Assembly: GCF_008974265.1 (NCBI RefSeq)
Contig: NZ_BKZW01000001.1
Coordinates: forward strand, 3,906,001-3,970,000
Direction of reading: 5' to 3'
Origin: Dictyobacter vulcani
GTDB taxonomy: Bacteria > Chloroflexota > Ktedonobacteria > Ktedonobacterales > Ktedonobacteraceae
DNA length: 64,000 bases
Shown: positions 1 to 64,000 of the stretch, piece after piece
Numbering within the stretch: the first letter of the stretch is position 1
Layout: the number at the start of each line of letters is the position of its first letter
Program-made: the position numbers and the translations under genes
Notes under the pieces: model-generated
Seen by the model: the letters and a program-made list of their open reading frames with translations, nothing else
Told to the model about the DNA's origin: nothing
Databases searched by the model: none

Positions 1-299
1 AATCTCGTCTATAAGTTCGCCATGAACATACCTGAAGAGATATGTCTGTACCAGATTTTAGAGTACTGTCAGTAGATTAGACGTTTGATAGTGGCCTTTT
101 GTTGCACATGGAAAATTTATAGGCTATTTTTCTTGTTTATATGGCAGAAAAGCAAAAGAGCGGAAGAAATATGCTGTATTAGCAGTATGATCCTCCTGCT
201 CTTTTCAATGCGTTCTCCGTCCTTTAGGGGGAATCGAGATGCAGGGGCTGTCGGCGGCCGATGCGCTCAATCCTATTGAGAAGCATCCCAACGTATTGG

Positions 300-342
300 G
301 TCTTGTGCCTGCGAACTGTTCACGTCCGAGCAGGCACAAGAC
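300..342. repeat. 43-bp palindromic hairpin, left copy
   Basis: The arms GTCTTGTGCCTGC and GCAGGCACAAGAC enclose a 17-base loop containing GTTCACGTCCGA. An identical 43-bp copy lies at 751-793, so the two copies flank the MITE-like element exactly. The left copy is itself preceded by AACGTATTGG, which is the right-end motif of that element. This suggests that element and hairpin once formed a tandem repeat unit. Confidence 0.75.
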
Positions 343-750
343 CCAATACGTTTCGTTGAAGGAGAGAACCTCAACGGTATGGCGTGGCGTCGTGTACGTC
401 GAGAGGGCGCCACACGCGGAGGCCGCCCTGCTGCGTTTGCGCAGGCCAGCGTGCAAGAACGACGCGCAGTGCTGTGGCGCCTACACGGATCGTGTGTGCC
501 GTGGCCAGCGTGCTCGCGTAGCAACGTGGTGGGAGAGCGGGTGGATCCTCCCCGTACCTTCTCGAAGAGGATCACGACACAGGATCCGTCTCGGGGTAGG
601 CGCCACAGGCATGCGATGCTCGTTGAGCCCCTCGCTCCACGAGAACGCCGCATGCCGGCCTCGCGTGTGGCGCCCTCTCCACGGACGATCCGCTGCTTTT
701 TTTTACAACAGCTTTTGCAACCACAAAAGTGCTTAAACGAAACGTATTGG
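343..750. mobile_element. MITE-like palindromic element, copy A (408 bp)
   Basis: The ends are perfect inverted repeats (CCAATACGTTTCGTT on the left, its complement on the right). Inside are nested inverted arms at about 401-422 and 658-680 (core GGGCGCCACACGCG), plus an inner pair around GTGGCGCC. A closely related copy with the same end points and internal order is at 32969-33363. It has no transposase gene and no credible reading frame, so it fits a non-autonomous miniature element mobilised in trans. Each side carries the same 43-bp hairpin rather than a simple short target duplication. The function of the strong secondary structure is unknown. Confidence 0.7.
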
Positions 751-793
751 GTCTTGTGCCTGCGAACTGTTCACGTCCGAGCAGGCACAAGAC
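751..793. repeat. 43-bp palindromic hairpin, right copy
   Basis: Identical to 300-342 over all 43 bases and immediately next to the right end of the MITE-like element. The loop core GTTCACGTCCGAG recurs in other intergenic hairpins of this window (about 16043-16055 and, with one change, 32796-32812). Confidence 0.75.
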
Positions 794-909
794 CTGCCGT
801 TACGTTGGGAGACGTGCTTGCTGAACCCCAACGGAGCGACCAGGATGCGCTTACGTTGAACGTATTGGTTCTTTTCCCTGCTTTCCCCTTAAAAGACGGA
901 GGACTATGA

Positions 910-1890
910 TTATGGGAGCAAATCTCGCATCTGTTTTCCTACTGTCTCAATCTGGTGTGCTGCGTCTTTTCTACGCATGGCTTGCAAGGTGGGGCGACCA
1001 GCTTGATTCTCTAGAATCCAGTTGCGCGCAAATGTACCAGTCTGGATTTCATGGAGCACATTCCGCATCTGTTCACGGCTCTGCTCGCCGATAATGCGTG
1101 GTCCAGTCACGTAGTCCCCGAACTCGGCTGTATCGCTGATCGAGTTATGCATAAAATGAATGCCACCTTTATAGAGCAGGTCGGCGATCAATTTCACTTC
1201 CTGTAAGCAACAGGTATAAGCGACTTCTGGCTGATAGCCTGCTTCGACCAGGGTCTCAAATGCGCTCCGAATCAGTGAGGTGAGTCCGCCACACAGCACG
1301 ACCTGTTCGGCGAAAAGATCTGTTTCGGTCTCCTCGGCCAGTGTGGTCTGGATAATGCCCGCGCGGGTACAGCCCAGCGCACGTGCATAGGAGATGGTTA
1401 ATGCTCTGGCCTGACCCGTGATATCCTGATAGACGGTCCAGAGCGCTGGAATCCCTGAACCCGCCTGATACATCTGGCGCAACTGTACCCCTGGACCATT
1501 AGGAGCAACCATCGCTACATCCACATCAGCTGGCGGCACGATCTGTCCGTATTGCAGACTAAAGCCATGCGCCACCAGGAGGATTTTTCCGGCAGACAGC
1601 GTATCTTTGATGCTCTCGGTATATACCTGACCCTGATATTGATCGGGAACCAGCAGCATAATGCAATCTGCTCTGGCCGCTGCTTCGTGTGGAAGCAGCG
1701 GTGACCAGCCATCCTTTTCAGCCTTGAGCCGACTGCGGCTAATTTCTGGCAGACCGATCAGGACTTCGCAGCCGCTGTCGCGTAAGTTGAGGGCATGGGC
1801 ATGGCCCTGACTTCCATAACCAATGATGGCGATGCGTTTGTGCCGTATCAGTTCGATATCTGCATCTGCGTCATATAAAAGAGTTGCCAT
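910..1890 (-). CDS. ilvC: Ketol-acid reductoisomerase-like protein; candidate ketopantoate reductase
   Basis: A 326-residue class I KARI-type protein. The Rossmann motif GYGSQGHAHA is at about 24-33, the TETDLF-EQ metal motif has Asp191 and Glu195, and the second domain ends near VTGP, all in family order. Two active-site positions differ from the family as I know it. The catalytic Lys of the VAPK motif is Asn131 (VAPNGPG). The first Glu of the FECLHE metal motif is Cys227 (TCCLQE); the second, Glu231, is kept. The cofactor loop reads GLPEISRSR rather than the usual Arg/Ser-bearing form. It is the last gene of rpiA-panC-panB-ilvC, 57 bp after panB, and no panE is in the window. IlvC enzymes are known to reduce ketopantoate, so I infer a PanE-type role; true branched-chain synthesis is doubtful. 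Confidence 0.8.
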   Translation of the reverse strand: MATLLYDADADIELIRHKRIAIIGYGSQGHAHALNLRDSGCEVLIGLPEISRSRLKAEKDGWSPLLPHEAAARADCIMLLVPDQYQGQVYTESIKDTLSAGKILLVAHGFSLQYGQIVPPADVDVAMVAPNGPGVQLRQMYQAGSGIPALWTVYQDITGQARALTISYARALGCTRAGIIQTTLAEETETDLFAEQVVLCGGLTSLIRSAFETLVEAGYQPEVAYTCCLQEVKLIADLLYKGGIHFMHNSISDTAEFGDYVTGPRIIGEQSREQMRNVLHEIQTGTFARNWILENQAGRPTLQAMRRKDAAHQIETVGKQMRDLLP

Positions 1891-1947
1891 GGATCCTGTT
1901 TATCCTTTGTCTCTCGTGTGAGTATGATCTCGTAACGTCTTTTCTGC

Positions 1948-2812
1948 TCAGGCTTCGGGCCTGTTGGATGCGTCGGTTCCCTCATCTTGTAAAGCCTGTG
2001 CGACGTCAGCATGGGTATGATATGTTTCTTTGGCGGAAGGAAATGTTCCGGCCTGCACATCGGCACTGTATTGTTGTAATGCCTGTGTCGCGATCTCGGC
2101 GAGCTGTGCATACTGACGCACAAATTTGGGAGGTGACCGCTTGTGAGTCCGAGTAGATCATGAAAGACCAGTACCTGCCCATCGCAGTGTGGTCCAGCCC
2201 CGATCCCGATGGTGGGAATCGCGATCTCTTCACTAATCCTTTTGGCCAGGATGTCCGGAATACCCTCTAGCACCACGGCGAAAACCCCCGCCTGTGCCAG
2301 CGCCTTTGCATCCTCTAATAGTTCACGGGCGGCTGCAAGGTCTTTTCCCTGTACCTTATAGCCTCCCATGGCATGGACCGATTGCGGGGTGAGGCCAAGA
2401 TGACCCATAACAGGAATCTCGGCTGCCAGTATGGCTTCAATCATTGGTAGTCGTTTGCGTCCACCCTCCAGTTTGACCGCTTCTGCCTTGCCTTCGCGTA
2501 CCAGACGACCGGCGTTGCGAATTGTTTCTTCTGGGGAGATATGATAGCTGAGCCAGGGCATATCGGTAACGATCAATGCTTTTGGCTGGACCTGTGCTAC
2601 GGCAGCACTATGGTAGATCATTGTCTCTACGGTTGCTGCCAGGGTATCTGGCTGTCCCAGGACCGTGGTGGCCAGGGAGTCGCCAACCAGGATCATGTCG
2701 ATCCCGGCCTGGTCGACAATCCGGGCCATGGGGCATCATAGGCGGTAACCATGGTAAGTTTGCTCTGGTGTTTGCGGGCTTTAATGGCCGGAACCGTCAC
2801 TTTGTCGCGCAT
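1948..2812 (-). CDS. panB: 3-methyl-2-oxobutanoate hydroxymethyltransferase (frameshifted twice as sequenced)
   Basis: Transfers a hydroxymethyl group from methylene-THF to 2-oxoisovalerate, giving ketopantoate, the first committed step to pantothenate. Family motifs are clear: VGDS near the Mg site, MGHLGLTPQ, VLEGIP and GIGAGPHCDGQ. The gene is read from the ATG at 2812, which overlaps the panC end by 16 bp. Two breaks are visible. One is at about 2730, where YDA-P needs one more C in a CCCC run before MARIVDQ. The other is at about 2140, where the frame changes before PPKFVRQYAQL. Each is repaired by one added base, and the restored protein ends at TGA 1948-1950. I read this as sequencing error, not a pseudogene. 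Confidence 0.85.
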
Positions 2813-3729
2813 TGTTTTTTTCTCTCTTGTTCCAGATTATTTAGCTGTGGAGGGCTGGCTCGTTGTCGTACCAGTATCCATGTTCCATCGGCGTGCAGGA
2901 CAAAATTATCAATCAAACGGATGGTGTCCAGGCGCACGGCAATCAATAAGAGGGCTGGTGCGCGCAGGGTTGTCAGGGGCTCAAAGGTGTTGGCATCTCG
3001 GAGCTCAAAATATTCTAGCTGTAGTCCCTGCTCCTGTTGAAGTACCGCTCGTGCCGCGCTGATGATGGCGATGCTATTTGTTTCATGTTGCTCATCAAAA
3101 GCAGCCTGAGCGGCTCGGAGTGCCCGATAGATCGCGCTTGCTCGGGCGCGTGCACTGGCATTTAAATAACTATTGCGGCTGCTCATCGCTAAGCCATCGG
3201 GTTCCCGTGTCGTAGGTAGTACATGCAAGATCACTGGAATATTCAGATCTTTAATCATCTGGTTGATGACCGCGACCTGCTGGGCATCTTTCTGGCCAAA
3301 ATACACATTGTGTGGTTGTACGATATGGAACAACTTTTGGACCACCGTCGCCACACCCCGGAAATGTCCCGGTCGGATGGCTCCTTCCCCCTGCGTGGTC
3401 AAAGAACCTTCAGGATGTACATAGGTGGTAAAGCCTGAAGGATACATCTCGGCGACCGAGGGAAGAAAGACGCTATCTACCTCAAGTGTCTTAAGCAATT
3501 CCAGATCTTGCTCGATATTACTGGGATAGGTAGCAAGGTCCTCTTGTGGTCCGAATTGGGTTGGATTGACAAAGATACTGACGACCACATGGGCATTCTC
3601 ACGGCGAGCCCTGCGCACCAGTGAGAGGTGCCCCTCATGTAGATATCCCATTGTCGGTACAAAGCCAACGCTCCCTGTCCACTGCTCATGTTCATGCCTC
3701 ATTGCCTGAACGGTGCGGACTATGCGCAT
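2797..3729 (-). CDS. panC: Pantothenate synthetase
   Basis: A 310-residue cytoplasmic ligase joining pantoate and beta-alanine with ATP to give pantothenate. The nucleotidyltransferase motif HEGH is at about residues 31-34 in PTMGYLHEGHLSL, GQKDAQQ and the MSSRNSYL signature follow, and the length is close to the usual 280-290 plus a short polar tail. The start is preceded by AGGAG about 9 bases upstream. It sits 30 bp after rpiA, and its end overlaps the panB start, so the genes are very likely co-transcribed. Confidence 0.95.
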   Translation of the reverse strand: MRIVRTVQAMRHEHEQWTGSVGFVPTMGYLHEGHLSLVRRARRENAHVVVSIFVNPTQFGPQEDLATYPSNIEQDLELLKTLEVDSVFLPSVAEMYPSGFTTYVHPEGSLTTQGEGAIRPGHFRGVATVVQKLFHIVQPHNVYFGQKDAQQVAVINQMIKDLNIPVILHVLPTTREPDGLAMSSRNSYLNASARARASAIYRALRAAQAAFDEQHETNSIAIISAARAVLQQEQGLQLEYFELRDANTFEPLTTLRAPALLLIAVRLDTIRLIDNFVLHADGTWILVRQRASPPQLNNLEQERKKQCATK

Positions 3730-3759
3730 AGTTATAGAACTCCTCTTTATATGAATGGA

Positions 3760-4458
3760 TTATGGCTGGAATACCTGCACACCATCAGGACCGCCCAGAA
3801 TGGCCTGGCTGGCCATATTGATGAAGAGGCCGGTCTCCACCAGACCAACAATACGATGCAGCTGTGCATCCAGTTCGGCCGGATTGCTGATGCCTTGAGG
3901 GAAGGTGCAGTCAAGAATGAAATTGTGGTTGTCTGTAATAAAAGGAGTCGCTCCTGTCTGGCGTAGTTTTACCCGGGCTCCAAGCTGGGCGATTTTGCGG
4001 CTGACCGGTGTGATGGCCAGGGGCACTACCTCTACAGGAAGAGGATAATGGTGTCCCAGCTGCTCAACACGCTTGGTTGGATCTGCGACAACCACAAAAC
4101 GTTTGGCGGCTGAGGCCACGATTTTTTCCCGCAACAACGCGCCACCGGCTCCCTTGATCAGGCACAACTTTGGATCAATCTCATCTGCACCATCGACATA
4201 CATATCCAGTTCAGGATGCGTATCCAGGTCTGTGAGGGGAATGCCCAGGCTGGCGGCCAGGGTCTGGGTGACTTGCGAACTGGAGACGGCCCCAACGATC
4301 TGCAAACCTTGCTGAATACGCAGACCCAGCGCCTGTACAAAAAAGCTCGCGGTTGAACCGGTTCCCAGGCCTACGACCATACCATCTTTGATAAGTTCGG
4401 CGGCGGCAACACCAGCCATTTGTTTCCATGCATCTTGTGGATTGATTGCTGCTGTCAT
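3760..4458 (-). CDS. rpiA: Ribose-5-phosphate isomerase A
   Basis: Interconverts ribose 5-phosphate and ribulose 5-phosphate in the non-oxidative pentose phosphate pathway. The phosphate-binding GLGTGSTA, the catalytic DGADEID and KGAGGALLREK are all present. An upstream in-frame ATG at 4533 exists, but the ATG at 4458 (MTAAINPQ) begins the conserved region and has a GGAG about 11 bases before it, so I chose it. It is the first gene of the pan operon. Confidence 0.93.
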   Translation of the reverse strand: MTAAINPQDAWKQMAGVAAAELIKDGMVVGLGTGSTASFFVQALGLRIQQGLQIVGAVSSSQVTQTLAASLGIPLTDLDTHPELDMYVDGADEIDPKLCLIKGAGGALLREKIVASAAKRFVVVADPTKRVEQLGHHYPLPVEVVPLAITPVSRKIAQLGARVKLRQTGATPFITDNHNFILDCTFPQGISNPAELDAQLHRIVGLVETGLFINMASQAILGGPDGVQVFQP

Positions 4459-4798
4459 CTTGAATACTTGCTCCTTTTCTACGGTGATCAGGTGCCCATG
4501 ATAGCGAGAAGAAGTTGGATAGCGAGAACACACGCTGACTCTTTTTCGCGGCAGGGTACCGCTTGTTGTGTCGAGTATAGCACTTTCCTGGAAGATGCGA
4601 CAAATCTGCTCGCTGAGTTGCCTGGTACCTGATCCTATTTATCTTGCCATCCCTACAGTGTCGTGATACACTCTTCGAGTAATTAAAGAAATTTGCGAGA
4701 AAAGTCCTGCTCCTCCTTTGGCTGTTCGATGCAGGCTGGTGTTGAGGGCGGCGTTGATGTGATTAGAATAGCCGAATCTGTTTCAGGTGGTAGTAATA
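4459..4798. other. Divergent intergenic region
   Basis: About 340 bp between rpiA (leftward) and the REC-DUF4388 gene (rightward). It must hold both promoters. A weak candidate for the rightward gene is TTGAGG (4742-4747) and TAGAAT (4764-4769) with a 16-base spacer. I see no gene, riboswitch or strong repeat here. Confidence 0.35.
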
Positions 4799-6673
4799 AT
4801 GTCTGATGTCTGGCGCGTTATTGTGGTTGCGAGTGATGATACTCTTAACCAGAATCTGGTCAACTCTCTGCACAAGGATGGCTACGTTGTACAAGGGGTT
4901 CTGAGTGGAGCGGATGCGGTCCGCGTTCTCTGGTCAGAAGAGTGTGATGTGCTCATTTGTGACGTGAAGACGCCTGGCACTGATAGCCTTGAACTGCTTC
5001 AATGGCTACGTGCATATCGGCCAGGCATCCGTATGATTATGCTTGGTGAGGCGAACTCGGAAGCATTCCGGGCTCAAGCCCTCGAGAGTGGAGCCGTTAG
5101 CTATTTAGAGAAGCCATTAGATATCCGTTCGTTGAAAGAAGAGCTTCGTTGCCTTCTCCAACAAACGGGATTTTCTGCTAGCCTGGACTCGTTTGATCTG
5201 TTGGATGTCATCCAGATCATTAATATGAGCCGCAAAAGTATTATGCTCCTTGTTAATACCGGACTGGAAGAGCGCGGGACTTTGCGTTTCCAGAATGGCG
5301 ATTTAATCTGGGCTGAATATGGTGTGCTGCGTGGGGAAGAAGCGTTTTTTGCGCTGGCTGCTCATAAAAATGGCACGGTTATTCAACAGCCCTGGAACGA
5401 GCAGGCGGTCTCAAATATGACGCAGCCGCTCTCGCGCTTAATTTTTCAGGCATTACAATATCGCACAAAATATGCCAACCAGCAGCAATACAGCGGCGAA
5501 ATTGAGTCTGTTTCTGCTCCAACTTCCTCTGGATTAGATGAGGTAGACGATCGACCATTTACGTTTGCAGATGAACCCGGCTCATCATCCCCGACATTTC
5601 ATACCACTGAAGATCATCTGGATAGCGTGTTGACCGAGGTTACCGAGTCTCCCATGGACAAAGAATGGTGGGAGCGTACCGGTCAAATGCCTCGCGTAGA
5701 GAATGCCGAGCCAAATACACCGGACAATGATGCGTCTGTTGCTCCTACTGTGGCGATGAATGGGAATGAGTTGATGAGTTTGCTACGCAAGATGGGCAAT
5801 CAGGGGCAGCCTTTACAAGCAGCACCTGATCCTGTGCAGCAGACGCCGCGAGTTGACCTTCCAGGCTGGCTGACGAATCAAGCCACTTCTTCACAACATG
5901 CGCTACAGACCTCTCCAGCTGCATCCCCGGCACCTGAGGAACATACCATTCCCGCTACACCTGATGTGCGGACCGGATCTGGCGAGTGGCCTACGAGTGC
6001 ACCGACTCCTTTGACGACAACCGAACTGCTTGCCTCTGAACAAGTAGGCTCTGGATCCAATCCACAGTTACAGCAGATTGAGTTTCTCCAGTCCTCGGGA
6101 CTCGATTGGAATGAGGGTGCGCGGGCAACTCCGGCGCTCAATCCAAGAAGAACGACGCAGCTTTCTGGACCCCTGTATTCGGTGCAGCAACCACCGGTGC
6201 AGCAGGATGTTCCTGGTGAGGCTCCCGAACGTGAGCAGACCCTGGATAGTAATCCACAGTTAGCTTCTGGCGTGATCCGGGCGCAGCAAGCGGCTCGTCG
6301 CAATTATGCTTCTCTGATCTCATCCTTGCAAACATTAGGCTACTCGGTCGCCGGTTTTATTGCCGCCGCTGTCGTGACCATTGAGGGGCAGCCCATTGCG
6401 CAGGTCGCGATTGATGATACAGATATCTCTAAATTGTGTCGTTACTTCAGCACCATTCAGAAAAGTATCCTGTTGACCGCCTTTGAAGAGAAACCCTGGG
6501 GGGACTATGAAGATACGGTCATTACCAGTGCGGAACGGCAGATTTTTATGCGCATGCTTGGAAGCGAGAAGAAAGCTTTTCAGGTCCTGATTACGACCCG
6601 CGAAGCAAATGCGGTTGAGTGTACGACCTTGATGGCTAATGTTGCAGAGACCATTACTATGGCGTTACAATAA
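4799..6673 (+). CDS. Response regulator with DUF4388 and roadblock/LC7 domains
   Basis: About 624 residues. The N-terminal receiver domain (about 1-122) has the phospho-acceptor Asp in LICDVKTPG and the Lys of LEKP, but the Ser/Thr switch position reads MLGEA, so signalling may be unusual. A DUF4388 (PATAN-like) domain follows at about 130-230. A long Pro/Thr/Ser/Gln-rich linker (about 240-495) leads to a C-terminal roadblock/LC7-like domain (about 500-624), a fold often found in regulators of small Ras-like GTPases such as MglB. I chose ATG 4799, with AGGTGG about 10 bases upstream, over GTG 4787. No kinase or GTPase lies nearby, so its partner is unknown. Confidence 0.8.
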   Translation: MSDVWRVIVVASDDTLNQNLVNSLHKDGYVVQGVLSGADAVRVLWSEECDVLICDVKTPGTDSLELLQWLRAYRPGIRMIMLGEANSEAFRAQALESGAVSYLEKPLDIRSLKEELRCLLQQTGFSASLDSFDLLDVIQIINMSRKSIMLLVNTGLEERGTLRFQNGDLIWAEYGVLRGEEAFFALAAHKNGTVIQQPWNEQAVSNMTQPLSRLIFQALQYRTKYANQQQYSGEIESVSAPTSSGLDEVDDRPFTFADEPGSSSPTFHTTEDHLDSVLTEVTESPMDKEWWERTGQMPRVENAEPNTPDNDASVAPTVAMNGNELMSLLRKMGNQGQPLQAAPDPVQQTPRVDLPGWLTNQATSSQHALQTSPAASPAPEEHTIPATPDVRTGSGEWPTSAPTPLTTTELLASEQVGSGSNPQLQQIEFLQSSGLDWNEGARATPALNPRRTTQLSGPLYSVQQPPVQQDVPGEAPEREQTLDSNPQLASGVIRAQQAARRNYASLISSLQTLGYSVAGFIAAAVVTIEGQPIAQVAIDDTDISKLCRYFSTIQKSILLTAFEEKPWGDYEDTVITSAERQIFMRMLGSEKKAFQVLITTREANAVECTTLMANVAETITMALQ

Positions 6674-6728
6674 TTTTATGCTGTGATGGATTATTGCGCA
6701 TCGCGCAATAATCCATCACAGCATAAAA
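6674..6728. terminator. Perfect 26-bp hairpin
   Basis: Arms 6674-6699 and 6703-6728 are perfectly complementary with a 3-base loop (ATC), and begin directly after the stop codon of the upstream gene. The TTTTA/TAAAA ends give a short U-run in either direction, so it may terminate transcription both ways. The arms are longer than a normal terminator needs. Confidence 0.7.
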
Positions 6729-6837
6729 GAAGTATGGGTACTTTAGTGCCCGAGTGCGGCAAATCGCGATGTTCCCGATCAGAGTGTATCTCAGACACAC
6801 TCTGGCAGAGTAGTAGTATAAAAAGGAAAAAGAATCC

Positions 6838-6960
6838 ATGAGTGGAAAGCACATAGATACACAGAAAGAAGAAGCCCCGAACAAGGGATATTCCTTTATT
6901 ATTGGTATGGTGATTGCCCTGGCCATCATTGTGCTATTTGTATTTCTCTTCCCAAACTAG
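6838..6960 (+). CDS. Small single-pass membrane protein (40 residues)
   Basis: The ATG at 6838 follows AAAAGGAAAA, a fair ribosome binding site. The product has a charged N-terminal part (KHIDTQKEE) and then one hydrophobic helix (about residues 19-37, IIGMVIALAIIVLFVF) ending FPN. An inverted repeat, CAGAGTGT/ACACTCTG, lies about 40 bp upstream and could be an operator or an mRNA hairpin. The function is not known. It ends 19 bp from the convergent end of the PspA gene. Confidence 0.6.
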   Translation: MSGKHIDTQKEEAPNKGYSFIIGMVIALAIIVLFVFLFPN

Positions 6961-6979
6961 CATCATCCCGGCTTGATCA

Positions 6980-7831
6980 CTATTCCTGGTTCTGAGGTGT
7001 TTCTAGCAGCTTTTTAAGATATTCCAGGTCCAGATCCCTATCGGTACTTAGTTCAACTTCCTTACTGGTATGTCTGGGCTGGATTTTTATACGCCTGCGT
7101 GTCGTTGTTTCTTCCACTGGCTGTATGCTTTCAAGCGGACCTGTACCAGGTTTTTTGTTTGTTCCATTTGTGCGTGCTTGCTGCTGATTTTTGATGGTGT
7201 TGAGTTGATTTTCAACAGTCTGTTCCGCACTCAGGGTTTCCAACTGGTTGGCCAGATCTCTGCGATTGAGTTCTGCCAGTGCCTGGGCTCGTGCCTCAGC
7301 ATCCAGTAGAATATCCTTTGGATCCCGGGAATTAGCGGCTGCGGCTGCATTGCCCGTTTTTTGCAGCGCTTCATAGACCTGTTGTTGAATCAATGCATTG
7401 CGTTTACGGGTGGCGAGCAACTCAATTGTGGTATCCACCTCTGTGATTTTGGCCTCTAACTTATGCAAGAGGTTGCGCATCGTGACGACCAGTTGCTCCT
7501 GCTCTTTTTTCTGCTTCTGGTAGCGTTGCACGACCTTCTGGTGTTCGTTATATTGCGTGAGCGCTTTACGAGCTGCCCCATCATTACCCTGCTGAACTGC
7601 CTGTTCAGCCTTTTTCAACCAGGTATCGCTCTCGGTTGTGCGGGCCTGAATGCGTTTTTGCAGAACATGTCCCTCGGCAATCGCTTTAGCAACCTCTGTC
7701 TTGACCTGAACAAGCTGATTGCGCATATCCAGTTGCAACTGCCGCAAGGTTTTTTCGGGATCTTCAGCTTTTTCAGCGACTGTATCGAGGTTTGCCCGTA
7801 GCAAAGTCAGGGCACGTTCCAACAAATTCAT
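6980..7831 (-). CDS. pspA: PspA/IM30 family phage-shock protein
   Basis: A 283-residue protein, almost wholly coiled coil from about 20 to 235 (rich in Q, E, K and R heptads), starting MNLLERALTLLRANLD, which matches the amphipathic N-terminal helix of PspA/IM30. Members bind and remodel stressed membranes as ESCRT-III-like polymers. A basic, disordered C-terminal part (RRRIKIQPR) ends in an acidic helix. It is the last gene on this strand after flotillin and NfeD-like genes, separated from them by a hairpin, so it likely has its own promoter. Confidence 0.85.
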   Translation of the reverse strand: MNLLERALTLLRANLDTVAEKAEDPEKTLRQLQLDMRNQLVQVKTEVAKAIAEGHVLQKRIQARTTESDTWLKKAEQAVQQGNDGAARKALTQYNEHQKVVQRYQKQKKEQEQLVVTMRNLLHKLEAKITEVDTTIELLATRKRNALIQQQVYEALQKTGNAAAAANSRDPKDILLDAEARAQALAELNRRDLANQLETLSAEQTVENQLNTIKNQQQARTNGTNKKPGTGPLESIQPVEETTTRRRIKIQPRHTSKEVELSTDRDLDLEYLKKLLETPQNQE

Positions 7832-7916
7832 AGTTATCTCCGTCTGCCGCGTTTTTGTAGGTATTTGTATTCCTGGCTGATGTAACTACTTATACATACG
7901 TAGAATTACCTGCTAA

Positions 7917-7946
7917 AGAGTAGGCTTGCATGAGCAAACCTACTCT
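7917..7946 (-). terminator. Hairpin terminator after flotillin gene
   Basis: AGAGTAGG-TTGC arms (13 bp, one mismatch) with a 4-base loop lie 10 bp beyond the flotillin stop codon. The downstream U-run on the minus strand is short (TTTA), so termination may be partial. Confidence 0.55.
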
Positions 7947-7956
7947 CTTGTTGATA

Positions 7957-9510
7957 CTAGTTTTTACCGGGGGTGGACTCAACCGCGCTGGCTCCATTGA
8001 CACCAGGACCATCCTGCTTGTTTTTCGTATCCTCGTCATTGGTGCGCAAAGGAGGAACATTGTTCATCAGATCCCCGATGCGAGTACCACTGAGGAGTTC
8101 GAAGAGGGCAGGAACCTGGGCGACCATGTTCATCACATCGCCGGTCAGGCGGCTGGCACCGACACCATTGTGGTTGCCGTCGCCGCCAGTAGAGACGATG
8201 GTAACCTTGTCTACTTTGCTTAATGGCTCAGCAATGGCACGTACGATCTCTGGCATACCGGTCAGCAGTTTATCCAGTACAGCAGCCTGATTGTATTCGT
8301 GGAATGCGGCAGCTTTGACTTTCATCGCATCAGCTTCAGCTTCACCTTTGGCGCGGATAACTTCGGCTTCAGCCAGACCACGGGCACGAATGACTTCAGA
8401 CTCCGCGAGACCACGGGCACGATTGGCATCGGCATCACCAACACCACGTGCCTTGGATGCATCCGCCTGACCTTGTGCTTCCAGGATCAAGCGCAGGCGC
8501 TCGGCTTCAGCGACCGTTTCGATCCGGCGACGTTCGGCTTCGGCAGCTTTCTGGATGGTGGCTTGCAATTCCAGTTCACGGCGTTGAATTTCGGCCTGTT
8601 GCACTTTGATCTGGGCGTTTTTCTCTACCTCGGTAACGCGTACCGCTTCAGCAACTACCTGCTGCTGGGTCACATTGGACTGGATATCATAGGCTTTGTC
8701 GGCGGACGCCTGTTGCTTTTTGACTTCGGCGTCAAATTCGGCCTTTTTCAGGGACAGGTTACGCTGCGATTCAGCCTGCAGGGCCATGGACTCGGCTTCC
8801 GCTTTTACACGCTCTTGATCTGCCAGTGCGCGGGCAACCGCGGCCTGACGTGAGGCATTGGCCTGCTCAATCTGCGTATCGCGCTGGGCGAGGGCGGCGG
8901 CGATATCGGCCTGTTTGCGAATCTGGGCAATCTGTGGACGACCCATGTTGACGATATAGTCATTTTCGTCGCGCACATCTTTAATGGTGAAGGAGATAAC
9001 TTCCAGTCCCATTTTCTGCATATCCGGGGTGACGGTACGCAGCATCTTGCCGCCAACGCTCTCTGGATCTTTGACCAGATCCTCAACCGTTAACTGACCG
9101 ACGATACCACGCAAGTGACCTTCCATGACCAGGCGGATCAGGTTTTCGCGCTCTTCCTGGCTCTTGCTCAGGAATTGCTCGGCGGCGGTACGAATGCTTT
9201 CGTCATCCGAGCGCACTTTGATCTGTGTGACGGCCTCAACGTTAACTGCCACACCCTGGGTGGTGTAGAGCGCCTGACGTGGCGCTACATCGAAGGACAT
9301 TAATTCTAGCGAGAATTCCTGAGCACGATTGAACAAGGGAATGACCAGTTTGGCACCACCGGTGATGACGTGGGTACCACCCTGACCATAGACGATTAAG
9401 GCCTGGTTCGGACCCACTTTGCGTAACAGGCTACCCCATACACGTACAAAGATGGTCACAATGATGAGAACTGCTGCGGCACCAATGCCAATCAACCACA
9501 AGAGGGGCAT
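7957..9510 (-). CDS. floT: Flotillin-like SPFH/band 7 protein
   Basis: 517 residues: an N-terminal membrane helix (about 3-27), an SPFH domain (about 30-200), then a long Ala/Glu/Arg coiled coil (about 200-400) with tandem copies of ARGLAESEVI / ARGLAEAEVI / AKGEAEADA, the flotillin signature, and a polar C-terminal tail. Flotillins scaffold membrane microdomains and work with NfeD proteins. The start is preceded by AAAGGAG. It begins 6 bp after the NfeD-like gene, so the two are an operon. Confidence 0.92.
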   Translation of the reverse strand: MPLLWLIGIGAAAVLIIVTIFVRVWGSLLRKVGPNQALIVYGQGGTHVITGGAKLVIPLFNRAQEFSLELMSFDVAPRQALYTTQGVAVNVEAVTQIKVRSDDESIRTAAEQFLSKSQEERENLIRLVMEGHLRGIVGQLTVEDLVKDPESVGGKMLRTVTPDMQKMGLEVISFTIKDVRDENDYIVNMGRPQIAQIRKQADIAAALAQRDTQIEQANASRQAAVARALADQERVKAEAESMALQAESQRNLSLKKAEFDAEVKKQQASADKAYDIQSNVTQQQVVAEAVRVTEVEKNAQIKVQQAEIQRRELELQATIQKAAEAERRRIETVAEAERLRLILEAQGQADASKARGVGDADANRARGLAESEVIRARGLAEAEVIRAKGEAEADAMKVKAAAFHEYNQAAVLDKLLTGMPEIVRAIAEPLSKVDKVTIVSTGGDGNHNGVGASRLTGDVMNMVAQVPALFELLSGTRIGDLMNNVPPLRTNDEDTKNKQDGPGVNGASAVESTPGKN

Positions 9511-9516
9511 ATTGAT

Positions 9517-10257
9517 TTACTCCTTTTTTGTATCATTGCGCATAATCATTTCAGATTCATTTTTATTTGGTTCTTCAAGTAGAGCGCGTAGCGTTGCCAT
9601 GTCATCGGTTTCTGGTACATGGACGCCAGATGATTCTTCCTGGCTGACAAAATGATCCCAGGTATCGACTTCGGCGATGCCGCGTTGATAATTCACGACC
9701 ACAACCTCTTGATCGCGTTCTAAGCGACGACCATCGATACTGCGAGCCGGAATACTTTTTCGCATACCACCGGGAGAGACATAAAGGATCTCGCCCAGTC
9801 CATCCTGGTGAATGGTTGTGCTGACTTTACCCAGCAAGCCGGTTCGATCCGAGATATCTTGTATCGTGGCGGCCTCGCTATTGCCAAACATGCGTGAAAA
9901 CAGCGAAAGCATCAAAGCCGCTACCGCCAGTCCGATGATGCATGCCAGACCTAAGACAATAGGGATCTCGAAAAACGTAGTTGTGTGTAAGGCATAACCA
10001 AAGAAACCAAAACCAATCAGAAAAAGAACAATACTCGTTGGATTCAGAATACTGAGCAGTGAAAAATGATTCTGATCACTGTTATTGGTATGATGGGCAC
10101 CACCCTGGTGGCCGTGGATATGGATATGATGTGCCTGGTGGGCTCCATCCCCACTATGGTGTCCAAGGTTGCCGAAGAGCGCTGTGATGATTAAGTACAG
10201 CATTCCAAGTAGAAAACAACCAATAAACAGTAACGACAGCTGATCAGTTGCGATCAT
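9517..10257 (-). CDS. NfeD-like membrane protein (flotillin partner)
   Basis: 246 residues. There is a membrane helix at about 7-27, a His-rich segment (HHIHIHGH, about 44-55) that could bind metal, two further helices (about 75-120) and a C-terminal OB-fold-like domain (about 135-205, with GLLGKVST, GEILYV and VVVVNYQRGIAEV), as in short NfeD/YqiJ proteins. The direct partner gene, flotillin, follows within 6 bp. The start is preceded by AAAGGAG and overlaps the previous gene by 14 bp. Confidence 0.8.
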   Translation of the reverse strand: MIATDQLSLLFIGCFLLGMLYLIITALFGNLGHHSGDGAHQAHHIHIHGHQGGAHHTNNSDQNHFSLLSILNPTSIVLFLIGFGFFGYALHTTTFFEIPIVLGLACIIGLAVAALMLSLFSRMFGNSEAATIQDISDRTGLLGKVSTTIHQDGLGEILYVSPGGMRKSIPARSIDGRRLERDQEVVVVNYQRGIAEVDTWDHFVSQEESSGVHVPETDDMATLRALLEEPNKNESEMIMRNDTKKE

Positions 10258-10582
10258 AGGTATGCTCCTTTAGTTCTGGACATACTATGACGTATACTCC
10301 TTGTTGCTCAACGCGTTCAATGATGTTGATGATGCTGGCGAGTATACCGCATGTCCCCAACACACAGGCCAGTAACAGGCATGGGAGTGCGGGTGACGCT
10401 CCAATAAAAGTTAATAAAGGAAATAGTGTATCCGCCTGATAGCCGATGATAGCAAGTAAACAGGCACTGGCAATCAATGCTAATGAAGCCAGGACTGGAT
10501 GGCGTTGCAACACTGGATGACGCCGTTGCCTGTGTTTCATCAAGCGCGATTGACCAGACAAGTGATACGGCTCCGGGACCAT
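10244..10582 (-). CDS. Small membrane protein, unknown function
   Basis: About 112 residues from the chosen ATG at 10582, which has AAGGAAAG about 10 bases upstream; starts at 10612 (ATG) or 10657 (GTG) are also open. A basic N-terminal region (KHRQRRHP) precedes two hydrophobic segments (SLALIASACLLAIIG and CLLLACVLGTCGI), then a short polar tail. No family is recognised. It overlaps the NfeD-like start by 14 bp, so it is translated with the flotillin operon and may belong to the same membrane system. Confidence 0.55.
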   Translation of the reverse strand: MVPEPYHLSGQSRLMKHRQRRHPVLQRHPVLASLALIASACLLAIIGYQADTLFPLLTFIGASPALPCLLLACVLGTCGILASIINIIERVEQQGVYVIVCPELKEHTYDRN

Positions 10583-10744
10583 TGTTCTGCTTTCCTTCGC
10601 TTTCTGTAACATGACTCGTTTGTTTGAAGTGCTCGTTACTCTATACCCTTCCCACACGTGATTCCATTCCTTTATTCAACCTGGAACTGGCTCATACATC
10701 ACCACATAGATATAGACGTTACCTCAGCTTTAAAATACAATGCG

Positions 10745-11227
10745 CTATTCGACTTCTTCATGCATATCCAGGGCATCAATAATAGCTTCAAGCTCTTCAA
10801 TAGATAATTCCATAAACGTACGAAATACTGCCAGGTAGCGTCGGGGTTCCTCTACTTCAGCGAGCAAGTGTAAAAGTTCACTGAGAACTGGTTCATTGCG
10901 CCATTCGGCCGCATTGGCCAGTAACCAGGTGCCCAGCCGATCCCCTTCTTGTCCTACCTCTGTCAGCAAGTCAGTACTATAATCTGGCGGATCGCTCACC
11001 AGATAACCTGGATGGACCTTGAAAAAGCGTGAGAGCAGATCACGGCTGGAAGCGGTCAGGTGCAATCTTTTTGAACTTTCTAATTGTGAAAGATAGGCCT
11101 GACTGATGCTTTCACCCAACTCCAGGTGCATCGCTTTTACAACTTCCATCTGTGTCATCGGGCGACTAAACCCTCTCAGCTCGCCTTCAACTTCACGTAA
11201 ATGTTTAATCTTTTCCGCTAGATTCAT
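10745..11227 (-). CDS. XRE-family transcriptional regulator
   Basis: 160 residues. The N-terminal helix-turn-helix (about 5-75: TQMEVVKAM, ISQAYLSQLESSKR) is a typical Cro/CI-type fold. The C-terminal part is helical and acidic, with no known ligand motif. It is the first gene of the leftward membrane-stress cluster. Its own promoter carries a small palindrome at the -10 region, so autoregulation is likely. It may control the flotillin genes downstream, but a 90-160 bp gap leaves room for a separate promoter. Confidence 0.85.
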   Translation of the reverse strand: MNLAEKIKHLREVEGELRGFSRPMTQMEVVKAMHLELGESISQAYLSQLESSKRLHLTASSRDLLSRFFKVHPGYLVSDPPDYSTDLLTEVGQEGDRLGTWLLANAAEWRNEPVLSELLHLLAEVEEPRRYLAVFRTFMELSIEELEAIIDALDMHEEVE

Positions 11228-11255
11228 GACAACCTCATAACTATTTGCTATAAGG

Positions 11256-11284
11256 AGTATAGCTAAACGCTATGTACTTGTCAA
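11256..11284 (-). promoter_or_regulatory. Sigma-70 promoter of XRE gene with palindrome
   Basis: On the minus strand, TTGACA (11279-11284) and TATACT (11256-11261) are separated by exactly 17 bases. The palindrome ATAGC-taaac-GCTAT covers the end of the spacer and the -10 box, a fitting place for a repressor. Transcription would start about 20-25 bp before the gene. Confidence 0.7.
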
Positions 11285-11435
11285 GGGGAAAAAGGGTTTT
11301 TACCGGAATGGGGGAATCTTACTGGTGGGTCAGCTATTTCCTTATACAAGGGAAGGGCCAGGGAAAAAAGGTTTGACCTATCTCTTCTATTATAACTGTT
11401 CTGATGAGAAGTATATACATAGTAGGCTAAAATAA

Positions 11436-11471
11436 CCAGAGCGGCCATCCAGGTCTGGATGACCGCTCTGG
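11436..11471. terminator. Intergenic hairpin
   Basis: 17-bp arms, CCAGAGCGG-CATCCAG and its complement with one mismatch, and a 2-base loop. It stands alone in the 415 bp between the XRE promoter and the penicillin-acylase end; no gene is seen there. It has no clear U-run. Confidence 0.45.
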
Positions 11472-11699
11472 TGAGAGGGTACTGGTAACCAGAGAAATGG
11501 GTCGGAAAGAAGGGTCAGGGTATCTGTAAAAGTAAAGAAAAGGTTTCAGGTTAGAAATGGTGAGGCCTGTACATGCGAACAAGCCTCTCATCAAGTGATG
11601 CAGAGCCTGTGACTCACTCTTGCTACTCACATGTCCCTAGTATAGACCCAAATCTTCAAGAAACCATCACAGATTTGTAAAGTTTGTTTAGGGATTTCC

Positions 11700-14149
11700 T
11701 TACAACTTTTTGGGTTGTAAATACATTTTCCCTTCCGCCTGTTTTTTGATCTCTTCTTGCTGATAAAGCATAGGATGCGTTTCGCCGTTGCGCCAGAGGG
11801 CAATAAAATCATCATAGTGTTTGCTGGCGGGATGACCCGATTGTCCTGGCGCATGGATCGAGCGTGAGGCGGAAAAATCTTGCAGGTCGATGATCTGGCG
11901 ATAGGATGGGACGACCAGCACGTTTTCTGGCTCAGCTGAGTTTGCTGAACCTACATTGATGGTATCGCCATCGCCACCGACCGGGAAAGGACCGCGATTG
12001 AAAAATGACTCCAGCGCTTTGACTGTTCCCAGCGGGTGGGTGTATTTCATTGTATGGATTGCTCCATATTGCCAGCGTAGGATATTGCCGCCCAATCTCT
12101 CTTTGAGTTCCTCCAGCGTGCCTGCCAGTGCTCTTTCCATGGCAACCTTCCAGGTGGTGGGTCCATTGGGAGGACCGAATTGGCGAACCAGCTATCCTGT
12201 TGCTCACGCAATAAACGCAGTAGTAGTGGACGCGTACGGCCAGCGTACCCGTTCAGGGTGCCCAGCGCACTGATACTTTTGCCCAGATAGTTATGTAGCA
12301 AGTCCTCATCATCTCCCAGGACGGCATCCAGCACCAGACGTTCTAGTTTGCGCACAAACGTGCTATAGAGGCTGGCCCCGATACTATCAGGTCGCAACTG
12401 GTAATCCCAGGTCTGCAGAATCTCCTGGGCCGCGCGTGCCATCGCGTTGGCAGGCTCTATTTGTAGTATGTAAGGAACGATCTCAGCGGCGGGTAAGCAA
12501 TACTGATCATGTTGAATCTCTGCCATGTCTGCGACCGTCAACTTTTTCTTACTGGTTAACAGATCTTGAATGCGCTGGGCGCGATAGCCGTTGAGCCATT
12601 CGTGGGTAATGTAGTAGGGATAGTCGTCATTTACCACTCGATGGTTGGCCGTCACCAGGAAGTGTTGGTCAGGATTATATGTGCGCGGCAGTTCTTCAAA
12701 TGGAATTCTTCCAGTCCATTCGTATTCACCGCTCCAACCTGGTACTGGAACGATAGATTGGCCTTTGGCGCGGATTGGAATATTACCGGCCATGGTATAG
12801 CCGATATTCCCGGCATTGTCCGCATAGACAAAATTCTGCGCTGGCGTATCCCAGCTACGTAAAGCATGCTGGAATTCCTGCCAGTTTGAGGCGCGATTGA
12901 TTTGCCGTACAGCGGTCAGTAATGTTCCCGCTTCCAGACTGGTCCAACGCAATGCCAGTGGCAGTTCGGTGAGCTCGCCCTCGGTAGTCTGAGCCTGCGA
13001 AATGGCAGGGAGATGGGTAATGATAGGACCATGGCGCGTTACCCGCACCTCTTCCACTACTGGTTGTTCGTTCCCCTTGACCAGGATCTCCTCGCGGATA
13101 ACCTCGGCCTCGGCCCACTGACCACGAAACTCATACTGGCGTGGATTTTCAGGATTGAACTTCTCGACATAGAGATCCTGCACGTCTGAGACAGCGTTGG
13201 TGACGCCCCAGGCGATATGTTGATTATGTCCGATAATCACACCAGGCGCGCCTGGAAAGCTGGCCCCGGTCACATCCAGGTCACCAGCTATCAGATGACA
13301 TTCGTACCAGATCGAGGGCGCGGCCTGACCCAGGTGTGGATCATTGCAGAGCAGGGGCGCGCCACTTTCCGTCATAGTGCCATCGACGACCCAGTTATTG
13401 CTACCACCCATAATGCTAAAACCGCTCAGCGTCTGAAGCTGTTCGTATTGTTCGAGCAGTCCCAGGTTGATGCCCTGGTAGGCGACGCCGGGAGGAATGA
13501 TCAGTGGATGCTGGGGATCGTAGCCAGCCTCGAGTTTCACGGCGCGTTCGGGTCCGATCTTGGAGATGATGCGGGCACGAATCAGCTCGGTTTCCCAGTT
13601 ACCATTCAGGCTCCAGGCCTGGACTTTTCCCCATTGCAGGGTATCGGAAGGCTGCCAGGGTTCAGGCTGGTAACCCAGGATGGTGAATTCGACGGAGAGT
13701 TTGTTTTTGTGGTGGGTAATAAAGCTGTTGACGCCCCGGGCATAGGCCTCCAGAATGTGGCGGTCGTGGTCAGGTAAGGTGGCTGTATCAGCGACAGCAG
13801 CTCGGTGCATACCCAGACGACGACTAAAGCGGTCCACTTCCAGCGTCATTGGTCCCAATATCTCAGAGAGGCGACCAGCGCCAATACGGCGATGCAGATC
13901 CATTTGCCACAGGCGATCCTGGGCGTGTACATAGCCCTGAGCAAAATACAGATCATCTTCATTGGCCGCATAGATATGCGGAACGCCATAGGGATCTGTG
14001 ACCACTTCAACCGCTTCATGCAAGCCATCCAGTTGAAATGTCCCGTTTTTGGAAGAAAGTTGGCGGTGCGTCACTAGTGAATACATGCCACTGACAAAAC
14101 CGGTTGCCGCACTGGTCTTCGTCAGGTTTTTACGCCATCTGGATGCCAT
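11700..14149 (-). CDS. Penicillin acylase family N-terminal nucleophile hydrolase (frameshifted as sequenced)
   Basis: About 816 residues when repaired. The family matures by self-cleavage to expose a Ser; here the Gly-Ser is in IMGG-SNNWVV at residue 250, preceded by the alpha chain with DPYGVPHIYA, and followed by LLCNDPHLG. Substrates are amides, such as acyl-homoserine lactones, beta-lactams or others; the true one cannot be told. At about 12175 the frame changes: upstream ends DSWFANS, downstream resumes as PNGPTTWKVAMERALAG and runs to the stop at 11700. One missing base near GGTCCTCCC explains it. There is no obvious long signal peptide, only a basic N-terminus and a weak hydrophobic stretch. 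Confidence 0.85.
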
Positions 14150-14215
14150 GGGTTTGTCCTCCTTCGTTGGAAACAGACCATAAAAGAAGTGCTGAGTAGC
14201 AGCGAATAAACTCGT

Positions 14216-14253
14216 AAGGCGGATGACTACCTGTCTGGTACATCATCCGCCTT
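14216..14253. terminator. Hairpin between cysS end and penicillin-acylase start
   Basis: 11-bp arms AAGGCGGATGA and its complement, with a 16-base loop, starting a few bases beyond the cysS stop. The better U-run (TTTGTATTTT) is on the plus strand, so its direction is uncertain. Confidence 0.5.
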
Positions 14254-14259
14254 TGTATT

Positions 14260-15681
14260 TTACACCAATTGGGTTCCTTTTGGCGTATCACGGACTTCAA
14301 AGCCCATATCTTTCAACGCATCCCGTAATCGATCGGATTCCTTCCAGTCGCGGTTGGCGCGGGCGGCATCGCGCTGGCGTACCAGTTCCTGGGCCTCGTC
14401 GCTGATCGTGACGGGAGCCTTTGGACTAACCGTATCCAGGCGCAGTCCCAACACACGATCAAAATCCAGGATCAGGTGGCGGCGCTCGCCTGGCTCGATC
14501 TTATTGGAACGGGCCGCTTCGCGGGTAATGCTGATAGCGATTGGCAGATCCAGATCATTATTGATGGCTTCATGGAATGCCTCCAGCTGTTTTTGTGCTT
14601 CTGCCGACCACGTTGTGGGTGCCTCAGTCACAGGCAGGTCGGCGATATCCGCACGCAAATTGTTCAACGCGTTTTGCGCGGCCACAATCGAGTCATCGGT
14701 GAAATTCAGTTTTGAGCGATAATGGGCCGTCAGCAACAGGTAGCGATAAGCCATAGGCTCGATGCCGCGCTCTTTGAGCGAGCTCAGTAACAGCACATTA
14801 CCAACGGAGCGTGACATCTTGCTATTGCCAAAATCCAGAAACTCGCTATGCACCCAGTATTTTACAGGCTGTTTTCCGGTGGCACCCTGACTCTGAGCGA
14901 TCTCGTCCTCATGATGGGGGAAGACCAGATCGATACCTCCAGTGTGGATATCGAATTGTTCGCCCAGATATTTGGTAGCCATGGCGGAGCACTCGATGTG
15001 CCAGCCAGGGAATCCGAGTCCCCATGGACTCTCCCAATTCATCTGGCGTGACTGATCACCATGTTTCCAGAGCGCGAAGTCCTCTGTGTTTTGTTTGTCC
15101 TCCGCTACCTCCATCTGAGCGCGCCCATGGCCGCCGGCACGTAGATTCTCCACGGTATTGCCGGACAGTGCACCATAACTTGGGAATTTATTCACTGCAT
15201 AATACACACTACCATCACTGACATATGCCAGACCATTCGCGATCAATTTTTCAGTAATTTCAATCATTTCATGAATATGATCGGTCGCCTTTGGCACCAT
15301 ATGTGGTGGCAGGATATTCATCTCATCGCTATCTTGCAGATACTGCTCTGTATAGTGGGCTGCAATCTCATAGGCTGAACGGCCAGTCGTGCGGGCCTCA
15401 TGTTCCAGCTTATCCTCGCCGCCGCGTGCATCATCATCCTCATGTAGATGGCCTACATCAGTAATATTGCGGACAAGATACACATCATAACCGTTATATT
15501 CCAGCATCCGGCGTAGCCAATCTGTGGTAGTAAACGTACGCAAGTTCCCGATGTGGATATCTTTATAGACGGTTGGTCCGCAACCATAGATGCCCACTTT
15601 TGGAGCGTGAAGCGGTTGAAAAGGACTTTTTGTGCGCGTCAATGTATTATAGAGGTAAACTGGTTTGTTTGTTGTTGCCAT
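14260..15681 (-). CDS. cysS: Cysteinyl-tRNA synthetase
   Basis: 473 residues, class I aminoacyl-tRNA synthetase that charges tRNA-Cys. The HIGH-type motif is HIGN at about 42-45, the zinc site begins with GCGPTVY, and the second His/Glu site is in [11 protein letters not shown]. The KMSKS-type motif is KMSRS. The C-terminal anticodon-binding part ends [14 protein letters not shown] ribosome site, GGAG, lies just before the ATG. No T-box was recognised upstream. Confidence 0.96.
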
Positions 15682-16223
15682 GAGCTATTTCTCCTCTAGA
15701 TGCGTTGTATTTATGCTTGTGCTTGTGCTTGTATTCGTGTTCTAGATGCATGAATCGTGCTTGTATGGTACGAGGTAGTAGCTCAGACGGAAGACGTGTG
15801 GGGGAGCGATGTATCTGGCCTTTGCGTTGGAGGACACGCCAATACGTTCACAGAGGGCTGAGCTACCGCTTGATGCTGCCTCCGTGAACGCATAGACAGG
15901 TGCAATTGTGCATTCGAACGTTCACAAGTCACTCCAACATGATCTGAATTTATTGGCTTAATTCATTTTCAGTATAACACATAAACCCGGATCAGTACAG
16001 AGCCTCGTACCGGTGTAGCGGCAGCGCTGGTCGCTGCGACCCGTTCACGTCCGAGTAAGCAACCTCCACGCAACGGCGCCTTCACGGCTGCCTCCGTTGC
16101 ACGTACAGATAGGTGGCTTTCTTATACGTGAAGGGGGGCAACGGCAAGCGTTCCCGCTACGTGGGGGGCCAGTGAGTACGTCCACGGGTCGCAGCGGCCA
16201 GCGCTGCCGCTACGACGGGATAT
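15682..16223. other. 540-bp intergenic region with repeats
   Basis: It contains a short microsatellite of TGCTTG units (about 15715-15731), an inverted pair GTAGCTCAG/CTGAGCTAC (15778-15786 and 15858-15866), one CCAATACGTT 10-mer (15839-15848) shared with the ends of the MITE-like elements, and a 30-bp inverted repeat listed separately. No gene is seen. The cysS promoter should lie within it. Confidence 0.5.
16015..16213. repeat. 199-bp segment with 30-bp inverted ends
   Basis: Positions 16015-16044 (GTAGCGGCAGCGCTGG...) and 16184-16213 are inverted copies with one mismatch in 30. The left arm runs into GTTCACGTCCGAGTAAGCA, the core found in the hairpins at 300-342, 751-793 and near 32796. 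It ends 10 bp past the metH stop and may work as a terminator, or be a small mobile repeat. Confidence 0.6.
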
Positions 16224-19200
16224 TTATACGCCGATCGTTTCTTCGTTTTGGACGCGGATGGCGAAGTATACGGATTGTGGATGGTGGACGACCATCGCGG
16301 CTGTTGATTGTTCTGGGACCAACTGATGAGCTTCGGTGAGATTGACGCCGATGGTCTGTTCAACTGGTAGCAGTTTAAACAACTTCTCGTGGTCGGTCAG
16401 GTCGGGTATGGCTGGATAGCCCCAGCTATAGCGACGGCCGCGTTCACCTTCCAGTTTGAGTTCCTGGCGCACGATGCGATTGGTGTATTCAGCTAGTCCC
16501 TCGGCCATCTCAACGGCCAGACCATGCAGGAAATAGGATTCTGAGTAGTTACCCTGATCCTGCAGGGCCTGGATGGCCACGCTGGCCTCGTCGCCCATCG
16601 TAACCACTTGTAGCGGCAGCACATCTACCAGACCACTCTCAACTGAGGCAAAGTAGTCTGCCATACATAGTTTGTCGTGCTCTGTCTGCCTGCGGAACAC
16701 AAAGCGTGTTACTTCTTTTCGCTCGCCTTTCTGCTGATACAGATCTGGATCATATACCAGTAATTCGTTGCCGCTGGACTGACAGGGATAATAGCCATAG
16801 ACGGCTTTGGGATGTAAGGTGCGTTGCTGACGGGCTTCGCGTAGCATGCGCTCCAGGCGCGGCTTGAAGTCCTGTTCAACCAGGCGCGTGAACTCTTCGC
16901 CGTGTGTTTTGCCGCCCCAGTGCAGGCGATAGAGCGTTTTGTAGTCCATACAGACCGCGACATCTTCCAGTCCGATTCTTTCAAGCATTCTCGCGCCCCA
17001 GAAAGGAGGTGTTGGCGGTGCTGTGACCGGCTTGATGCTGCTGGATGGCGTGGCCAGTTCTGTCGCGCTGGTGGTTACCACCTCGGCAGGTTTGGCGTTT
17101 TTCTTGTTCCGCTCATCGATGGCCTCGTGCTGGATGCGCTGTACGAATTTTTGATGCTCTTCCGTCGATTTCGTCAGCTTATCCACGATATCCAGACCTT
17201 CAAATGCGTCGCGGGCATAGAAGACACCTGGCTCATAAGGATTCGGGGTCGAGTCGGCCTTCTGCTCATCCACAAAGAGGATGCGGCGTCCAAACGAGCG
17301 GTTGATGGCGGCCCCACCGATGATGACCGGGAAGGAAAGATTGCGTTTATGCAGTTCCTTGACGCACAACGGCATCTGCTTGGACGTACTGACCAGCAGG
17401 GCTGAGAGGCCAATTACATCCGCCTTAACCTCGATGGCTTTTTCCAGAATGGTGTTGAGGGGCACCTGTTTGCCCAGGTCGTAGACGGTGTAGCCATTGT
17501 TGCTGAGGATGGTGTTGACCAGGTTTTTACCGATGTCATGCACATCTCCATAGACCGTGGCCAGGACGACCTTGCCTTTGGTGTAGCCTTCCTGTTTCTC
17601 CAGATAGTTTTCCAGATGTGCAACGGAGCGTTTCATCACTTCGGCCGATTGGAGTACAAAGGGTAGGATCAGTTCACCGGCACCAAAGCGGTCGCCGACA
17701 TCTTTCATGGCGGGTAGCAGAACGGTGTTCAGTACATTGACGGCGGCATCATTGTTGTTTACTTCCATGCTGGTGGCTCGTTCGGCCACAACCTGATCGA
17801 TCAGTGGCTCAATGCCTTCTTTGCGGCGATGCAGGATTTGCCAGTGGATGCGTTCTGCGACATTCATGCCTTCCGTGGGATCAACCTTGTCGTTGCCCTC
17901 ATTTTTCTGGGGTCCATGGCTCTCAAAGTAATTGATATAGTTGGGCAAAGCCTCCGGTCGATTAAAAATCAGGTCGTCCGCTAACTGGCGCTGTTCGGCA
18001 TCAATCTCAGTATACGGCGTGATATGGGTTGGATTGACGATGGCCATGTCGAGTCCTGCCTTGACGGCATGATACAGGAAGACGCTGTTGAGGACTGCGC
18101 GGGCATGTGGTTTCAATCCAAATGAACCATTGCTGACGCCCAGGATTGTCATGACGCCTGGTAGTTCTGCTTTGATTTGTTTGATCGCATCCAGCGTCTC
18201 AATGGCGGCTGTCTGCAACTCTTCCTGTCCGGTGGTAATCGGGAAGGTTAACGGATCAAAGATGAGTGAGTTGGGTGAAAGGCCATACTCATTGACGCAG
18301 ATATCATAGATCTTATGCGCGATCTCGACTTTGCGGGCAGTCGTTTTGCCCATGCTGATCTCGTCGATCGTCAGGGCAATCACGGCTGAGCCATGCTCAA
18401 TGGCCATCGGTACCACGTTATCGATGCGTTGACGGCCCATCTCCATATTAATAGAGTTGATCATGACGCGGCCGGGCGCAATTTCGAGTGCGGCTTTGAT
18501 CACATCGGCCTCGGTACTATCTATAACCAGCGGGGCTTCGTTACCCATCGAAAGCTTTTTGACCAGGGTCGCCATCTGCACATCTTCATCGGTCCGCTCG
18601 GTCAGGGCAACCTGCACATCCAGTACATGGGCTCCGCCCTCAACCTGTTCACGGCCAATGGCCAGCAGGGTATCATAGTCATCCGCCAGCAGTGCCCGTT
18701 TGGCTTTACGGCTTCCAGTGGCATTAACGCGCTCACCGACGATCAATGGGGCTGGATCCTGTTGGAGTGAGATCGCACGGATGCCGCTGGATAGGAATGA
18801 GGGCGTGATCTGCTGGAAATCCTTCTGGACGATATTGTTGTCCGCAATCGGACGAGGCTGGCGTGGAGCATTGCGACAGGCTTTGACGATGGCGCGCAGA
18901 TGCTCATGACTGCTGCCACAGCAGCCGCCAATAATATTCACTCCGAACTCGGTCACAAAGTCCAGCAGCGCCTGAGCCATGGGTTCGGGCTCCATCGGAT
19001 ACACGGCCTGACCATTGACATTGAGTGGGATACCGGCGTTCGGGATGGTCGAGATTGGTAAAGGGCAATTCTCGGCCAGGAAGCGCACCGGTTCGCGCAT
19101 ATGCTCTGGTCCGGTGGCGCAGTTCAGTCCGATGATATCTACGCGCAAGCCGAGCAACGTCGTCATCACTGCGGCGATATCGGTACCCAGCAACATGCGG

Positions 19201-19805
19201 CCACTGGTGTCCAGTGAGACCTGCGCTTGAATAGGGACCTCGCGGCCAACTTCTTTCATGGCCTGGCGTAGTCCAGTAATGGTGGCTCGCACCTCAAGAA
19301 TATCCTGACTGGTCTCGATCAAGAAAACATCGATTCCGCCCTGGAGCAGGCTGGTGCCTTGCTCGCGGAAGATAGCCACCAGTTGTTGATAGGTAATGTT
19401 GCTGAGCAATGGATCGTCGGAGGAGGGGAGCATGCCGGTGGGACCGACCGAGCCGGCGACAAAGCGGGGCTGTTCGGGTGTACTGTAGCGATCGGCCACC
19501 TTGCGGGCCAACTGGGCGGCAGTAAAATTCACCTCGTGGGTCAACTGACCCAGCCCATATTCGTCCAGCTTTAAGCGACTTGCGGTAAAAGAATCGGTCT
19601 CAATGACATCACAGCCCGCTTCCATAAAGCCCGTATGGATTTCTTCGATTACGGATGGTCTGGTCAGGACCAGGTATTCGTTACAGCCTTCCGTCTTTTC
19701 ACCGCCGTAGTCTTCTGCGGTAAGTTGATAACGTTGAATATTAGTGCCCATGGCCCCATCATAAATTAAAATATGTTGGGCCAGTGTATCGAGAAATTGG
19801 CTCAT
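16224..19805 (-). CDS. metH: Cobalamin-dependent methionine synthase
   Basis: 1,193 residues from the ATG at 19805 (GGAGG six bases upstream); an earlier frame start at 19862 lacks a site. Full modular order: homocysteine/zinc domain (about 1-330, with LNCATGPEH and GGCCGSS supplying the Cys ligands), pterin-binding domain (about 350-610), B12 cap and Rossmann domain with DVHDIGKN at about 752 for the axial His, and a C-terminal AdoMet activation domain (about 930-1193, with YPCQSSGNELL). It transfers the methyl group of methyl-THF to homocysteine. No B12 or SAM riboswitch was recognised upstream. Confidence 0.96.
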   Translation of the reverse strand: MSQFLDTLAQHILIYDGAMGTNIQRYQLTAEDYGGEKTEGCNEYLVLTRPSVIEEIHTGFMEAGCDVIETDSFTASRLKLDEYGLGQLTHEVNFTAAQLARKVADRYSTPEQPRFVAGSVGPTGMLPSSDDPLLSNITYQQLVAIFREQGTSLLQGGIDVFLIETSQDILEVRATITGLRQAMKEVGREVPIQAQVSLDTSGRMLLGTDIAAVMTTLLGLRVDIIGLNCATGPEHMREPVRFLAENCPLPISTIPNAGIPLNVNGQAVYPMEPEPMAQALLDFVTEFGVNIIGGCCGSSHEHLRAIVKACRNAPRQPRPIADNNIVQKDFQQITPSFLSSGIRAISLQQDPAPLIVGERVNATGSRKAKRALLADDYDTLLAIGREQVEGGAHVLDVQVALTERTDEDVQMATLVKKLSMGNEAPLVIDSTEADVIKAALEIAPGRVMINSINMEMGRQRIDNVVPMAIEHGSAVIALTIDEISMGKTTARKVEIAHKIYDICVNEYGLSPNSLIFDPLTFPITTGQEELQTAAIETLDAIKQIKAELPGVMTILGVSNGSFGLKPHARAVLNSVFLYHAVKAGLDMAIVNPTHITPYTEIDAEQRQLADDLIFNRPEALPNYINYFESHGPQKNEGNDKVDPTEGMNVAERIHWQILHRRKEGIEPLIDQVVAERATSMEVNNNDAAVNVLNTVLLPAMKDVGDRFGAGELILPFVLQSAEVMKRSVAHLENYLEKQEGYTKGKVVLATVYGDVHDIGKNLVNTILSNNGYTVYDLGKQVPLNTILEKAIEVKADVIGLSALLVSTSKQMPLCVKELHKRNLSFPVIIGGAAINRSFGRRILFVDEQKADSTPNPYEPGVFYARDAFEGLDIVDKLTKSTEEHQKFVQRIQHEAIDERNKKNAKPAEVVTTSATELATPSSSIKPVTAPPTPPFWGARMLERIGLEDVAVCMDYKTLYRLHWGGKTHGEEFTRLVEQDFKPRLERMLREARQQRTLHPKAVYGYYPCQSSGNELLVYDPDLYQQKGERKEVTRFVFRRQTEHDKLCMADYFASVESGLVDVLPLQVVTMGDEASVAIQALQDQGNYSESYFLHGLAVEMAEGLAEYTNRIVRQELKLEGERGRRYSWGYPAIPDLTDHEKLFKLLPVEQTIGVNLTEAHQLVPEQSTAAMVVHHPQSVYFAIRVQNEETIGV

Positions 19806-20023
19806 GTATCCTCCGTACTGCTGGGGGGATAAGCGGTGTTTGCTCCCCGGATGACGCTGCATATAGAGTCAGGCGCTGATGAAATCAGATGAATTGTTTC
19901 AATCCAGGCACGGAGCGCGTTTCTTGTGGATGTAAACTACTGCCCTATCCATAGCAAAACACAATTGTCACGCGTCAGGGCATGACAACCTGTAGTCACT
20001 TCTATACACCCTCTATCTAGTCG

Positions 20024-20507
20024 TTTGTCAAACATCAAATGATGGGAGAGCGGGGATGCAAGGGGCGGCAAGCCCCTTGACTGGGGACCGGGGGCTGTGC
20101 CCCAGAATCCCCCCCCATCCCGCCCGCGAAGCGGGCGCACAACCCACCAAATGATGGAGAGTGGGGATGCAAGGGGCGGCGAGCCCCTTGACTGGGGGAT
20201 CGGGGGCTGTGCCCCCGGAATCCCCCCCCCCATCCCGCCGCGAAGCGGGCGCACAACTCATCAAACGATGGGAGAGCGGGGATGCAAGGGGCGGCGAGCC
20301 CCTTGACTGGGGGATCGGGGGCTGTGCCCCCGGAATTCCCCCCCCATCCCGCCCGCGAAGCGGGCGCACAACCCATCAAATGATGGGAGAGCGGGGATGC
20401 AAGGGGCGGCGAGCCCCTTGACTGGGGGATCGGGGGCTGTGCCCCGGAATTCCCCCCCATCCCGCCCGCGAAGCGGGCGCACAACCCATCACACGAAGTT
20501 TGACAAA
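20024..20507. repeat. Tandem array of four GC-rich hairpin units, bounded by inverted repeat
   Basis: Four units of about 112-115 bp start with GATGGGAGAGCGGGGATGC at about 20041, 20153, 20267 and 20382. Each has three palindromes: GGGGC-GGCGA-GCCCC, GGGGGC-TGT-GCCCCC and GCCCGCGAAGCGGGC. Units differ by small changes and by the length of C-runs. The whole is bounded by TTTGTCAAAC (20024-20033) and GTTTGACAAA (20498-20507). It lies between the divergent metH and GCS2 genes. Long reading frames through it are Pro/Gly/Arg-rich by-products of the repeat. Confidence 0.85.
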
Positions 20508-20734
20508 GTACTGGCCTCTGGCCAGATAGCAAATATCTCTTTGGAGTATAGGTGTTATGGTGTATTATAACATGTGTTGCGAACAAATAGAAATTCATTG
20601 TTTCGGGTGTTGCAGCTTTTTGTCAACCCTACGTGAGGTTGACCCGGATAAATCTGTAATGTAGAGTCTTAACCTTCTTTCTGCGCGTAACAATAGTAAA
20701 ACTATCAACTGGATTTTGAGAGAGGTGTTGGTAT

Positions 20735-21907
20735 ATGACCAATCGTTTTATGCTTGGTATTGAGGAAGAGTTCCAGTTAGTTGATGTTCGCACAGGGAAG
20801 CTGGCCTCACGGGCTCAGAGTATTTTAGCTAAAGGCGCTCCAATTTTTGATGAGCAGATCAAGCCAGAAATGTTGCAATCGGTGCTGGAATTTGTCTCGC
20901 CTGTCTTGCCAGATATCGGCGCGGCCCGTATGGAGTTATATACCTCGCGTGCGCTACTGGCCAGGATTCTGGAGAAGGAGCATCTGGCCTTGATCAGTGC
21001 CGGTACGCATCCTAGCTCTTCATGGCAGGATCAGAAGCCCACCCCAAAGGAACGTTATCGTGAACTGGAAGAAGAGTATCAGGATGTAGCTCGCTCAATC
21101 TTGATCTTTGGCTTGCATGTACATGTATCCATAGCCTCAAAAGAGCTTGCGGTCAAGGTCATGAATCAGGTTCGCACCTGGCTACCACAGATCCTGGCAC
21201 TATCATCTAATTCGCCATTCTGGAATGGCCGTATGACAGGCATCAAATCCTATCGCTCGGTAGCCTGGAAGCGTTTCCCACGCAGTGGGACGCCAGATGT
21301 GTTCAGAAATCAGGCGCACTTCGATGGTTTTGTCAACGATCTGGTCGAGATGGGCTGTATTGATGATGGCAAAAAGATCTGGTGGGATATTCGGCCCCAT
21401 CCCTTCTTTGATACCATCGAGTTTCGTATCTGTGATATGCCTGGTACCATTGAGGATACCCTTGCGCTGGCCGCGCTTTGTCAGGCCCTGATCGCCAAAC
21501 TTTCTGCCATGGATGAACAAGGCAAAGATGTTCCGGTGCTGTCGCGTGATTTGATTGATGAGAACAAGTGGCGTGCCATGCGCTATGGCCTGGATGCCGA
21601 GGTGGCAGATTTCGTTGGACGCCGTCGCCTCTCTATGCGGGACTCCATTCGTGAATTGCTCGACTTTGTCGATGATGTGGTAGATGAACTGGGGAGCCGC
21701 AAAGAGATCACCTATATCCGTACGCTGCTGGATGATCCACAGGGAACTGGAGCCGATCGGCAGCTGGCTATCTATGAGGAAACCAATGACGCGGATAAAG
21801 TCAGCCAGTTTCTGATCGAGCGAACGATGCAAGGTGTGCAACTCGAAGACGCCAGCTTATACGATAAATTCATCCGCTTCAAGCCGCAAGAAATACTGCC
21901 TCAGTGA
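20735..21907 (+). CDS. Carboxylate-amine ligase, glutamate-cysteine ligase type 2 (YbdK/EgtA-like)
   Basis: 390 residues of the GCS2 family: LGIEEEFQLVD at the N-terminus (Mg/ATP site), SAGTHP, GLHVHVSI and the FRICDMPGT region are in family order. Members make gamma-glutamylcysteine or related amides. AGAGAGGTG before the ATG gives a good start. The next gene on the opposite strand is a class V aminotransferase; no egtB or egtD is present, so a thiol role is only a guess. Confidence 0.88.
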   Translation: MTNRFMLGIEEEFQLVDVRTGKLASRAQSILAKGAPIFDEQIKPEMLQSVLEFVSPVLPDIGAARMELYTSRALLARILEKEHLALISAGTHPSSSWQDQKPTPKERYRELEEEYQDVARSILIFGLHVHVSIASKELAVKVMNQVRTWLPQILALSSNSPFWNGRMTGIKSYRSVAWKRFPRSGTPDVFRNQAHFDGFVNDLVEMGCIDDGKKIWWDIRPHPFFDTIEFRICDMPGTIEDTLALAALCQALIAKLSAMDEQGKDVPVLSRDLIDENKWRAMRYGLDAEVADFVGRRRLSMRDSIRELLDFVDDVVDELGSRKEITYIRTLLDDPQGTGADRQLAIYEETNDADKVSQFLIERTMQGVQLEDASLYDKFIRFKPQEILPQ

Positions 21908-21915
21908 CATGGTCG

Positions 21916-21948
21916 AAAGGGCATTCTCCTGCTGGAATGCCCTTTCTT
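21916..21948 (+). terminator. Rho-independent terminator
   Basis: 10-bp arms AAAGGGCATT and AATGCCCTTT with a 10-base loop, then TCTT, just after the ligase stop. The A-rich side also allows use by the convergent aminotransferase gene. Confidence 0.75.
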
Positions 21949-21961
21949 GCTGGTCCAAGTA

Positions 21962-23146
21962 TTAAAAATCTGCCAGTTGTGCAATGGCTGAGCTAAAGCG
22001 TGTGAGCTCTTCGGGCGTATTATAATAGTGCAATGAAGCTCGGACCATGGTGGTTAATCCACGTGCATCCATATCCAGCAGGGTCGAGTTACGCACAGCC
22101 ACCGATACATTAATCTGCTGTTTCGCCAGTTGCTGTTTGATCTCCTCAGGCTCAATTCCCTCGACTGTGAAGGTCACGATGCCGCATTGCGTAACGCCCC
22201 GATCCCGTACAATCACACCAGGAATAGGACTCAACTGGGTACGCAGATTATAGGACAGGTCTTTAATGCGACGCCAGATGGCATCGATGCCCCAATCCAT
22301 GGCATAGTCGATGGCAGTAGCCAGCCCGATTTTACCAGCGTAATTCGTCTCCCAGGTCTCAAAGCGGCGTGCATCCTTACGAATCTCATAGCTTTCCGGG
22401 GAGGTCCAGTTAGCGGAATGCAGATCCAGAAATACTGGTTCCATCTGCTCAATCCGCTCGCGACGTATATAGAGGAAACCTGTGCCACGAGGACCGCGCA
22501 GATACTTGCGGCCAGTGGTAGAGAGGATATCGCAGCCAATCTTCTGCACATCAATCGGCATCTGTCCCACTGATTGACAGGCATCCACCAGATAAAGGAT
22601 GCCAGCCTCACGTGCAACCTTTCCGATCTCCGCGATTGGATTCACCAATCCACCGCTGGTTGGTACATGGGTAATCGAAATAAGCCTGACGCGCTCATCC
22701 AGCATATTGCGCAGAGCCTCGACCGAAACCTGTCCATAGGCATCATCTGGAATCGCCTCTACCACCGCTCCAGTCTTCTGTGTCACCTGTAAATACGCAA
22801 TATAATTGCTGGCGTATTCCGACATCGACGTCAAGATACGATCCCCGGCCTTAAAGGGAAGTGCATAAAAAGCCATATCCCAGGCCCTGGTTGCATTCTC
22901 CATAAAGGCAATCTCATCCCGTGAACAATTAATCAAGGCCGCAGCCGCATCATAGGCATGTTCAAGTACCGCCTGCTGCCGCTCAACCGCTTCATAGCCG
23001 CCGATCTGTGCTTCCAGTTGTAAATGAGCCACTGTGGCCTCCAGGACTGGTTGTGGCATCAAAGATGAGCCCGCATTATTCAAATGTAGAATGTGCTGGC
23101 TTCCTGGTGTCTCCTGACGTGCCCGCTCAATATCAAATAAAGCCAT
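21962..23146 (-). CDS. Class V aminotransferase (PLP-dependent)
   Basis: 394 residues, fold type I. LNNAGSS near the N-terminus, the cofactor Asp in LVDACQSVGQMP, and the PLP Lys in STTGRKYLRGPRG are all seen, and the end carries the usual VRASLHYYNT segment. The closest groups are cysteine desulfurase-like and isopenicillin-N-epimerase-like enzymes, including EgtE. There is no active-site Cys loop typical of IscS/NifS that I can recognise, so the substrate stays open. Confidence 0.85.
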   Translation of the reverse strand: MALFDIERARQETPGSQHILHLNNAGSSLMPQPVLEATVAHLQLEAQIGGYEAVERQQAVLEHAYDAAAALINCSRDEIAFMENATRAWDMAFYALPFKAGDRILTSMSEYASNYIAYLQVTQKTGAVVEAIPDDAYGQVSVEALRNMLDERVRLISITHVPTSGGLVNPIAEIGKVAREAGILYLVDACQSVGQMPIDVQKIGCDILSTTGRKYLRGPRGTGFLYIRRERIEQMEPVFLDLHSANWTSPESYEIRKDARRFETWETNYAGKIGLATAIDYAMDWGIDAIWRRIKDLSYNLRTQLSPIPGVIVRDRGVTQCGIVTFTVEGIEPEEIKQQLAKQQINVSVAVRNSTLLDMDARGLTTMVRASLHYYNTPEELTRFSSAIAQLADF

Positions 23147-23311
23147 AAGTTCCCTCCCCTTTTTTCTCTATTGTAGCAGACTACTCATCTATTCTCCAAA
23201 GCTTGAAATGTCAGATTGAGAAATGAGAATGAAGTGGATTTTTATACTTGCCAATGTGCTTGATAACTCATATGCTAAAACGAGTGGATATATTTTCAAA
23301 TAGGAGTGGCG

Positions 23312-24343
23312 ATGAAGACGTATAATCTTTGTCTTTTAGGCTTTGGGAATGTTGGGCGTGCGTTATTGCGCCTGTTGCAAGAGAAAACCGTTGAGCTGCG
23401 TGAGCGCTATGCGATCGAGTGGCGTCTGACCGGTGTGGCCACACGTCAGCTGGGATGGCTGGCAGATCCCGCAGGACTGGATGTTGCGGCTCTGCTTGAT
23501 GGCGGTGTTGAACAGATTGCGGCCTATCAGGATGTGCGTGGCTGGCTGGCTGCGGCCCGGGCGGATGTGTTGTTTGAGTTGACCTCGCTGGATGTAGCGA
23601 CCGGCCAGCCGGCGATTGAACATATCCGGGCGGCGCTGGAACATGGAGCGCATGCTATTACCGCCAACAAGGGTACGGTGGTACATGGTTATCAGGAGCT
23701 GTCGGAACTGGCGCGCAAGCAGCAGCGGCGTTTTCTGTTTGAGGCAACGGTGATCGGCGGGGCCCCGATTTTTTCGCTTTTTGATACCACGTTACCAGCC
23801 GCGAACCTGTTGCGCTTTCGTGGGTTATTGAATGCGACCAGCAATGTCATTATCGAGGAGATGGAGCGCGGCAAAAACTTTGCGGATGCAGTCAGGACTG
23901 CTCAGGAGCTAGGCATCGCTGAGACTGATCCAGCGGCCGATGTAGATGGCTGGGATGCGGCGGTCAAAATCTGTGCGATCTCCACGGTCTTGATGCGTAA
24001 GCCGATTACGCTGGAACAAATCGAGTTAGAGGGGATACGTAACCTGAGTGTGGATCAAGTGCAGGCAGCTCGTGCAGCCGGAACTCCCTATAAACTGGTT
24101 GCTCAGGTGGAACGGCTGGAACAGGGTGTTAAGGCGTTTGTGCGACCTGAGCCTATCGCTGCTGATGATCCACTGGCAGGTGTTACAGGCGGATCGCTGC
24201 TGGCCCACTTTGAGCTGGATGTATTGCCAGGCTTAACGGTCAAGCTGGATGTGCCGGATAAAGGTCCCGCCGGACCTCTCGGCCCGGCGGTGACGGCGTA
24301 TGACGTGCTGGCCGATTTTATTCGCGCCGTCCAGCAGTCATAA
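23312..24343 (+). CDS. Homoserine dehydrogenase (short form, no ACT domain)
   Basis: 343 residues. NAD(P)-binding LGFGNVGRALL at about 7-17, TANKGTVV at about 116, and the substrate/catalytic motif DPAADVDGWDAAVK at about 208-222 with its Lys. It reduces aspartate semialdehyde to homoserine, the branch to Met, Thr and Ile. I chose the ATG at 23312 with TAGGAG ahead of it, over a GTG at 23306. The ACT regulatory domain of the longer forms is absent. Confidence 0.88.
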   Translation: MKTYNLCLLGFGNVGRALLRLLQEKTVELRERYAIEWRLTGVATRQLGWLADPAGLDVAALLDGGVEQIAAYQDVRGWLAAARADVLFELTSLDVATGQPAIEHIRAALEHGAHAITANKGTVVHGYQELSELARKQQRRFLFEATVIGGAPIFSLFDTTLPAANLLRFRGLLNATSNVIIEEMERGKNFADAVRTAQELGIAETDPAADVDGWDAAVKICAISTVLMRKPITLEQIELEGIRNLSVDQVQAARAAGTPYKLVAQVERLEQGVKAFVRPEPIAADDPLAGVTGGSLLAHFELDVLPGLTVKLDVPDKGPAGPLGPAVTAYDVLADFIRAVQQS

Positions 24344-24351
24344 AAGATCTG

Positions 24352-26001
24352 TTAGGGCAGACCGACGACATGTAGATTCTGCGGATGCTCGACGATAAAG
24401 CGATATTCGATGATATATTCGCCATTAGCCGGCAAGAGTTGTTCCCAGGTTAAGAGTTCTAACTTGGTGCGCTCAACCGGCTGGGGTGTGATAGTCTGGA
24501 CTCTTACTTTGATGCGCTCATGTTGTGGCACAGGAATATGGTCCTTAATCACCACCTTACGCGGGCTGGTGGCATAGTTATGGACGGTAATCCGGTAAGC
24601 ATAGGTGCTGCGCCGGATATCCCCTTGTAAGAGGTTTCCTTTATCCACGGAGCGCTCAATTGGCTCACGTTTAATTTTCAGGCTATCGTCGATGCCCAGG
24701 AAGATTTTGAATTCTTCTCTGGCAGCGGTAAAGGCCAGTTTGGTTGTGCCGACATACTCGGCATCCAGGAAAATGCTGGCCTGTCCCTCTAGCAGGATGC
24801 GTTCGGTGGTGTTGGTGATCGTTGCTCGTACATGAGCATTGGTCTCAAGGGCTGGCGCGCTGACATAATCAAAATCCGCTGGCAAATCATCGCGGGCAAT
24901 GGTTGTCTTGTGTGGTGAGTTGTCCGAGGGAATATCGATCGAGCGTCCAACCCGGAAGACCAGGGCCGTGCCACTGCGTTCAACTGTAGCCGTAGCTACC
25001 TCTGCCTCGACCGGAGCCGGTAGGGCTTCCTCTGCCAGACTTTGCATTTCCATATCGCCGGTGATGTCCATGCTTGATTTTCTGGCCATGGCCATTGGTC
25101 TGGCGCGGGAGACACTGGCACCAAAGGCCGGTGCCGCGCCCGGGACTGCCAGGGGACGTGGTGGCGGTGGATTATACTCTTTAAGATACCAGGGTTGTAG
25201 TTCTGGCAGAATAGCGGCCAGGCTGGGCCTGGCGGTCGAGAGTGCCAGTTCAACTTGATCCCAGTTTTCGCCCGTGGATTGTTGGACCATACCAATGTAG
25301 GTCAGCTCAACCCGGCCCCGGTTCTGCTGCTCATCCATATGGACACGGATATCGTATTGTGGATACCAGGAGGCGTTGCGAACCAGATAGGAGATCTCTA
25401 CTTCAAGTTCACCTGGCTGAGCCAGTTCTACCAGGATCACGGCCGCCTGACGATCGGTGCCGGTATCATTGCCCTGGCGCTGATAATATTCACGCTGTTT
25501 GGCATCGATCTCCAACTGCAATTGCTGCATCTGTATCTCAAGCTGCAATGCCGCCTCGGCATCTTGCGTCGTCTGTGTGGACATAAAACTGAAAAAATCA
25601 GAGCACTCCTGGGGCTTTATCTGGCCACGAGCCAGTCCACGCGCAAAATCTTTCGATTGTTCGCCCAGGGAGCGGAGCCACTGCCGCCGATCATTCAATG
25701 CATCTTGTCTGGACTGAAGTAGTCTGTATTGTTGTTGCAGCTTCTCCAGTTCTGTTTGAAGGTGCGCAAAGTCCTCTTCAGGGGGCCGTGGATAAAAAGC
25801 AGTTGTAATATCTACATTCAGGATCCGTGTGCCTTCTGGTCCTCGACCTGAAGCACGGAGCGAGTCACGCAAAAACTGCGGCAAATTATTCACACGGATC
25901 TCATGCTCACCTGCCTCCAGTGTGATTTTTCCCTGGCGCGTCACCAGCGCCCGATCGGAATAGACCGTGACGGCCGTAATTGCTGCGGTAATATCATCCA
26001 T
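24352..26001 (-). CDS. Mucoidy inhibitor MuiA-like protein (DUF4140/DUF4139)
   Basis: 549 residues from the ATG at 26001 (MDDITAAITAVTVYSDRALVTR), the typical family start. The DUF4140 domain is at about 1-100, a coiled coil with many Gln at about 80-195, then the DUF4139 beta-rich domain (about 210-549) with EVEISYLVRNASWYPQYDIR. The role of the family is not settled. No signal peptide is seen. It converges on the homoserine dehydrogenase gene with only 8 bp between, so neither has a separate terminator. Confidence 0.85.
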   Translation of the reverse strand: MDDITAAITAVTVYSDRALVTRQGKITLEAGEHEIRVNNLPQFLRDSLRASGRGPEGTRILNVDITTAFYPRPPEEDFAHLQTELEKLQQQYRLLQSRQDALNDRRQWLRSLGEQSKDFARGLARGQIKPQECSDFFSFMSTQTTQDAEAALQLEIQMQQLQLEIDAKQREYYQRQGNDTGTDRQAAVILVELAQPGELEVEISYLVRNASWYPQYDIRVHMDEQQNRGRVELTYIGMVQQSTGENWDQVELALSTARPSLAAILPELQPWYLKEYNPPPPRPLAVPGAAPAFGASVSRARPMAMARKSSMDITGDMEMQSLAEEALPAPVEAEVATATVERSGTALVFRVGRSIDIPSDNSPHKTTIARDDLPADFDYVSAPALETNAHVRATITNTTERILLEGQASIFLDAEYVGTTKLAFTAAREEFKIFLGIDDSLKIKREPIERSVDKGNLLQGDIRRSTYAYRITVHNYATSPRKVVIKDHIPVPQHERIKVRVQTITPQPVERTKLELLTWEQLLPANGEYIIEYRFIVEHPQNLHVVGLP

Positions 26002-26330
26002 ATATGCATGCCTTCCCTTCCTACCGGTCAAATGTATGAACCTTATTGTTGCAGCGTATCAGGTTTGTATGCAGAAATAACTTTTTTTGATAGAGTACAT
26101 TATAAAGTCGCGTGGTGAGTTATGGCAATGGTGTACATCGCGACCGGGCGGTATTGATGGTTGTTTGTTTCAGAGCTACACTATGAAGTACGCAGTAGAG
26201 CCTGAAAAGTTTTGCTCAATCCTGCATTCTTTGACATGTTCAGAGTATATATTCCTTTTGAGCCGTAGCCATCTATCGATGCCGTACAAACAGTACCACC
26301 TTTTGACAGAAGGGGCTTTAGCCAGCCGCA

Positions 26331-26358
26331 AACCGCCGTCTCTTTAGAGCGTGCGGTT
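26331..26358. repeat. Left-end hairpin of TnpB element
   Basis: AACCGC...GCGGTT arms with an inner CTCT/AGAG stem. Directly downstream is GGAGTGTTCAGG (26360-26371), whose GGAGTGT core recurs twice beyond the tnpB stop (28153-28161 and 28187-28195). This supports placing the element's left end near here. The rest of 26002-26402 shows no gene. Confidence 0.45.
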
Positions 26359-26402
26359 AGGAGTGTTCAGGCTTTAGCCAGAAACTTGTTCTGGTAAATC
26401 TC

Positions 26403-26437
26403 TTGCATGTATGTAGTAAATATAGTATAATTACTAC
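26403..26437 (+). promoter_or_regulatory. Promoter and palindromic operator of the RHH-tnpB genes
   Basis: TTGCAT (26403-26408) and a perfect TATAAT (26426-26431) are 17 bases apart. The arms GTAGTAA (26413-26419) and TTACTAC (26431-26437) form a perfect palindrome over the -10 box and end exactly at the ATG. With this spacing transcription should begin at or within a base or two of the start codon, giving a leaderless message. The palindrome is a natural operator for the encoded small DNA-binding protein. Confidence 0.7.
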
Positions 26438-26602
26438 ATGAGCACACCAGAATATACAACCACTCGTATATGGGTACAAACATTACGAACACTCAAGCTC
26501 GTTGCTGCCATGAGCCAGGAAAGCATGGTCAAAGTCATGGACAGACTGGTACAGCAAGAGTTAGCACGCCTCAAAGAGCTCGAGGCAAAACAGATGAATT
26601 AA
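26438..26602 (+). CDS. Small ribbon-helix-helix-like regulator upstream of tnpB
   Basis: 54 residues: MSTPEYTTTRIWVQTLRTLK, then VAAMSQESMVKVMDRLVQQELARLKE split by a turn. The pattern of a short beta strand, a helix, a S-ES turn and a second helix matches CopG/Arc-type ribbon-helix-helix proteins. It ends 19 bp before tnpB, with AAGGAAGGA between for translation of tnpB. It probably represses its own promoter and therefore TnpB production. A role as an antitoxin is possible but there is no toxin gene. Confidence 0.65.
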   Translation: MSTPEYTTTRIWVQTLRTLKLVAAMSQESMVKVMDRLVQQELARLKELEAKQMN

Positions 26603-26621
26603 AGGAAGGAAGAAACCAGGG

Positions 26622-28118
26622 ATGGCAAAGGCAACCACGACCATTAAGCAGGTTTTAAATTACCAGCCCGCTCATGTCGCGTGGTTTGCTGTCAACCAGG
26701 TTCTCTTTAATCAGGTCGCGGCTTTCTATTTTGATGTTATCCAAGCGCATATCAACGTGCTGGATCACTCCAGCAAAGAAGCACTTACCATTCTTGAACA
26801 GCTTACTCATACCACAAAAAGCAACCCAACCCCGGTCATGCCTCTTTCAGACATGGCAGAAGACGTTCCTGCCTATTTTCGTCGAGCGGCCATTCATGCG
26901 GCCCTGGGTTGTGCCCATGCTTTTTACGCTCACCTTGAGAAATGGAGGCAGCGCAAAGAAAAAGCCAGAACGCAGGGGAAAAAGTTCTATGAACGTCCAC
27001 CCGTTCCCCCGCGTTCTTGGAATAAAGCAGTCACCCTTTATCAAGGGATGTGGAAAGAGCGTACAAGCTCCTCTCTCATGATCAAGGTCTGGACAGGGAC
27101 CTGTTGGAGTTGGATCAAAGTTCGCATCACCGGGCGTGCGTTACCTGCTGGTCGTGAGTTGGGAAGTCCTCAACTCGTTCAAAAGGGAAAACAGTGGTGG
27201 TTACATACTCCTGTTGAGAAACTCTTTCAAAGCCCTGGAAACATCGAAAAACAGGTGACCACCAATCCAGGCACAAAAATCTGTGCAGTAGATCTGAATA
27301 TCAATGAACATATCGCTGTGTGTACGATTCAAACGGTCGAAGGTACGATCCTTGCCACCAAATTTATTGGTGGTGGCAATGAGATATCCGGCTTTAGGAA
27401 GTGCCAGCTTGGACGTATTGCACGCAACCGATCTCAGACAGGGATCATAGCAGAGGGCGAACAAGATAATGTCGACCTCTGGAAGAAGATTCGCCAGGTG
27501 GATGAGCAGGCTGCTCATCTGATTAGTGCTCGCATTGTTCAGTTTGCCAGGCAGCATGAAGCGACCATCGTGGTGTTTGAGCATCTTGGCAATTTGAGAC
27601 CTGCCAGGGGCAAGTATAGTCGACGAGGCAATACCAAACGGGCCTATTGGATGAAGGGACGTATCTTTACTTACGCCAAATATAAAGCGTACACTATGGG
27701 CATGGTGACCAGTCGAGTGAGTCCAAGAAATACCAGTCGAGAGTGTGCGTGTTGCCGGAGCCTGATTGCCCGTTATGATACAGGCAAGCCAGCAGAAGGG
27801 TATACCCCTGGTGCTCCTTTAGCATTCTGCTTTCAGTGTGGAATGAAGGGCAATGCAGATCGCAATGCCAGTCTGGTCATTGGTCAACGTTTACGTGCAC
27901 GCTATCACCCAAAGGAAAAGCCTCAAGCTCTTCGGAGGGTATCGAAAGATACAGGTGTTGCTCTTTCCCAGGACGCCAAATGTGAAGAAGGACCATCTAT
28001 TCTTTTAGCAGGGCATGGAGAGAGTAACGAGCATGGCACCGCTCAAGATGGGGTGTTCAGGATGGATGAACACGCATCAGATATTCCTCACCAACTACGG
28101 TTTCCATTTGAGTTGTAG
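26622..28118 (+). CDS. tnpB: TnpB-type RNA-guided nuclease (IS200/IS605 OrfB family)
   Basis: 498 residues. The RuvC triad is intact: Asp224 in AVDLNINEH, Glu320 in VVFEHLGNLR, Asp413 in GNADRNASL. Zinc-finger Cys are at 375/378 and 403/406. A basic N-terminal part (about 1-210) and a long hydrophilic C-terminal tail after about 430 frame this core. TnpB proteins use a guide RNA from the element's 3' end to cut DNA and help retain the transposon. No TnpA (Y1 transposase) gene is in the window, so it is an IS1341-type single-gene element apart from the small regulator upstream. Confidence 0.9.
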   Translation: MAKATTTIKQVLNYQPAHVAWFAVNQVLFNQVAAFYFDVIQAHINVLDHSSKEALTILEQLTHTTKSNPTPVMPLSDMAEDVPAYFRRAAIHAALGCAHAFYAHLEKWRQRKEKARTQGKKFYERPPVPPRSWNKAVTLYQGMWKERTSSSLMIKVWTGTCWSWIKVRITGRALPAGRELGSPQLVQKGKQWWLHTPVEKLFQSPGNIEKQVTTNPGTKICAVDLNINEHIAVCTIQTVEGTILATKFIGGGNEISGFRKCQLGRIARNRSQTGIIAEGEQDNVDLWKKIRQVDEQAAHLISARIVQFARQHEATIVVFEHLGNLRPARGKYSRRGNTKRAYWMKGRIFTYAKYKAYTMGMVTSRVSPRNTSRECACCRSLIARYDTGKPAEGYTPGAPLAFCFQCGMKGNADRNASLVIGQRLRARYHPKEKPQALRRVSKDTGVALSQDAKCEEGPSILLAGHGESNEHGTAQDGVFRMDEHASDIPHQLRFPFEL

Positions 28119-28205
28119 CTATGCTACGTTTTCTCAAGAAACCGACTATGTAGGAGTGTCAAGTAGCTGCAGGGGGTTAACCCTGCGGAGTGTCACAAGC
28201 TGAAA
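28119..28205 (+). ncRNA. Candidate right end / guide-RNA 3' scaffold of TnpB element
   Basis: A hairpin GCAGGG-ggttaa-CCCTGC (28169-28186) is flanked by direct repeats GGAGTGTCA (28153-28161 and 28187-28195). TnpB guide RNAs normally overlap the end of tnpB and stop at the element's right end, so this is where the RNA should lie. The precise boundary and the guide are not determined from sequence alone. Confidence 0.35.
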
Positions 28206-28279
28206 AGAATACGGTAATGTACAGACGTTCGATACAAAAATAAACGTCTATCTTTGTGTTATGTCGAGGTGTGTTGCTC

Positions 28280-30988
28280 ATGACGAGTTTGAGTCCGGCC
28301 CGCAAACAGTATCTTGAATTCAAAAAACAATTTCCCGATGCCATATTGATGTATCAGGTTGGAGATTTTTTTGAGACTTTTGATGAAGATGCATATACGA
28401 CTGCCCGTGAATTACAAATAGTGCGTACAACCCGCAGCTATAGTAAAGGTAAAGAACGGGTTCCTCTGGCCGGTATCCCCAAACATGCTTTGGATAATTA
28501 TATTGGCAAATTGATTCAGCGTGGGTATAAAGTAGTTATATGTGAACAGACCTCAGAATTACAAAAAGGGCAGGATGTTGTAGAGCGAGCAGTGACACGT
28601 ATTTTGACGGCTGGAACCCTCTCTGAGCCTAATCTGTTGCCGGCCCGCCAGAACAATTATCTGGTCGCTATCGCTCCCGGCCGCACCCAGACTGGTCTGG
28701 CTTCAGTGGATGTCAGTACAGGCGAATTTCAGGTCACATGGTTTACTCCCGATGAACTACCAGTGGCATTGGACGCTGAATTGCAGCGCCTGGCTCCAGT
28801 TGAGTGCTTGCTCGTTGAGGGAAGCAACGCCGAAGACTATCAATTCCCCTCCAAAAGTATGACCGTAACCCATTGTCCTGCCTATTTTTATCAGCAGGAA
28901 GCCGCTCAGACCCGGCTCTGTCGTCAATTTGGTGTGCAATCCCTGACCGCCTATGGCTGCGCCAATGAGCCTCAGGCGATCGCGGCGGCCGGGGCCATCA
29001 TCGCTTATGTCGAAAAAATGAATAGCGCGCTCCTGAGCCTGTTAACCGCACTGAATTCTTATAGTACGAAGCACTTCATGATTCTGGATGCCCATACGCA
29101 ACGCAATCTTGAGCTATTACAGGGCACACGTAGTGGCTCGCTTCAGGGAAGCCTGTTAGGGGTGTTGGATCGTACGATTACGCCTATGGGGGCGCGCCAG
29201 TTGCGGCGCACAATTACGCAGCCTCTCCTGGATCTGACAGAGCTCAATGGACGGCTGGAATGTATCGAGGAGCTTTATGAGAGTCCGGCTATTCGCAATC
29301 GCTTTACCATGTCCTTACAGGAACTGGGAGATTTAGAGCGCGTCTCGGGCCGTATTCGTCAGGGAACGGCGGTGCGCAACGAGGTTCTGGGTTTACGCGA
29401 CTATCTGGCAGAGCTACCAACGCTGCGGGATCTGTTGCAAAGTTGCGAGTCCGAGCTGTTGCTGGCGATTGCAGACGAGCTTGATCCCTGTCCCCAGGTC
29501 AGTGAACTGATTCAGCGCTCCCTGCTGCATCCTGATGAGGAACTGGATGAAGGGGATAATGGTCGGCTGATTCGGCCCGGCTATCATGCCGAGTTGGATG
29601 AATTATTTAACTCGATTCGTGATTCGCGCCGCTGGATGATCTCATTAGAAGCCCGCGAGCGTCAGCGGACTGGCATCAAGGCGTTGAAGGTCGGCTTTAA
29701 CAAAGTTTTTGGCTATTATATTGAAGTCAGCAATGCGAACCTTAAACTGGTGCCGGATGATTATATGCGTAAGCAGACGCTGGTCAACGCCGAGCGCTAT
29801 ATTACGCCGGAATTGAAGGAGCATGAGGCGCGCATTTTGAGCGCGGTTGAGAATATTGAGGAACTGGAGCGCAGTATTTATGCTGATGTGTTGCGTCAGA
29901 TCGCGGCCTTTTATCCTCAACTGATGACCACAGCGCACGCGGTAGCCAGAATCGATGTTTTGTTGAGTCTGGCCGAGGTAGCGGCTCACCAGGGCTATGT
30001 GCGTCCGATGCTGGAGCAGGGACATCGGCTAGATATCGTGGGAGGGCGGCATCCAGTGGTTGAGTATACCCTGGATGGTGATATGTTTATTCCTAATGAT
30101 ACGCACATGGAAGCAGCGGATGGCGAACGTATTTTACTGTTGACTGGTCCGAATATGGCTGGTAAATCCACTTATTTACGCCAGGTAGCTTTGATTAGTT
30201 TGCTGGCCCAGCTTGGGAGTTTTGTACCGGCGCGTAAGGCTCAGATTGGTCTGGTTGACCGCATCTTTACCCGCGTAGGTGCTGAGGACGACATTGCATC
30301 TGGTAAGAGCACCTTTATGGTTGAGATGGAAGAGACCGCGACCATTATCAACCATGCCACCAGCCATAGCCTGATTATCCTGGACGAGATTGGACGCGGC
30401 ACCAGTACCTATGATGGTCTGGCGATTGCGCGGGCCGTAGTTGAGCATCTGCACAATGAGGTTAAGGCGCGTACCCTCTTCGCGACCCACTATCACGAAC
30501 TGGCGGCGCTGGCCACTGAATTATCCCACCTGCGGGTGTATACCGTTGCCATCAGTGAAGATGAGGCCGATGGGATTGTCTTCTTACATCGCGTCGTTCC
30601 TGGTTGTGCTGAACGCAGCTTTGGTGTACACGTCGCCAGACTGGCGGGTATGCCAGGCTCGATTGTGCAGCGTGCCGAAACAGTGCTGGCACAACTGGAA
30701 ACCAGCCAGCCTGGTGGGGGAGCTTCCTATAGTTTATCTCACGATACACTTCAAGTAGCCAGGATTGCTGAAGCTGATGCGGTGTACAAACCGGCACATA
30801 GTCAGTCGGCCGCATTTTCATCAGTCTACTGGCAGAGCGAGGCGGCCCGGCGCATGGCCGAGGCTGTTGAAAAAAATGGCCGCGAGCCCTCACTGGATGA
30901 GATTGATGTCCAGGCGATCACGCCCCTGGATGCGCTGAACTTATTGTCTTTATTGCAACAAAAGAAAAAGAATATTTCGCATATATGA
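28280..30988 (+). CDS. mutS: DNA mismatch repair protein MutS
   Basis: 902 residues from the ATG at 28280 (MTSLSPARKQYLEF, GAGGTG upstream). The mismatch-recognition motif is in QVGDFFETF near residue 38; connector, core and clamp domains follow; the ATPase has Walker A TGPNMAGKST at about 622, Walker B LIILDEIGRGTSTYDG and FATHYHEL. It ends with LDALNLLSLLQQKK. It recognises mispairs and recruits MutL. The stop overlaps the mutL ATG (ATGA), so the genes are coupled. Confidence 0.97.
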   Translation: MTSLSPARKQYLEFKKQFPDAILMYQVGDFFETFDEDAYTTARELQIVRTTRSYSKGKERVPLAGIPKHALDNYIGKLIQRGYKVVICEQTSELQKGQDVVERAVTRILTAGTLSEPNLLPARQNNYLVAIAPGRTQTGLASVDVSTGEFQVTWFTPDELPVALDAELQRLAPVECLLVEGSNAEDYQFPSKSMTVTHCPAYFYQQEAAQTRLCRQFGVQSLTAYGCANEPQAIAAAGAIIAYVEKMNSALLSLLTALNSYSTKHFMILDAHTQRNLELLQGTRSGSLQGSLLGVLDRTITPMGARQLRRTITQPLLDLTELNGRLECIEELYESPAIRNRFTMSLQELGDLERVSGRIRQGTAVRNEVLGLRDYLAELPTLRDLLQSCESELLLAIADELDPCPQVSELIQRSLLHPDEELDEGDNGRLIRPGYHAELDELFNSIRDSRRWMISLEARERQRTGIKALKVGFNKVFGYYIEVSNANLKLVPDDYMRKQTLVNAERYITPELKEHEARILSAVENIEELERSIYADVLRQIAAFYPQLMTTAHAVARIDVLLSLAEVAAHQGYVRPMLEQGHRLDIVGGRHPVVEYTLDGDMFIPNDTHMEAADGERILLLTGPNMAGKSTYLRQVALISLLAQLGSFVPARKAQIGLVDRIFTRVGAEDDIASGKSTFMVEMEETATIINHATSHSLIILDEIGRGTSTYDGLAIARAVVEHLHNEVKARTLFATHYHELAALATELSHLRVYTVAISEDEADGIVFLHRVVPGCAERSFGVHVARLAGMPGSIVQRAETVLAQLETSQPGGGASYSLSHDTLQVARIAEADAVYKPAHSQSAAFSSVYWQSEAARRMAEAVEKNGREPSLDEIDVQAITPLDALNLLSLLQQKKKNISHI

Positions 30989-32753
30989 GTCAGTTTTTGC
31001 ATACGCTCATTGAACGTCCCGCTTTTGTGCGTACACCATTACATGAACTGCCAACCGCAGTCGCCGAGCGCATCGCGGCCGGAGAAGTGATTGAGCGTCC
31101 AGTCTCGGTGGTTAAAGAACTGCTTGAGAATGCCCTGGATGCTGGAGCGCAGGATATTCGCATCGAGATCCGTGGTGGGGGACTGCGCTTGATTCGGGTC
31201 AGCGACGATGGCTATGGTATTCCTGCCAGCGAATTAGATGCGGTGTGTGTGCGCCATACGACCAGTAAAATCGTGTCTTTTGAAGATCTTGAGCATCTGG
31301 CCACGCTGGGCTTTCGTGGTGAAGCCCTGGCCAGTATCGCGACAGTAGCCGAGGTCACTATTCAGAGTCGTGTTCGTGGGAGCGGTGATGAAGATCCAGC
31401 GTACTGGATTACCTGGCGCGGTGGTCAATTGCAGGAGCGTGGCAGACGCGCGCGTCCCGAGGGTACCACGGTGACAGTTACCGATCTCTTTTATAATGTG
31501 CCGGCGCGCCTGAGCTATACACGGGCGGCTCGCACCGAGAACGGCCATATCGTCCAGCTGGTGCGTCGTTATGCGCTGGGCTATGCTGGCGTACGCTTCT
31601 CGTTGGCTCTGGATGAACATATGGCGGTACAGACCAGTGGAAGTGGAAATCTGGCGACTGCTTTAACGGAAATCTATCATCTGGCGCTGAACGAAATGGT
31701 CCAGGAGATCCAGGCGAGCGATGGGCAACACTATGTGCTGCGCGGCTATCTCGGTAACCGTGTGCTTGCCCAGAGTAGTCGGCAATATATCAATCTCTTT
31801 GTTAACGGTCGCTGGGTACAATCGCGCATTTTACAGGATGCGTTGGAGCGCGGCTATCGTAGCCTGCTTCCCAAAGGCAAACATCCCCTGCTCGTCCTGT
31901 CGCTTGAAGTGCCAGCACACGAAGTCGATGTTAATGTGCATCCAGCCAAAACTGAGGTACATCTGTTGCAGGAAACTGTGATCGCTGAGGCTTTAACCCG
32001 GGCAATCAAAGGTGTGCTTGAACGTAGTCCAGCCCTGCCAGAAGCCGTGCAATTTCCCGGACCAGTCCTGGCTAACCAGCGGCGTTTACCTGGCCCACGC
32101 CGCCGTGGCTTGCATGTTTCTGAATCCGCTGAAGGCTATCGGGCCGAGTCCGCAGTTCCAGGTACCGCTGAAGTTATTGCCAGCCTGCGCCCCCTGGCCC
32201 AGTTACAGCAAGCCTTAATCCTGGCCGAAGCCACTGATGGTAGTCTGTATCTGATCGATCAACATCGCGCCCATGAGCGTGTGATCTATGAGCATTTACG
32301 CAGTACCTATGCTGGGTTCCAGATGAAGAGCAGGAGATGAATTCTCATCTCCTCCTGGAACCGGTGATCATTGAAATGAAGCGCTTTGAAGCTGAGCTCC
32401 TGGAGCAGCGCTTGCCCGTGTTGCGTGGCCTTGGCATCGAGTGCGAGCGCTTTGGTGGACGTAGCTTCGTTATCCGCTCTGTCCCTGCGGCCGAAGGGAG
32501 CGAACAGCTTGCTGCTCATCTCCAGGAATTGGCCGAGATTGCTGCCGAAGACAGTACCGATTGGCAGGACCATCTTTTGATCGGGCTTGCCTGTCGCTCA
32601 GCGCTCCGACGTGGCCGTGAGTTAGGTGCTGGTGAGCAACGAACCCTGCTCAAAGCCCTGACCAGCGCCGCTGCTCCCGCGGTCTGTCCACACGGTAGCC
32701 CCATCCTGCTCCACTACAGCCGCACCTTCCTCATCGACAAATTCGACTGGTAA
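30985..32753 (+). CDS. mutL: DNA mismatch repair protein MutL (frameshifted as sequenced)
   Basis: GHKL ATPase with KELLENALDAGA (about 45-55), DDGYGI and GFRGEALASI, then the transducer fold and HPAKTEV. The first frame stops at 32340 (FQMKSRR). The next frame continues from about 32325 as EEQEMNSHLLLEPV and holds the C-terminal dimerisation part, ending TFLIDKFDW. One missing G in CAG-ATGAAG would restore F-Q-D-E-E-Q-E. The C-terminal part lacks the DQHA-E-E endonuclease metal motif in its classic place, though DQHRAHERV is upstream. Confidence 0.9.
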
Positions 32754-32968
32754 CCCCCATAATCCCATCGTACCGGCAGCCTTCACGGCTGCGACCAGTT
32801 CACGGCCGAGCAAGCAACGCCAACCACGCCACAGCAGAAGCCACCAGTTCCAGTCAATAAACTTGCATACATATGAGAAGCATGCAGGCCATGAGCGATA
32901 CGTGCTCAGTCATGGACCAGGCCTACTGGGGAACCTGCTTGGACGCGAACAGGTCGCAGCTGCAAGCG
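32754..32968. repeat. Dispersed hairpin repeats
   Basis: Around 32771-32822 is a copy of the short repeat with GGCAGCC-ttca-CGGCTGCGACCAGTTCACGGCCGAGCAAGCA. A degenerate copy in the opposite orientation is at about 32936-32959 (on the minus strand GCGACCTGTTCGCGTCC). Both resemble the hairpin cores at 300-342, 751-793 and 16015-16060. No gene is seen. Confidence 0.5.
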
Positions 32969-33363
32969 CCAATACGTTTCGTTGAAGGAGATAACCTCAA
33001 CAGTATGGCGTGGCGTCGTGTACGTGGAGAGAGCGCCACACGCGGAGGCCGCACTGCTGCGTTTGCGCAGGCCAGCGTGCAAGAACGACGCGCAGTGCTG
33101 TGGCGCCTACACGGATCGTGTGTGCCGTGGCCTGCTCGCGCAGCAACGTGGTGGGAGATCGCGTGGATCCTTCTCGAAGAGGATCACGAAACAGGATCCG
33201 TCTCGGTGTAGGCGCCACAGGCATGCGATGCTCGTTGAGCACCTCGCTCCACGAGAACGCCGCATGCCGGCCTACGCGTGTGGCGCCCACTCCACGTATG
33301 ATTCGCTGTTTTTCTCCATAATGTTTTTTATGGTCACAAAAGCGCTTAAACGAAAAGTATTGG
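32969..33363. mobile_element. MITE-like palindromic element, copy B (395 bp)
   Basis: It begins CCAATACGTTTCGTT and ends with its near complement (one change, AAAGTATTGG). Flanks carry a perfect 9-bp direct repeat CTGCAAGCG (32960-32968 and 33364-33372), a typical target-site duplication, showing insertion as a unit into a hairpin region. Internal sequence matches copy A (343-750) closely except for short indels, with the same nested palindromes. It lacks any transposase gene. Confidence 0.8.
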
Positions 33364-33384
33364 CTGCAAGCGCTGCCAGTACAC

Positions 33385-34212
33385 TTAATGTCTGACGAGG
33401 CGTACAAGGGCTTCGGCGATGACCAGGAAGACAATATCCAGGGCCAGCAGGATACCAAGGGCGAAGTCGATGCGCGATGAGATAAATGTTGCCACGATGA
33501 GTAGCTCATTGAGCCGCTGGGCATACCAGATGGCTGCCAGGAATATTGCGAAGATAATAAGCATGCCAAGTACAAACCAGCGCGCTCCGTGCCAGTCTTG
33601 ATGGCTGGGCCAGAGTTCGGAGGTTACTGACAGAATCAGGTAAGGAGCGAAGATCAGCGTCCAGAGCGGCCAGCCAGTACGAATGATATGCCATTGCTGA
33701 TGGAGACCATCAAAGGGAATATCCCAGATGGTATAGCCGGTAGCGGCCCAGTAGAGAAAAATAAAAACTGCGATGCCGCCGAAGAGGGGGGCGACACCAC
33801 TAAAGCCGTCTCCTATATAGCTCATCAACCGTCCCTGCGGTCGAACATATTGCACTTCTCCCAGTTGTAGCGACTGTGGTCCATTGCGGCGAATCACGCG
33901 TCCGTTCGCTCCGCGTGGGGTGACCGGCTTGATACGGAAGAGGGTGACGCTGGTAATGCGAAATCCAAAGGGTGAGAAGAGGAGGACAACCAGGGCGTGG
34001 CTGAGTTCATGGACTATCACACCGGGTGCGTTGAGCCAGAACCAGATCAGCAAGCCTTTTTCGCGCATCGTGCGATAGCCGAACTCATCGACGCGCCGGC
34101 GCAACGCTTTGCGTGTCATGCGTAACAGGCTAAAGAGAACAAATACCCCTGCAATAATGAGCCAGGGTTGATAGGGAGCGATTTGCTCCATCAATTGGGT
34201 CTCTTGTGACAT
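33385..34212 (-). CDS. Membrane zinc metalloprotease, M50-like
   Basis: 275 residues with about six hydrophobic segments. The zinc motif HELSH is at about residue 68 inside a membrane helix (VIVHELSHALVVLLFSPFGF), as in site-2-protease relatives. A soluble loop at about 90-130 and GDGFSGVAPLFGG follow. No clear NxDG third ligand motif is visible. It starts 66 bp downstream of the MFS gene end on the same strand. Confidence 0.7.
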   Translation of the reverse strand: MSQETQLMEQIAPYQPWLIIAGVFVLFSLLRMTRKALRRRVDEFGYRTMREKGLLIWFWLNAPGVIVHELSHALVVLLFSPFGFRITSVTLFRIKPVTPRGANGRVIRRNGPQSLQLGEVQYVRPQGRLMSYIGDGFSGVAPLFGGIAVFIFLYWAATGYTIWDIPFDGLHQQWHIIRTGWPLWTLIFAPYLILSVTSELWPSHQDWHGARWFVLGMLIIFAIFLAAIWYAQRLNELLIVATFISSRIDFALGILLALDIVFLVIAEALVRLVRH

Positions 34213-34278
34213 TTCTCTGCTATCCTCACTTTGTTCTCAATGGTCTCTCTTCTCGAATCGTACGCACATTTCTATGTC

Positions 34279-35714
34279 TCAATCAATGGTTTGTGGCTGG
34301 TTTAATTCCAACAGTTGTTTGGCTGCGGCGGTTAGCTCTTCGCTACTCTGCATCTGGCGTGCTAATGGATGCTTACGTTCATAGTAAACGCTCCAGATAC
34401 CGAAAAGCAGGATACTGGCTGACATCAGGTAAAGCACCCGGTCGATATGTAAGATATCGATGAGCGCGCCGATGGATAAAATAATCGGAATAGACCAGGC
34501 ATTGTACAGGACTAATTGCAGAGCCAGCACACGACCTTTGATCCATTCGGGGTCAGCTCCTGCATTGCGGTCTGAGCTGGAATATTCACGAAATCCAGTG
34601 CGACGCCCGCGATAAACATACAGATACCGATAGCTACTAATAGCAGTGGTCCTGTATTCCAACCCCGAGGATTTATCCATTGCGCAAAGAGGGTGATGCA
34701 TGGTAGCAAGAGCGTCGCCAGTACCAGTCCCAGATTTCCGATCAAAACTGTGCGTGGTTTCCCTAATCTTCTGGCAAATCTGGGTAGGATGATTGAACCA
34801 AGTACCAGTCCGACACCGGCTGGTGCAAAGACCAGGGCCATTAAATTAACTGGCAGTAGCAGTAGATGGGTCACGATTGAGGGCGCGATCTGTCCGATAA
34901 CCAGGATCAGTACACCGGCAAAGGATAATTGAATGACTGCCAGTAGCAGGGATTTGCGCTCACGAATAAAGCTCCAACCTTGCTGCATCTCGCTTTTCAT
35001 ATTATTGATGATGCCGAGCGTCTGGCTGGTCAGATCTGGAGCAGGCTCTGATTTGTTTTCGTTGCGCTTGACCAGTCCCGATCGGGGAATGGATAAAATC
35101 AAGCCTGCACAGACCAGATAGAGGAATGCGATGGCGGCATACAACTGGAAATATGCATCGAACTGTATATGAAATAGGGTAATGGTCGGCAGTAAGCTGA
35201 TGGCGATCGGAGCCAGCAGGACATACCCCACGGCCTGTGAGATCATAAAGGTGATGTTGAATAGGGAGAGCGCTGGCATGAGTTCGTCTTCATCAACCAG
35301 CATGGGAATAGCCGAGCCCTCGGCGGGCGTAAAGAATTGTCCGATGGCTGAGGTGATAAAGGTCAGTAGATACAATAAAACCAGCATACCACTGCGATTC
35401 GCCAGCAGGAGGACTGCAAAGACCAGCGTGACAAGTGCCCGCAAGCAGTTGCTGACCCACATGACCCGCCGTTTATCCATGCGATCGACAAAGACACCCG
35501 CCGGGGCGCCGAAGAGTACAGCGGGCACACTGAAACAGATGACGGCGAGGCCGATCATCAGCGCGGAATGCACGATACTGTCGATCAATATAATCAAGGC
35601 GTAGTTGGTCGCGTTGAAGATGGTCATGGAGATAAGTTGAGCCAGCCAGAGGCGCAGAAAGTTTCGTTTCTTAAAAAGTGTTAAAAAGCCTTTATTCGAT
35701 TGGGCTATTGCCAT
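34279..35714 (-). CDS. MFS transporter (frameshifted as sequenced)
   Basis: About 478 residues after repair, with 12 predicted hydrophobic segments. GVFVDRMDKRRVM is the loop 2-3 signature, and the N-terminal NFLRLWLAQLIS is typical of the multidrug/enterobactin-exporter type (MFS_3). The frame breaks at about 34548: ELTP continues as EWIKGRVLALQLVLYNAW if one C is added to the ACCCCG run. The last two helices and a polar tail (QSSEELTAAAKQLLELNQ) are in the second frame. Start chosen at 35714 (MAIAQSNKGF). The substrate is unknown. Confidence 0.85.
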
Positions 35715-35859
35715 TATGCCATATCCTTGTCGTGCATGCTCGTAAACAGGCATGCAAAATAATTCCTTTTATAAAGCTGAGTATACAGGGATTTGGCAGG
35801 AAGATGCAAGTGGCCGTTGACCTTGAACACTGATTTTAACTAACCGCCAACTCCGCTGG

Positions 35860-36084
35860 CTATTCTTCGTCAAATGGATCCAGTTCGGTGCGTGGGAGCG
35901 GTGGGAGCACCTGTTTGACGCGGCGTTCAACCTCTGAACGTGGCAAAAGGATACGGCGGCTACATTTTTCGCAGCGTAGCCCGATATCTGCTCCTAAGCG
36001 TACAATTTCCCAATCGAAGCTGCCGCAGGGATGTTTTTTGCGGAGGCGCAGGCGCTGTCCTAATTCAAAACGCATTGGTTGCAT
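35860..36084 (-). CDS. DUF951 family protein
   Basis: 74 residues with the family pattern: FELGQRLRLRKKHPCGSFDWEIVRLGADIGLRCEKC, holding three Cys (one in HPCG, two in C-EKC) that may bind zinc, then LLPRSEVERRVK. An alternative ATG is at 36075. Family members are small, possibly nucleic-acid binding. It begins 3 bp after nadD, so it is co-transcribed with it. Confidence 0.85.
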   Translation of the reverse strand: MQPMRFELGQRLRLRKKHPCGSFDWEIVRLGADIGLRCEKCSRRILLPRSEVERRVKQVLPPLPRTELDPFDEE

Positions 36085-36087
36085 AGT

Positions 36088-36717
36088 TTACTGACTTTCT
36101 GTCGATGTGTGATAGAGGTTGTGGGTCAGGATATATTCTTCGACCGCCTCAGGCACTTGATATTTGATTGGTCTCTTTTCAGCAATGCGGCGGCGCAGAT
36201 CAGTTGAGGAGATATCCAATTGTGGGATAGGTACCAGGCAGACTTTTTGCATCAATCCAGGCAGGCGTGTCTCCAGTTGTTGATTGTTGATAGGACTATC
36301 CTCATAACCCGGGCGATGTACCACTACCAGACGCGTCAACTGCGCTAAAATTTCAGCTGGTTGATGCCAGTCAGGAAAATCTTTCAGGCTATCCCCACCG
36401 ATTATAAAGGATAGCTCAACATCGGTTCCCCATTCCTTCCGCAATAAGCGTAGTGTATCCACCAGGTAAGATGGTCCTGGACGATCCAATTCGACCAGCG
36501 AGATCGTAAAGTGGGGATTAGAGGCGATGGCCAGTTCAACCATTGCCAGGCGATGCTGTGCCGCCGCCTGATGGCGGCCAGCCTTGTGGGGAGGCTCGCC
36601 GGCAGGAATAAAAATCATCTCGCTCAAATTCAAGGCCACCCGTACCTCCTCCGCCATGATCAGGTGTGCATGGTGGATAGGGTCAAATGTGCCGCCCATT
36701 AAGCCGATTGATCGCAT
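36088..36717 (-). CDS. nadD: Nicotinate-nucleotide adenylyltransferase
   Basis: 209 residues. The nucleotidyltransferase signature GGTFDPIHHAHL is at about 8-19, FIPAGEPPHK binds substrate, FIIGGDSL follows, and the C-terminal ISSTDLRRRI motif (ISST) is intact. It makes nicotinate adenine dinucleotide in NAD synthesis. nadK lies 15 kb away in the same window. Confidence 0.95.
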   Translation of the reverse strand: MRSIGLMGGTFDPIHHAHLIMAEEVRVALNLSEMIFIPAGEPPHKAGRHQAAAQHRLAMVELAIASNPHFTISLVELDRPGPSYLVDTLRLLRKEWGTDVELSFIIGGDSLKDFPDWHQPAEILAQLTRLVVVHRPGYEDSPINNQQLETRLPGLMQKVCLVPIPQLDISSTDLRRRIAEKRPIKYQVPEAVEEYILTHNLYHTSTESQ

Positions 36718-36799
36718 ACCTGTTTATTGCTCCCCTGTGTGTTTTCATATCCTTTTGTCTCAAAGGATTTTATCATAGAGACTTGATTTAAGATAGAGC

Positions 36800-37864
36800 T
36801 TAGATTGGTTCTTTGACGCTAATATCCGCAGTGGGAAAAAGGTTATGCAGTTCATACACCACATGCGAAATATCGATGATCTGCCCGGTCGCGACCCAGA
36901 AGCGTATCTGTAATGAGATCTTGCTATCCTCATAGCCATTGACCATGATCACCGGTTCCGGTTTGGACATCACTTCTGGATATTCTTTGAGTAACTGCAT
37001 GATCTTGCTGGTGGTCTCGTCACGCTCGAAATTTTCCTGTGGCATGGTAAGCATCAGGATCGAGCGGCGCTCACCGAAGTGCGTATTGTTGATGACGGCG
37101 TTGCTGAAGATAAACAGATTGGGAATGCTAACCTCCTCGCCGCTTGTCAGGCGCAGCATGGTGGCGCGTAACTGGATATCTTCTACCTTGCCAATGTAGG
37201 TGATCACACCAGAGGTGATATTAATCTGATCCCCGATATAAAATGGACGCTCGACCAGGATATAAAAGCCAGCGACCAGATTCTTCAGGATATCTTGAAA
37301 GGCGACCGTGATCGCGACAGTAAATGCCCCCAACACGGTAACTGGTATCGCCACGGGAATATTCCAGACCGAGAGTATAAAGAATCCTGTGATAGACAGC
37401 ACGACAATATACAGCACGCGTGCGAACAGCGTGCGCATATTGATATCCATGCGACTGCTTCCCAGGCTTCGTACCATCATGGCCCGTAACGTGCGCGCGA
37501 TACCATTGCCCAGTACCAGGATTAGCATGGTCTGGGTCAAACTCCAGGAGAAATTGATTGCTAGCTGGGGATTTTTAATAATATTTTGTTGTAGCGCCAT
37601 TACGACGAACGACGCATTAAAGATTGCGACCGCGCCTACTACTCCCAGTAAGATGGGAGTCACAATGACCAGCACGCCCAGCGTCTGGACAATCCAATTG
37701 TCCAGCACCGTTTTTCGCAAGCGCCGAACCAGTAGCCGTCGGAGCAAAATACCTAATCCAATGGAAGCCACAACTGTAGCAATACCAAGGGCGATATTAA
37801 TAGTCAGACTGACGTCGTATATCGTTTGTGGCCCTACGGCCACACTATTGATAACTTGCATCAT
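36800..37864 (-). CDS. Mechanosensitive ion channel, MscS family
   Basis: 354 residues: four or so N-terminal membrane helices (about 20-185), the last being the pore helix (VLGAFTVAITVAFQDILKNLVAGFYILVERPF split over this region), then the cytoplasmic beta domain (GDQINITSGVITYIGKVEDIQLRAT is in two parts) and an alpha/beta C-terminal domain. The pore and beta regions follow the family order. It should open under membrane tension to release solutes. Confidence 0.9.
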   Translation of the reverse strand: MMQVINSVAVGPQTIYDVSLTINIALGIATVVASIGLGILLRRLLVRRLRKTVLDNWIVQTLGVLVIVTPILLGVVGAVAIFNASFVVMALQQNIIKNPQLAINFSWSLTQTMLILVLGNGIARTLRAMMVRSLGSSRMDINMRTLFARVLYIVVLSITGFFILSVWNIPVAIPVTVLGAFTVAITVAFQDILKNLVAGFYILVERPFYIGDQINITSGVITYIGKVEDIQLRATMLRLTSGEEVSIPNLFIFSNAVINNTHFGERRSILMLTMPQENFERDETTSKIMQLLKEYPEVMSKPEPVIMVNGYEDSKISLQIRFWVATGQIIDISHVVYELHNLFPTADISVKEPI

Positions 37865-38127
37865 ATGAGATAAGAAACCAACCCTCTATAAAAAATGGTG
37901 AATACGTGCTCAGCTATGTGTCTTTGCGCGCATTATACCATAGCTTTTTTTCCGTCGGATTCGACAAGCCGTTTAGTACTGATCCACTTTTAGGATGCAT
38001 GTATAAATATCAATGTATTGGTCGCTAAGTGTCGATAGAAATTGCTCTCTTCGGTCGATGTGGTAATGAGGGGAGTGGTTATCTGATTTGAAAAAAGGAT
38101 TGGCAGCATTGGCAGAGTGGAGTGGTT

Positions 38128-38667
38128 ATGACCGGGATGAAGACCTATGATATTGTGGTTCGCTTGAATGATATCAATGAGCTGTTTACGCTACCGCCAC
38201 AGGATGTTTTTGCGGATCAGGTGCGTTTTGTGCCAGGCATTGAGGTGATCCGGAGTCAGGTCAAGCCTCATATGTTGAAGCACGATAACCGGTCACGCAT
38301 TGTCATGGTATTACCAAAGAAGTATGATGAACCGGACCTGGTAACTAAGCTTAAAAATGCCATTAGCTGCTACTGTCATTTCAAGATCTGGCAAAATCAC
38401 GATGTCGCGGCCACACTCAAGAATGATTCGCTACGAGCCCTGGTTATTGGTACGCTGTTTATGGCGCTCGGACTCTTCATACTGGGTTATTTAGATATTC
38501 TGCCCGCCTTCATCAGCACATTCCTCAACGACGGCTTTAACGTTGCCTTCTGGGTTATTTTATGGCGGCCAGTGGATTTTCTTCTTTTCGACCTCACAGC
38601 ATCCATGCGCGAAACCCGCATCTACAAATACATTGCCCGAATGGACATCGTTGTCCATTTTGAATGA
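38128..38667 (+). CDS. Two-helix membrane protein, unknown function
   Basis: About 179 residues. A soluble N-terminal domain (about 1-100, with VVRLNDINELFTLPP and RIVMVLPKKYDEPDL) precedes two membrane helices (about 105-150, VIGTLFMALGLFILGYL) and a short tail. I chose ATG 38128 over a GTG at 38122, since GAGTGGAG lies just upstream. No family is recognised. It stands alone between MscS (divergent) and maf (convergent). Confidence 0.65.
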   Translation: MTGMKTYDIVVRLNDINELFTLPPQDVFADQVRFVPGIEVIRSQVKPHMLKHDNRSRIVMVLPKKYDEPDLVTKLKNAISCYCHFKIWQNHDVAATLKNDSLRALVIGTLFMALGLFILGYLDILPAFISTFLNDGFNVAFWVILWRPVDFLLFDLTASMRETRIYKYIARMDIVVHFE

Positions 38668-38694
38668 ACGCTCCCTGCCTGTGAAAACCATCTC

Positions 38695-38732
38695 GTAGGT
38701 TCGAGGCATGTCCTCGATTGCCTCGAACCTAC
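38695..38732. terminator. Bidirectional hairpin between convergent genes
   Basis: Perfect 14-bp arms GTAGGTTCGAGGCA and its complement with a 10-base loop. It overlaps the last codon of maf and follows the plus-strand membrane protein gene, so it could stop both transcripts, although it lacks a long U-run. Confidence 0.6.
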
Positions 38733-39388
38733 ACATGGCATTGTTCAGACCAGGGACAGGTACTATGCGCGGAGCCATTATTGACAGGATGGACATCAAA
38801 CATGGCGAGCAGTTGGACCAGTGTGCAGAGTGGGAGTCCGACGACATTGAGATAGCAGCCGTCGATGCGTTCGGTCGGACGAAAGTCGGTATGTTGAATA
38901 CCATAAGCCCCCGCTTTGTCCATTGGATCGCCGCTGGCGATATAGGCGTCGATCTCTTCATCACTATAGGGTCGCATCAATACGGGGGTGCTACAGCTCG
39001 CGCCTCTGGTATGTAACTGGCCATCGTACATCGAGGTCACTGCCACACCAGTCACGACGCGATGCCAGCGTCCACGCAATGAGCGCAGTAGCTCGCGGGC
39101 ATGATCTTCATCGCGAGGCTTCCCTAACACCTGCTCATCCAGCAAGACGGTTGTATCGGCGGTAATCACCAACTGCCGGGTTACCTCGGCTCTGGAAAAC
39201 ATCATCAATGCTTTATATGAAGCGGTCCATTGGGCCATGCCATCCGCAGGTCCACGATACTGGGTCTGGGCCGCATCTTCATCACCCGGCGCTACCGCGA
39301 CGTCGTAAGGGAGTCCCAGCGTAGCGAGAATCTGCCTCCGCCGTGGTGAGGCAGAGGCAAGTAACAAAGGATGTTGTGTCGTCGTCAT
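38729..39388 (-). CDS. maf: Maf-like nucleotide pyrophosphatase
   Basis: 219 residues. The N-terminal LLASASPRRRQIL motif binds phosphate; DTTVLLDEQVLGKPRD holds the catalytic Asp, and DKAGAYGIQ follows in place. The family hydrolyses non-canonical or modified NTPs such as dTTP/UTP or m7GTP. The C-terminal tail (about 195-219) is longer than usual. It starts 3 bp after rlmD in one operon. Confidence 0.92.
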   Translation of the reverse strand: MTTTQHPLLLASASPRRRQILATLGLPYDVAVAPGDEDAAQTQYRGPADGMAQWTASYKALMMFSRAEVTRQLVITADTTVLLDEQVLGKPRDEDHARELLRSLRGRWHRVVTGVAVTSMYDGQLHTRGASCSTPVLMRPYSDEEIDAYIASGDPMDKAGAYGIQHTDFRPTERIDGCYLNVVGLPLCTLVQLLAMFDVHPVNNGSAHSTCPWSEQCHV

Positions 39389-39391
39389 ATT

Positions 39392-40693
39392 TTATGCGCG
39401 CTCCAATACGGCTACATTTTCAATGTGTGCCGTTTGCGGGAACATATCCAGGGGTTGAACTGAACGCAGATGGTAGGCCTGACTGACGTTGCAAAGAATA
39501 TTTAAATCGCGTGCCAGGGTGGATGGATCACAGGAGACATACACGATCCTGGCCACGGGATGCTGGATCAGAGCATCTAAAACAATCGGTTGACAGCCCG
39601 CGCGTGGTGGGTCAATCACGAAGCCATCGATCCGGTCGGAAAGTGTCGGGAGCATGTCCTCTACTTTGCCTTTGAGGATCTCAACGTGCTCGATGTCACG
39701 CATATTCCACTGGGCGTCTTTGATCGCGCTGGCCGATTCTTCAATTGCGATGACTTTGCCCACATGTGGGGCCAGTAGCGCGGCAAAAGTACCCACACCA
39801 CAATAGGCATCCACCACCGTCATCTGACTGATTTTCTCGGCTGGCTGATTTGCCAGCAGGCCCTGTAAGACCATCTGTGCCATCTTTTCAGCCTGCGCAC
39901 TATTTGTCTGGAAAAACGAACTGGGTCGAATGCGGAAGGTGTGTCCACCCAGCACTTCTTCCATCGTATCAGTGCAGACCTCGATGCCTTGCGCGGTTAA
40001 TTCCTGCGTGACCTCTGCGTTTTGAATGGGCTGCAAGAGCATTTGCTGATTGGCGGTGCCACAGCGGATCAGGACCTGTGGTCGTGGATTGATATGCTGG
40101 TTAACCACCTGTAAGGCTTGATTGATCTTTGGATGGGCGATCGGGCATTCGGCAAGTGGTAAGACCCAATGGGTGCCACGGGCGGTTAAGCCAGCCCGAC
40201 CATCACGATTGACCGAGAAACGCATGTGGTTACGATAGTTCCAGGGCACATCACAGGCCACAGTATCCAATAGCGGTGGATGAGTAAATAGACCGACCTC
40301 TTGCAGTAATTGTCGTACGACTTCACGTTTCCATTCCAGTTGAGCTGGATAGTTCATGTGCTGGAGCTGACAGCCACCGCAGGTACCAAAAACGGGACAG
40401 GGAGCATGGACACGCATGGGCGATGTCTCATGCAGCTCTGTGATCCAGACTTTTGGTGGGCGTGGCTTCCAGTGACGACGTTTGCGACCGGGTTTAGGAC
40501 CGAGTGGAGCCTCTACGGCGATGGTTGCCCGTTCGCCTGGCAGTCCAGCGGGTACCTGAAGCAGGCGAGTTGTGACCTCGCCTGCTTCATTCTGCTCACT
40601 GATTTCGGCTGTGGCGTGACCATCACGCGTCAGCGCACCCAGCGTCACAGTATGATACGTAATTACGCGTTCTTGTGGTTGTGTCTGTGTCAT
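39392..40693 (-). CDS. rlmD: 23S rRNA (uracil) methyltransferase, RlmD/RumA family
   Basis: 433 residues: an N-terminal TRAM-like beta domain, the iron-sulfur Cys set in CPVFGTCGGCQLQH (about 100-113), the AdoMet motif DAYCGVGTFAALLAP, and the catalytic Cys in VYVSCDPSTLARD. It methylates a uridine at C5 in rRNA, or possibly tRNA as TrmA does. Its ATG overlaps the stop of the upstream TPR gene (ATGA). Confidence 0.9.
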   Translation of the reverse strand: MTQTQPQERVITYHTVTLGALTRDGHATAEISEQNEAGEVTTRLLQVPAGLPGERATIAVEAPLGPKPGRKRRHWKPRPPKVWITELHETSPMRVHAPCPVFGTCGGCQLQHMNYPAQLEWKREVVRQLLQEVGLFTHPPLLDTVACDVPWNYRNHMRFSVNRDGRAGLTARGTHWVLPLAECPIAHPKINQALQVVNQHINPRPQVLIRCGTANQQMLLQPIQNAEVTQELTAQGIEVCTDTMEEVLGGHTFRIRPSSFFQTNSAQAEKMAQMVLQGLLANQPAEKISQMTVVDAYCGVGTFAALLAPHVGKVIAIEESASAIKDAQWNMRDIEHVEILKGKVEDMLPTLSDRIDGFVIDPPRAGCQPIVLDALIQHPVARIVYVSCDPSTLARDLNILCNVSQAYHLRSVQPLDMFPQTAHIENVAVLERA

Positions 40694-42699
40694 TTTTTCT
40701 TTGCTTTATTATGGTGTTTGTTTTTGTTTGGTCCACGTTGTTGCTGTGATTTTTGCTGCTTGTTTTCAACATTATAGCGCTCCCGAGCTTCTTGTAAAAA
40801 CTCATCCTCGCTATCAATGGCCTCACCTTGCGTCAGGTATTTATGTGCACTGCGGAAATCACCGCTGTTCATATAAATCAAGGCCAGCGTGGCATACATA
40901 TCGGCAGCCTCTGGATTCTCTTCGAGTCCATCGCGAGCGACTTCGCGTGCCTTTTTGTCATCGCCTTCAATCAGGTAGATGCTGGCCAGTTCGCTATAGG
41001 CCTCGGTTAAGGATGGATCCAATTGTATACTCTGTTCCAGGGCCTCACGAGCCTTGTTTAGATGCTGCAACTGGTGTTCCAGATAACCGATACGATACCA
41101 GACCTGGGCATCATCTGGCGATAAATGGGAGAGGGTCTGGAAATGGTGCAGCGCTTGCTCATTATCTTCGCGTTGCATGGCCAGTTCAGCTAACCCCATC
41201 GCGACATCAATCGAATCCTCTTTGCTCAAAGGACCCTTCTGGGCCTTGCGCAAATACGACTCGGCTTCATCCAGATCTTTTTCCTGCTGAATCAGGATTG
41301 TGGCGAGCAAGATCTGATTTTCGGGACTATCTTCAACGGCCAGCGCCTGACGGATAGTGGGCTCGACCAGGGCTTCAAAGTGCTCTTCTTGCTCATGGTC
41401 CTCTTCATTATGAAACTTGGCAGCAAGGGAATGATAACTGTAGGCCAGGTTACGTAGAGCTGTGCCACGCTCGGCAGGTACTTTTTCCGCCAGCTGTTGG
41501 GCATAGTAGGCGGCGCGTTCAATATCAAAGACCGAGCCTGCGATATTAAAGGCTTCTTTGTAGATGTCTCCACTCTCCTCGGGTGCCTGTGCAATCAAGG
41601 CATCATAGTAGTTCAAGGCCTGTGACATCAGTCCGACCATGGAACCCATATGACCAAGAGCATTGGCCAGGAGCGCTTCCTGCATTCCTACTTCATCATC
41701 ATCCTCGTCCTCGTCCTCATCTTCATCTTCATCAAACTCATCATCCTCGTCCTCGTCCTCATCACCAAGTTCTGCTTCGATGAGTTTTTCTTCGTCGCCG
41801 ATGAGCTCATTGAGTGCCTGGACTCGTTCGCCGATCTCATCCTTTGTCAATTGACGGGCATTGGCAGCCTCGTCACTGGCATCCAGGATCACCCATTGAT
41901 CATTTTCAAGCACCAGCGTATAGCGGGTCCAGAACCAGTGGCGGCCAGTCTCTTTAAAGGCCAGCGTGGCGACAGGGACTTCAGGCAGTATGGTGGTTGC
42001 TTCTGCGCTTAAGCGAAGCGACCAGCCTACCGTAACCACTGCGCGTTCAGGACCACATTCATCTTCCACTGGCTGAGCAAACGCGATATTAGGATCGTCA
42101 GGCGTGGTGATATTGGTCCACTCTATCCGGCTGCTGATCCAGTCATCTTCAGAGAGCCCTGCGCGCAACGGACTCTGCGTGGAAAGGGATCTATAGGCGG
42201 TCTCAAAGTCTTCTGCGGCCCAGCTCTCTATGAAATCGCTGACGACATCCAGATATTCTGGTTGTTGCATCATGCCTTCGGCCTGGCCAAAGAGTGATTG
42301 GAGTTCAGCTACAAACGGATCGGTCTCCGTTTTTTCTGAGTTGGCAAGATTAGCCATGGCTTCAGTCAGGCTCGGACCAGATGGGATGGTCCAATCGGCA
42401 TAGATATCCTCGCCCTCAAGCTGGATCAAGCGGCGTCGGGCCTCTTTGCGGATCTCTTTGTTCTCATTTAAGGTATACATTGCTTGAATGATATCAGCCG
42501 CTTCGGTGTTATGTTGTTTGGCTAATAACTTCAAAAAGGCCACCTGGGTTGCTTCTGGTTGACTATATATCGGTTCCAGCACAGCTTTAGCCTCAGCAAC
42601 GCTGTCGCTGCTATTCAGCTGGTGCGCAATATCCTGGTAGTGCTGTAGCAGGGTGGCTTCGGTTTGTAGCACTATTTTCTGTTCATCCTGATCTGACAT
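40690..42699 (-). CDS. TPR-repeat protein with acidic tract, paralog 1
   Basis: 669 residues. The N-terminal half (about 1-280) contains a HEAT-like EIRKEARRRLIQLEG and a domain ending in KETGRHWFWTRYTLVLENDQW. A strongly acidic tract of Glu/Asp follows at about 315-340, then at least six TPR units (about 350-640) and a basic C-terminus (KNKHHNKAKKK). The second copy of the family lies just upstream (42742-44970), sharing the N-terminal motif and the GRHWFW region. The function is unknown; the TPRs suggest a scaffold. Confidence 0.8.
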   Translation of the reverse strand: MSDQDEQKIVLQTEATLLQHYQDIAHQLNSSDSVAEAKAVLEPIYSQPEATQVAFLKLLAKQHNTEAADIIQAMYTLNENKEIRKEARRRLIQLEGEDIYADWTIPSGPSLTEAMANLANSEKTETDPFVAELQSLFGQAEGMMQQPEYLDVVSDFIESWAAEDFETAYRSLSTQSPLRAGLSEDDWISSRIEWTNITTPDDPNIAFAQPVEDECGPERAVVTVGWSLRLSAEATTILPEVPVATLAFKETGRHWFWTRYTLVLENDQWVILDASDEAANARQLTKDEIGERVQALNELIGDEEKLIEAELGDEDEDEDDEFDEDEDEDEDEDDDEVGMQEALLANALGHMGSMVGLMSQALNYYDALIAQAPEESGDIYKEAFNIAGSVFDIERAAYYAQQLAEKVPAERGTALRNLAYSYHSLAAKFHNEEDHEQEEHFEALVEPTIRQALAVEDSPENQILLATILIQQEKDLDEAESYLRKAQKGPLSKEDSIDVAMGLAELAMQREDNEQALHHFQTLSHLSPDDAQVWYRIGYLEHQLQHLNKAREALEQSIQLDPSLTEAYSELASIYLIEGDDKKAREVARDGLEENPEAADMYATLALIYMNSGDFRSAHKYLTQGEAIDSEDEFLQEARERYNVENKQQKSQQQRGPNKNKHHNKAKKK

Positions 42700-42741
42700 A
42701 GTGAATACTTTCCTTTCCCTTTTTCCTGGTGAGGAATGATA

Positions 42742-44970
42742 CTATATGCGTTTGCGATCACCAGCGATCTGCTGGCGTACGGCTGGAATAAAATCTGATT
42801 CGGGATCAAGGCGTTCGGCTTCATCCAGGTGCTGCTTCGCCTGTCGTTTATCTCCTGCTTCAGCCAGAACCGAGGCCAGCAAGGCGTGCAGATTGGCGAC
42901 ACCGGGATTCTGGCGGAGCGCATCTTGCAGCAGGCTTCTGGCTTTGTCTGACTGTGAACGTTGCATATAGATAGCTGTTAGCTCGCTATAGACTCGGATA
43001 TCAGCAGGATCTTGTGCCAGGGCTTTCTGGTAATACGTTTCTGCCTGCTCAAAGTGGCCAAGCTGGCGATGAGCAAAGCCCAGGCTAAACCAGACGCCTG
43101 GATATTCGCTATTAAGTTCAGCAACCCTCTGATAATGTGGGATTGATGCTTCAACGTGTTGCTGACGCATGTCAACATTGCCCAGTCCAGCTTCAATGGC
43201 TGCTTCTGTCCTGGGATCAGCATTTCCTTTGGCCAGCAACTCCTGACTGCGCTGAAATGCTGCGCGTGCATCGTCATTCCGGTTCAGGCTCATCATTAGC
43301 TCGCCAAGCAAGGTATAGCTGATCGTGCTATTATCCAGCGTGGCGGCCTCCTGCAAGGCCTCTTCAGCCATTTGGAGCAGATGGCGATGGCGTTCACCAA
43401 GCTGTCTTTCATCGTACTTAAAGGCCAGTTCGGCCAGCGTTGACCCCAGGCGACGGAGTGTCTCGGCGCGATGGGTTTGTGGAAAACGCTGCGCCAGACG
43501 ATCCAGATAGACCATAATACGTTCTGGATTGCCGGTCAGGACTGCGCGGCCATATGCCTCTTCATAAGCATTATAATCAAGCGGCAAATGGGCGATCAGC
43601 GCATCCTCGAAGTGCAGGAGCTGACCCAGGCGCCAGGACATCTCTTCGATAAAGTTTTCGGTATCTTTATCAGGCTGTTTTACGGCTTTATCAATAGCAT
43701 CTTCGTACTCTTTGATGCGGTTTTGCAGCTCACTAACCGAGAGACCCTGCAACGCGGCACCTTCATCCTGCACCTGCTGGATACGCCAGACGTTTTGTTC
43801 TTTGACCAGCGTATAGTTGTTCCAGAACCAGTGCCTGCCAGTCTCTTTATTGATGGCGGTCCCCATGGGCATCTCTTTGATGGTGCCGTTGAGTGGAGTG
43901 TCCAACAACTCTACCGACCAACCCACTTCCAGTTCTTTGGATTTGCTCTGTGCGCGAGGGACGCTGCCGGGAAGCCAGAGCGCACTTTGTTTTGGCTTAC
44001 CCTCATGGATGAATCCCAATTCCATACGTGTAGGATGGGCCTCGTCAAACCAGGATTGATGCCGTGTGACCCATTCCTCGCGATCCAGATTATCACGCAC
44101 AGGACTGGTGCTGGTTAGCAGATCATAGGCCAGACCATAGTCTCCAAATGACCAGGCTCCAATGAAATTGGCAACCACCTCTTGCTCTTCCAGTTCTGGT
44201 GTAATAAACGTTTGCCCGTTATCAGGACCTGGTTCGGCCATCTGAAATATCAATTTCTGGAGTAAGGGCAATTGGGTGCGGTACTCTTGCGCTGGCTGGA
44301 TTTTATGCCAGGCATTGACTTCGAGCGCCTCTTCAAGTAAGCGTTTCCCCTCGGCCAGCGAGCATTCAACCTGCCCGACACTTGCAAGCTGCCGGCGCAT
44401 TTCTTTGAGGCTGTTCTCAATATGCCGTCTGGTGCCGGTTTCCATCAGAAAGTCTTTGATGCCGTCATTCCAGAAATCGAGCTGAAAAGCGCAGAGCCGC
44501 GCTTCGCCGTAGTCATAGCCATATTCCCAGGTGAAGATCAGCTGGATCTCGCCTTCTTCTCGCGTCTGGGTGGCAACGCCCTGCCAGAAACGTGGTGGAT
44601 TGCTAACACGGATCTGGACGGCGGGGGTCTGAGCCGCCGGAGCAATCCAGCGTGGAGTGATCTTTGATCCTTCCAGGCGGAGTAGTCCACGCCGTGCCTC
44701 TTTGCGTACCTCTTTTTGTGGACTCAAAGCATTGATCGCGACCAGTACATCAGCCGCCTCTACGGTATTGGTTTTTGCCAGCGACTTGACCAGACTGATC
44801 TGGGCAGCCTCGGACAAGGCGAATATTTCCTGGAGTGCTGTTTCTATCTGTGCCTGCCCATCGCTGGCATGGAGTTGTTGGCTTATTGATTGGTAGCGAG
44901 AGAACACATCCTCAACCTGCGTGTTCTCCTCGGCTGAAAGTTGAATATCCTGCTGTTTTTTCGGTGACAT
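42742..44970 (-). CDS. TPR-repeat protein, paralog 2
   Basis: 742 residues, related to 40690-42699: KEVRKEARRGLLRLEG near residue 90 and KETGRHWFWNNYTLV near 390 match the paralog. It has an extra domain at about 120-200 with WEYGYDYGEARLCAF, and C-terminal TPRs at about 545-725. It lacks the long acidic tract. The 42-bp spacing to its partner suggests a tandem duplication transcribed together with rlmD and maf. Confidence 0.8.
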   Translation of the reverse strand: MSPKKQQDIQLSAEENTQVEDVFSRYQSISQQLHASDGQAQIETALQEIFALSEAAQISLVKSLAKTNTVEAADVLVAINALSPQKEVRKEARRGLLRLEGSKITPRWIAPAAQTPAVQIRVSNPPRFWQGVATQTREEGEIQLIFTWEYGYDYGEARLCAFQLDFWNDGIKDFLMETGTRRHIENSLKEMRRQLASVGQVECSLAEGKRLLEEALEVNAWHKIQPAQEYRTQLPLLQKLIFQMAEPGPDNGQTFITPELEEQEVVANFIGAWSFGDYGLAYDLLTSTSPVRDNLDREEWVTRHQSWFDEAHPTRMELGFIHEGKPKQSALWLPGSVPRAQSKSKELEVGWSVELLDTPLNGTIKEMPMGTAINKETGRHWFWNNYTLVKEQNVWRIQQVQDEGAALQGLSVSELQNRIKEYEDAIDKAVKQPDKDTENFIEEMSWRLGQLLHFEDALIAHLPLDYNAYEEAYGRAVLTGNPERIMVYLDRLAQRFPQTHRAETLRRLGSTLAELAFKYDERQLGERHRHLLQMAEEALQEAATLDNSTISYTLLGELMMSLNRNDDARAAFQRSQELLAKGNADPRTEAAIEAGLGNVDMRQQHVEASIPHYQRVAELNSEYPGVWFSLGFAHRQLGHFEQAETYYQKALAQDPADIRVYSELTAIYMQRSQSDKARSLLQDALRQNPGVANLHALLASVLAEAGDKRQAKQHLDEAERLDPESDFIPAVRQQIAGDRKRI

Positions 44971-45068
44971 GGTCGCTCATTACTCCTCACTTCAACTGTC
45001 TATCCTGTCGATTGTACCACGAAGCGCCTGAAGAGTCGAGAAGGACGAATGGTGCCCTCTAACAAGAA

Positions 45069-45123
45069 GGAAGCTCCTGAGAAAGGCCTATCAACATTGA
45101 TCAGGTCTTTCTCAAGAGCTTCC
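45069..45123 (-). terminator. Long hairpin terminator after GT87-like gene
   Basis: GGAAGCTC, GAGAAAG and CCT blocks pair with their complements across about 55 bp with small internal bulges. On the minus strand it is followed by TTCTTGTT. It separates the GT87-like gene from the TPR pair. Confidence 0.65.
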
Positions 45124-45199
45124 AGCCGACGAACATTTCCCGTCGCGGGATATTTTTAGCGGTCCGTCTCTTTTGCGTTAGCGGACGTGGCTATCAGGA

Positions 45200-46729
45200 C
45201 TAGACATGCAGCGTTGATGTCAGTTGCTGAGTGTTCGTTTTCCGATTCCGCAAGTACTCAAAGGCGTTCTGTCTGGCCGGTTTCATCTGGGCCGAGAACA
45301 GGATAAACGCCGGGAAGGCGACGCAGTAGAAGTATGATGAGAGACTGCGCCAGGCCAGGAATAGTGGCAGGACTGCCAGCAGCATTGCCGCTTCTGGTCG
45401 TGTACGGCAGATGCGCCAGTACCAGACAAAGGTTGCCAGCATGCCACCCAGTTCCAGGGCCGAGTAAACCCAGGTTGGCATGTATGGGATCAGGTGGGAA
45501 GTACTTAAACTTACCAGGCCTACCCCCATCGGGAACATTGGATCCGCGATCGGTGCCATGACTCCCGCGAACCAGGAATGGTAGTCCCACATGATAAAGG
45601 GCAGGTTAATTGCCAGTCCGATACCGCCAGCGATAGCCAGACGATAACCAGCCTCTTTCCATCCATAGTGTTGTAGCGCCATGATCAGGTAGAAAGGGAC
45701 AAAGTACCAGGCAATCTGTTTGGTGGCCAGCGCCAGACCCAGGAAGATGGCTGACAGCCAGCGTTGGTCACGTTTGAGCCAGCAGACTACCAGCAGCAGG
45801 GTATAGAAAATGTCCAGATTGCCACCGATGGTTGAGGCCCACATAGGCACATTGGCAATGGCCAGTAACGCTACCCAGGGACGCAACTCCGGCCGTACCG
45901 CGCGCCAGGCGACGATGATCAACAGCAGGTACGACAACATGTAGAATGGGAGGACATTATAGTTGTTGAACAGAGCAAATGGGACCAGTGTCAGGAACGA
46001 GAGTGCAGGATAGCTGACCTTGGCTTCAAATTCTGGCACATCGCCCGATTTTAGCGAGGTGTTGAGAATCGATTGCAGTTCCGACATGCTGGGATAATCT
46101 AAGCGATCCGCAAACTGGCCCTGACGCAAAGGCGTTGTCCAGTTAGCATTAATATCAAAGCGGTGAAACAACTCTGGAATATTCGAATCGCTATAGGGAT
46201 TGCGGCCCTGTACCAGCAAGATAGCTGCGTTGGTGTCCAGAGATGTGCCATCATTCGAGAACTGGGGGGCTGAAAAACTCCAGATGGCACCACGGCTAAA
46301 TTGAAACATTCCGGCAATGGTAACCAGAAAGGTTAAAATGAGCACCACACGTTTCCACAATTGTGGTTGCTGCTTCTGCTTCTGCTGTTGCATCGATTGG
46401 TTTTTTGCCGCCGGACGCAAAGCCATCCACATGGCCCAGAAACTTCCCAGTAACAAGAAGAAAGGGATCAATGCACTGACATCCGCTATATGTGGAATTT
46501 CATTGGAAGCCTGAAACAGGATAGCCACAGCAATCCAGGCTGCACGATGTTGTAGTTCGACAATAGGACGCTGTGCATTCGATGTATCTTCAGTAAAAAA
46601 GTAGCGCATCCATCGATAGTGAAAAAGTTGTTTATCTTCTTTTTTTAGAATACTCTGTTTGATTACAGCTTGCTGTGCCATATACTCGCGCTTGGCCTCA
46701 TGGATAACGCGTGCAATTGTCCGAAACAT
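45200..46729 (-). CDS. Glycosyltransferase 87 / DUF2029-like membrane protein
   Basis: 509 residues with about 10-12 hydrophobic segments (from about residue 65). A loop with QGRNPYSDSNIPELF after the second helix resembles the substrate-binding loop of polyprenol-phosphate mannosyl/arabinosyl transferases, and LATKQIAWYFVPFYL matches DUF2029. A basic, cytoplasmic N-terminus precedes the first helix. An internal ATG at 46678 is another possible start. The sugar and acceptor are unknown. Confidence 0.75.
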   Translation of the reverse strand: MFRTIARVIHEAKREYMAQQAVIKQSILKKEDKQLFHYRWMRYFFTEDTSNAQRPIVELQHRAAWIAVAILFQASNEIPHIADVSALIPFFLLLGSFWAMWMALRPAAKNQSMQQQKQKQQPQLWKRVVLILTFLVTIAGMFQFSRGAIWSFSAPQFSNDGTSLDTNAAILLVQGRNPYSDSNIPELFHRFDINANWTTPLRQGQFADRLDYPSMSELQSILNTSLKSGDVPEFEAKVSYPALSFLTLVPFALFNNYNVLPFYMLSYLLLIIVAWRAVRPELRPWVALLAIANVPMWASTIGGNLDIFYTLLLVVCWLKRDQRWLSAIFLGLALATKQIAWYFVPFYLIMALQHYGWKEAGYRLAIAGGIGLAINLPFIMWDYHSWFAGVMAPIADPMFPMGVGLVSLSTSHLIPYMPTWVYSALELGGMLATFVWYWRICRTRPEAAMLLAVLPLFLAWRSLSSYFYCVAFPAFILFSAQMKPARQNAFEYLRNRKTNTQQLTSTLHV

Positions 46730-46993
46730 TTCAAGTAGGTATTCATACGTGCACGATTCATAAATGAGTGTGAGGCGACGCGCTTTTTACCTCCCATCGA
46801 AGTACCGAGAAGATGAGTGTAGTGTAGCGTCCAACTAAAGTCAGCCACCTATAATGAAATTATAGACGTGTTTTCTCGGTCCAAGTTTTAAGACGAAGGG
46901 AAATAGAGATCCGTCACAACTTGTGGCATGTATTTCTGAATCTTGTTGAATTCTGGCTCTCTTCTGGCACTTTTTTGTTGTAATAATGGATAT

Positions 46994-47461
46994 TTAGAGT
47001 GAGAGACGGTAATAAAGCTCCCGATGCTGTAGATCAAATCCCAGCTTTTCGTAGAGATGGATTGCTGAAGCGTTTTGATCCCAGACATGCAGATCAATCG
47101 CATCCAGCTTCTGTTCTGTTTTCCCATACGTGATGATATGTTCGATCAGGCTTTGTGCATAGCCTTTACCACGATGATCGGGATGCACGATGACGCGTTT
47201 TATATAGCCAATGGGCTTGAGGGAATCCTGGGGGGGAAGCATCAGTTCCGCTTTAGCCACGACAGCACCTTCAAACTCTACTAAGAAGATTAACGTACGT
47301 TCATGTGTTGAGGGGTCAACCGAGCCAAAGTACTTGTGCATGTCACGGTGGATATCACGGGTGGGGGATGCACTGAAGCTGTCGAGATGATCGATGTGGA
47401 CGATATCTTCGGGATTGGCCATACGGATGCCCAACGTCGTTGTTGGTAATTTATCTGTCAT
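46994..47461 (-). CDS. GNAT family N-acetyltransferase
   Basis: 155 residues. The acetyl-CoA motif is VIVHPDHRGKGYAQSLIEHII (in two parts; HRGKGYA is the core), followed by LHVWDQNASAIHLYEKLGF, a usual GNAT C-terminal strand-helix. The start MTDKLPTTTLGIRMANPEDI is typical. The substrate cannot be told. Confidence 0.88.
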   Translation of the reverse strand: MTDKLPTTTLGIRMANPEDIVHIDHLDSFSASPTRDIHRDMHKYFGSVDPSTHERTLIFLVEFEGAVVAKAELMLPPQDSLKPIGYIKRVIVHPDHRGKGYAQSLIEHIITYGKTEQKLDAIDLHVWDQNASAIHLYEKLGFDLQHRELYYRLSL

Positions 47462-47589
47462 TATTTAGATCGTGCTGGTACTCCGGCCTTGCGGCATGAG
47501 GAGGATGCACGCCTCCTTATTTTATTGATAGAATAGTGTCCCTGGTGGGAGGCCGTCTTTGGGGGGAACGGTCAAACCCCACTGGTGAT

Positions 47590-47790
47590 TTACGAATGGT
47601 TTTTTCTGGGCAACATCAAAATAGCGACGAGGGCTGCCAGTGAACAGCCGAGAATCATTACAGCATAAACGATACTCTCGCCGTCTTTCGGTGCTGCGGT
47701 GACGCTGCTATAGAGCATACTGCCACCCCAGATAAAGAATCCTATAAAAACAGCAAACAAAAGAATTGTGCTGGTATATTTCTTATTCAT
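47590..47790 (-). CDS. Small two-helix membrane protein
   Basis: 66 residues: helices at about 7-28 (ILLFAVFIGFFIWGGSML) and about 41-60 (VYAVMILGCSLAALVAILM), with a short KDGES loop and a basic end (PRKNHS). No known family. About 130 bp separate it from the downstream GNAT gene. Confidence 0.6.
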   Translation of the reverse strand: MNKKYTSTILLFAVFIGFFIWGGSMLYSSVTAAPKDGESIVYAVMILGCSLAALVAILMLPRKNHS

Positions 47791-47944
47791 CGTGGATGAT
47801 TAGTCCCTTGGAAAATGCAATCGTGCCCGCAACGAACGGCGCTCACACGATTGAAAGTATAGTATTTGGTTTGAATTATATCATACCTGTGCTATATATG
47901 TGCTAAAACAGGACGGTTGGATAAGCTGGTTTGCATCGCACAGG

Positions 47945-48562
47945 TTACTTGTGTTTGTCCGCTGGTGTTTCCAGTGCTTGCCAGACCAGGCGGTGGATGA
48001 TAGCCCGGAAACGTCCCCAGTCGCCCCAGCGGCCCTGAAGTTCTGGACTATATTGTGCCCCTAAATGATCGAGATGCTCAGCCAGTGGTAGTAATTCTGC
48101 CGATGTAATCTCGCGGAAATCGTCCACTTGCTCATGTTCGTCTTCTACAGCCAGGAGGCCACCGACTTCATCAAGTAAAAAGGCGAAGGTATAAAAGACC
48201 GGTGTCTGATCTGCTTCTGTAAGATGATAGGTGGCCACGGCCAGGAACTGTTTGACCTCGACCTGCAGACTGGTCTCTTCCTGTGTTTCACGCAGCAGCG
48301 CATCCAGTACATATTCACCATGATTGATACCTCCGGTGAGCAGGCGATAAGCTCCGCCGGGATAGAATGACTTGATCATGGTCAGCAGGCGACCATTTTT
48401 GCGGCGAATAACCATACAGACTTCGCCATAGCGATCTTTTTTGCTGACAGGATCAAAACTTTCATTGGTATGTATCTGTGCATGTTCGACAATCGGTTGA
48501 CCATAGCGCGTGGCGAGTTGCTGTAATTCATCCTGAATATTTTGAGGCAGTGTTGAAAACAT
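47945..48562 (-). CDS. Nudix hydrolase
   Basis: 205 residues from the ATG at 48562 (MFSTLPQNIQDEL), chosen because GGAG precedes it by about 8 bases; a longer frame starts at 48601. The Nudix box reads GGINHGEYVLDALLRETQEE followed by T, with the REx2EE residues intact. The family removes nucleoside diphosphates linked to other groups; the substrate is unknown. Confidence 0.9.
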   Translation of the reverse strand: MFSTLPQNIQDELQQLATRYGQPIVEHAQIHTNESFDPVSKKDRYGEVCMVIRRKNGRLLTMIKSFYPGGAYRLLTGGINHGEYVLDALLRETQEETSLQVEVKQFLAVATYHLTEADQTPVFYTFAFLLDEVGGLLAVEDEHEQVDDFREITSAELLPLAEHLDHLGAQYSPELQGRWGDWGRFRAIIHRLVWQALETPADKHK

Positions 48563-48657
48563 AAAGCGTCTCCATTTAGCTGTATATTTGATATAATGCA
48601 CATCGCGTGCCAGTGGATAGGATTGTGATGGAACGCAATCGGAGGCAAGCCCCGAAG

Positions 48658-49695
48658 CTACGAGCGTTGAGCGAGCAATTTTTGCGCTATCATTATACCA
48701 TGCTCAAGCGCGAGGTGAAGCCGACCACCGACAAAGCTATCCCCACTAAATGCCAGACCGTAGGGCAGCGTCTGTGCATTCAGTGCATCGCCATCGGCTT
48801 TCCGGGCTGGAAGTGCATAGTGCCAGCGCTGAATATCGCTAAACACTGGCTCTGGTAGTTCTTCTTGAATGAGCGTGGCGACCTGGTGTGCGACTTGCTG
48901 AATAATTGCCGCATCGGCGTGTTCCATATGTTCCTGACTATAGTCAGGAGCCATTTGTGCCAGCAGCAGACCACTATTGGCGGGCACGCGTTCCGCCGCC
49001 TTCTCGTGTTCCCAGGCCAGCCAGGAGATCGTATGCTTCTTATCGCTATTGACCAGCGCATAGTATGGTCGTTCTTGAGGGCATGGCTGATAGCCAAGCA
49101 TAACTGAGATCAAAGGATTATAACGCGCGGGTGTCAGGTGTTGGAGAATAGTCTGTTGGATATGTTTTTCCAACAAGCTATCCTGGATTAACGCTATGGT
49201 TTGCGGTGAAGGAATCGTAATGAGGAGGGCATCAAAACCATCATGCGGCTGACCGCCTTGATCAAACAGGTGCCATCCCGCGTCTGTCTGTTCAATCCGC
49301 ACGATACATGTATCAAGATGGATAGTCAGTCCTTCTGCCATCTTTTTCGGCAGGGCCGTCAGGCCACTGCGATAATTCAGTTTCTGTTCGGCATTCTGGG
49401 TTTGATCGCCAGTCTGGATCTCACCTGTGCCAGTAAAGGTCCAGACTGGTTTTTGAATATCGATCAGATCGGGAGCGCGGAAGCGTTGAGTAATCAATGC
49501 CAGACTGGTAGGCGTACCCTCTTTGATATATTGGGCACCATGGTCATAAATAAAACCGGCCCGTTTGCGGGTGGCGGCTCGCCCACCCACGCCATGGCTT
49601 TTTTCAAAGAGTGTAACCGTATAACTCGCATCCTGTAATGTATGGGCTGCGGCAAGTCCGCTCAGTCCAGCACCAATAATGGCAACAGATGGCAT
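48658..49695 (-). CDS. FAD-dependent oxidoreductase, renalase/amine-oxidase-like
   Basis: 345 residues. The N-terminal dinucleotide-binding motif GAGLSGLAAAH is at about 7-17, with the acidic end of strand 2 in LFEKSHGVGGRAATR and YDHGAQYI, as in short COG3380/renalase-like enzymes. The C-terminal FAD-contact FSGDSFVGGRLHLALEHG is intact. It follows recN by 59 bp on the same strand. Confidence 0.85.
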   Translation of the reverse strand: MPSVAIIGAGLSGLAAAHTLQDASYTVTLFEKSHGVGGRAATRKRAGFIYDHGAQYIKEGTPTSLALITQRFRAPDLIDIQKPVWTFTGTGEIQTGDQTQNAEQKLNYRSGLTALPKKMAEGLTIHLDTCIVRIEQTDAGWHLFDQGGQPHDGFDALLITIPSPQTIALIQDSLLEKHIQQTILQHLTPARYNPLISVMLGYQPCPQERPYYALVNSDKKHTISWLAWEHEKAAERVPANSGLLLAQMAPDYSQEHMEHADAAIIQQVAHQVATLIQEELPEPVFSDIQRWHYALPARKADGDALNAQTLPYGLAFSGDSFVGGRLHLALEHGIMIAQKLLAQRS

Positions 49696-49754
49696 AACGT
49701 ATTAACCCTCTAGCGCTCCCAGGCATCCGATAGTAAGATTGCTTCGCGCTCTAC

Positions 49755-51679
49755 TTACAGCCGCGCCTTTTCAGGCTGGCTTTTTGTACGTCGCCAGTTG
49801 TCTTTCCAGTGATTGGAACGACCCAGCATTTCTTCGGCGCTCTTCATCGCAATATCCGTGGCATTGCCGCCCATGATATGGGCTATTTCACGGATACGCT
49901 GTTCAGGGCGTAGCTCGTTAACAATCGTCATGGTGCGATTATCGAAGATTTGCTTATTTACATTGTAATGAGTATCGGCAAACGCCGCGATTTGCGGCAG
50001 GTGGGTGACACAAATCACCTGATGGTTTCTGGTCAATTGCCAGAGTTTCTCGCCCACAACCTGTCCACTACGACCACTGATACCGGCGTCAATCTCATCA
50101 AAGATCAAGGTTGGCGTGGCATCGGCATCCGCCAGGATAGTTTTCAGGGCCAGCATGAGTCGTGATGTTTCACCGCCAGAGGCGATTTTTGTCAGTGGTT
50201 TAAACGGCTCACCCGGATTTGGCGCAATCAGGAACTGGACACGATCTATGCCGGTCAGGTCGCAGCTATAGTGTTGCTCGCTTTGACCATCAAGACTGAT
50301 CGGGACGCCCTGCTCATCCGGTGTCTGGATCATTTCGACCTGGAAGCGTGCGCGTCGCATGTTGAGATCATTGAGTTGCTCTTCCATAGCCGTCGCCAGT
50401 GTATGAGCGGCCGCTGAACGCTGCTCTGACAGCGACTGTGCCAGTCCACCAATCTCCTGTCGAAACACACCATCTTGCTGTTGTAACTGCAAGATCAGCT
50501 CGTCCCGATTATCGATGGTCTCTAGCTCAGCCTGATCATCAACCATGCGCTGCAGGATCTCATCAATGGTAGTGCCATATTTACGTTTCAGCTTGGTAAT
50601 CAGGTCCAGTCGCTCTTCAACATCCGCCAGACGATTAGGATCATCCTCGATATCGGCCTCATAGCTACTGATCGAGGTGGCCACATCCTCTAACTGATAG
50701 ATCGCGCCAGCCAGTGTCTCCTCGTATTCCTCCATGGATTTATCGAGGCGAGTCAGTTCGCTTAACGAGCGTTGAGCCTGACGAATCTGATCCAGCGCGG
50801 CTTGAAAGCCCTCGCCACCGAGATCTGAGCCTTGAATGGAGCCATAGATATGGGCACATAACTCGCGTAAACGTTCCGCATTATTCAGGATCTTACGCTC
50901 TTCCTCAAGTTCTTCAACCTCACCGGGTCGCAGGTTGGAATTTTCAATCTCTTCGATTTCAAAGCGTAGAAACTCGGCGCGGCGTTCTTGATCACGGATA
51001 TTTTGTTGTAGCGACTGCAATTTCTTGCGTGCGTTGCGCCACTCCATGACCTTCTCGCTCAACTGCTCACGTAAGGAAAGGGTTTCGGCATAGCGATCCA
51101 GAAAATTGATATGTTGATCGGGCCGCAACAGACTGATATTTTCGCTCTGCCCATGAATATCCACCAGCCAGCTAGCGACTTGCTGCAAGATATGTAAGGA
51201 GAGCGCACGCCCGTTGATGCGGGCAACAGTACGTCCGGAACGGAAAATATCGCGGGTGAGGATCAACTGACCGTCTTCTGGATAGAGATCGAATTCGCGC
51301 AGGAGGGCAGCCAATGCGACCAGCGCATCGGCACTATGCGAAGCGGCATCAGGACGTGTGCCCCGCTCCGCTTGCTCAACCAGGGTTAGTAGCGGCGCTT
51401 CATCAGCAGTACCCGCGTCTGAACCCTCTTCAAAAGGAAGCCAATCGGTGGGGAGTTGGGGAGGGTCTCTACTGAGAATACCCCTTCGACCGTGGCGCGT
51501 TCACAACCAGCACGCACAAACTCAGCGCCAATTTTCCCACCAAGCAATGCATTGACCGCATCAATGATGATTGACTTACCTGCGCCTGTCTCGCCTGTAA
51601 ACACATTAAAATTAGGACTCAGGCGCAGTTGCAGGCGATCAATAATTGCGAAATCTTTAATCGTTAACTCAATTAGCAT
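49755..51679 (-). CDS. recN: DNA repair protein RecN (frameshifted as sequenced)
   Basis: SMC-like ATPase for double-strand break repair. Walker A is in FTGETGAGKSIIID (about 28-41), a long coiled coil covers the middle, and the C-terminal half has LIFDEIDAGISGRSGQVVGEKL and VICVTHLPQIAA. The first 90 or so residues (to SVETLPNSPP) are in one frame; from about 51450 the reading moves to another, giving DWLPFEEGSDAGTADE and then AALLREFDLYPEDGQ. One missing base in the CCCC-containing stretch accounts for it. The start overlaps the nadK stop by 11 bp. Confidence 0.92.
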
Positions 51680-52553
51680 GATTTGTTTCGTTAGCAGATA
51701 GGTTATCGTTACTTAACTTCGCGTTGATAATTTGATAAAAGTACGTTGGTGGCCGGCGTCGGAGAAAGCGGGTGGCGTACTGGCTTTTCTGTACAGTGAT
51801 CATCGCGCCATCTTTAATCTCACGATTTAATTGACCATCGGCGGAGAAAACTCCGTTTTGAGAGCCGGTGAAAATTTGCAATTTGATGGTTGCTTCTGGT
51901 TGGATAATTAATGATCGATCCGAGGCAAGGTGTGCTGCAATCGGGGTCAGAACCAGATTTTTGACCTGCGGATGCAGTAGTGGTCCACCTACCGCCATAT
52001 TATACGCGGTCGAACCGGTTGCCGTAGAAATAATCATGCCATCAGCATAACTGGTATTATAATAGTAATCATCCACCCAGACGCGTACCTGCACAACACG
52101 TGGCCAGGTGCCGCGCGCAATGACGATGTCATTTAAGGCCAGAAACTCCTCACGGTGACCATCTTGTTCCAGGACCGCGTTGAGCATGGCGCGCTCATCA
52201 ACCCAGACAGAAGCATCGCCATTTAAATAGTGGCTTAAGTCGGTAGCTATGTCGTCTGGTTCCATCTCGGTTAGAAAACCAACACGTCCAAAGTTGATAC
52301 CCACAATGGGAACTCCGGTACTGGCACACATACGAGCCGCATGTACAATAGTACCATCGCCTCCCAACACCAGGACCAGGTCAAGTCCTTCAAATGCTTT
52401 GGGATCGTAAGCCGCTTCGGATTCAAGGCCTTCTTGATGGATATCAATGGCGCGAACGCTATGTCCTTGTTTTTCCAAAGTGGGTACGAGTTGGGCTGCA
52501 AATTTGGACGAAGCTTGCTTGCGTCCCTGGTAGAAAATCGCAATCTTCTTCAC
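51669..52553 (-). CDS. nadK: NAD kinase
   Basis: 294 residues. The GGDGT motif is at 64-68 (VLVLGGDGTIVHAAR), then NFGRVGFLTEM, LNDIVIARG (the usual NE pair reads ND), and TATGSTAYNMAVGGPLLHP. It phosphorylates NAD to NADP. It starts about 120 bp after the nucleotidyltransferase gene and overlaps recN, a common nadK-recN order. Confidence 0.95.
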   Translation of the reverse strand: MKKIAIFYQGRKQASSKFAAQLVPTLEKQGHSVRAIDIHQEGLESEAAYDPKAFEGLDLVLVLGGDGTIVHAARMCASTGVPIVGINFGRVGFLTEMEPDDIATDLSHYLNGDASVWVDERAMLNAVLEQDGHREEFLALNDIVIARGTWPRVVQVRVWVDDYYYNTSYADGMIISTATGSTAYNMAVGGPLLHPQVKNLVLTPIAAHLASDRSLIIQPEATIKLQIFTGSQNGVFSADGQLNREIKDGAMITVQKSQYATRFLRRRPPTYFYQIINAKLSNDNLSANETNHAN

Positions 52554-52672
52554 TAACTACTCTCCAATTGGCAAGTGAGGGCGAACACGATGTGCCGCCC
52601 TTACATGTTTAGCCTCAGTAATGGTACGCCATAGGGCGCGTATTGTCAACCATATTTGTAGTATGAATGTTC

Positions 52673-54220
52673 TTATTTTTCGCGGTCTGGCTGTATTTGC
52701 TGGAGCTTTTCCTCGACAAACCAGAGCACCTCTTCTTTGGAATGCAGCACTCCTTCTGCCTGTGCTTCAGCAATGGCTTCCAGTATTTGTCCGATTAAGG
52801 GTCCTGGTGAGAGCTTAAAGCGTCGGATTAACTCTTCCGATTGAATCAGCCGCGGTGGCAGAATCTGTTGCCGTTCGCGAATGTAGCGTGTCAATAAGGT
52901 ACGAACCGTGCCTCGGTGCCGCTGCCAATGGATGGTTAGTGGTTCGGGACCGCGCATAGAGAGATGATCAGCCAGCGAGACGAGCGCGACATAGATGCCA
53001 TTGGGCCCGAGGTCGACAAAGAAACGCCGAATCGCTCGTGGTGTGACGCTATCATGACTGAGTTGTCCGGGCCGCATATGGTGTGCCACAACCTGCTGGA
53101 TGGCACGACTATCGTGTGTACTGACACTTAAACGTCGCGTGATCTCCTTTGCCAGTGGGATTCCTGCCTGGGGATGATGATAAAACGTAATGTTTCCTTC
53201 TTCATCCACTGCGTGTGTGGTCGTCTTGCCGATATCGTGTAAGAGGGCCGCAAGCTTCATTTCTGGTGAGGTTAACCTGGCGAATGAAAAAATCTTCTGT
53301 TGTTCAGCCTCGCGCAGTAACTGTTGTATCGCCAGCATATCTCCCTGTCCACCCGCCTCTAAGTCCGATTGAGCGATCTCCTCTGGACGTTGCTGTAAGG
53401 TTCTGGCCAGTCTCTCCAATGTCGCCACGGCCTCCAGGGAATGTTCAAAGACATCCCAGTGGTGCAGGCTGGGTTGTTGCATACCTCGGCCTGGCTCCAG
53501 TTCAGGAATCAGGATGGTGAGCAGACCATAGCTGTCCAGAAAGCGCAGGCGAGCGCTGGCACCATCTGATCGTAACAGACTATAGAGTTCTTCATGGAGG
53601 CGTTCCGAGGCGACCCGTGGGAGCAGATAGGCATCCCGTTTGATCAGACGAGTCGTTTCAGGTTCAATCTTGAGTTGATAGTGCAGCGCAAAACGCACCG
53701 CACGCAGCAGGCGCAGGGGATCTTTTTGAAACGTCGCGTCTGTTGTGACCCGCAGGGTTCGTTGCGCCAGATCTTCACGACCATGCAGCGGATCAATCGT
53801 CAGTGCCGAAAAGGCATCCAGACTTGATTCTATAGTCAGGGCAGTCATGGCTGCTCCAAACGGTGCCGCGATGGCATTGATCGTAAAATCGCGGGTGCAT
53901 AAATCCTCTTCAATGCTACTTCCCTGTAGCGGAGAAAGATCCAGCACTAACTCCTGCAGTTCTTGCTTGACGATGACGCGGCTGGCCCTTTCATGCATAG
54001 GTGCATAGAAGCCACCTAAACGGTCGGCCAGCAGGCGAGCCAACTGGCGTATATCTCCAGTTGTGGCAATATCCCAGTCAACACAGGGTTGTCTGAGGAG
54101 AAGATTGCGTATAGACCCTCCCACTAGATATGCTGATTGGCCTTGCTCGTCAAAAAAACGGCTGCTTTGCTCAAGCACATGCAGGACCCAGGAGGAGAGC
54201 GTTGCTTCTTGTTTGATCAT
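52673..54220 (-). CDS. CCA tRNA nucleotidyltransferase / poly(A) polymerase family, with HD domain
   Basis: 515 residues. The head domain has LVGGSIRNLLLRQP and the metal pair in DWDIAT (about 33-54), followed by RDFTINAIA. The RNA-binding middle has DPLRLLRAVRFA. A C-terminal HD domain (LLHDIGKTTTH at about 325) adds possible phosphohydrolase activity, as in longer class II enzymes. CCA-adding or poly(A) activity cannot be told apart from the motifs alone. Confidence 0.9.
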   Translation of the reverse strand: MIKQEATLSSWVLHVLEQSSRFFDEQGQSAYLVGGSIRNLLLRQPCVDWDIATTGDIRQLARLLADRLGGFYAPMHERASRVIVKQELQELVLDLSPLQGSSIEEDLCTRDFTINAIAAPFGAAMTALTIESSLDAFSALTIDPLHGREDLAQRTLRVTTDATFQKDPLRLLRAVRFALHYQLKIEPETTRLIKRDAYLLPRVASERLHEELYSLLRSDGASARLRFLDSYGLLTILIPELEPGRGMQQPSLHHWDVFEHSLEAVATLERLARTLQQRPEEIAQSDLEAGGQGDMLAIQQLLREAEQQKIFSFARLTSPEMKLAALLHDIGKTTTHAVDEEGNITFYHHPQAGIPLAKEITRRLSVSTHDSRAIQQVVAHHMRPGQLSHDSVTPRAIRRFFVDLGPNGIYVALVSLADHLSMRGPEPLTIHWQRHRGTVRTLLTRYIRERQQILPPRLIQSEELIRRFKLSPGPLIGQILEAIAEAQAEGVLHSKEEVLWFVEEKLQQIQPDREK

Positions 54221-54613
54221 ATCTGCTCACTGATTATATAAGTAAAGATGATGGGTTTCACCTTGAGATCTCTGCCTTATAGTATCATCTCTGTCTACCT
54301 ATATCAGGAGTAGCAACCCTGTTTTCCTATGGTCTGTTGCCGCATACCTTGTCTTTCTTTCGCGTCCCATGTATAGTGATGATGGGTTTAGCACCAGGGC
54401 ACGAGCTCTAAAAAACAGACAGAGTATATATTTGTCGCAATCGATTGCATGGTACAATTTATAGCAAACAGGAGATTGGTTGTCTGGGTGGGGTGATAAT
54501 GATAGTAAGCTTGTGCCTGTATATTGATGGATTGGATTAAGCGTCAGATCCACACCGAGAAAGAGGGATAGACAAGCGGACCTTGTCTTGCTTGTTAGTT
54601 GGGGTAGAGATAC
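54221..54613. other. Divergent intergenic region
   Basis: About 390 bp between the divergent nucleotidyltransferase and FHA-PrsW genes. It must hold promoters for both. I see no conserved RNA, strong palindrome or credible gene. Confidence 0.35.
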
Positions 54614-56479
54614 ATGAGTGTAAGTCGCAATTATGGAGTGTTGCGTATCATACGTGTGCGTCGATCCGCCCACAAGACCAGGCATCTGGAAAAAAATCCA
54701 CCGGGATTGTTGTCCGAAGAACATCTGGTACACGTGTTAGCGGAACGCGAAACTACCATTGGGCGGGCTTTAAGTAACGATCTTATTTTGATGGATCCAA
54801 CGGTCTCGCGTGAGCATGCGCGCCTGATCCTTACTGATGAGGGCTGGTGCATCCATAATATCTCTGAACAAAACGCTTTACAAATTAATGGTACAACTAT
54901 TGCGGCTGGCTCTCAGAGTCCTATCCAATCCCAGGATTTCTTGTTGCTAGGCAATACTATGTTGCAACTGGTGGCTCCAAACCAGCCCATGGCTAGTCCA
55001 TTGCCATCACTCACTATCAATCAGACGTCGGACATAGCGCTTCCCACCACTCCACATCCCGCTGGTGCGGATCAGGATACTTCAACACGGATCCTGAATG
55101 CCTTGCCGCTGTCGCCGCCAGAGAAATCCTCCAGACTCAATGGTAAGCGCCCACTAGAAAATTTGCCCGTGCCGCTCTCTCCTGCGCTGGATCAAGAGCC
55201 GTTGTCAGACCAGAAACGGGACTCCCAGGCCTGGGATGAGAGCGATAAATTTCATGATAATAGCAGTATCACGCTGCAATTTGCCCTGCCGCAGAGATTT
55301 AAAAAGCAGGTACGCTGGGCACTGGTGGGAATTATTCTGGTCTTCTTACTGTTGAGCGCGCTGACGGCCATTATCTTGAATAACCTGTTAGGCATCGTCT
55401 CGTTGATCCAGGAAAGTCCTTTGAACGTTCTATCTGTGCTGTCCATTCCTATTGTAACTGCTCTGGGTATTAATCTCCTGGTGAACTTTATTGATCGCTA
55501 TGAGCGTGAACCCTGGTTTTTACGACTGGCCGCCTTCTTATGGGGAGCGGTAATTGCTATTCCTCCGACTACGTTTATCGAAGGCAATATTGATGCCCTG
55601 CGAGCCACTATTTTAGGACCACAGGCGGGAAAAGCCCTGCATGCACTCTTTTCAGCCTTGAATGCCGGTATTACTGAAGAGACCGTGAAAGGTCTGGGAC
55701 TGCTCTTACTCTTCATTGTATTGCGGGATGAATTTGACAATATTACTGATGGCATTGTGTATGGTGCCTTGATTGGTGCCGGTTTCGCCATGCTGGAAAA
55801 CATCTTTTACTTTGCGGGCAATCCTAAAGCCTTTGTCTTTCTCTTGATTGGTCGCATTGTGCTGGGCTGGTTAAGCCACTCAACCTTTACCATCTGTTTT
55901 GGTATTTCTCTCGGTTATATGCGCCATACCCGTGTGCGCTGGCAACATATAGTCATTCCCTTGATCGGATACGCCATATCGGTCGGCTTGCATACAGCCT
56001 TTGACTTTATCAATTTCTTCGCGAACTCGCTGGTTCTGGCGTCCCCAGACAATACCAGTATCGTTATGTTCTCGGTTGTGGCCAGCATTGGTGACTACAT
56101 CCTGCCTTTTATCGCCCAGATGGTGATCATCTATTGTTTGATTAAATCACTGGCCCACGAAGCCGCCGTTATCCGCGAATTTCTGGCCTCAGAAGTGAGT
56201 AGTGGCATCATTACCGTCGATGAATATGCCCTGTTGCAGCATTCGTTTTTGCGCACAAAAATTGAACGGCGGGTGTTGTTTTATCATGGCTTCAAACAAT
56301 GGTTGCGCGTTAAAGCCCTCTATCAGACTGAAATCGGTCTGGCCTTTCGCAAATGGCATGTCAGCATGGGTGACAAACCCAAACTTGGCTATGTTCAGCC
56401 CGAAGATGCCTACCGCCGACGTATCCAACGCCTGCGTTATCACATCTATCTGGCTGAAAATCCCAAACCTCTCACTTAA
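54614..56479 (+). CDS. FHA-domain and PrsW-type intramembrane protease fusion
   Basis: 621 residues. The N-terminal FHA domain (about 40-120) has TTIGRALSNDL and SREHARLIL, the Gly-Arg, Ser and His residues used for phosphothreonine binding. A polar linker follows (about 125-220). The C-terminal part has about eight membrane helices with the PrsW/CPBP-like catalytic EET (ITEETVKGLG, about 353), a second ENIFYF motif at about 395 and a late LHTAFDF segment with a His. Kinase signals may therefore be read by a membrane protease. The substrate is unknown. Confidence 0.85.
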   Translation: MSVSRNYGVLRIIRVRRSAHKTRHLEKNPPGLLSEEHLVHVLAERETTIGRALSNDLILMDPTVSREHARLILTDEGWCIHNISEQNALQINGTTIAAGSQSPIQSQDFLLLGNTMLQLVAPNQPMASPLPSLTINQTSDIALPTTPHPAGADQDTSTRILNALPLSPPEKSSRLNGKRPLENLPVPLSPALDQEPLSDQKRDSQAWDESDKFHDNSSITLQFALPQRFKKQVRWALVGIILVFLLLSALTAIILNNLLGIVSLIQESPLNVLSVLSIPIVTALGINLLVNFIDRYEREPWFLRLAAFLWGAVIAIPPTTFIEGNIDALRATILGPQAGKALHALFSALNAGITEETVKGLGLLLLFIVLRDEFDNITDGIVYGALIGAGFAMLENIFYFAGNPKAFVFLLIGRIVLGWLSHSTFTICFGISLGYMRHTRVRWQHIVIPLIGYAISVGLHTAFDFINFFANSLVLASPDNTSIVMFSVVASIGDYILPFIAQMVIIYCLIKSLAHEAAVIREFLASEVSSGIITVDEYALLQHSFLRTKIERRVLFYHGFKQWLRVKALYQTEIGLAFRKWHVSMGDKPKLGYVQPEDAYRRRIQRLRYHIYLAENPKPLT

Positions 56480-56553
56480 TAGGTAGGGCTATTTCATTTT
56501 TAGATAGAAGCCATGTGGGAACCATTGTCTGGTAATCAAATTCACATTATTTT

Positions 56554-56605
56554 ATGAGCGGAGTGTGTCAGTCGTGCGGCCGCACGTCTGGCACACTCCG
56601 CTCAT
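56554..56605. repeat. Long hairpin before the 2-oxoacid dehydrogenase operon
   Basis: 25-bp arms starting ATGAGCGGAGTGTG and their complement, with two mismatches and a 2-base centre (CGTGCGGCCGCACG is the core). A small hairpin GGCGCC-gca-GGCGCC follows at once. No U-run is present. The remainder of 56480-56852 shows no gene. Confidence 0.6.
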
Positions 56606-56858
56606 CTCAATCTGGCGCCGCAGGCGCCAAAGAGGAAAAATAAATAGCCCTGATCAATAGGTAGTAAAAGATAGATAAAATAAAGATAATCGTCGATAAT
56701 ACATACTATAGAAATCTCCATGTGGTAAAGTGTACAATGAGAGCACAATAACAGCGATGAAAAGGGAACAGGAAGGCACTGTTGCAATCTTGACACCTCT
56801 TCTTATCGCATGTTAGCATGAACGAAATTGCACCTGATACAGAAAAGGATGGGTGATT

Positions 56859-57947
56859 ATGGAACTGGAGCGGGCAAACCTGCTACAGATCTACCGTTTT
56901 ATGCGCCTCACCCGTGTTATGGAAGACCGCATCCGCACGCTCTTTTTACAGGGGCGAATCGTGGGTGGTGTCTACACAGCACAAGGGCATGAGGCCACTA
57001 CCGTCGGGGCAGCGATGACGCTTCACGATGGGGACTGCATTGTTCCGCAGCACAGGGATCTAGGGATGCATATTGTTCGAGGTGTCTCGCCTCGAAGTAT
57101 TATGTGTCAATGGCTCGCTCGTGGTAACTCCCCCACCTTAGGTCGTGATGGTCAAATGCATATCGGTGATATGCATGCGGGCGTTGTCCCAATGATTAGT
57201 ATGTTGGGAGCATCACTGCCAGTGGCATGTGGTGTTGCATTAACCATGAAAATGCGTAAACGTTCGAACGTGGCGCTGGCTTCTTGCGGAGATGGCGCGA
57301 CCAATACCGGTTCCTTTCATGAAGCGTTGAATTTTGCCTCATCGCAAAAATTACCGCTTGTGTTTGTGATTGAGAACAATGGCTACGCGTATTCAACTCC
57401 CACCTCTAAACAGTTTGCCATTCAAAATCTTGCTGATCGCGCTCTAGCCTATGGTATGCCTGGCCAGAGTGTGGATGGTAACGATGTGTTTGCTGTAATT
57501 GAGGCCGTTGGAAAAGCCGTCGAGCGCGCGCGCAATGGTCAGGGTCCTTCCCTGGTAGAATGCAAAACCTTTCGTGTCCGTGGCCACTCGGAAGCCGATA
57601 AGGCTGACTATGTGCCAGCAGAACTGCGAGCTGAATGGTTAGCAAAAGATCCTATTCAGCGTTTTGCAGACTATTTATTCCGCTATGATATCCTGACGGA
57701 AAATATAAACGCGAAGATCGAAGCAGAGATCAAAGCTATTATTAATGATGCTGTAAACTTTGCAGAACACAGTCCTGCACCAGATGGGGCAACGGTTTCA
57801 GACTATGTTTATGCCCCAAATGGACCAATTGCAATTGTTGGCGAACCAGATGCGGACAATCCTCAATACATCAATGCGTTCGATAGCCGTACCGGTCAGC
57901 CGTTTTCCATCGTGGACAAGGCAGAGGAGGCCGTTGGACGTCGATGA
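56859..57947 (+). CDS. pdhA: 2-oxoacid dehydrogenase E1 component, alpha subunit (pyruvate or related)
   Basis: 362 residues from the ATG at 56859 (AAAAGGAT upstream; the GTG two codons earlier is less likely). The thiamine diphosphate motif begins GDGATNTG (144-151) and ends with NN at 173-174; the phosphorylation-type loop RGHSEADKADY follows. It decarboxylates a 2-oxoacid and passes the acyl group to E2. It overlaps pdhB by 4 bp. Acetoin dehydrogenase E1 alpha is a close alternative. Confidence 0.9.
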   Translation: MELERANLLQIYRFMRLTRVMEDRIRTLFLQGRIVGGVYTAQGHEATTVGAAMTLHDGDCIVPQHRDLGMHIVRGVSPRSIMCQWLARGNSPTLGRDGQMHIGDMHAGVVPMISMLGASLPVACGVALTMKMRKRSNVALASCGDGATNTGSFHEALNFASSQKLPLVFVIENNGYAYSTPTSKQFAIQNLADRALAYGMPGQSVDGNDVFAVIEAVGKAVERARNGQGPSLVECKTFRVRGHSEADKADYVPAELRAEWLAKDPIQRFADYLFRYDILTENINAKIEAEIKAIINDAVNFAEHSPAPDGATVSDYVYAPNGPIAIVGEPDADNPQYINAFDSRTGQPFSIVDKAEEAVGRR

Positions 57948-58933
57948 ATGATAAAAAAGTAACCTACTTAGAGGCAATCGGTCAGGCCATCCGTGAAGAG
58001 ATGCTGCGAGATGAGGCCGTGTTTCTTCTGGGCGAGGATGTAGGTGCGTATGGCGGGGCATTCAAGGTGAGCGCGGGATTACAAAATGAATTTGGCGTTG
58101 ACCGCGTGATTGATACTCCGATGTCTGAGGCTGCCATCATTGGTTCAGCGGTTGGATCAGCCCTGATGGGGATGAGACCAATTGCTGAGATGCAGTTTAT
58201 TGACTTTATTACCTGCGGCTTCGATCAGATTATCAATATGGCCTCAAAAATGTACTGGCGTGCTGGCATGCCGGTATCGATGGTGATACGTGGACCATCG
58301 GGTGGAGGAACCAAGGGTGGACCATTCCATTCTTCAAGTCCCGAGGCCTGGTTTTTCCATTCGCCTGGCATGAAAGTTGTCGTGCCATCCACCACCTATG
58401 ATGCCAAAGGTATGCTCAAGGCCGCGATTCGCGACAACAATCCGGTCCTCTACTTAGAGCACAAGTTGCTCTATCGTATGCCTGAATTACGCGAGGAACT
58501 ACCGACTGATGACTATATCGTTCCCCTTGGTAAGGCCATTGTACGCCGCGAGGGTGAAGATATGACCATTCTGACCTATGGGGCGATGGTCCATCAGTGT
58601 TTGAAAGCAGCCAGGATTCTCGAAGAGGCTGATGATCTGGAAGTCGAAGTGCTGGATTTACGCAGCCTGGCTCCATTGGATCGCGAAACCATTCAGGAAT
58701 CTGTCAAGCGCACCAATAAGGTGCTGATCGTGCATGAGGATACCTTGACCGGAGGTATTGGTGCTGAACTTTCCGCCATCCTCGCACAGGACCTATTCGA
58801 ATATCTGGATGGTCCCATTACCCGGGTCGCTGCTCCCGATGTTCCTTTTCCTTATGCACCTCAACTAGAGGCTGCTTTTCTGCCTGATGCAGACAAAATT
58901 CTTGTGGCCGCCAGAGAACTGGCTGCTTACTAA
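57944..58933 (+). CDS. pdhB: 2-oxoacid dehydrogenase E1 component, beta subunit
   Basis: 329 residues. VTYLEAIGQAIREEM, LGEDVGAYGGAFKVSAGL, DTPMSEAAIIGSAVGSAL and LRSLAPLDRETI are typical E1-beta motifs in order. With the alpha subunit it forms the E1 heterotetramer. The start overlaps the end of pdhA (ATGA), so translation is coupled. Confidence 0.93.
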   Translation: MNDKKVTYLEAIGQAIREEMLRDEAVFLLGEDVGAYGGAFKVSAGLQNEFGVDRVIDTPMSEAAIIGSAVGSALMGMRPIAEMQFIDFITCGFDQIINMASKMYWRAGMPVSMVIRGPSGGGTKGGPFHSSSPEAWFFHSPGMKVVVPSTTYDAKGMLKAAIRDNNPVLYLEHKLLYRMPELREELPTDDYIVPLGKAIVRREGEDMTILTYGAMVHQCLKAARILEEADDLEVEVLDLRSLAPLDRETIQESVKRTNKVLIVHEDTLTGGIGAELSAILAQDLFEYLDGPITRVAAPDVPFPYAPQLEAAFLPDADKILVAARELAAY

Positions 58934-59015
58934 ATAGAGGTACTATTTTTATGCGATGTGATTGTGTATGGTTCCCATGCAGATGCATCAGTAAAGTAGA
59001 TGAAGGAATGTATTT

Positions 59016-60377
59016 ATGCCAACTTCAGTAACAATGCCGCGCCTGGGTGAATCTGTGGCTGAGGGGACGATTGGTGCCTGGTTAAAGCAGGAAGGTGACC
59101 TGATTGAGCGCGATGAATCGCTCGCCGAGGTCATTACCGATAAAATTAATGCTGAACTACCCTCGCCGGTTGCGGGACGCCTGGTAAAAATCCTGATCCA
59201 GGCAGACGAAACAGTTCCTGTCGGGACAGAAATAGCCTTGATTGAAGAGAGCGCTGACGTGGCTTCTGAAGGGAGTCCCGCCGGCCCTGATGCCGCTCCG
59301 GTTGACAGTGTGCAGGAAGCGAAGACCCCGCTGTCAGAGCCACAATATGCCACCGGTGTCACGCATGCGAATGGTGCGAATGGTGCAGATGGCAGGAAAG
59401 AAGATGAGGAGCGTCAGCGGATCTCTCCACTGGCCCGTCGTCTGGCGCGCGAGCATGACGTTGATCTCAACGAGATCGCTGGCACGGGTGCCGGTGGTCG
59501 TGTCCGTAAGGAAGATATTCTGGCGTATGTTGATCAGCGACAAAACGCTTCCGTTTCTTCCGGTCGCACACCTGCGGTAGCCGCTGCTCCTGTGGCTCCT
59601 GCTCCCAAACCCGCACCTGTTGCACCTGCTGCGCCAACGCGTCCAGCAGCAGTGGCCAGCGAACTCACCGCGTCGGGCGATGAGATTATTGTACCCAGCC
59701 GTATGCGTATGGCGATCGCCGAGCACATGGTGCGCAGTAAACGTACCTCGCCTCACGCCACCACCGTGGTTGAGATCGACATGACCAATATCACGCGCTG
59801 GCTGGCCAAAAATAAAGAAGAGTTCAAGCGCCGTGAGGGGTATGGCATCAGCTATGTCCCATTTGTCATGAAGGCCGTCTGTGAAGGTATTCGTAAATTT
59901 CCCATCATCAATTCCACCTGGACCGAAGATAATAAGATTATTATCAAGCGGAACATCAATCTGGGTATGGCTGTCTCCACAGACACAGGACTGGTGGTAC
60001 CAACGATTTACGATGCAGATCAATTTACTCTGGCAGGACTGGCTAAACAGGTGAATGCGCTTGCGCAGCGGGCCCGTGCCAATAAACTGACGGTCCAGGA
60101 TATGCAGAACAGTACGTTTGTGGTGAATAATCCTGGCGTATTTGGTACAATTATATCGATGCCAATTATTAATCAACCACATGCTGGTATTCTCAGTATG
60201 GATGCTGTCGTGAAACGGCCTGTGGTGATTGAGGATGATGCTATCGCTGTACGTTCGATGATGTTCATGTGCTTGTCGTTTGACCATCGCCTCCTGGATG
60301 GAGCAGGTGCTGGTGGCTTCTTACAGGCTGTACGAACTAAATTACAAAGTTATGGACGCGATATCGACGTCTATTAG
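59016..60377 (+). CDS. pdhC: Dihydrolipoamide acyltransferase (E2)
   Basis: 453 residues. One lipoyl domain (about 1-80) with the modified Lys43 in VITDKINAELPSP, a linker, a peripheral subunit-binding domain (about 132-168: SPLARRLAREHDVDL, GGRVRKEDI), an Ala/Pro-rich hinge, and the catalytic domain ending with SFDHRLLDGAGAGGF (His and Asp of the DHRxxDG motif). It takes the acyl group from E1 and gives it to CoA. It starts 82 bp after pdhB. Confidence 0.94.
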   Translation: MPTSVTMPRLGESVAEGTIGAWLKQEGDLIERDESLAEVITDKINAELPSPVAGRLVKILIQADETVPVGTEIALIEESADVASEGSPAGPDAAPVDSVQEAKTPLSEPQYATGVTHANGANGADGRKEDEERQRISPLARRLAREHDVDLNEIAGTGAGGRVRKEDILAYVDQRQNASVSSGRTPAVAAAPVAPAPKPAPVAPAAPTRPAAVASELTASGDEIIVPSRMRMAIAEHMVRSKRTSPHATTVVEIDMTNITRWLAKNKEEFKRREGYGISYVPFVMKAVCEGIRKFPIINSTWTEDNKIIIKRNINLGMAVSTDTGLVVPTIYDADQFTLAGLAKQVNALAQRARANKLTVQDMQNSTFVVNNPGVFGTIISMPIINQPHAGILSMDAVVKRPVVIEDDAIAVRSMMFMCLSFDHRLLDGAGAGGFLQAVRTKLQSYGRDIDVY

Positions 60378-60414
60378 CCGTGGTCAGGTACGTCAAGTAC
60401 CGACAATAAAAGGG

Positions 60415-60455
60415 ACGGCAGCCGGTCCACTATCTGATAGTCGGGCTGCTGCCGT
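60415..60455 (+). promoter_or_regulatory. Hairpin in the E2-lipA gap
   Basis: ACGGCAGC...GCTGCCGT outer arms and an inner perfect ACTATC-T-GATAGT stem in the 110 bp between E2 and lipA. Without a U-run it is not a clear terminator; it may set relative expression of lipA or protect the upstream mRNA. Confidence 0.4.
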
Positions 60456-60487
60456 ACTGTTGCAGATCTAGAGCAAGGGAAATTTCC

Positions 60488-61362
60488 ATGACGACCATTA
60501 TCCCAGAGCGCCGTCCTGAGTGGCTACGCGTACGTGCTCCCAAGGGAGAAAATTATCAAGAACTCAAGCAACTGATGCGTGGTCAGTCGCTCCATACCGT
60601 TTGTGAAGAGGCTCGTTGTCCAAATATTGGTGAATGTTGGGGCCACAAAACCGCGACATTTATGATCCTGGGTCGGGTTTGTACACGCAGTTGTGGCTTC
60701 TGCGCCGTTGAGACTGGCCGCCCACTGGGATTAGACTGGGAAGAGCCGAAGCGTGTGGCTGAAGCGGTTCAACAGATGGGGTTGCGTCATGCTGTGGTAA
60801 CTTCTGTCAACCGTGATGAGCTAAAAGATGGTGGAGCCGCCGTTTTCGCATCTACGATCCGCTGGATTCGCCGCTTAAATCCTGAGTGTAAAGTCGAAGT
60901 GCTGACACCAGATTTTAAAGGTTCGGCCGATGCTTTACGTGTAGTGATGGATGCTAAACCGGATATTTTTAACCATAATGTTGAGACCATCCCCCGATTG
61001 TATAAGCGCGTGCGTCCACAGGCTGTCTATCTGCGCTCACTGCAGGTGCTCAAAATGGCCAAAGAGATGTATCCAGGCACCCGTACCAAGTCTGGCTTTA
61101 TGCTGGGGTTGGGTGAAACCTGGGATGAGATTCTTGAAGTCATGCGCGATATGCGTGAGTATGATATCGATATCCTGACCATCGGCCAATATCTACGTCC
61201 ATCTTTCCAGCACCTGCCATTCAGCGCTATGTGCCTCTGGAAGAGTTCGCAGCTTTAAAGGCAGAGGGTAAGAAACTAGGTTTCCGCCACGTAGAATCGG
61301 GTCCATTTGTGCGTAGCTCATATCATGCACATGAGCAGGCCGATGGAGCTACTAAGGAGTAG
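60488..61362 (+). CDS. lipA: Lipoyl synthase (frameshifted as sequenced)
   Basis: Radical SAM enzyme that inserts two sulfurs into octanoyl groups on lipoyl domains, such as that of the neighbouring E2. Cys39, 44 and 50 ([12 protein letters not shown]) form the auxiliary cluster, and Cys65, 69 and 72 (CTRSCGFC) the SAM cluster. The first frame stops at 61258; at about 61220 the true reading moves to [16 protein letters not shown] and ends with [10 protein letters not shown], where the conserved Ser lies, at the TAG 61360-61362. One missing A in CCA-TTCAG would restore it. Confidence 0.93.
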
Positions 61363-61368
61363 ATAGTG

Positions 61369-62172
61369 ATGGCGCTGAGAGCAAACATAAACTCGGCGGA
61401 CCTGGCTTATGAAGATCATGGGATCGGAATGCCTGTCCTGTTGCTGCATGCATTCCCTTTGAATCATGCCATGTGGGATGGAACCATTACCGCTCTTCTC
61501 GCTGAGCAGCGTTATCGTCTGGTGGCACCAGATTTCCGTGGCTTTGGTGAGAGTGGTCTCAATAATGACATTTCGACTATGGATCTGCTGGCCGATGATC
61601 TGGCCGCCTTAATGGATACTCTGGGGATGCAGCAGGCGATACTCTGCGGCCTCTCTATGGGTGGATATGTTGCTTTCGCGTTCTATCGCAAATATCCGCA
61701 GCGGGTAGGTGGCTTGATCCTGGCGGACACGCAGGCTGGCGCAGATAGTGAAGAGGCGCGTACAAATCGGGAAAAGGTTGCTCAGATGGCTGAGCAGCAA
61801 GGTCCTGATGCTCTTGCCGAACTCCAACTGCCGCGCCTGATCTCAGAACATGCACGTACACACCAGCCTGAAGTAGAGACCAGGATTCGGCAAATGATTA
61901 CCGCGGCTAACCCGGCGGGAATTGCCGCGGCTGCGCGAGGCATGGCTTTGCGGGCTGATTCGACCGTTATGCTGGAAACAATCACCTGTCCTACGCTGGT
62001 AATTGTTGGCGAGCAAGATGTGTTGACACCACCCGCTGTTGCCCGTGCCTATGCGCAACGTATTCCTGATGCGCAACTGGCTGTGATACCAAATGCTGGC
62101 CATCTCTCAAACCTGGAACAACCTGCCATCTTTCAGGAAGTTGTACGTACTTTCCTTAGCAGTAAGTTCTAA
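61369..62172 (+). CDS. Alpha/beta hydrolase
   Basis: 267 residues. The nucleophile is Ser96 in GLSMGG, the acid is likely Asp218 in GEQDVLTPP, and the His is in NAGHLSNLE near 246. LLLHAFPLNHAMW gives the oxyanion turn. Similar enzymes are called 3-oxoadipate enol-lactonase or esterase, but context gives no such pathway. It starts 6 bp after lipA, so it is in the same operon. Confidence 0.88.
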   Translation: MALRANINSADLAYEDHGIGMPVLLLHAFPLNHAMWDGTITALLAEQRYRLVAPDFRGFGESGLNNDISTMDLLADDLAALMDTLGMQQAILCGLSMGGYVAFAFYRKYPQRVGGLILADTQAGADSEEARTNREKVAQMAEQQGPDALAELQLPRLISEHARTHQPEVETRIRQMITAANPAGIAAAARGMALRADSTVMLETITCPTLVIVGEQDVLTPPAVARAYAQRIPDAQLAVIPNAGHLSNLEQPAIFQEVVRTFLSSKF

Positions 62173-62199
62173 AACAGACCGTTTGAAATATGCTTTAAG

Positions 62200-62241
62200 A
62201 AAAAGGACAGGCATGCTCAGTCATGCCTGTCCTTTTTCTTT
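62200..62241 (+). terminator. Rho-independent terminator
   Basis: 16-bp perfect arms AAAAAGGACAGGCATG and their complement, a 6-base loop, then TTTTTCTTTT. It closes the operon ending with the hydrolase gene. Confidence 0.92.
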
Positions 62242-62387
62242 TGCCTTCCGCGCCCCATTCTTTCACATCCACAACCTCTCTCGGCCAAAAGTAGAGAAAA
62301 CTATTATCCCATCTTGACTTTTCCTTGATAACTTTCTAGTACAATTTCTTATGGTGAAACACTCAAATGTGATAAGAGGAGTTTTTA

Positions 62388-63984
62388 ATGGACATACACG
62401 ATCAGCCAACTGAACCATGGAAGGATAATGAGGGCGCGCCAGCAGGATTTGTGTCGGGGAATGTCGTGACATCTGCTTCTAAATCCGGTCGTATCTCGCG
62501 GCGGGCTCTTTTTACCGGATTGGCTGGAGCGGGCGCGGCTGTGGCGGTGGGTGGTGTTGCCCTGGCTGAATGGCAGCAATCACAGTCCAACCCGAATTCT
62601 ATTCCAGGTGCACAATCTGGATCTGTCGCCAATGCACAGATAGGACACCTTTTGCGCCGTGCTGGTTTCGGCGGCCGCATTGAAGATCTGGCTTTCTACA
62701 ATAGTCTGGGCTATGAGGGTGCGGTTGACCATTTATTGAATTATCAGCGGATCTCAGATCAAACGCTAGAACAACGTTTGAGTGCTGCTAAACTGGATTT
62801 GAATAAGGCTCCTAATCAGCAGCGCTGGTGGTTGCTCCGTATGATTGACAGTCAGCGCCCACTGCAAGAAAAAATGACGCTCTTCTGGCATGGTATGCTG
62901 ACAAGCAACTATCAAAAGGTCGGTGGTCCCAAAGTATATACGCGCATGATTGTACAGAACAACTTTCTGCGCGCCCACGCATTTGATACGTTTGACAACA
63001 TCTTACTGGGCATCACCAGCGATCCAGCCATGCTTTTCTATCTGGACCTGACCCGTAGCCGCAAGAATGCACCGAATGAGAATTATGCGCGTGAATTGAT
63101 GGAGCTTTTTACCCTTGGACTGGGTCATTATACCCAGGCCGATGTCTCGGCAGCGGCAGCGGCCCTGACCGGTTGGCATATCAAAGGCGGAACGTTAGAG
63201 GCGCAGTATAATCCACGTGATCATAGCAACAAGGAAATTACCTTCCTGGGCCACACGGGTAATTTGAACTATAAGGATGTTATACAGATCCTGACCAATC
63301 ATCCCGCTGCGGCAGCATTTTTGTGCCGTAAATTGTTTACGTTTTTTGTGTACGAAAATCCCAGTAATGAAGATCTGGCTCCATTAATAGATACATATAA
63401 TAAGAGCAATCATAACGTTGGCGCGGTGATGAAAACCCTTTTGCTCTCGCCACAATTCAGGTCAGATAAAGCCTATCGTGCCCGTGTGAAGTCACCCACC
63501 GAGTTTGTGGTTGGGGTTTATCGGGCCCTGGATGCTAAAACTGATGGCAAAGAGTTACCTGCCCAGACCATCATCCAGGGACAAACGCTGTTTGGTCCTC
63601 CGAATGTGGCGGGCTGGCCAGGCGATAAAGTGAGCGCTACCTGGCTGAATGGTGGCACCTGGTTGTCACGCTTAAATTATCTCAACCTGCTGATCGCTGG
63701 CGGCCGTAGCCGTACCAGTGTCTATAAGCCCTTTGATTTTCAGAGCAATATCGATAAATATAAAATTGACACCCCGGAGGCGTTCGTTACGCATTTTGCT
63801 AACTTCTTACTTGATGGCGCGCTTGATGATCAGCGTAAGGCACAACTGGTCAGCTACTTTACCATTGCCGATCCACGCTCGCGTCAGGGCCACGTGACCC
63901 TCGTCAACGGAAAAAGCTATCCTTAAGTAAGGTCCGGGTACCCTCTATCTGCTGATGGCCTCGCCCGAATACCAGTTGAATTAA
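62388..63984 (+). CDS. DUF1800 family secreted protein (frameshifted near the end as sequenced)
   Basis: About 530 residues after repair. A twin-arginine-like signal (ISRRALFTGLAGAGAAVAVG, about 36-55) points to export by Tat. The DUF1800 domain covers the rest (HLLRRAGFGGR, FWHGMLTSNY, NENYARELMELFTLGLGHY, GPPNVAGWPGDKV). The first frame stops at 63926, but a later frame gives GTLYLLMASPEYQLN, the usual family end, with stop at 63982-63984. Two missing bases (a T near 63925 and a G in the GGG run near 63939) would restore it. DUF1800 genes are often followed by a DUF1501 gene; the window ends before one could be seen. GAGGAG precedes the ATG. Confidence 0.85.
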
Positions 63985-64000
63985 AACTCCCTGACCCGTG

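Follow-up and report, generated by a model that had tools for sequence, protein, structure and literature searches.

A large transposase-less MITE family of Dictyobacter vulcani inserts at the apex of REP palindromes

We analysed a 64,000-nucleotide window of contig C1 of Dictyobacter vulcani, in which two gene-less elements, copy A and copy B, stand together with short REP-type palindromes (Table 1). The first-pass annotation described copy B as a MITE-like insertion with inverted ends, a perfect 9-bp duplication on both sides and no gene, and all three points were borne out. The two ends differ by 1 mismatch over 15 bases, the same nine bases adjoin the element on either side, and the ORFs across it (e.g. 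32997–33575, minus strand) are only mechanical, with no credible gene among them. Family-type ends occur 4 times in the window, as against 0.04 expected by chance. The outer arms of the nested palindromic core of copy B are 84% complementary.

Table 1. Elements, ends, target duplications and REP sequences in the window (positions are those of the window)
Feature	Position	Strand	Remarks
43-bp REP-doublet spacer GTCTTGTGC-CTGC...GCAG-GCACAAGAC, left of copy A	300–342	.	duplicated at 751–793
MITE copy A, 408 bp	343–750	+	89% identical to copy B
Second 43-bp spacer copy, right of copy A	751–799	.	runs into CTGCCG (794–799)
Unoccupied REP GTACCGGCAG-CCTTCACGG-CTGCGACC..., upstream of copy B	32770–32812	+	C1:3938774; outer limit approximate
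Split REP at copy B, 3' half (reverse complement CTGCGACCTGTTCGCGTCCAAGCAGGT...)	32928–32959	-	GCAG abuts the duplication; defined by comparison with unoccupied REPs, outer limit approximate
Left 9-bp target-site duplication CTGCAAGCG of copy B (REP apex)	32960–32968	.	sequence
MITE copy B, full-length, 395 bp	32969–33363	+	sequence, self-match 100%, no transposase
Left terminal inverted repeat CCAATACGTTTCGTT of copy B	32969–32983	+	end-pattern search
Nested palindromic core of copy B	33021–33298	.	outer arms 33021–33063 and 33256–33298
Right terminal inverted repeat of copy B, CCAATACTTTTCGTT on the minus strand	33349–33363	-	end-pattern search
Right 9-bp target-site duplication CTGCAAGCG of copy B	33364–33372	.	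sequence
Split REP at copy B, 5' half (reverse complement GTACTGGCAG)	33373–33382	-	sequence

The match between copies A and B, also noted earlier, extends over the full length of copy A. The perfect duplication had been claimed for copy B only, and copy A indeed has no simple direct 9-bp duplication; a whole 43-bp REP-doublet spacer stands on each side of it. Because it is flanked by this duplicated spacer and not by a 9-bp direct repeat, copy A is probably a recombination product. The second spacer and the adjoining CTGCCG form an intact REP on the minus strand (781–799). The empty REP upstream of copy B is opposite in orientation to the REP that copy B has split, and the two make up an inverted REP doublet. 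More unoccupied REPs, an inverted pair, were seen at 16019–16037 and 16191–16209.

The host genome has 7.4 Mb in seven contigs, of which ∼3.2 Mb was read base by base. A search of the genome with copy B gave at least 40 scored strong matches among 139 candidates, the best other copy having 94% identity. Ends with up to 2 mismatches were found 205 times, compared to 20 for the reversed control pattern, and 59 end pairs carry exact 9-bp duplications. These copies, common ends and duplications are contrary to the refuting outcome named in the first-pass annotation and support the MITE reading of copy B. The elements form size clusters of 106–128, 147–193, 272–353 and 349–422 bp having ends of the same kind. 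The main groups are those of ∼350–422 bp (37 members, A and B among them) and ∼272–353 bp (20 members), besides the two short forms. The ∼400-bp family proposed from the window is accompanied by 350/273-, 147–193- and ∼106–128-bp relatives. The total comes to ∼110 gene-less elements in one genome. Their length below ∼600 bp, lack of a transposase, inverted ends, target duplication and many copies are the features by which bacterial MITEs are recognized. No similar sequence was found in the plasmids searched, and the single match in viral contigs was due to chance.

Alignment of 25 long copies (mean pairwise identity 88%) revealed a conserved palindromic core flanked by exchangeable left and right end modules. 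The modules (alignment columns 43–103 and 408–474) are present in several combinations, which suggests that recombination between the 400-bp elements is frequent. Within the 350-bp group most members share 97–99% identity, suggesting that this group moved recently. A long tandem array of GTGTAC-type hexamers adjoins a MITE at C2:123480–124910.

The distinctive part of the family is its targeting of the REP apex, which is absent from the first-pass annotation. When flanks were compared, GCAG was found to precede and CTGC to follow the duplicated 9 bp in nearly all cases. This N9 forms the apex of a REP-type palindrome, GTANCGGCAG-N9-CTGC or, in its fuller form, GTANCGGCAG-N9-CTGCGACC...GTTCACGTCCGAGCA, and the elements interrupt REPs at a single position, as do REP-targeting ISs of type 1 (Tobes and Pareja). 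The combination of target and end, GCAG-N9-YYAATAYNTTTC, occurs 219 times in the genome and 0 times with the reversed-pattern control. When 46 further genomes of the class were searched, the same pattern gave four scattered matches, with at most one per genome; the one in a genome of the same genus (G004) lies beside other repeats without a MITE and is not an element.

The 59 duplication pairs were picked only by their ends and the exact 9-bp duplication, with the context ignored. At least one REP half-site was present at 54 of the 59 (both at 35, one at 19, neither at 5). On reading the list, the cases with partial half-sites were mostly tandem neighbours or degenerate REPs, and ∼3 of the 59 look non-REP. 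The sampled DNA contained 126 unoccupied CGGCAG-N9-CTGC sites against 128 element ends adjoining CGGCAG. Positions 1 and 9 of N9 pair in 118 of the empty and 120 of the occupied sites, and positions 2 and 8 in 114/126 and 120/128, respectively, the pairing being through CG, CC/GG, GT/GC and GC/GC types; N9 thus closes as a hairpin in 90–95% of both sets. Elements stand in both orientations relative to the REP (10 and 7 versus 7 and 6).

The target palindromes are present in >100 near-identical copies, each of them short, with exchangeable pairs in the stem and a GTAN tag (GTAC, GTAG or GTAA), the fourth base of which is variable and not strictly that of GTAG. An ORF of 159 aa at C1:2181136–2181615 matches Y1_Tnp (PF01797, 28 bits; cut-off 23), the RAYT domain, and is flanked on both sides by REPs in opposite orientation. 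RAYT genes are known to lie between inverted REPs (PMC2817692, PMC3733652). These >100 near-identical copies and the RAYT between inverted REPs mark the target palindromes as genuine REPs.

REPs and a RAYT in the same genome, the occurrence of REPs as inverted doublets and the high structure of the element would also suit a REPIN-type origin, in which the mobile unit would be REP-element-REP in its entirety, 9-bp repeats included, and the RAYT would move it as single-stranded DNA. A REPIN unit, however, consists of two inverted REPs and a spacer, whereas the element here lies inside one REP and has inverted ends of its own; the N9 repeat is direct, not inverted, and always 9 bp long. Moreover, near-identical elements have different N9 and REP flanks: copies that are 97–99% identical occupy REPs with N9 such as CCTTCACGG, CACTCGTTG and CGACCAGCG, and have therefore moved independently. 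We regard a REPIN-type origin as very improbable.

We compared the predicted fold of copy B, taken as single-stranded RNA, with that of shuffled sequences. The first-pass annotation had stated that nearly the whole element folds into nested palindromes, and had proposed covariation between copies as a check. The strong nested fold was recovered (−201.6 kcal/mol; shuffle mean −147, z = −9.0; none of 100 shuffles reached this stability), but covariation was weak, the stem columns being mainly invariant. In the alignment of 25 long copies, conservation of paired columns is about double that of unpaired ones, and an excess was also obtained with the folds of seven single copies (p between 0.01 and 1e-7).

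This conservation of paired columns would fit a conserved structured RNA gene, or a regulatory RNA, dispersed in the form of a MITE. Cells changed on both sides of a pair, which number 42 as compared to 23 in shuffles, would point the same way, and the covariation score also exceeds that of shuffles; kinship among the copies can give such a pattern. Compensatory change was seen at 14 pairs, and the measure of pairs with change was not above shuffles (77/500). The outer stem pairs are almost invariant in the 25 copies and do not covary, and the end modules are freely exchanged. No Rfam family reached threshold; the sole match, to a miRNA model, reached 31 bits where the gathering score is 168 and was found on both strands, and we rejected a miRNA identity on these grounds. 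An RNA gene is therefore an unlikely reading. We concluded that the palindromic core is maintained as a conserved property of the family, and do not claim a functional RNA. Its role is most likely structural, in transposition or end synapsis, or in shielding from transcription.

A full-length IS sharing the ends and the 9-bp duplications had been predicted earlier. We looked for such a parent as end pairs 0.7–9 kb apart and did not find it, either in the ∼3.2 Mb read or among the strict REP-flanked ends listed, which cover all of C1 and C2 up to 1.45 Mb and include no unexplained long pair. Unlike a REP-targeting IS, the MITE family encodes no transposase of its own. All of the 1.7–2.5-kb candidates examined were MITEs with a nested IS110, IS66 or other IS, or a cargo element. 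Those at C4:245328–247834, C2:1190991–1193271, C2:1260691–1262923 and C2:1398399–1400720 are MITEs with a nested IS110 transposase, and C1:4115916–4118328 is a short MITE holding an IS with CCCACGGGATGCGCAACGA ends. The candidate at C1:2289817–2291566 is a 350-bp MITE carrying an IS66, which we consider nested because a second IS66 copy exists elsewhere. The two IS66-type ISs have 8-bp duplications (C1:2289930–2291478, inside the 350-bp MITE, and C2:994159–995706). At least four MITE copies contain an IS110-type transposase (∼418 aa) within their palindromic core; the MITE itself is therefore a target.

The cargo element is 1950 bp long (C4:158659–160608), has CCTATYAGGCCCGCC ends and sits in a REP apex with a 9-bp duplication, CCTTCACGG. 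It encodes no transposase but has a 222-aa ORF resembling a secreted protein, and there is no second copy in the genome. The sequence CCCATCAGGCCCGCC (8 occurrences), considered as an IS end akin to those of the cargo element, turned out to code for part of a DDE (IS1634-like) transposase.

It is conceivable that an autonomous IS, with divergent ends or at a position outside the DNA read, is still in the genome and made the insertions, in which case the family would not be an orphan. There are 61 DDE_Tnp_1 matches in the genome, ∼4.2 Mb lies outside the DNA read (including C3:280–560 kb and 600–640 kb), and the near uniformity of the 350-bp group suggests recent activity. Against this, the strict ends of C1 and of C2 to 1.45 Mb gave no unexplained long pair; the search of the ∼3.2 Mb read for any matching-ended element with an exact 9-bp duplication gave only nested or cargo elements and an unrelated 1312-bp IS; and no complete MITE-like end pair encloses a DDE_Tnp_1 gene in that DNA. 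We treat a resident IS as a serious possibility that falls short of even odds. On the DNA read and the strict ends of C1 and most of C2, the autonomous parent is likely absent.

Our preferred explanation, to which we assign a probability of roughly 85%, is that copy B is an orphan MITE moved in trans by a DDE transposase that cuts REPs at GCAG^N9^CTGC. The family as a whole was presumably moved in this way, by 9-bp staggered cuts. The element would move as DNA, and the transposase supplied in trans would recognize the ∼12–15-bp ends (YYAATAYNTTTC...). It would cut the palindromic REP with the two strands 9 bp apart and insert the element there, and gap repair would then duplicate the 9-bp apex. 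We infer the DDE step from two features, the inverted ends and the fixed 9-bp duplication; IS4, IS5/IS903, IS256 or a similar DDE family would be the candidate source of the 9-bp stagger. The transposase may read the REP either as a duplex, by its sequence, or as a hairpin extruded from it. The ∼3 non-REP sites among the 59 count against this explanation, as does the failure to find an autonomous element with these ends in the DNA covered, and so do pairs of elements standing back to back with one N9 between them. Such pairs were seen at C4:173553–174104, C1:2207605–2208358, C4:262410–262909 and C5:176460–177238, and could be due to sequential insertion at one apex or to recombination.

A more doubtful proposal is that the transposase recognizes the hairpin (cruciform) shape of the REP and not its sequence. 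Many different N9 would then be accepted provided that the inner stem still pairs, and the cut would fall exactly at the start of the apex. If so, the RAYT/REP system and the orphan MITE would form a dependent chain, in which one makes the landing pads for the other.

REP-targeting ISs are known from five families (Tobes and Pareja 2006, PMC1525189). Insertion on the axis of symmetry is among the reported modes: ISRm22, of the IS4 family, inserts on the axis of a palindrome, and ISPsy8 on that of one predicted hairpin (PMC1525189). Like the present family, ISRm22, ISPsy8, ISPpu9/10 and ISPa11 are found exclusively or almost exclusively at a fixed position within REPs; they encode a transposase, however, have repeats of 0, 2, 3 or 6 bp and are present in 4–10 copies (PMC1525189), whereas the MITE family is transposase-less, duplicates 9 bp that make up the whole apex and has ∼110 elements. 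Our literature search, which covered few subscription papers, turned up no report of a MITE family that inserts into REPs. Relative to that literature, the combination of ∼110 transposase-less elements with a 9-bp duplication equal to the REP apex is new, and of the genomes searched only one has it. With this family, REP targeting is no longer limited to few-copy ISs but includes a large transposase-less family. The ∼110 insertions resolve the target of the transposase to the single base, and do so where empty sites stand beside occupied ones. So dense a family, which is absent from the 46 other genomes searched in the class, prompts one to ask where the transposase originated and what became of it.

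As a MITE, the family resembles QMITE2 of Coxiella and MITEAba12, which are likewise below 500 bp and gene-less, with inverted ends, 7–9-bp repeats and a very stable predicted fold (PMC10969869, PMC6382973). Bacterial MITEs tend to be AT-rich and to integrate in AT-rich intergenic DNA (reviewed in PMC10969869); unlike these, the present family is GC-rich and confined to REPs, and no parental IS was found for it. The target REPs are of the GTAG-tagged kind, a superfamily reported from Chloroflexi, by their GTA(G/C/A) tag, short stem, exchangeable stem pairs, >100 copies, doublets and REP-flanked RAYT (PMC3733652, PMC2817692), but depart from it in that the fourth tag base varies and that, in the sampled DNA, about as many apices are occupied by a MITE as are empty. 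A REP that attracts a second mobile element is also known from QMITE2, into the REP part of which IS1111 inserts (cited in PMC10969869); there the IS enters a REP inside the MITE, whereas here the MITE enters a stand-alone REP.
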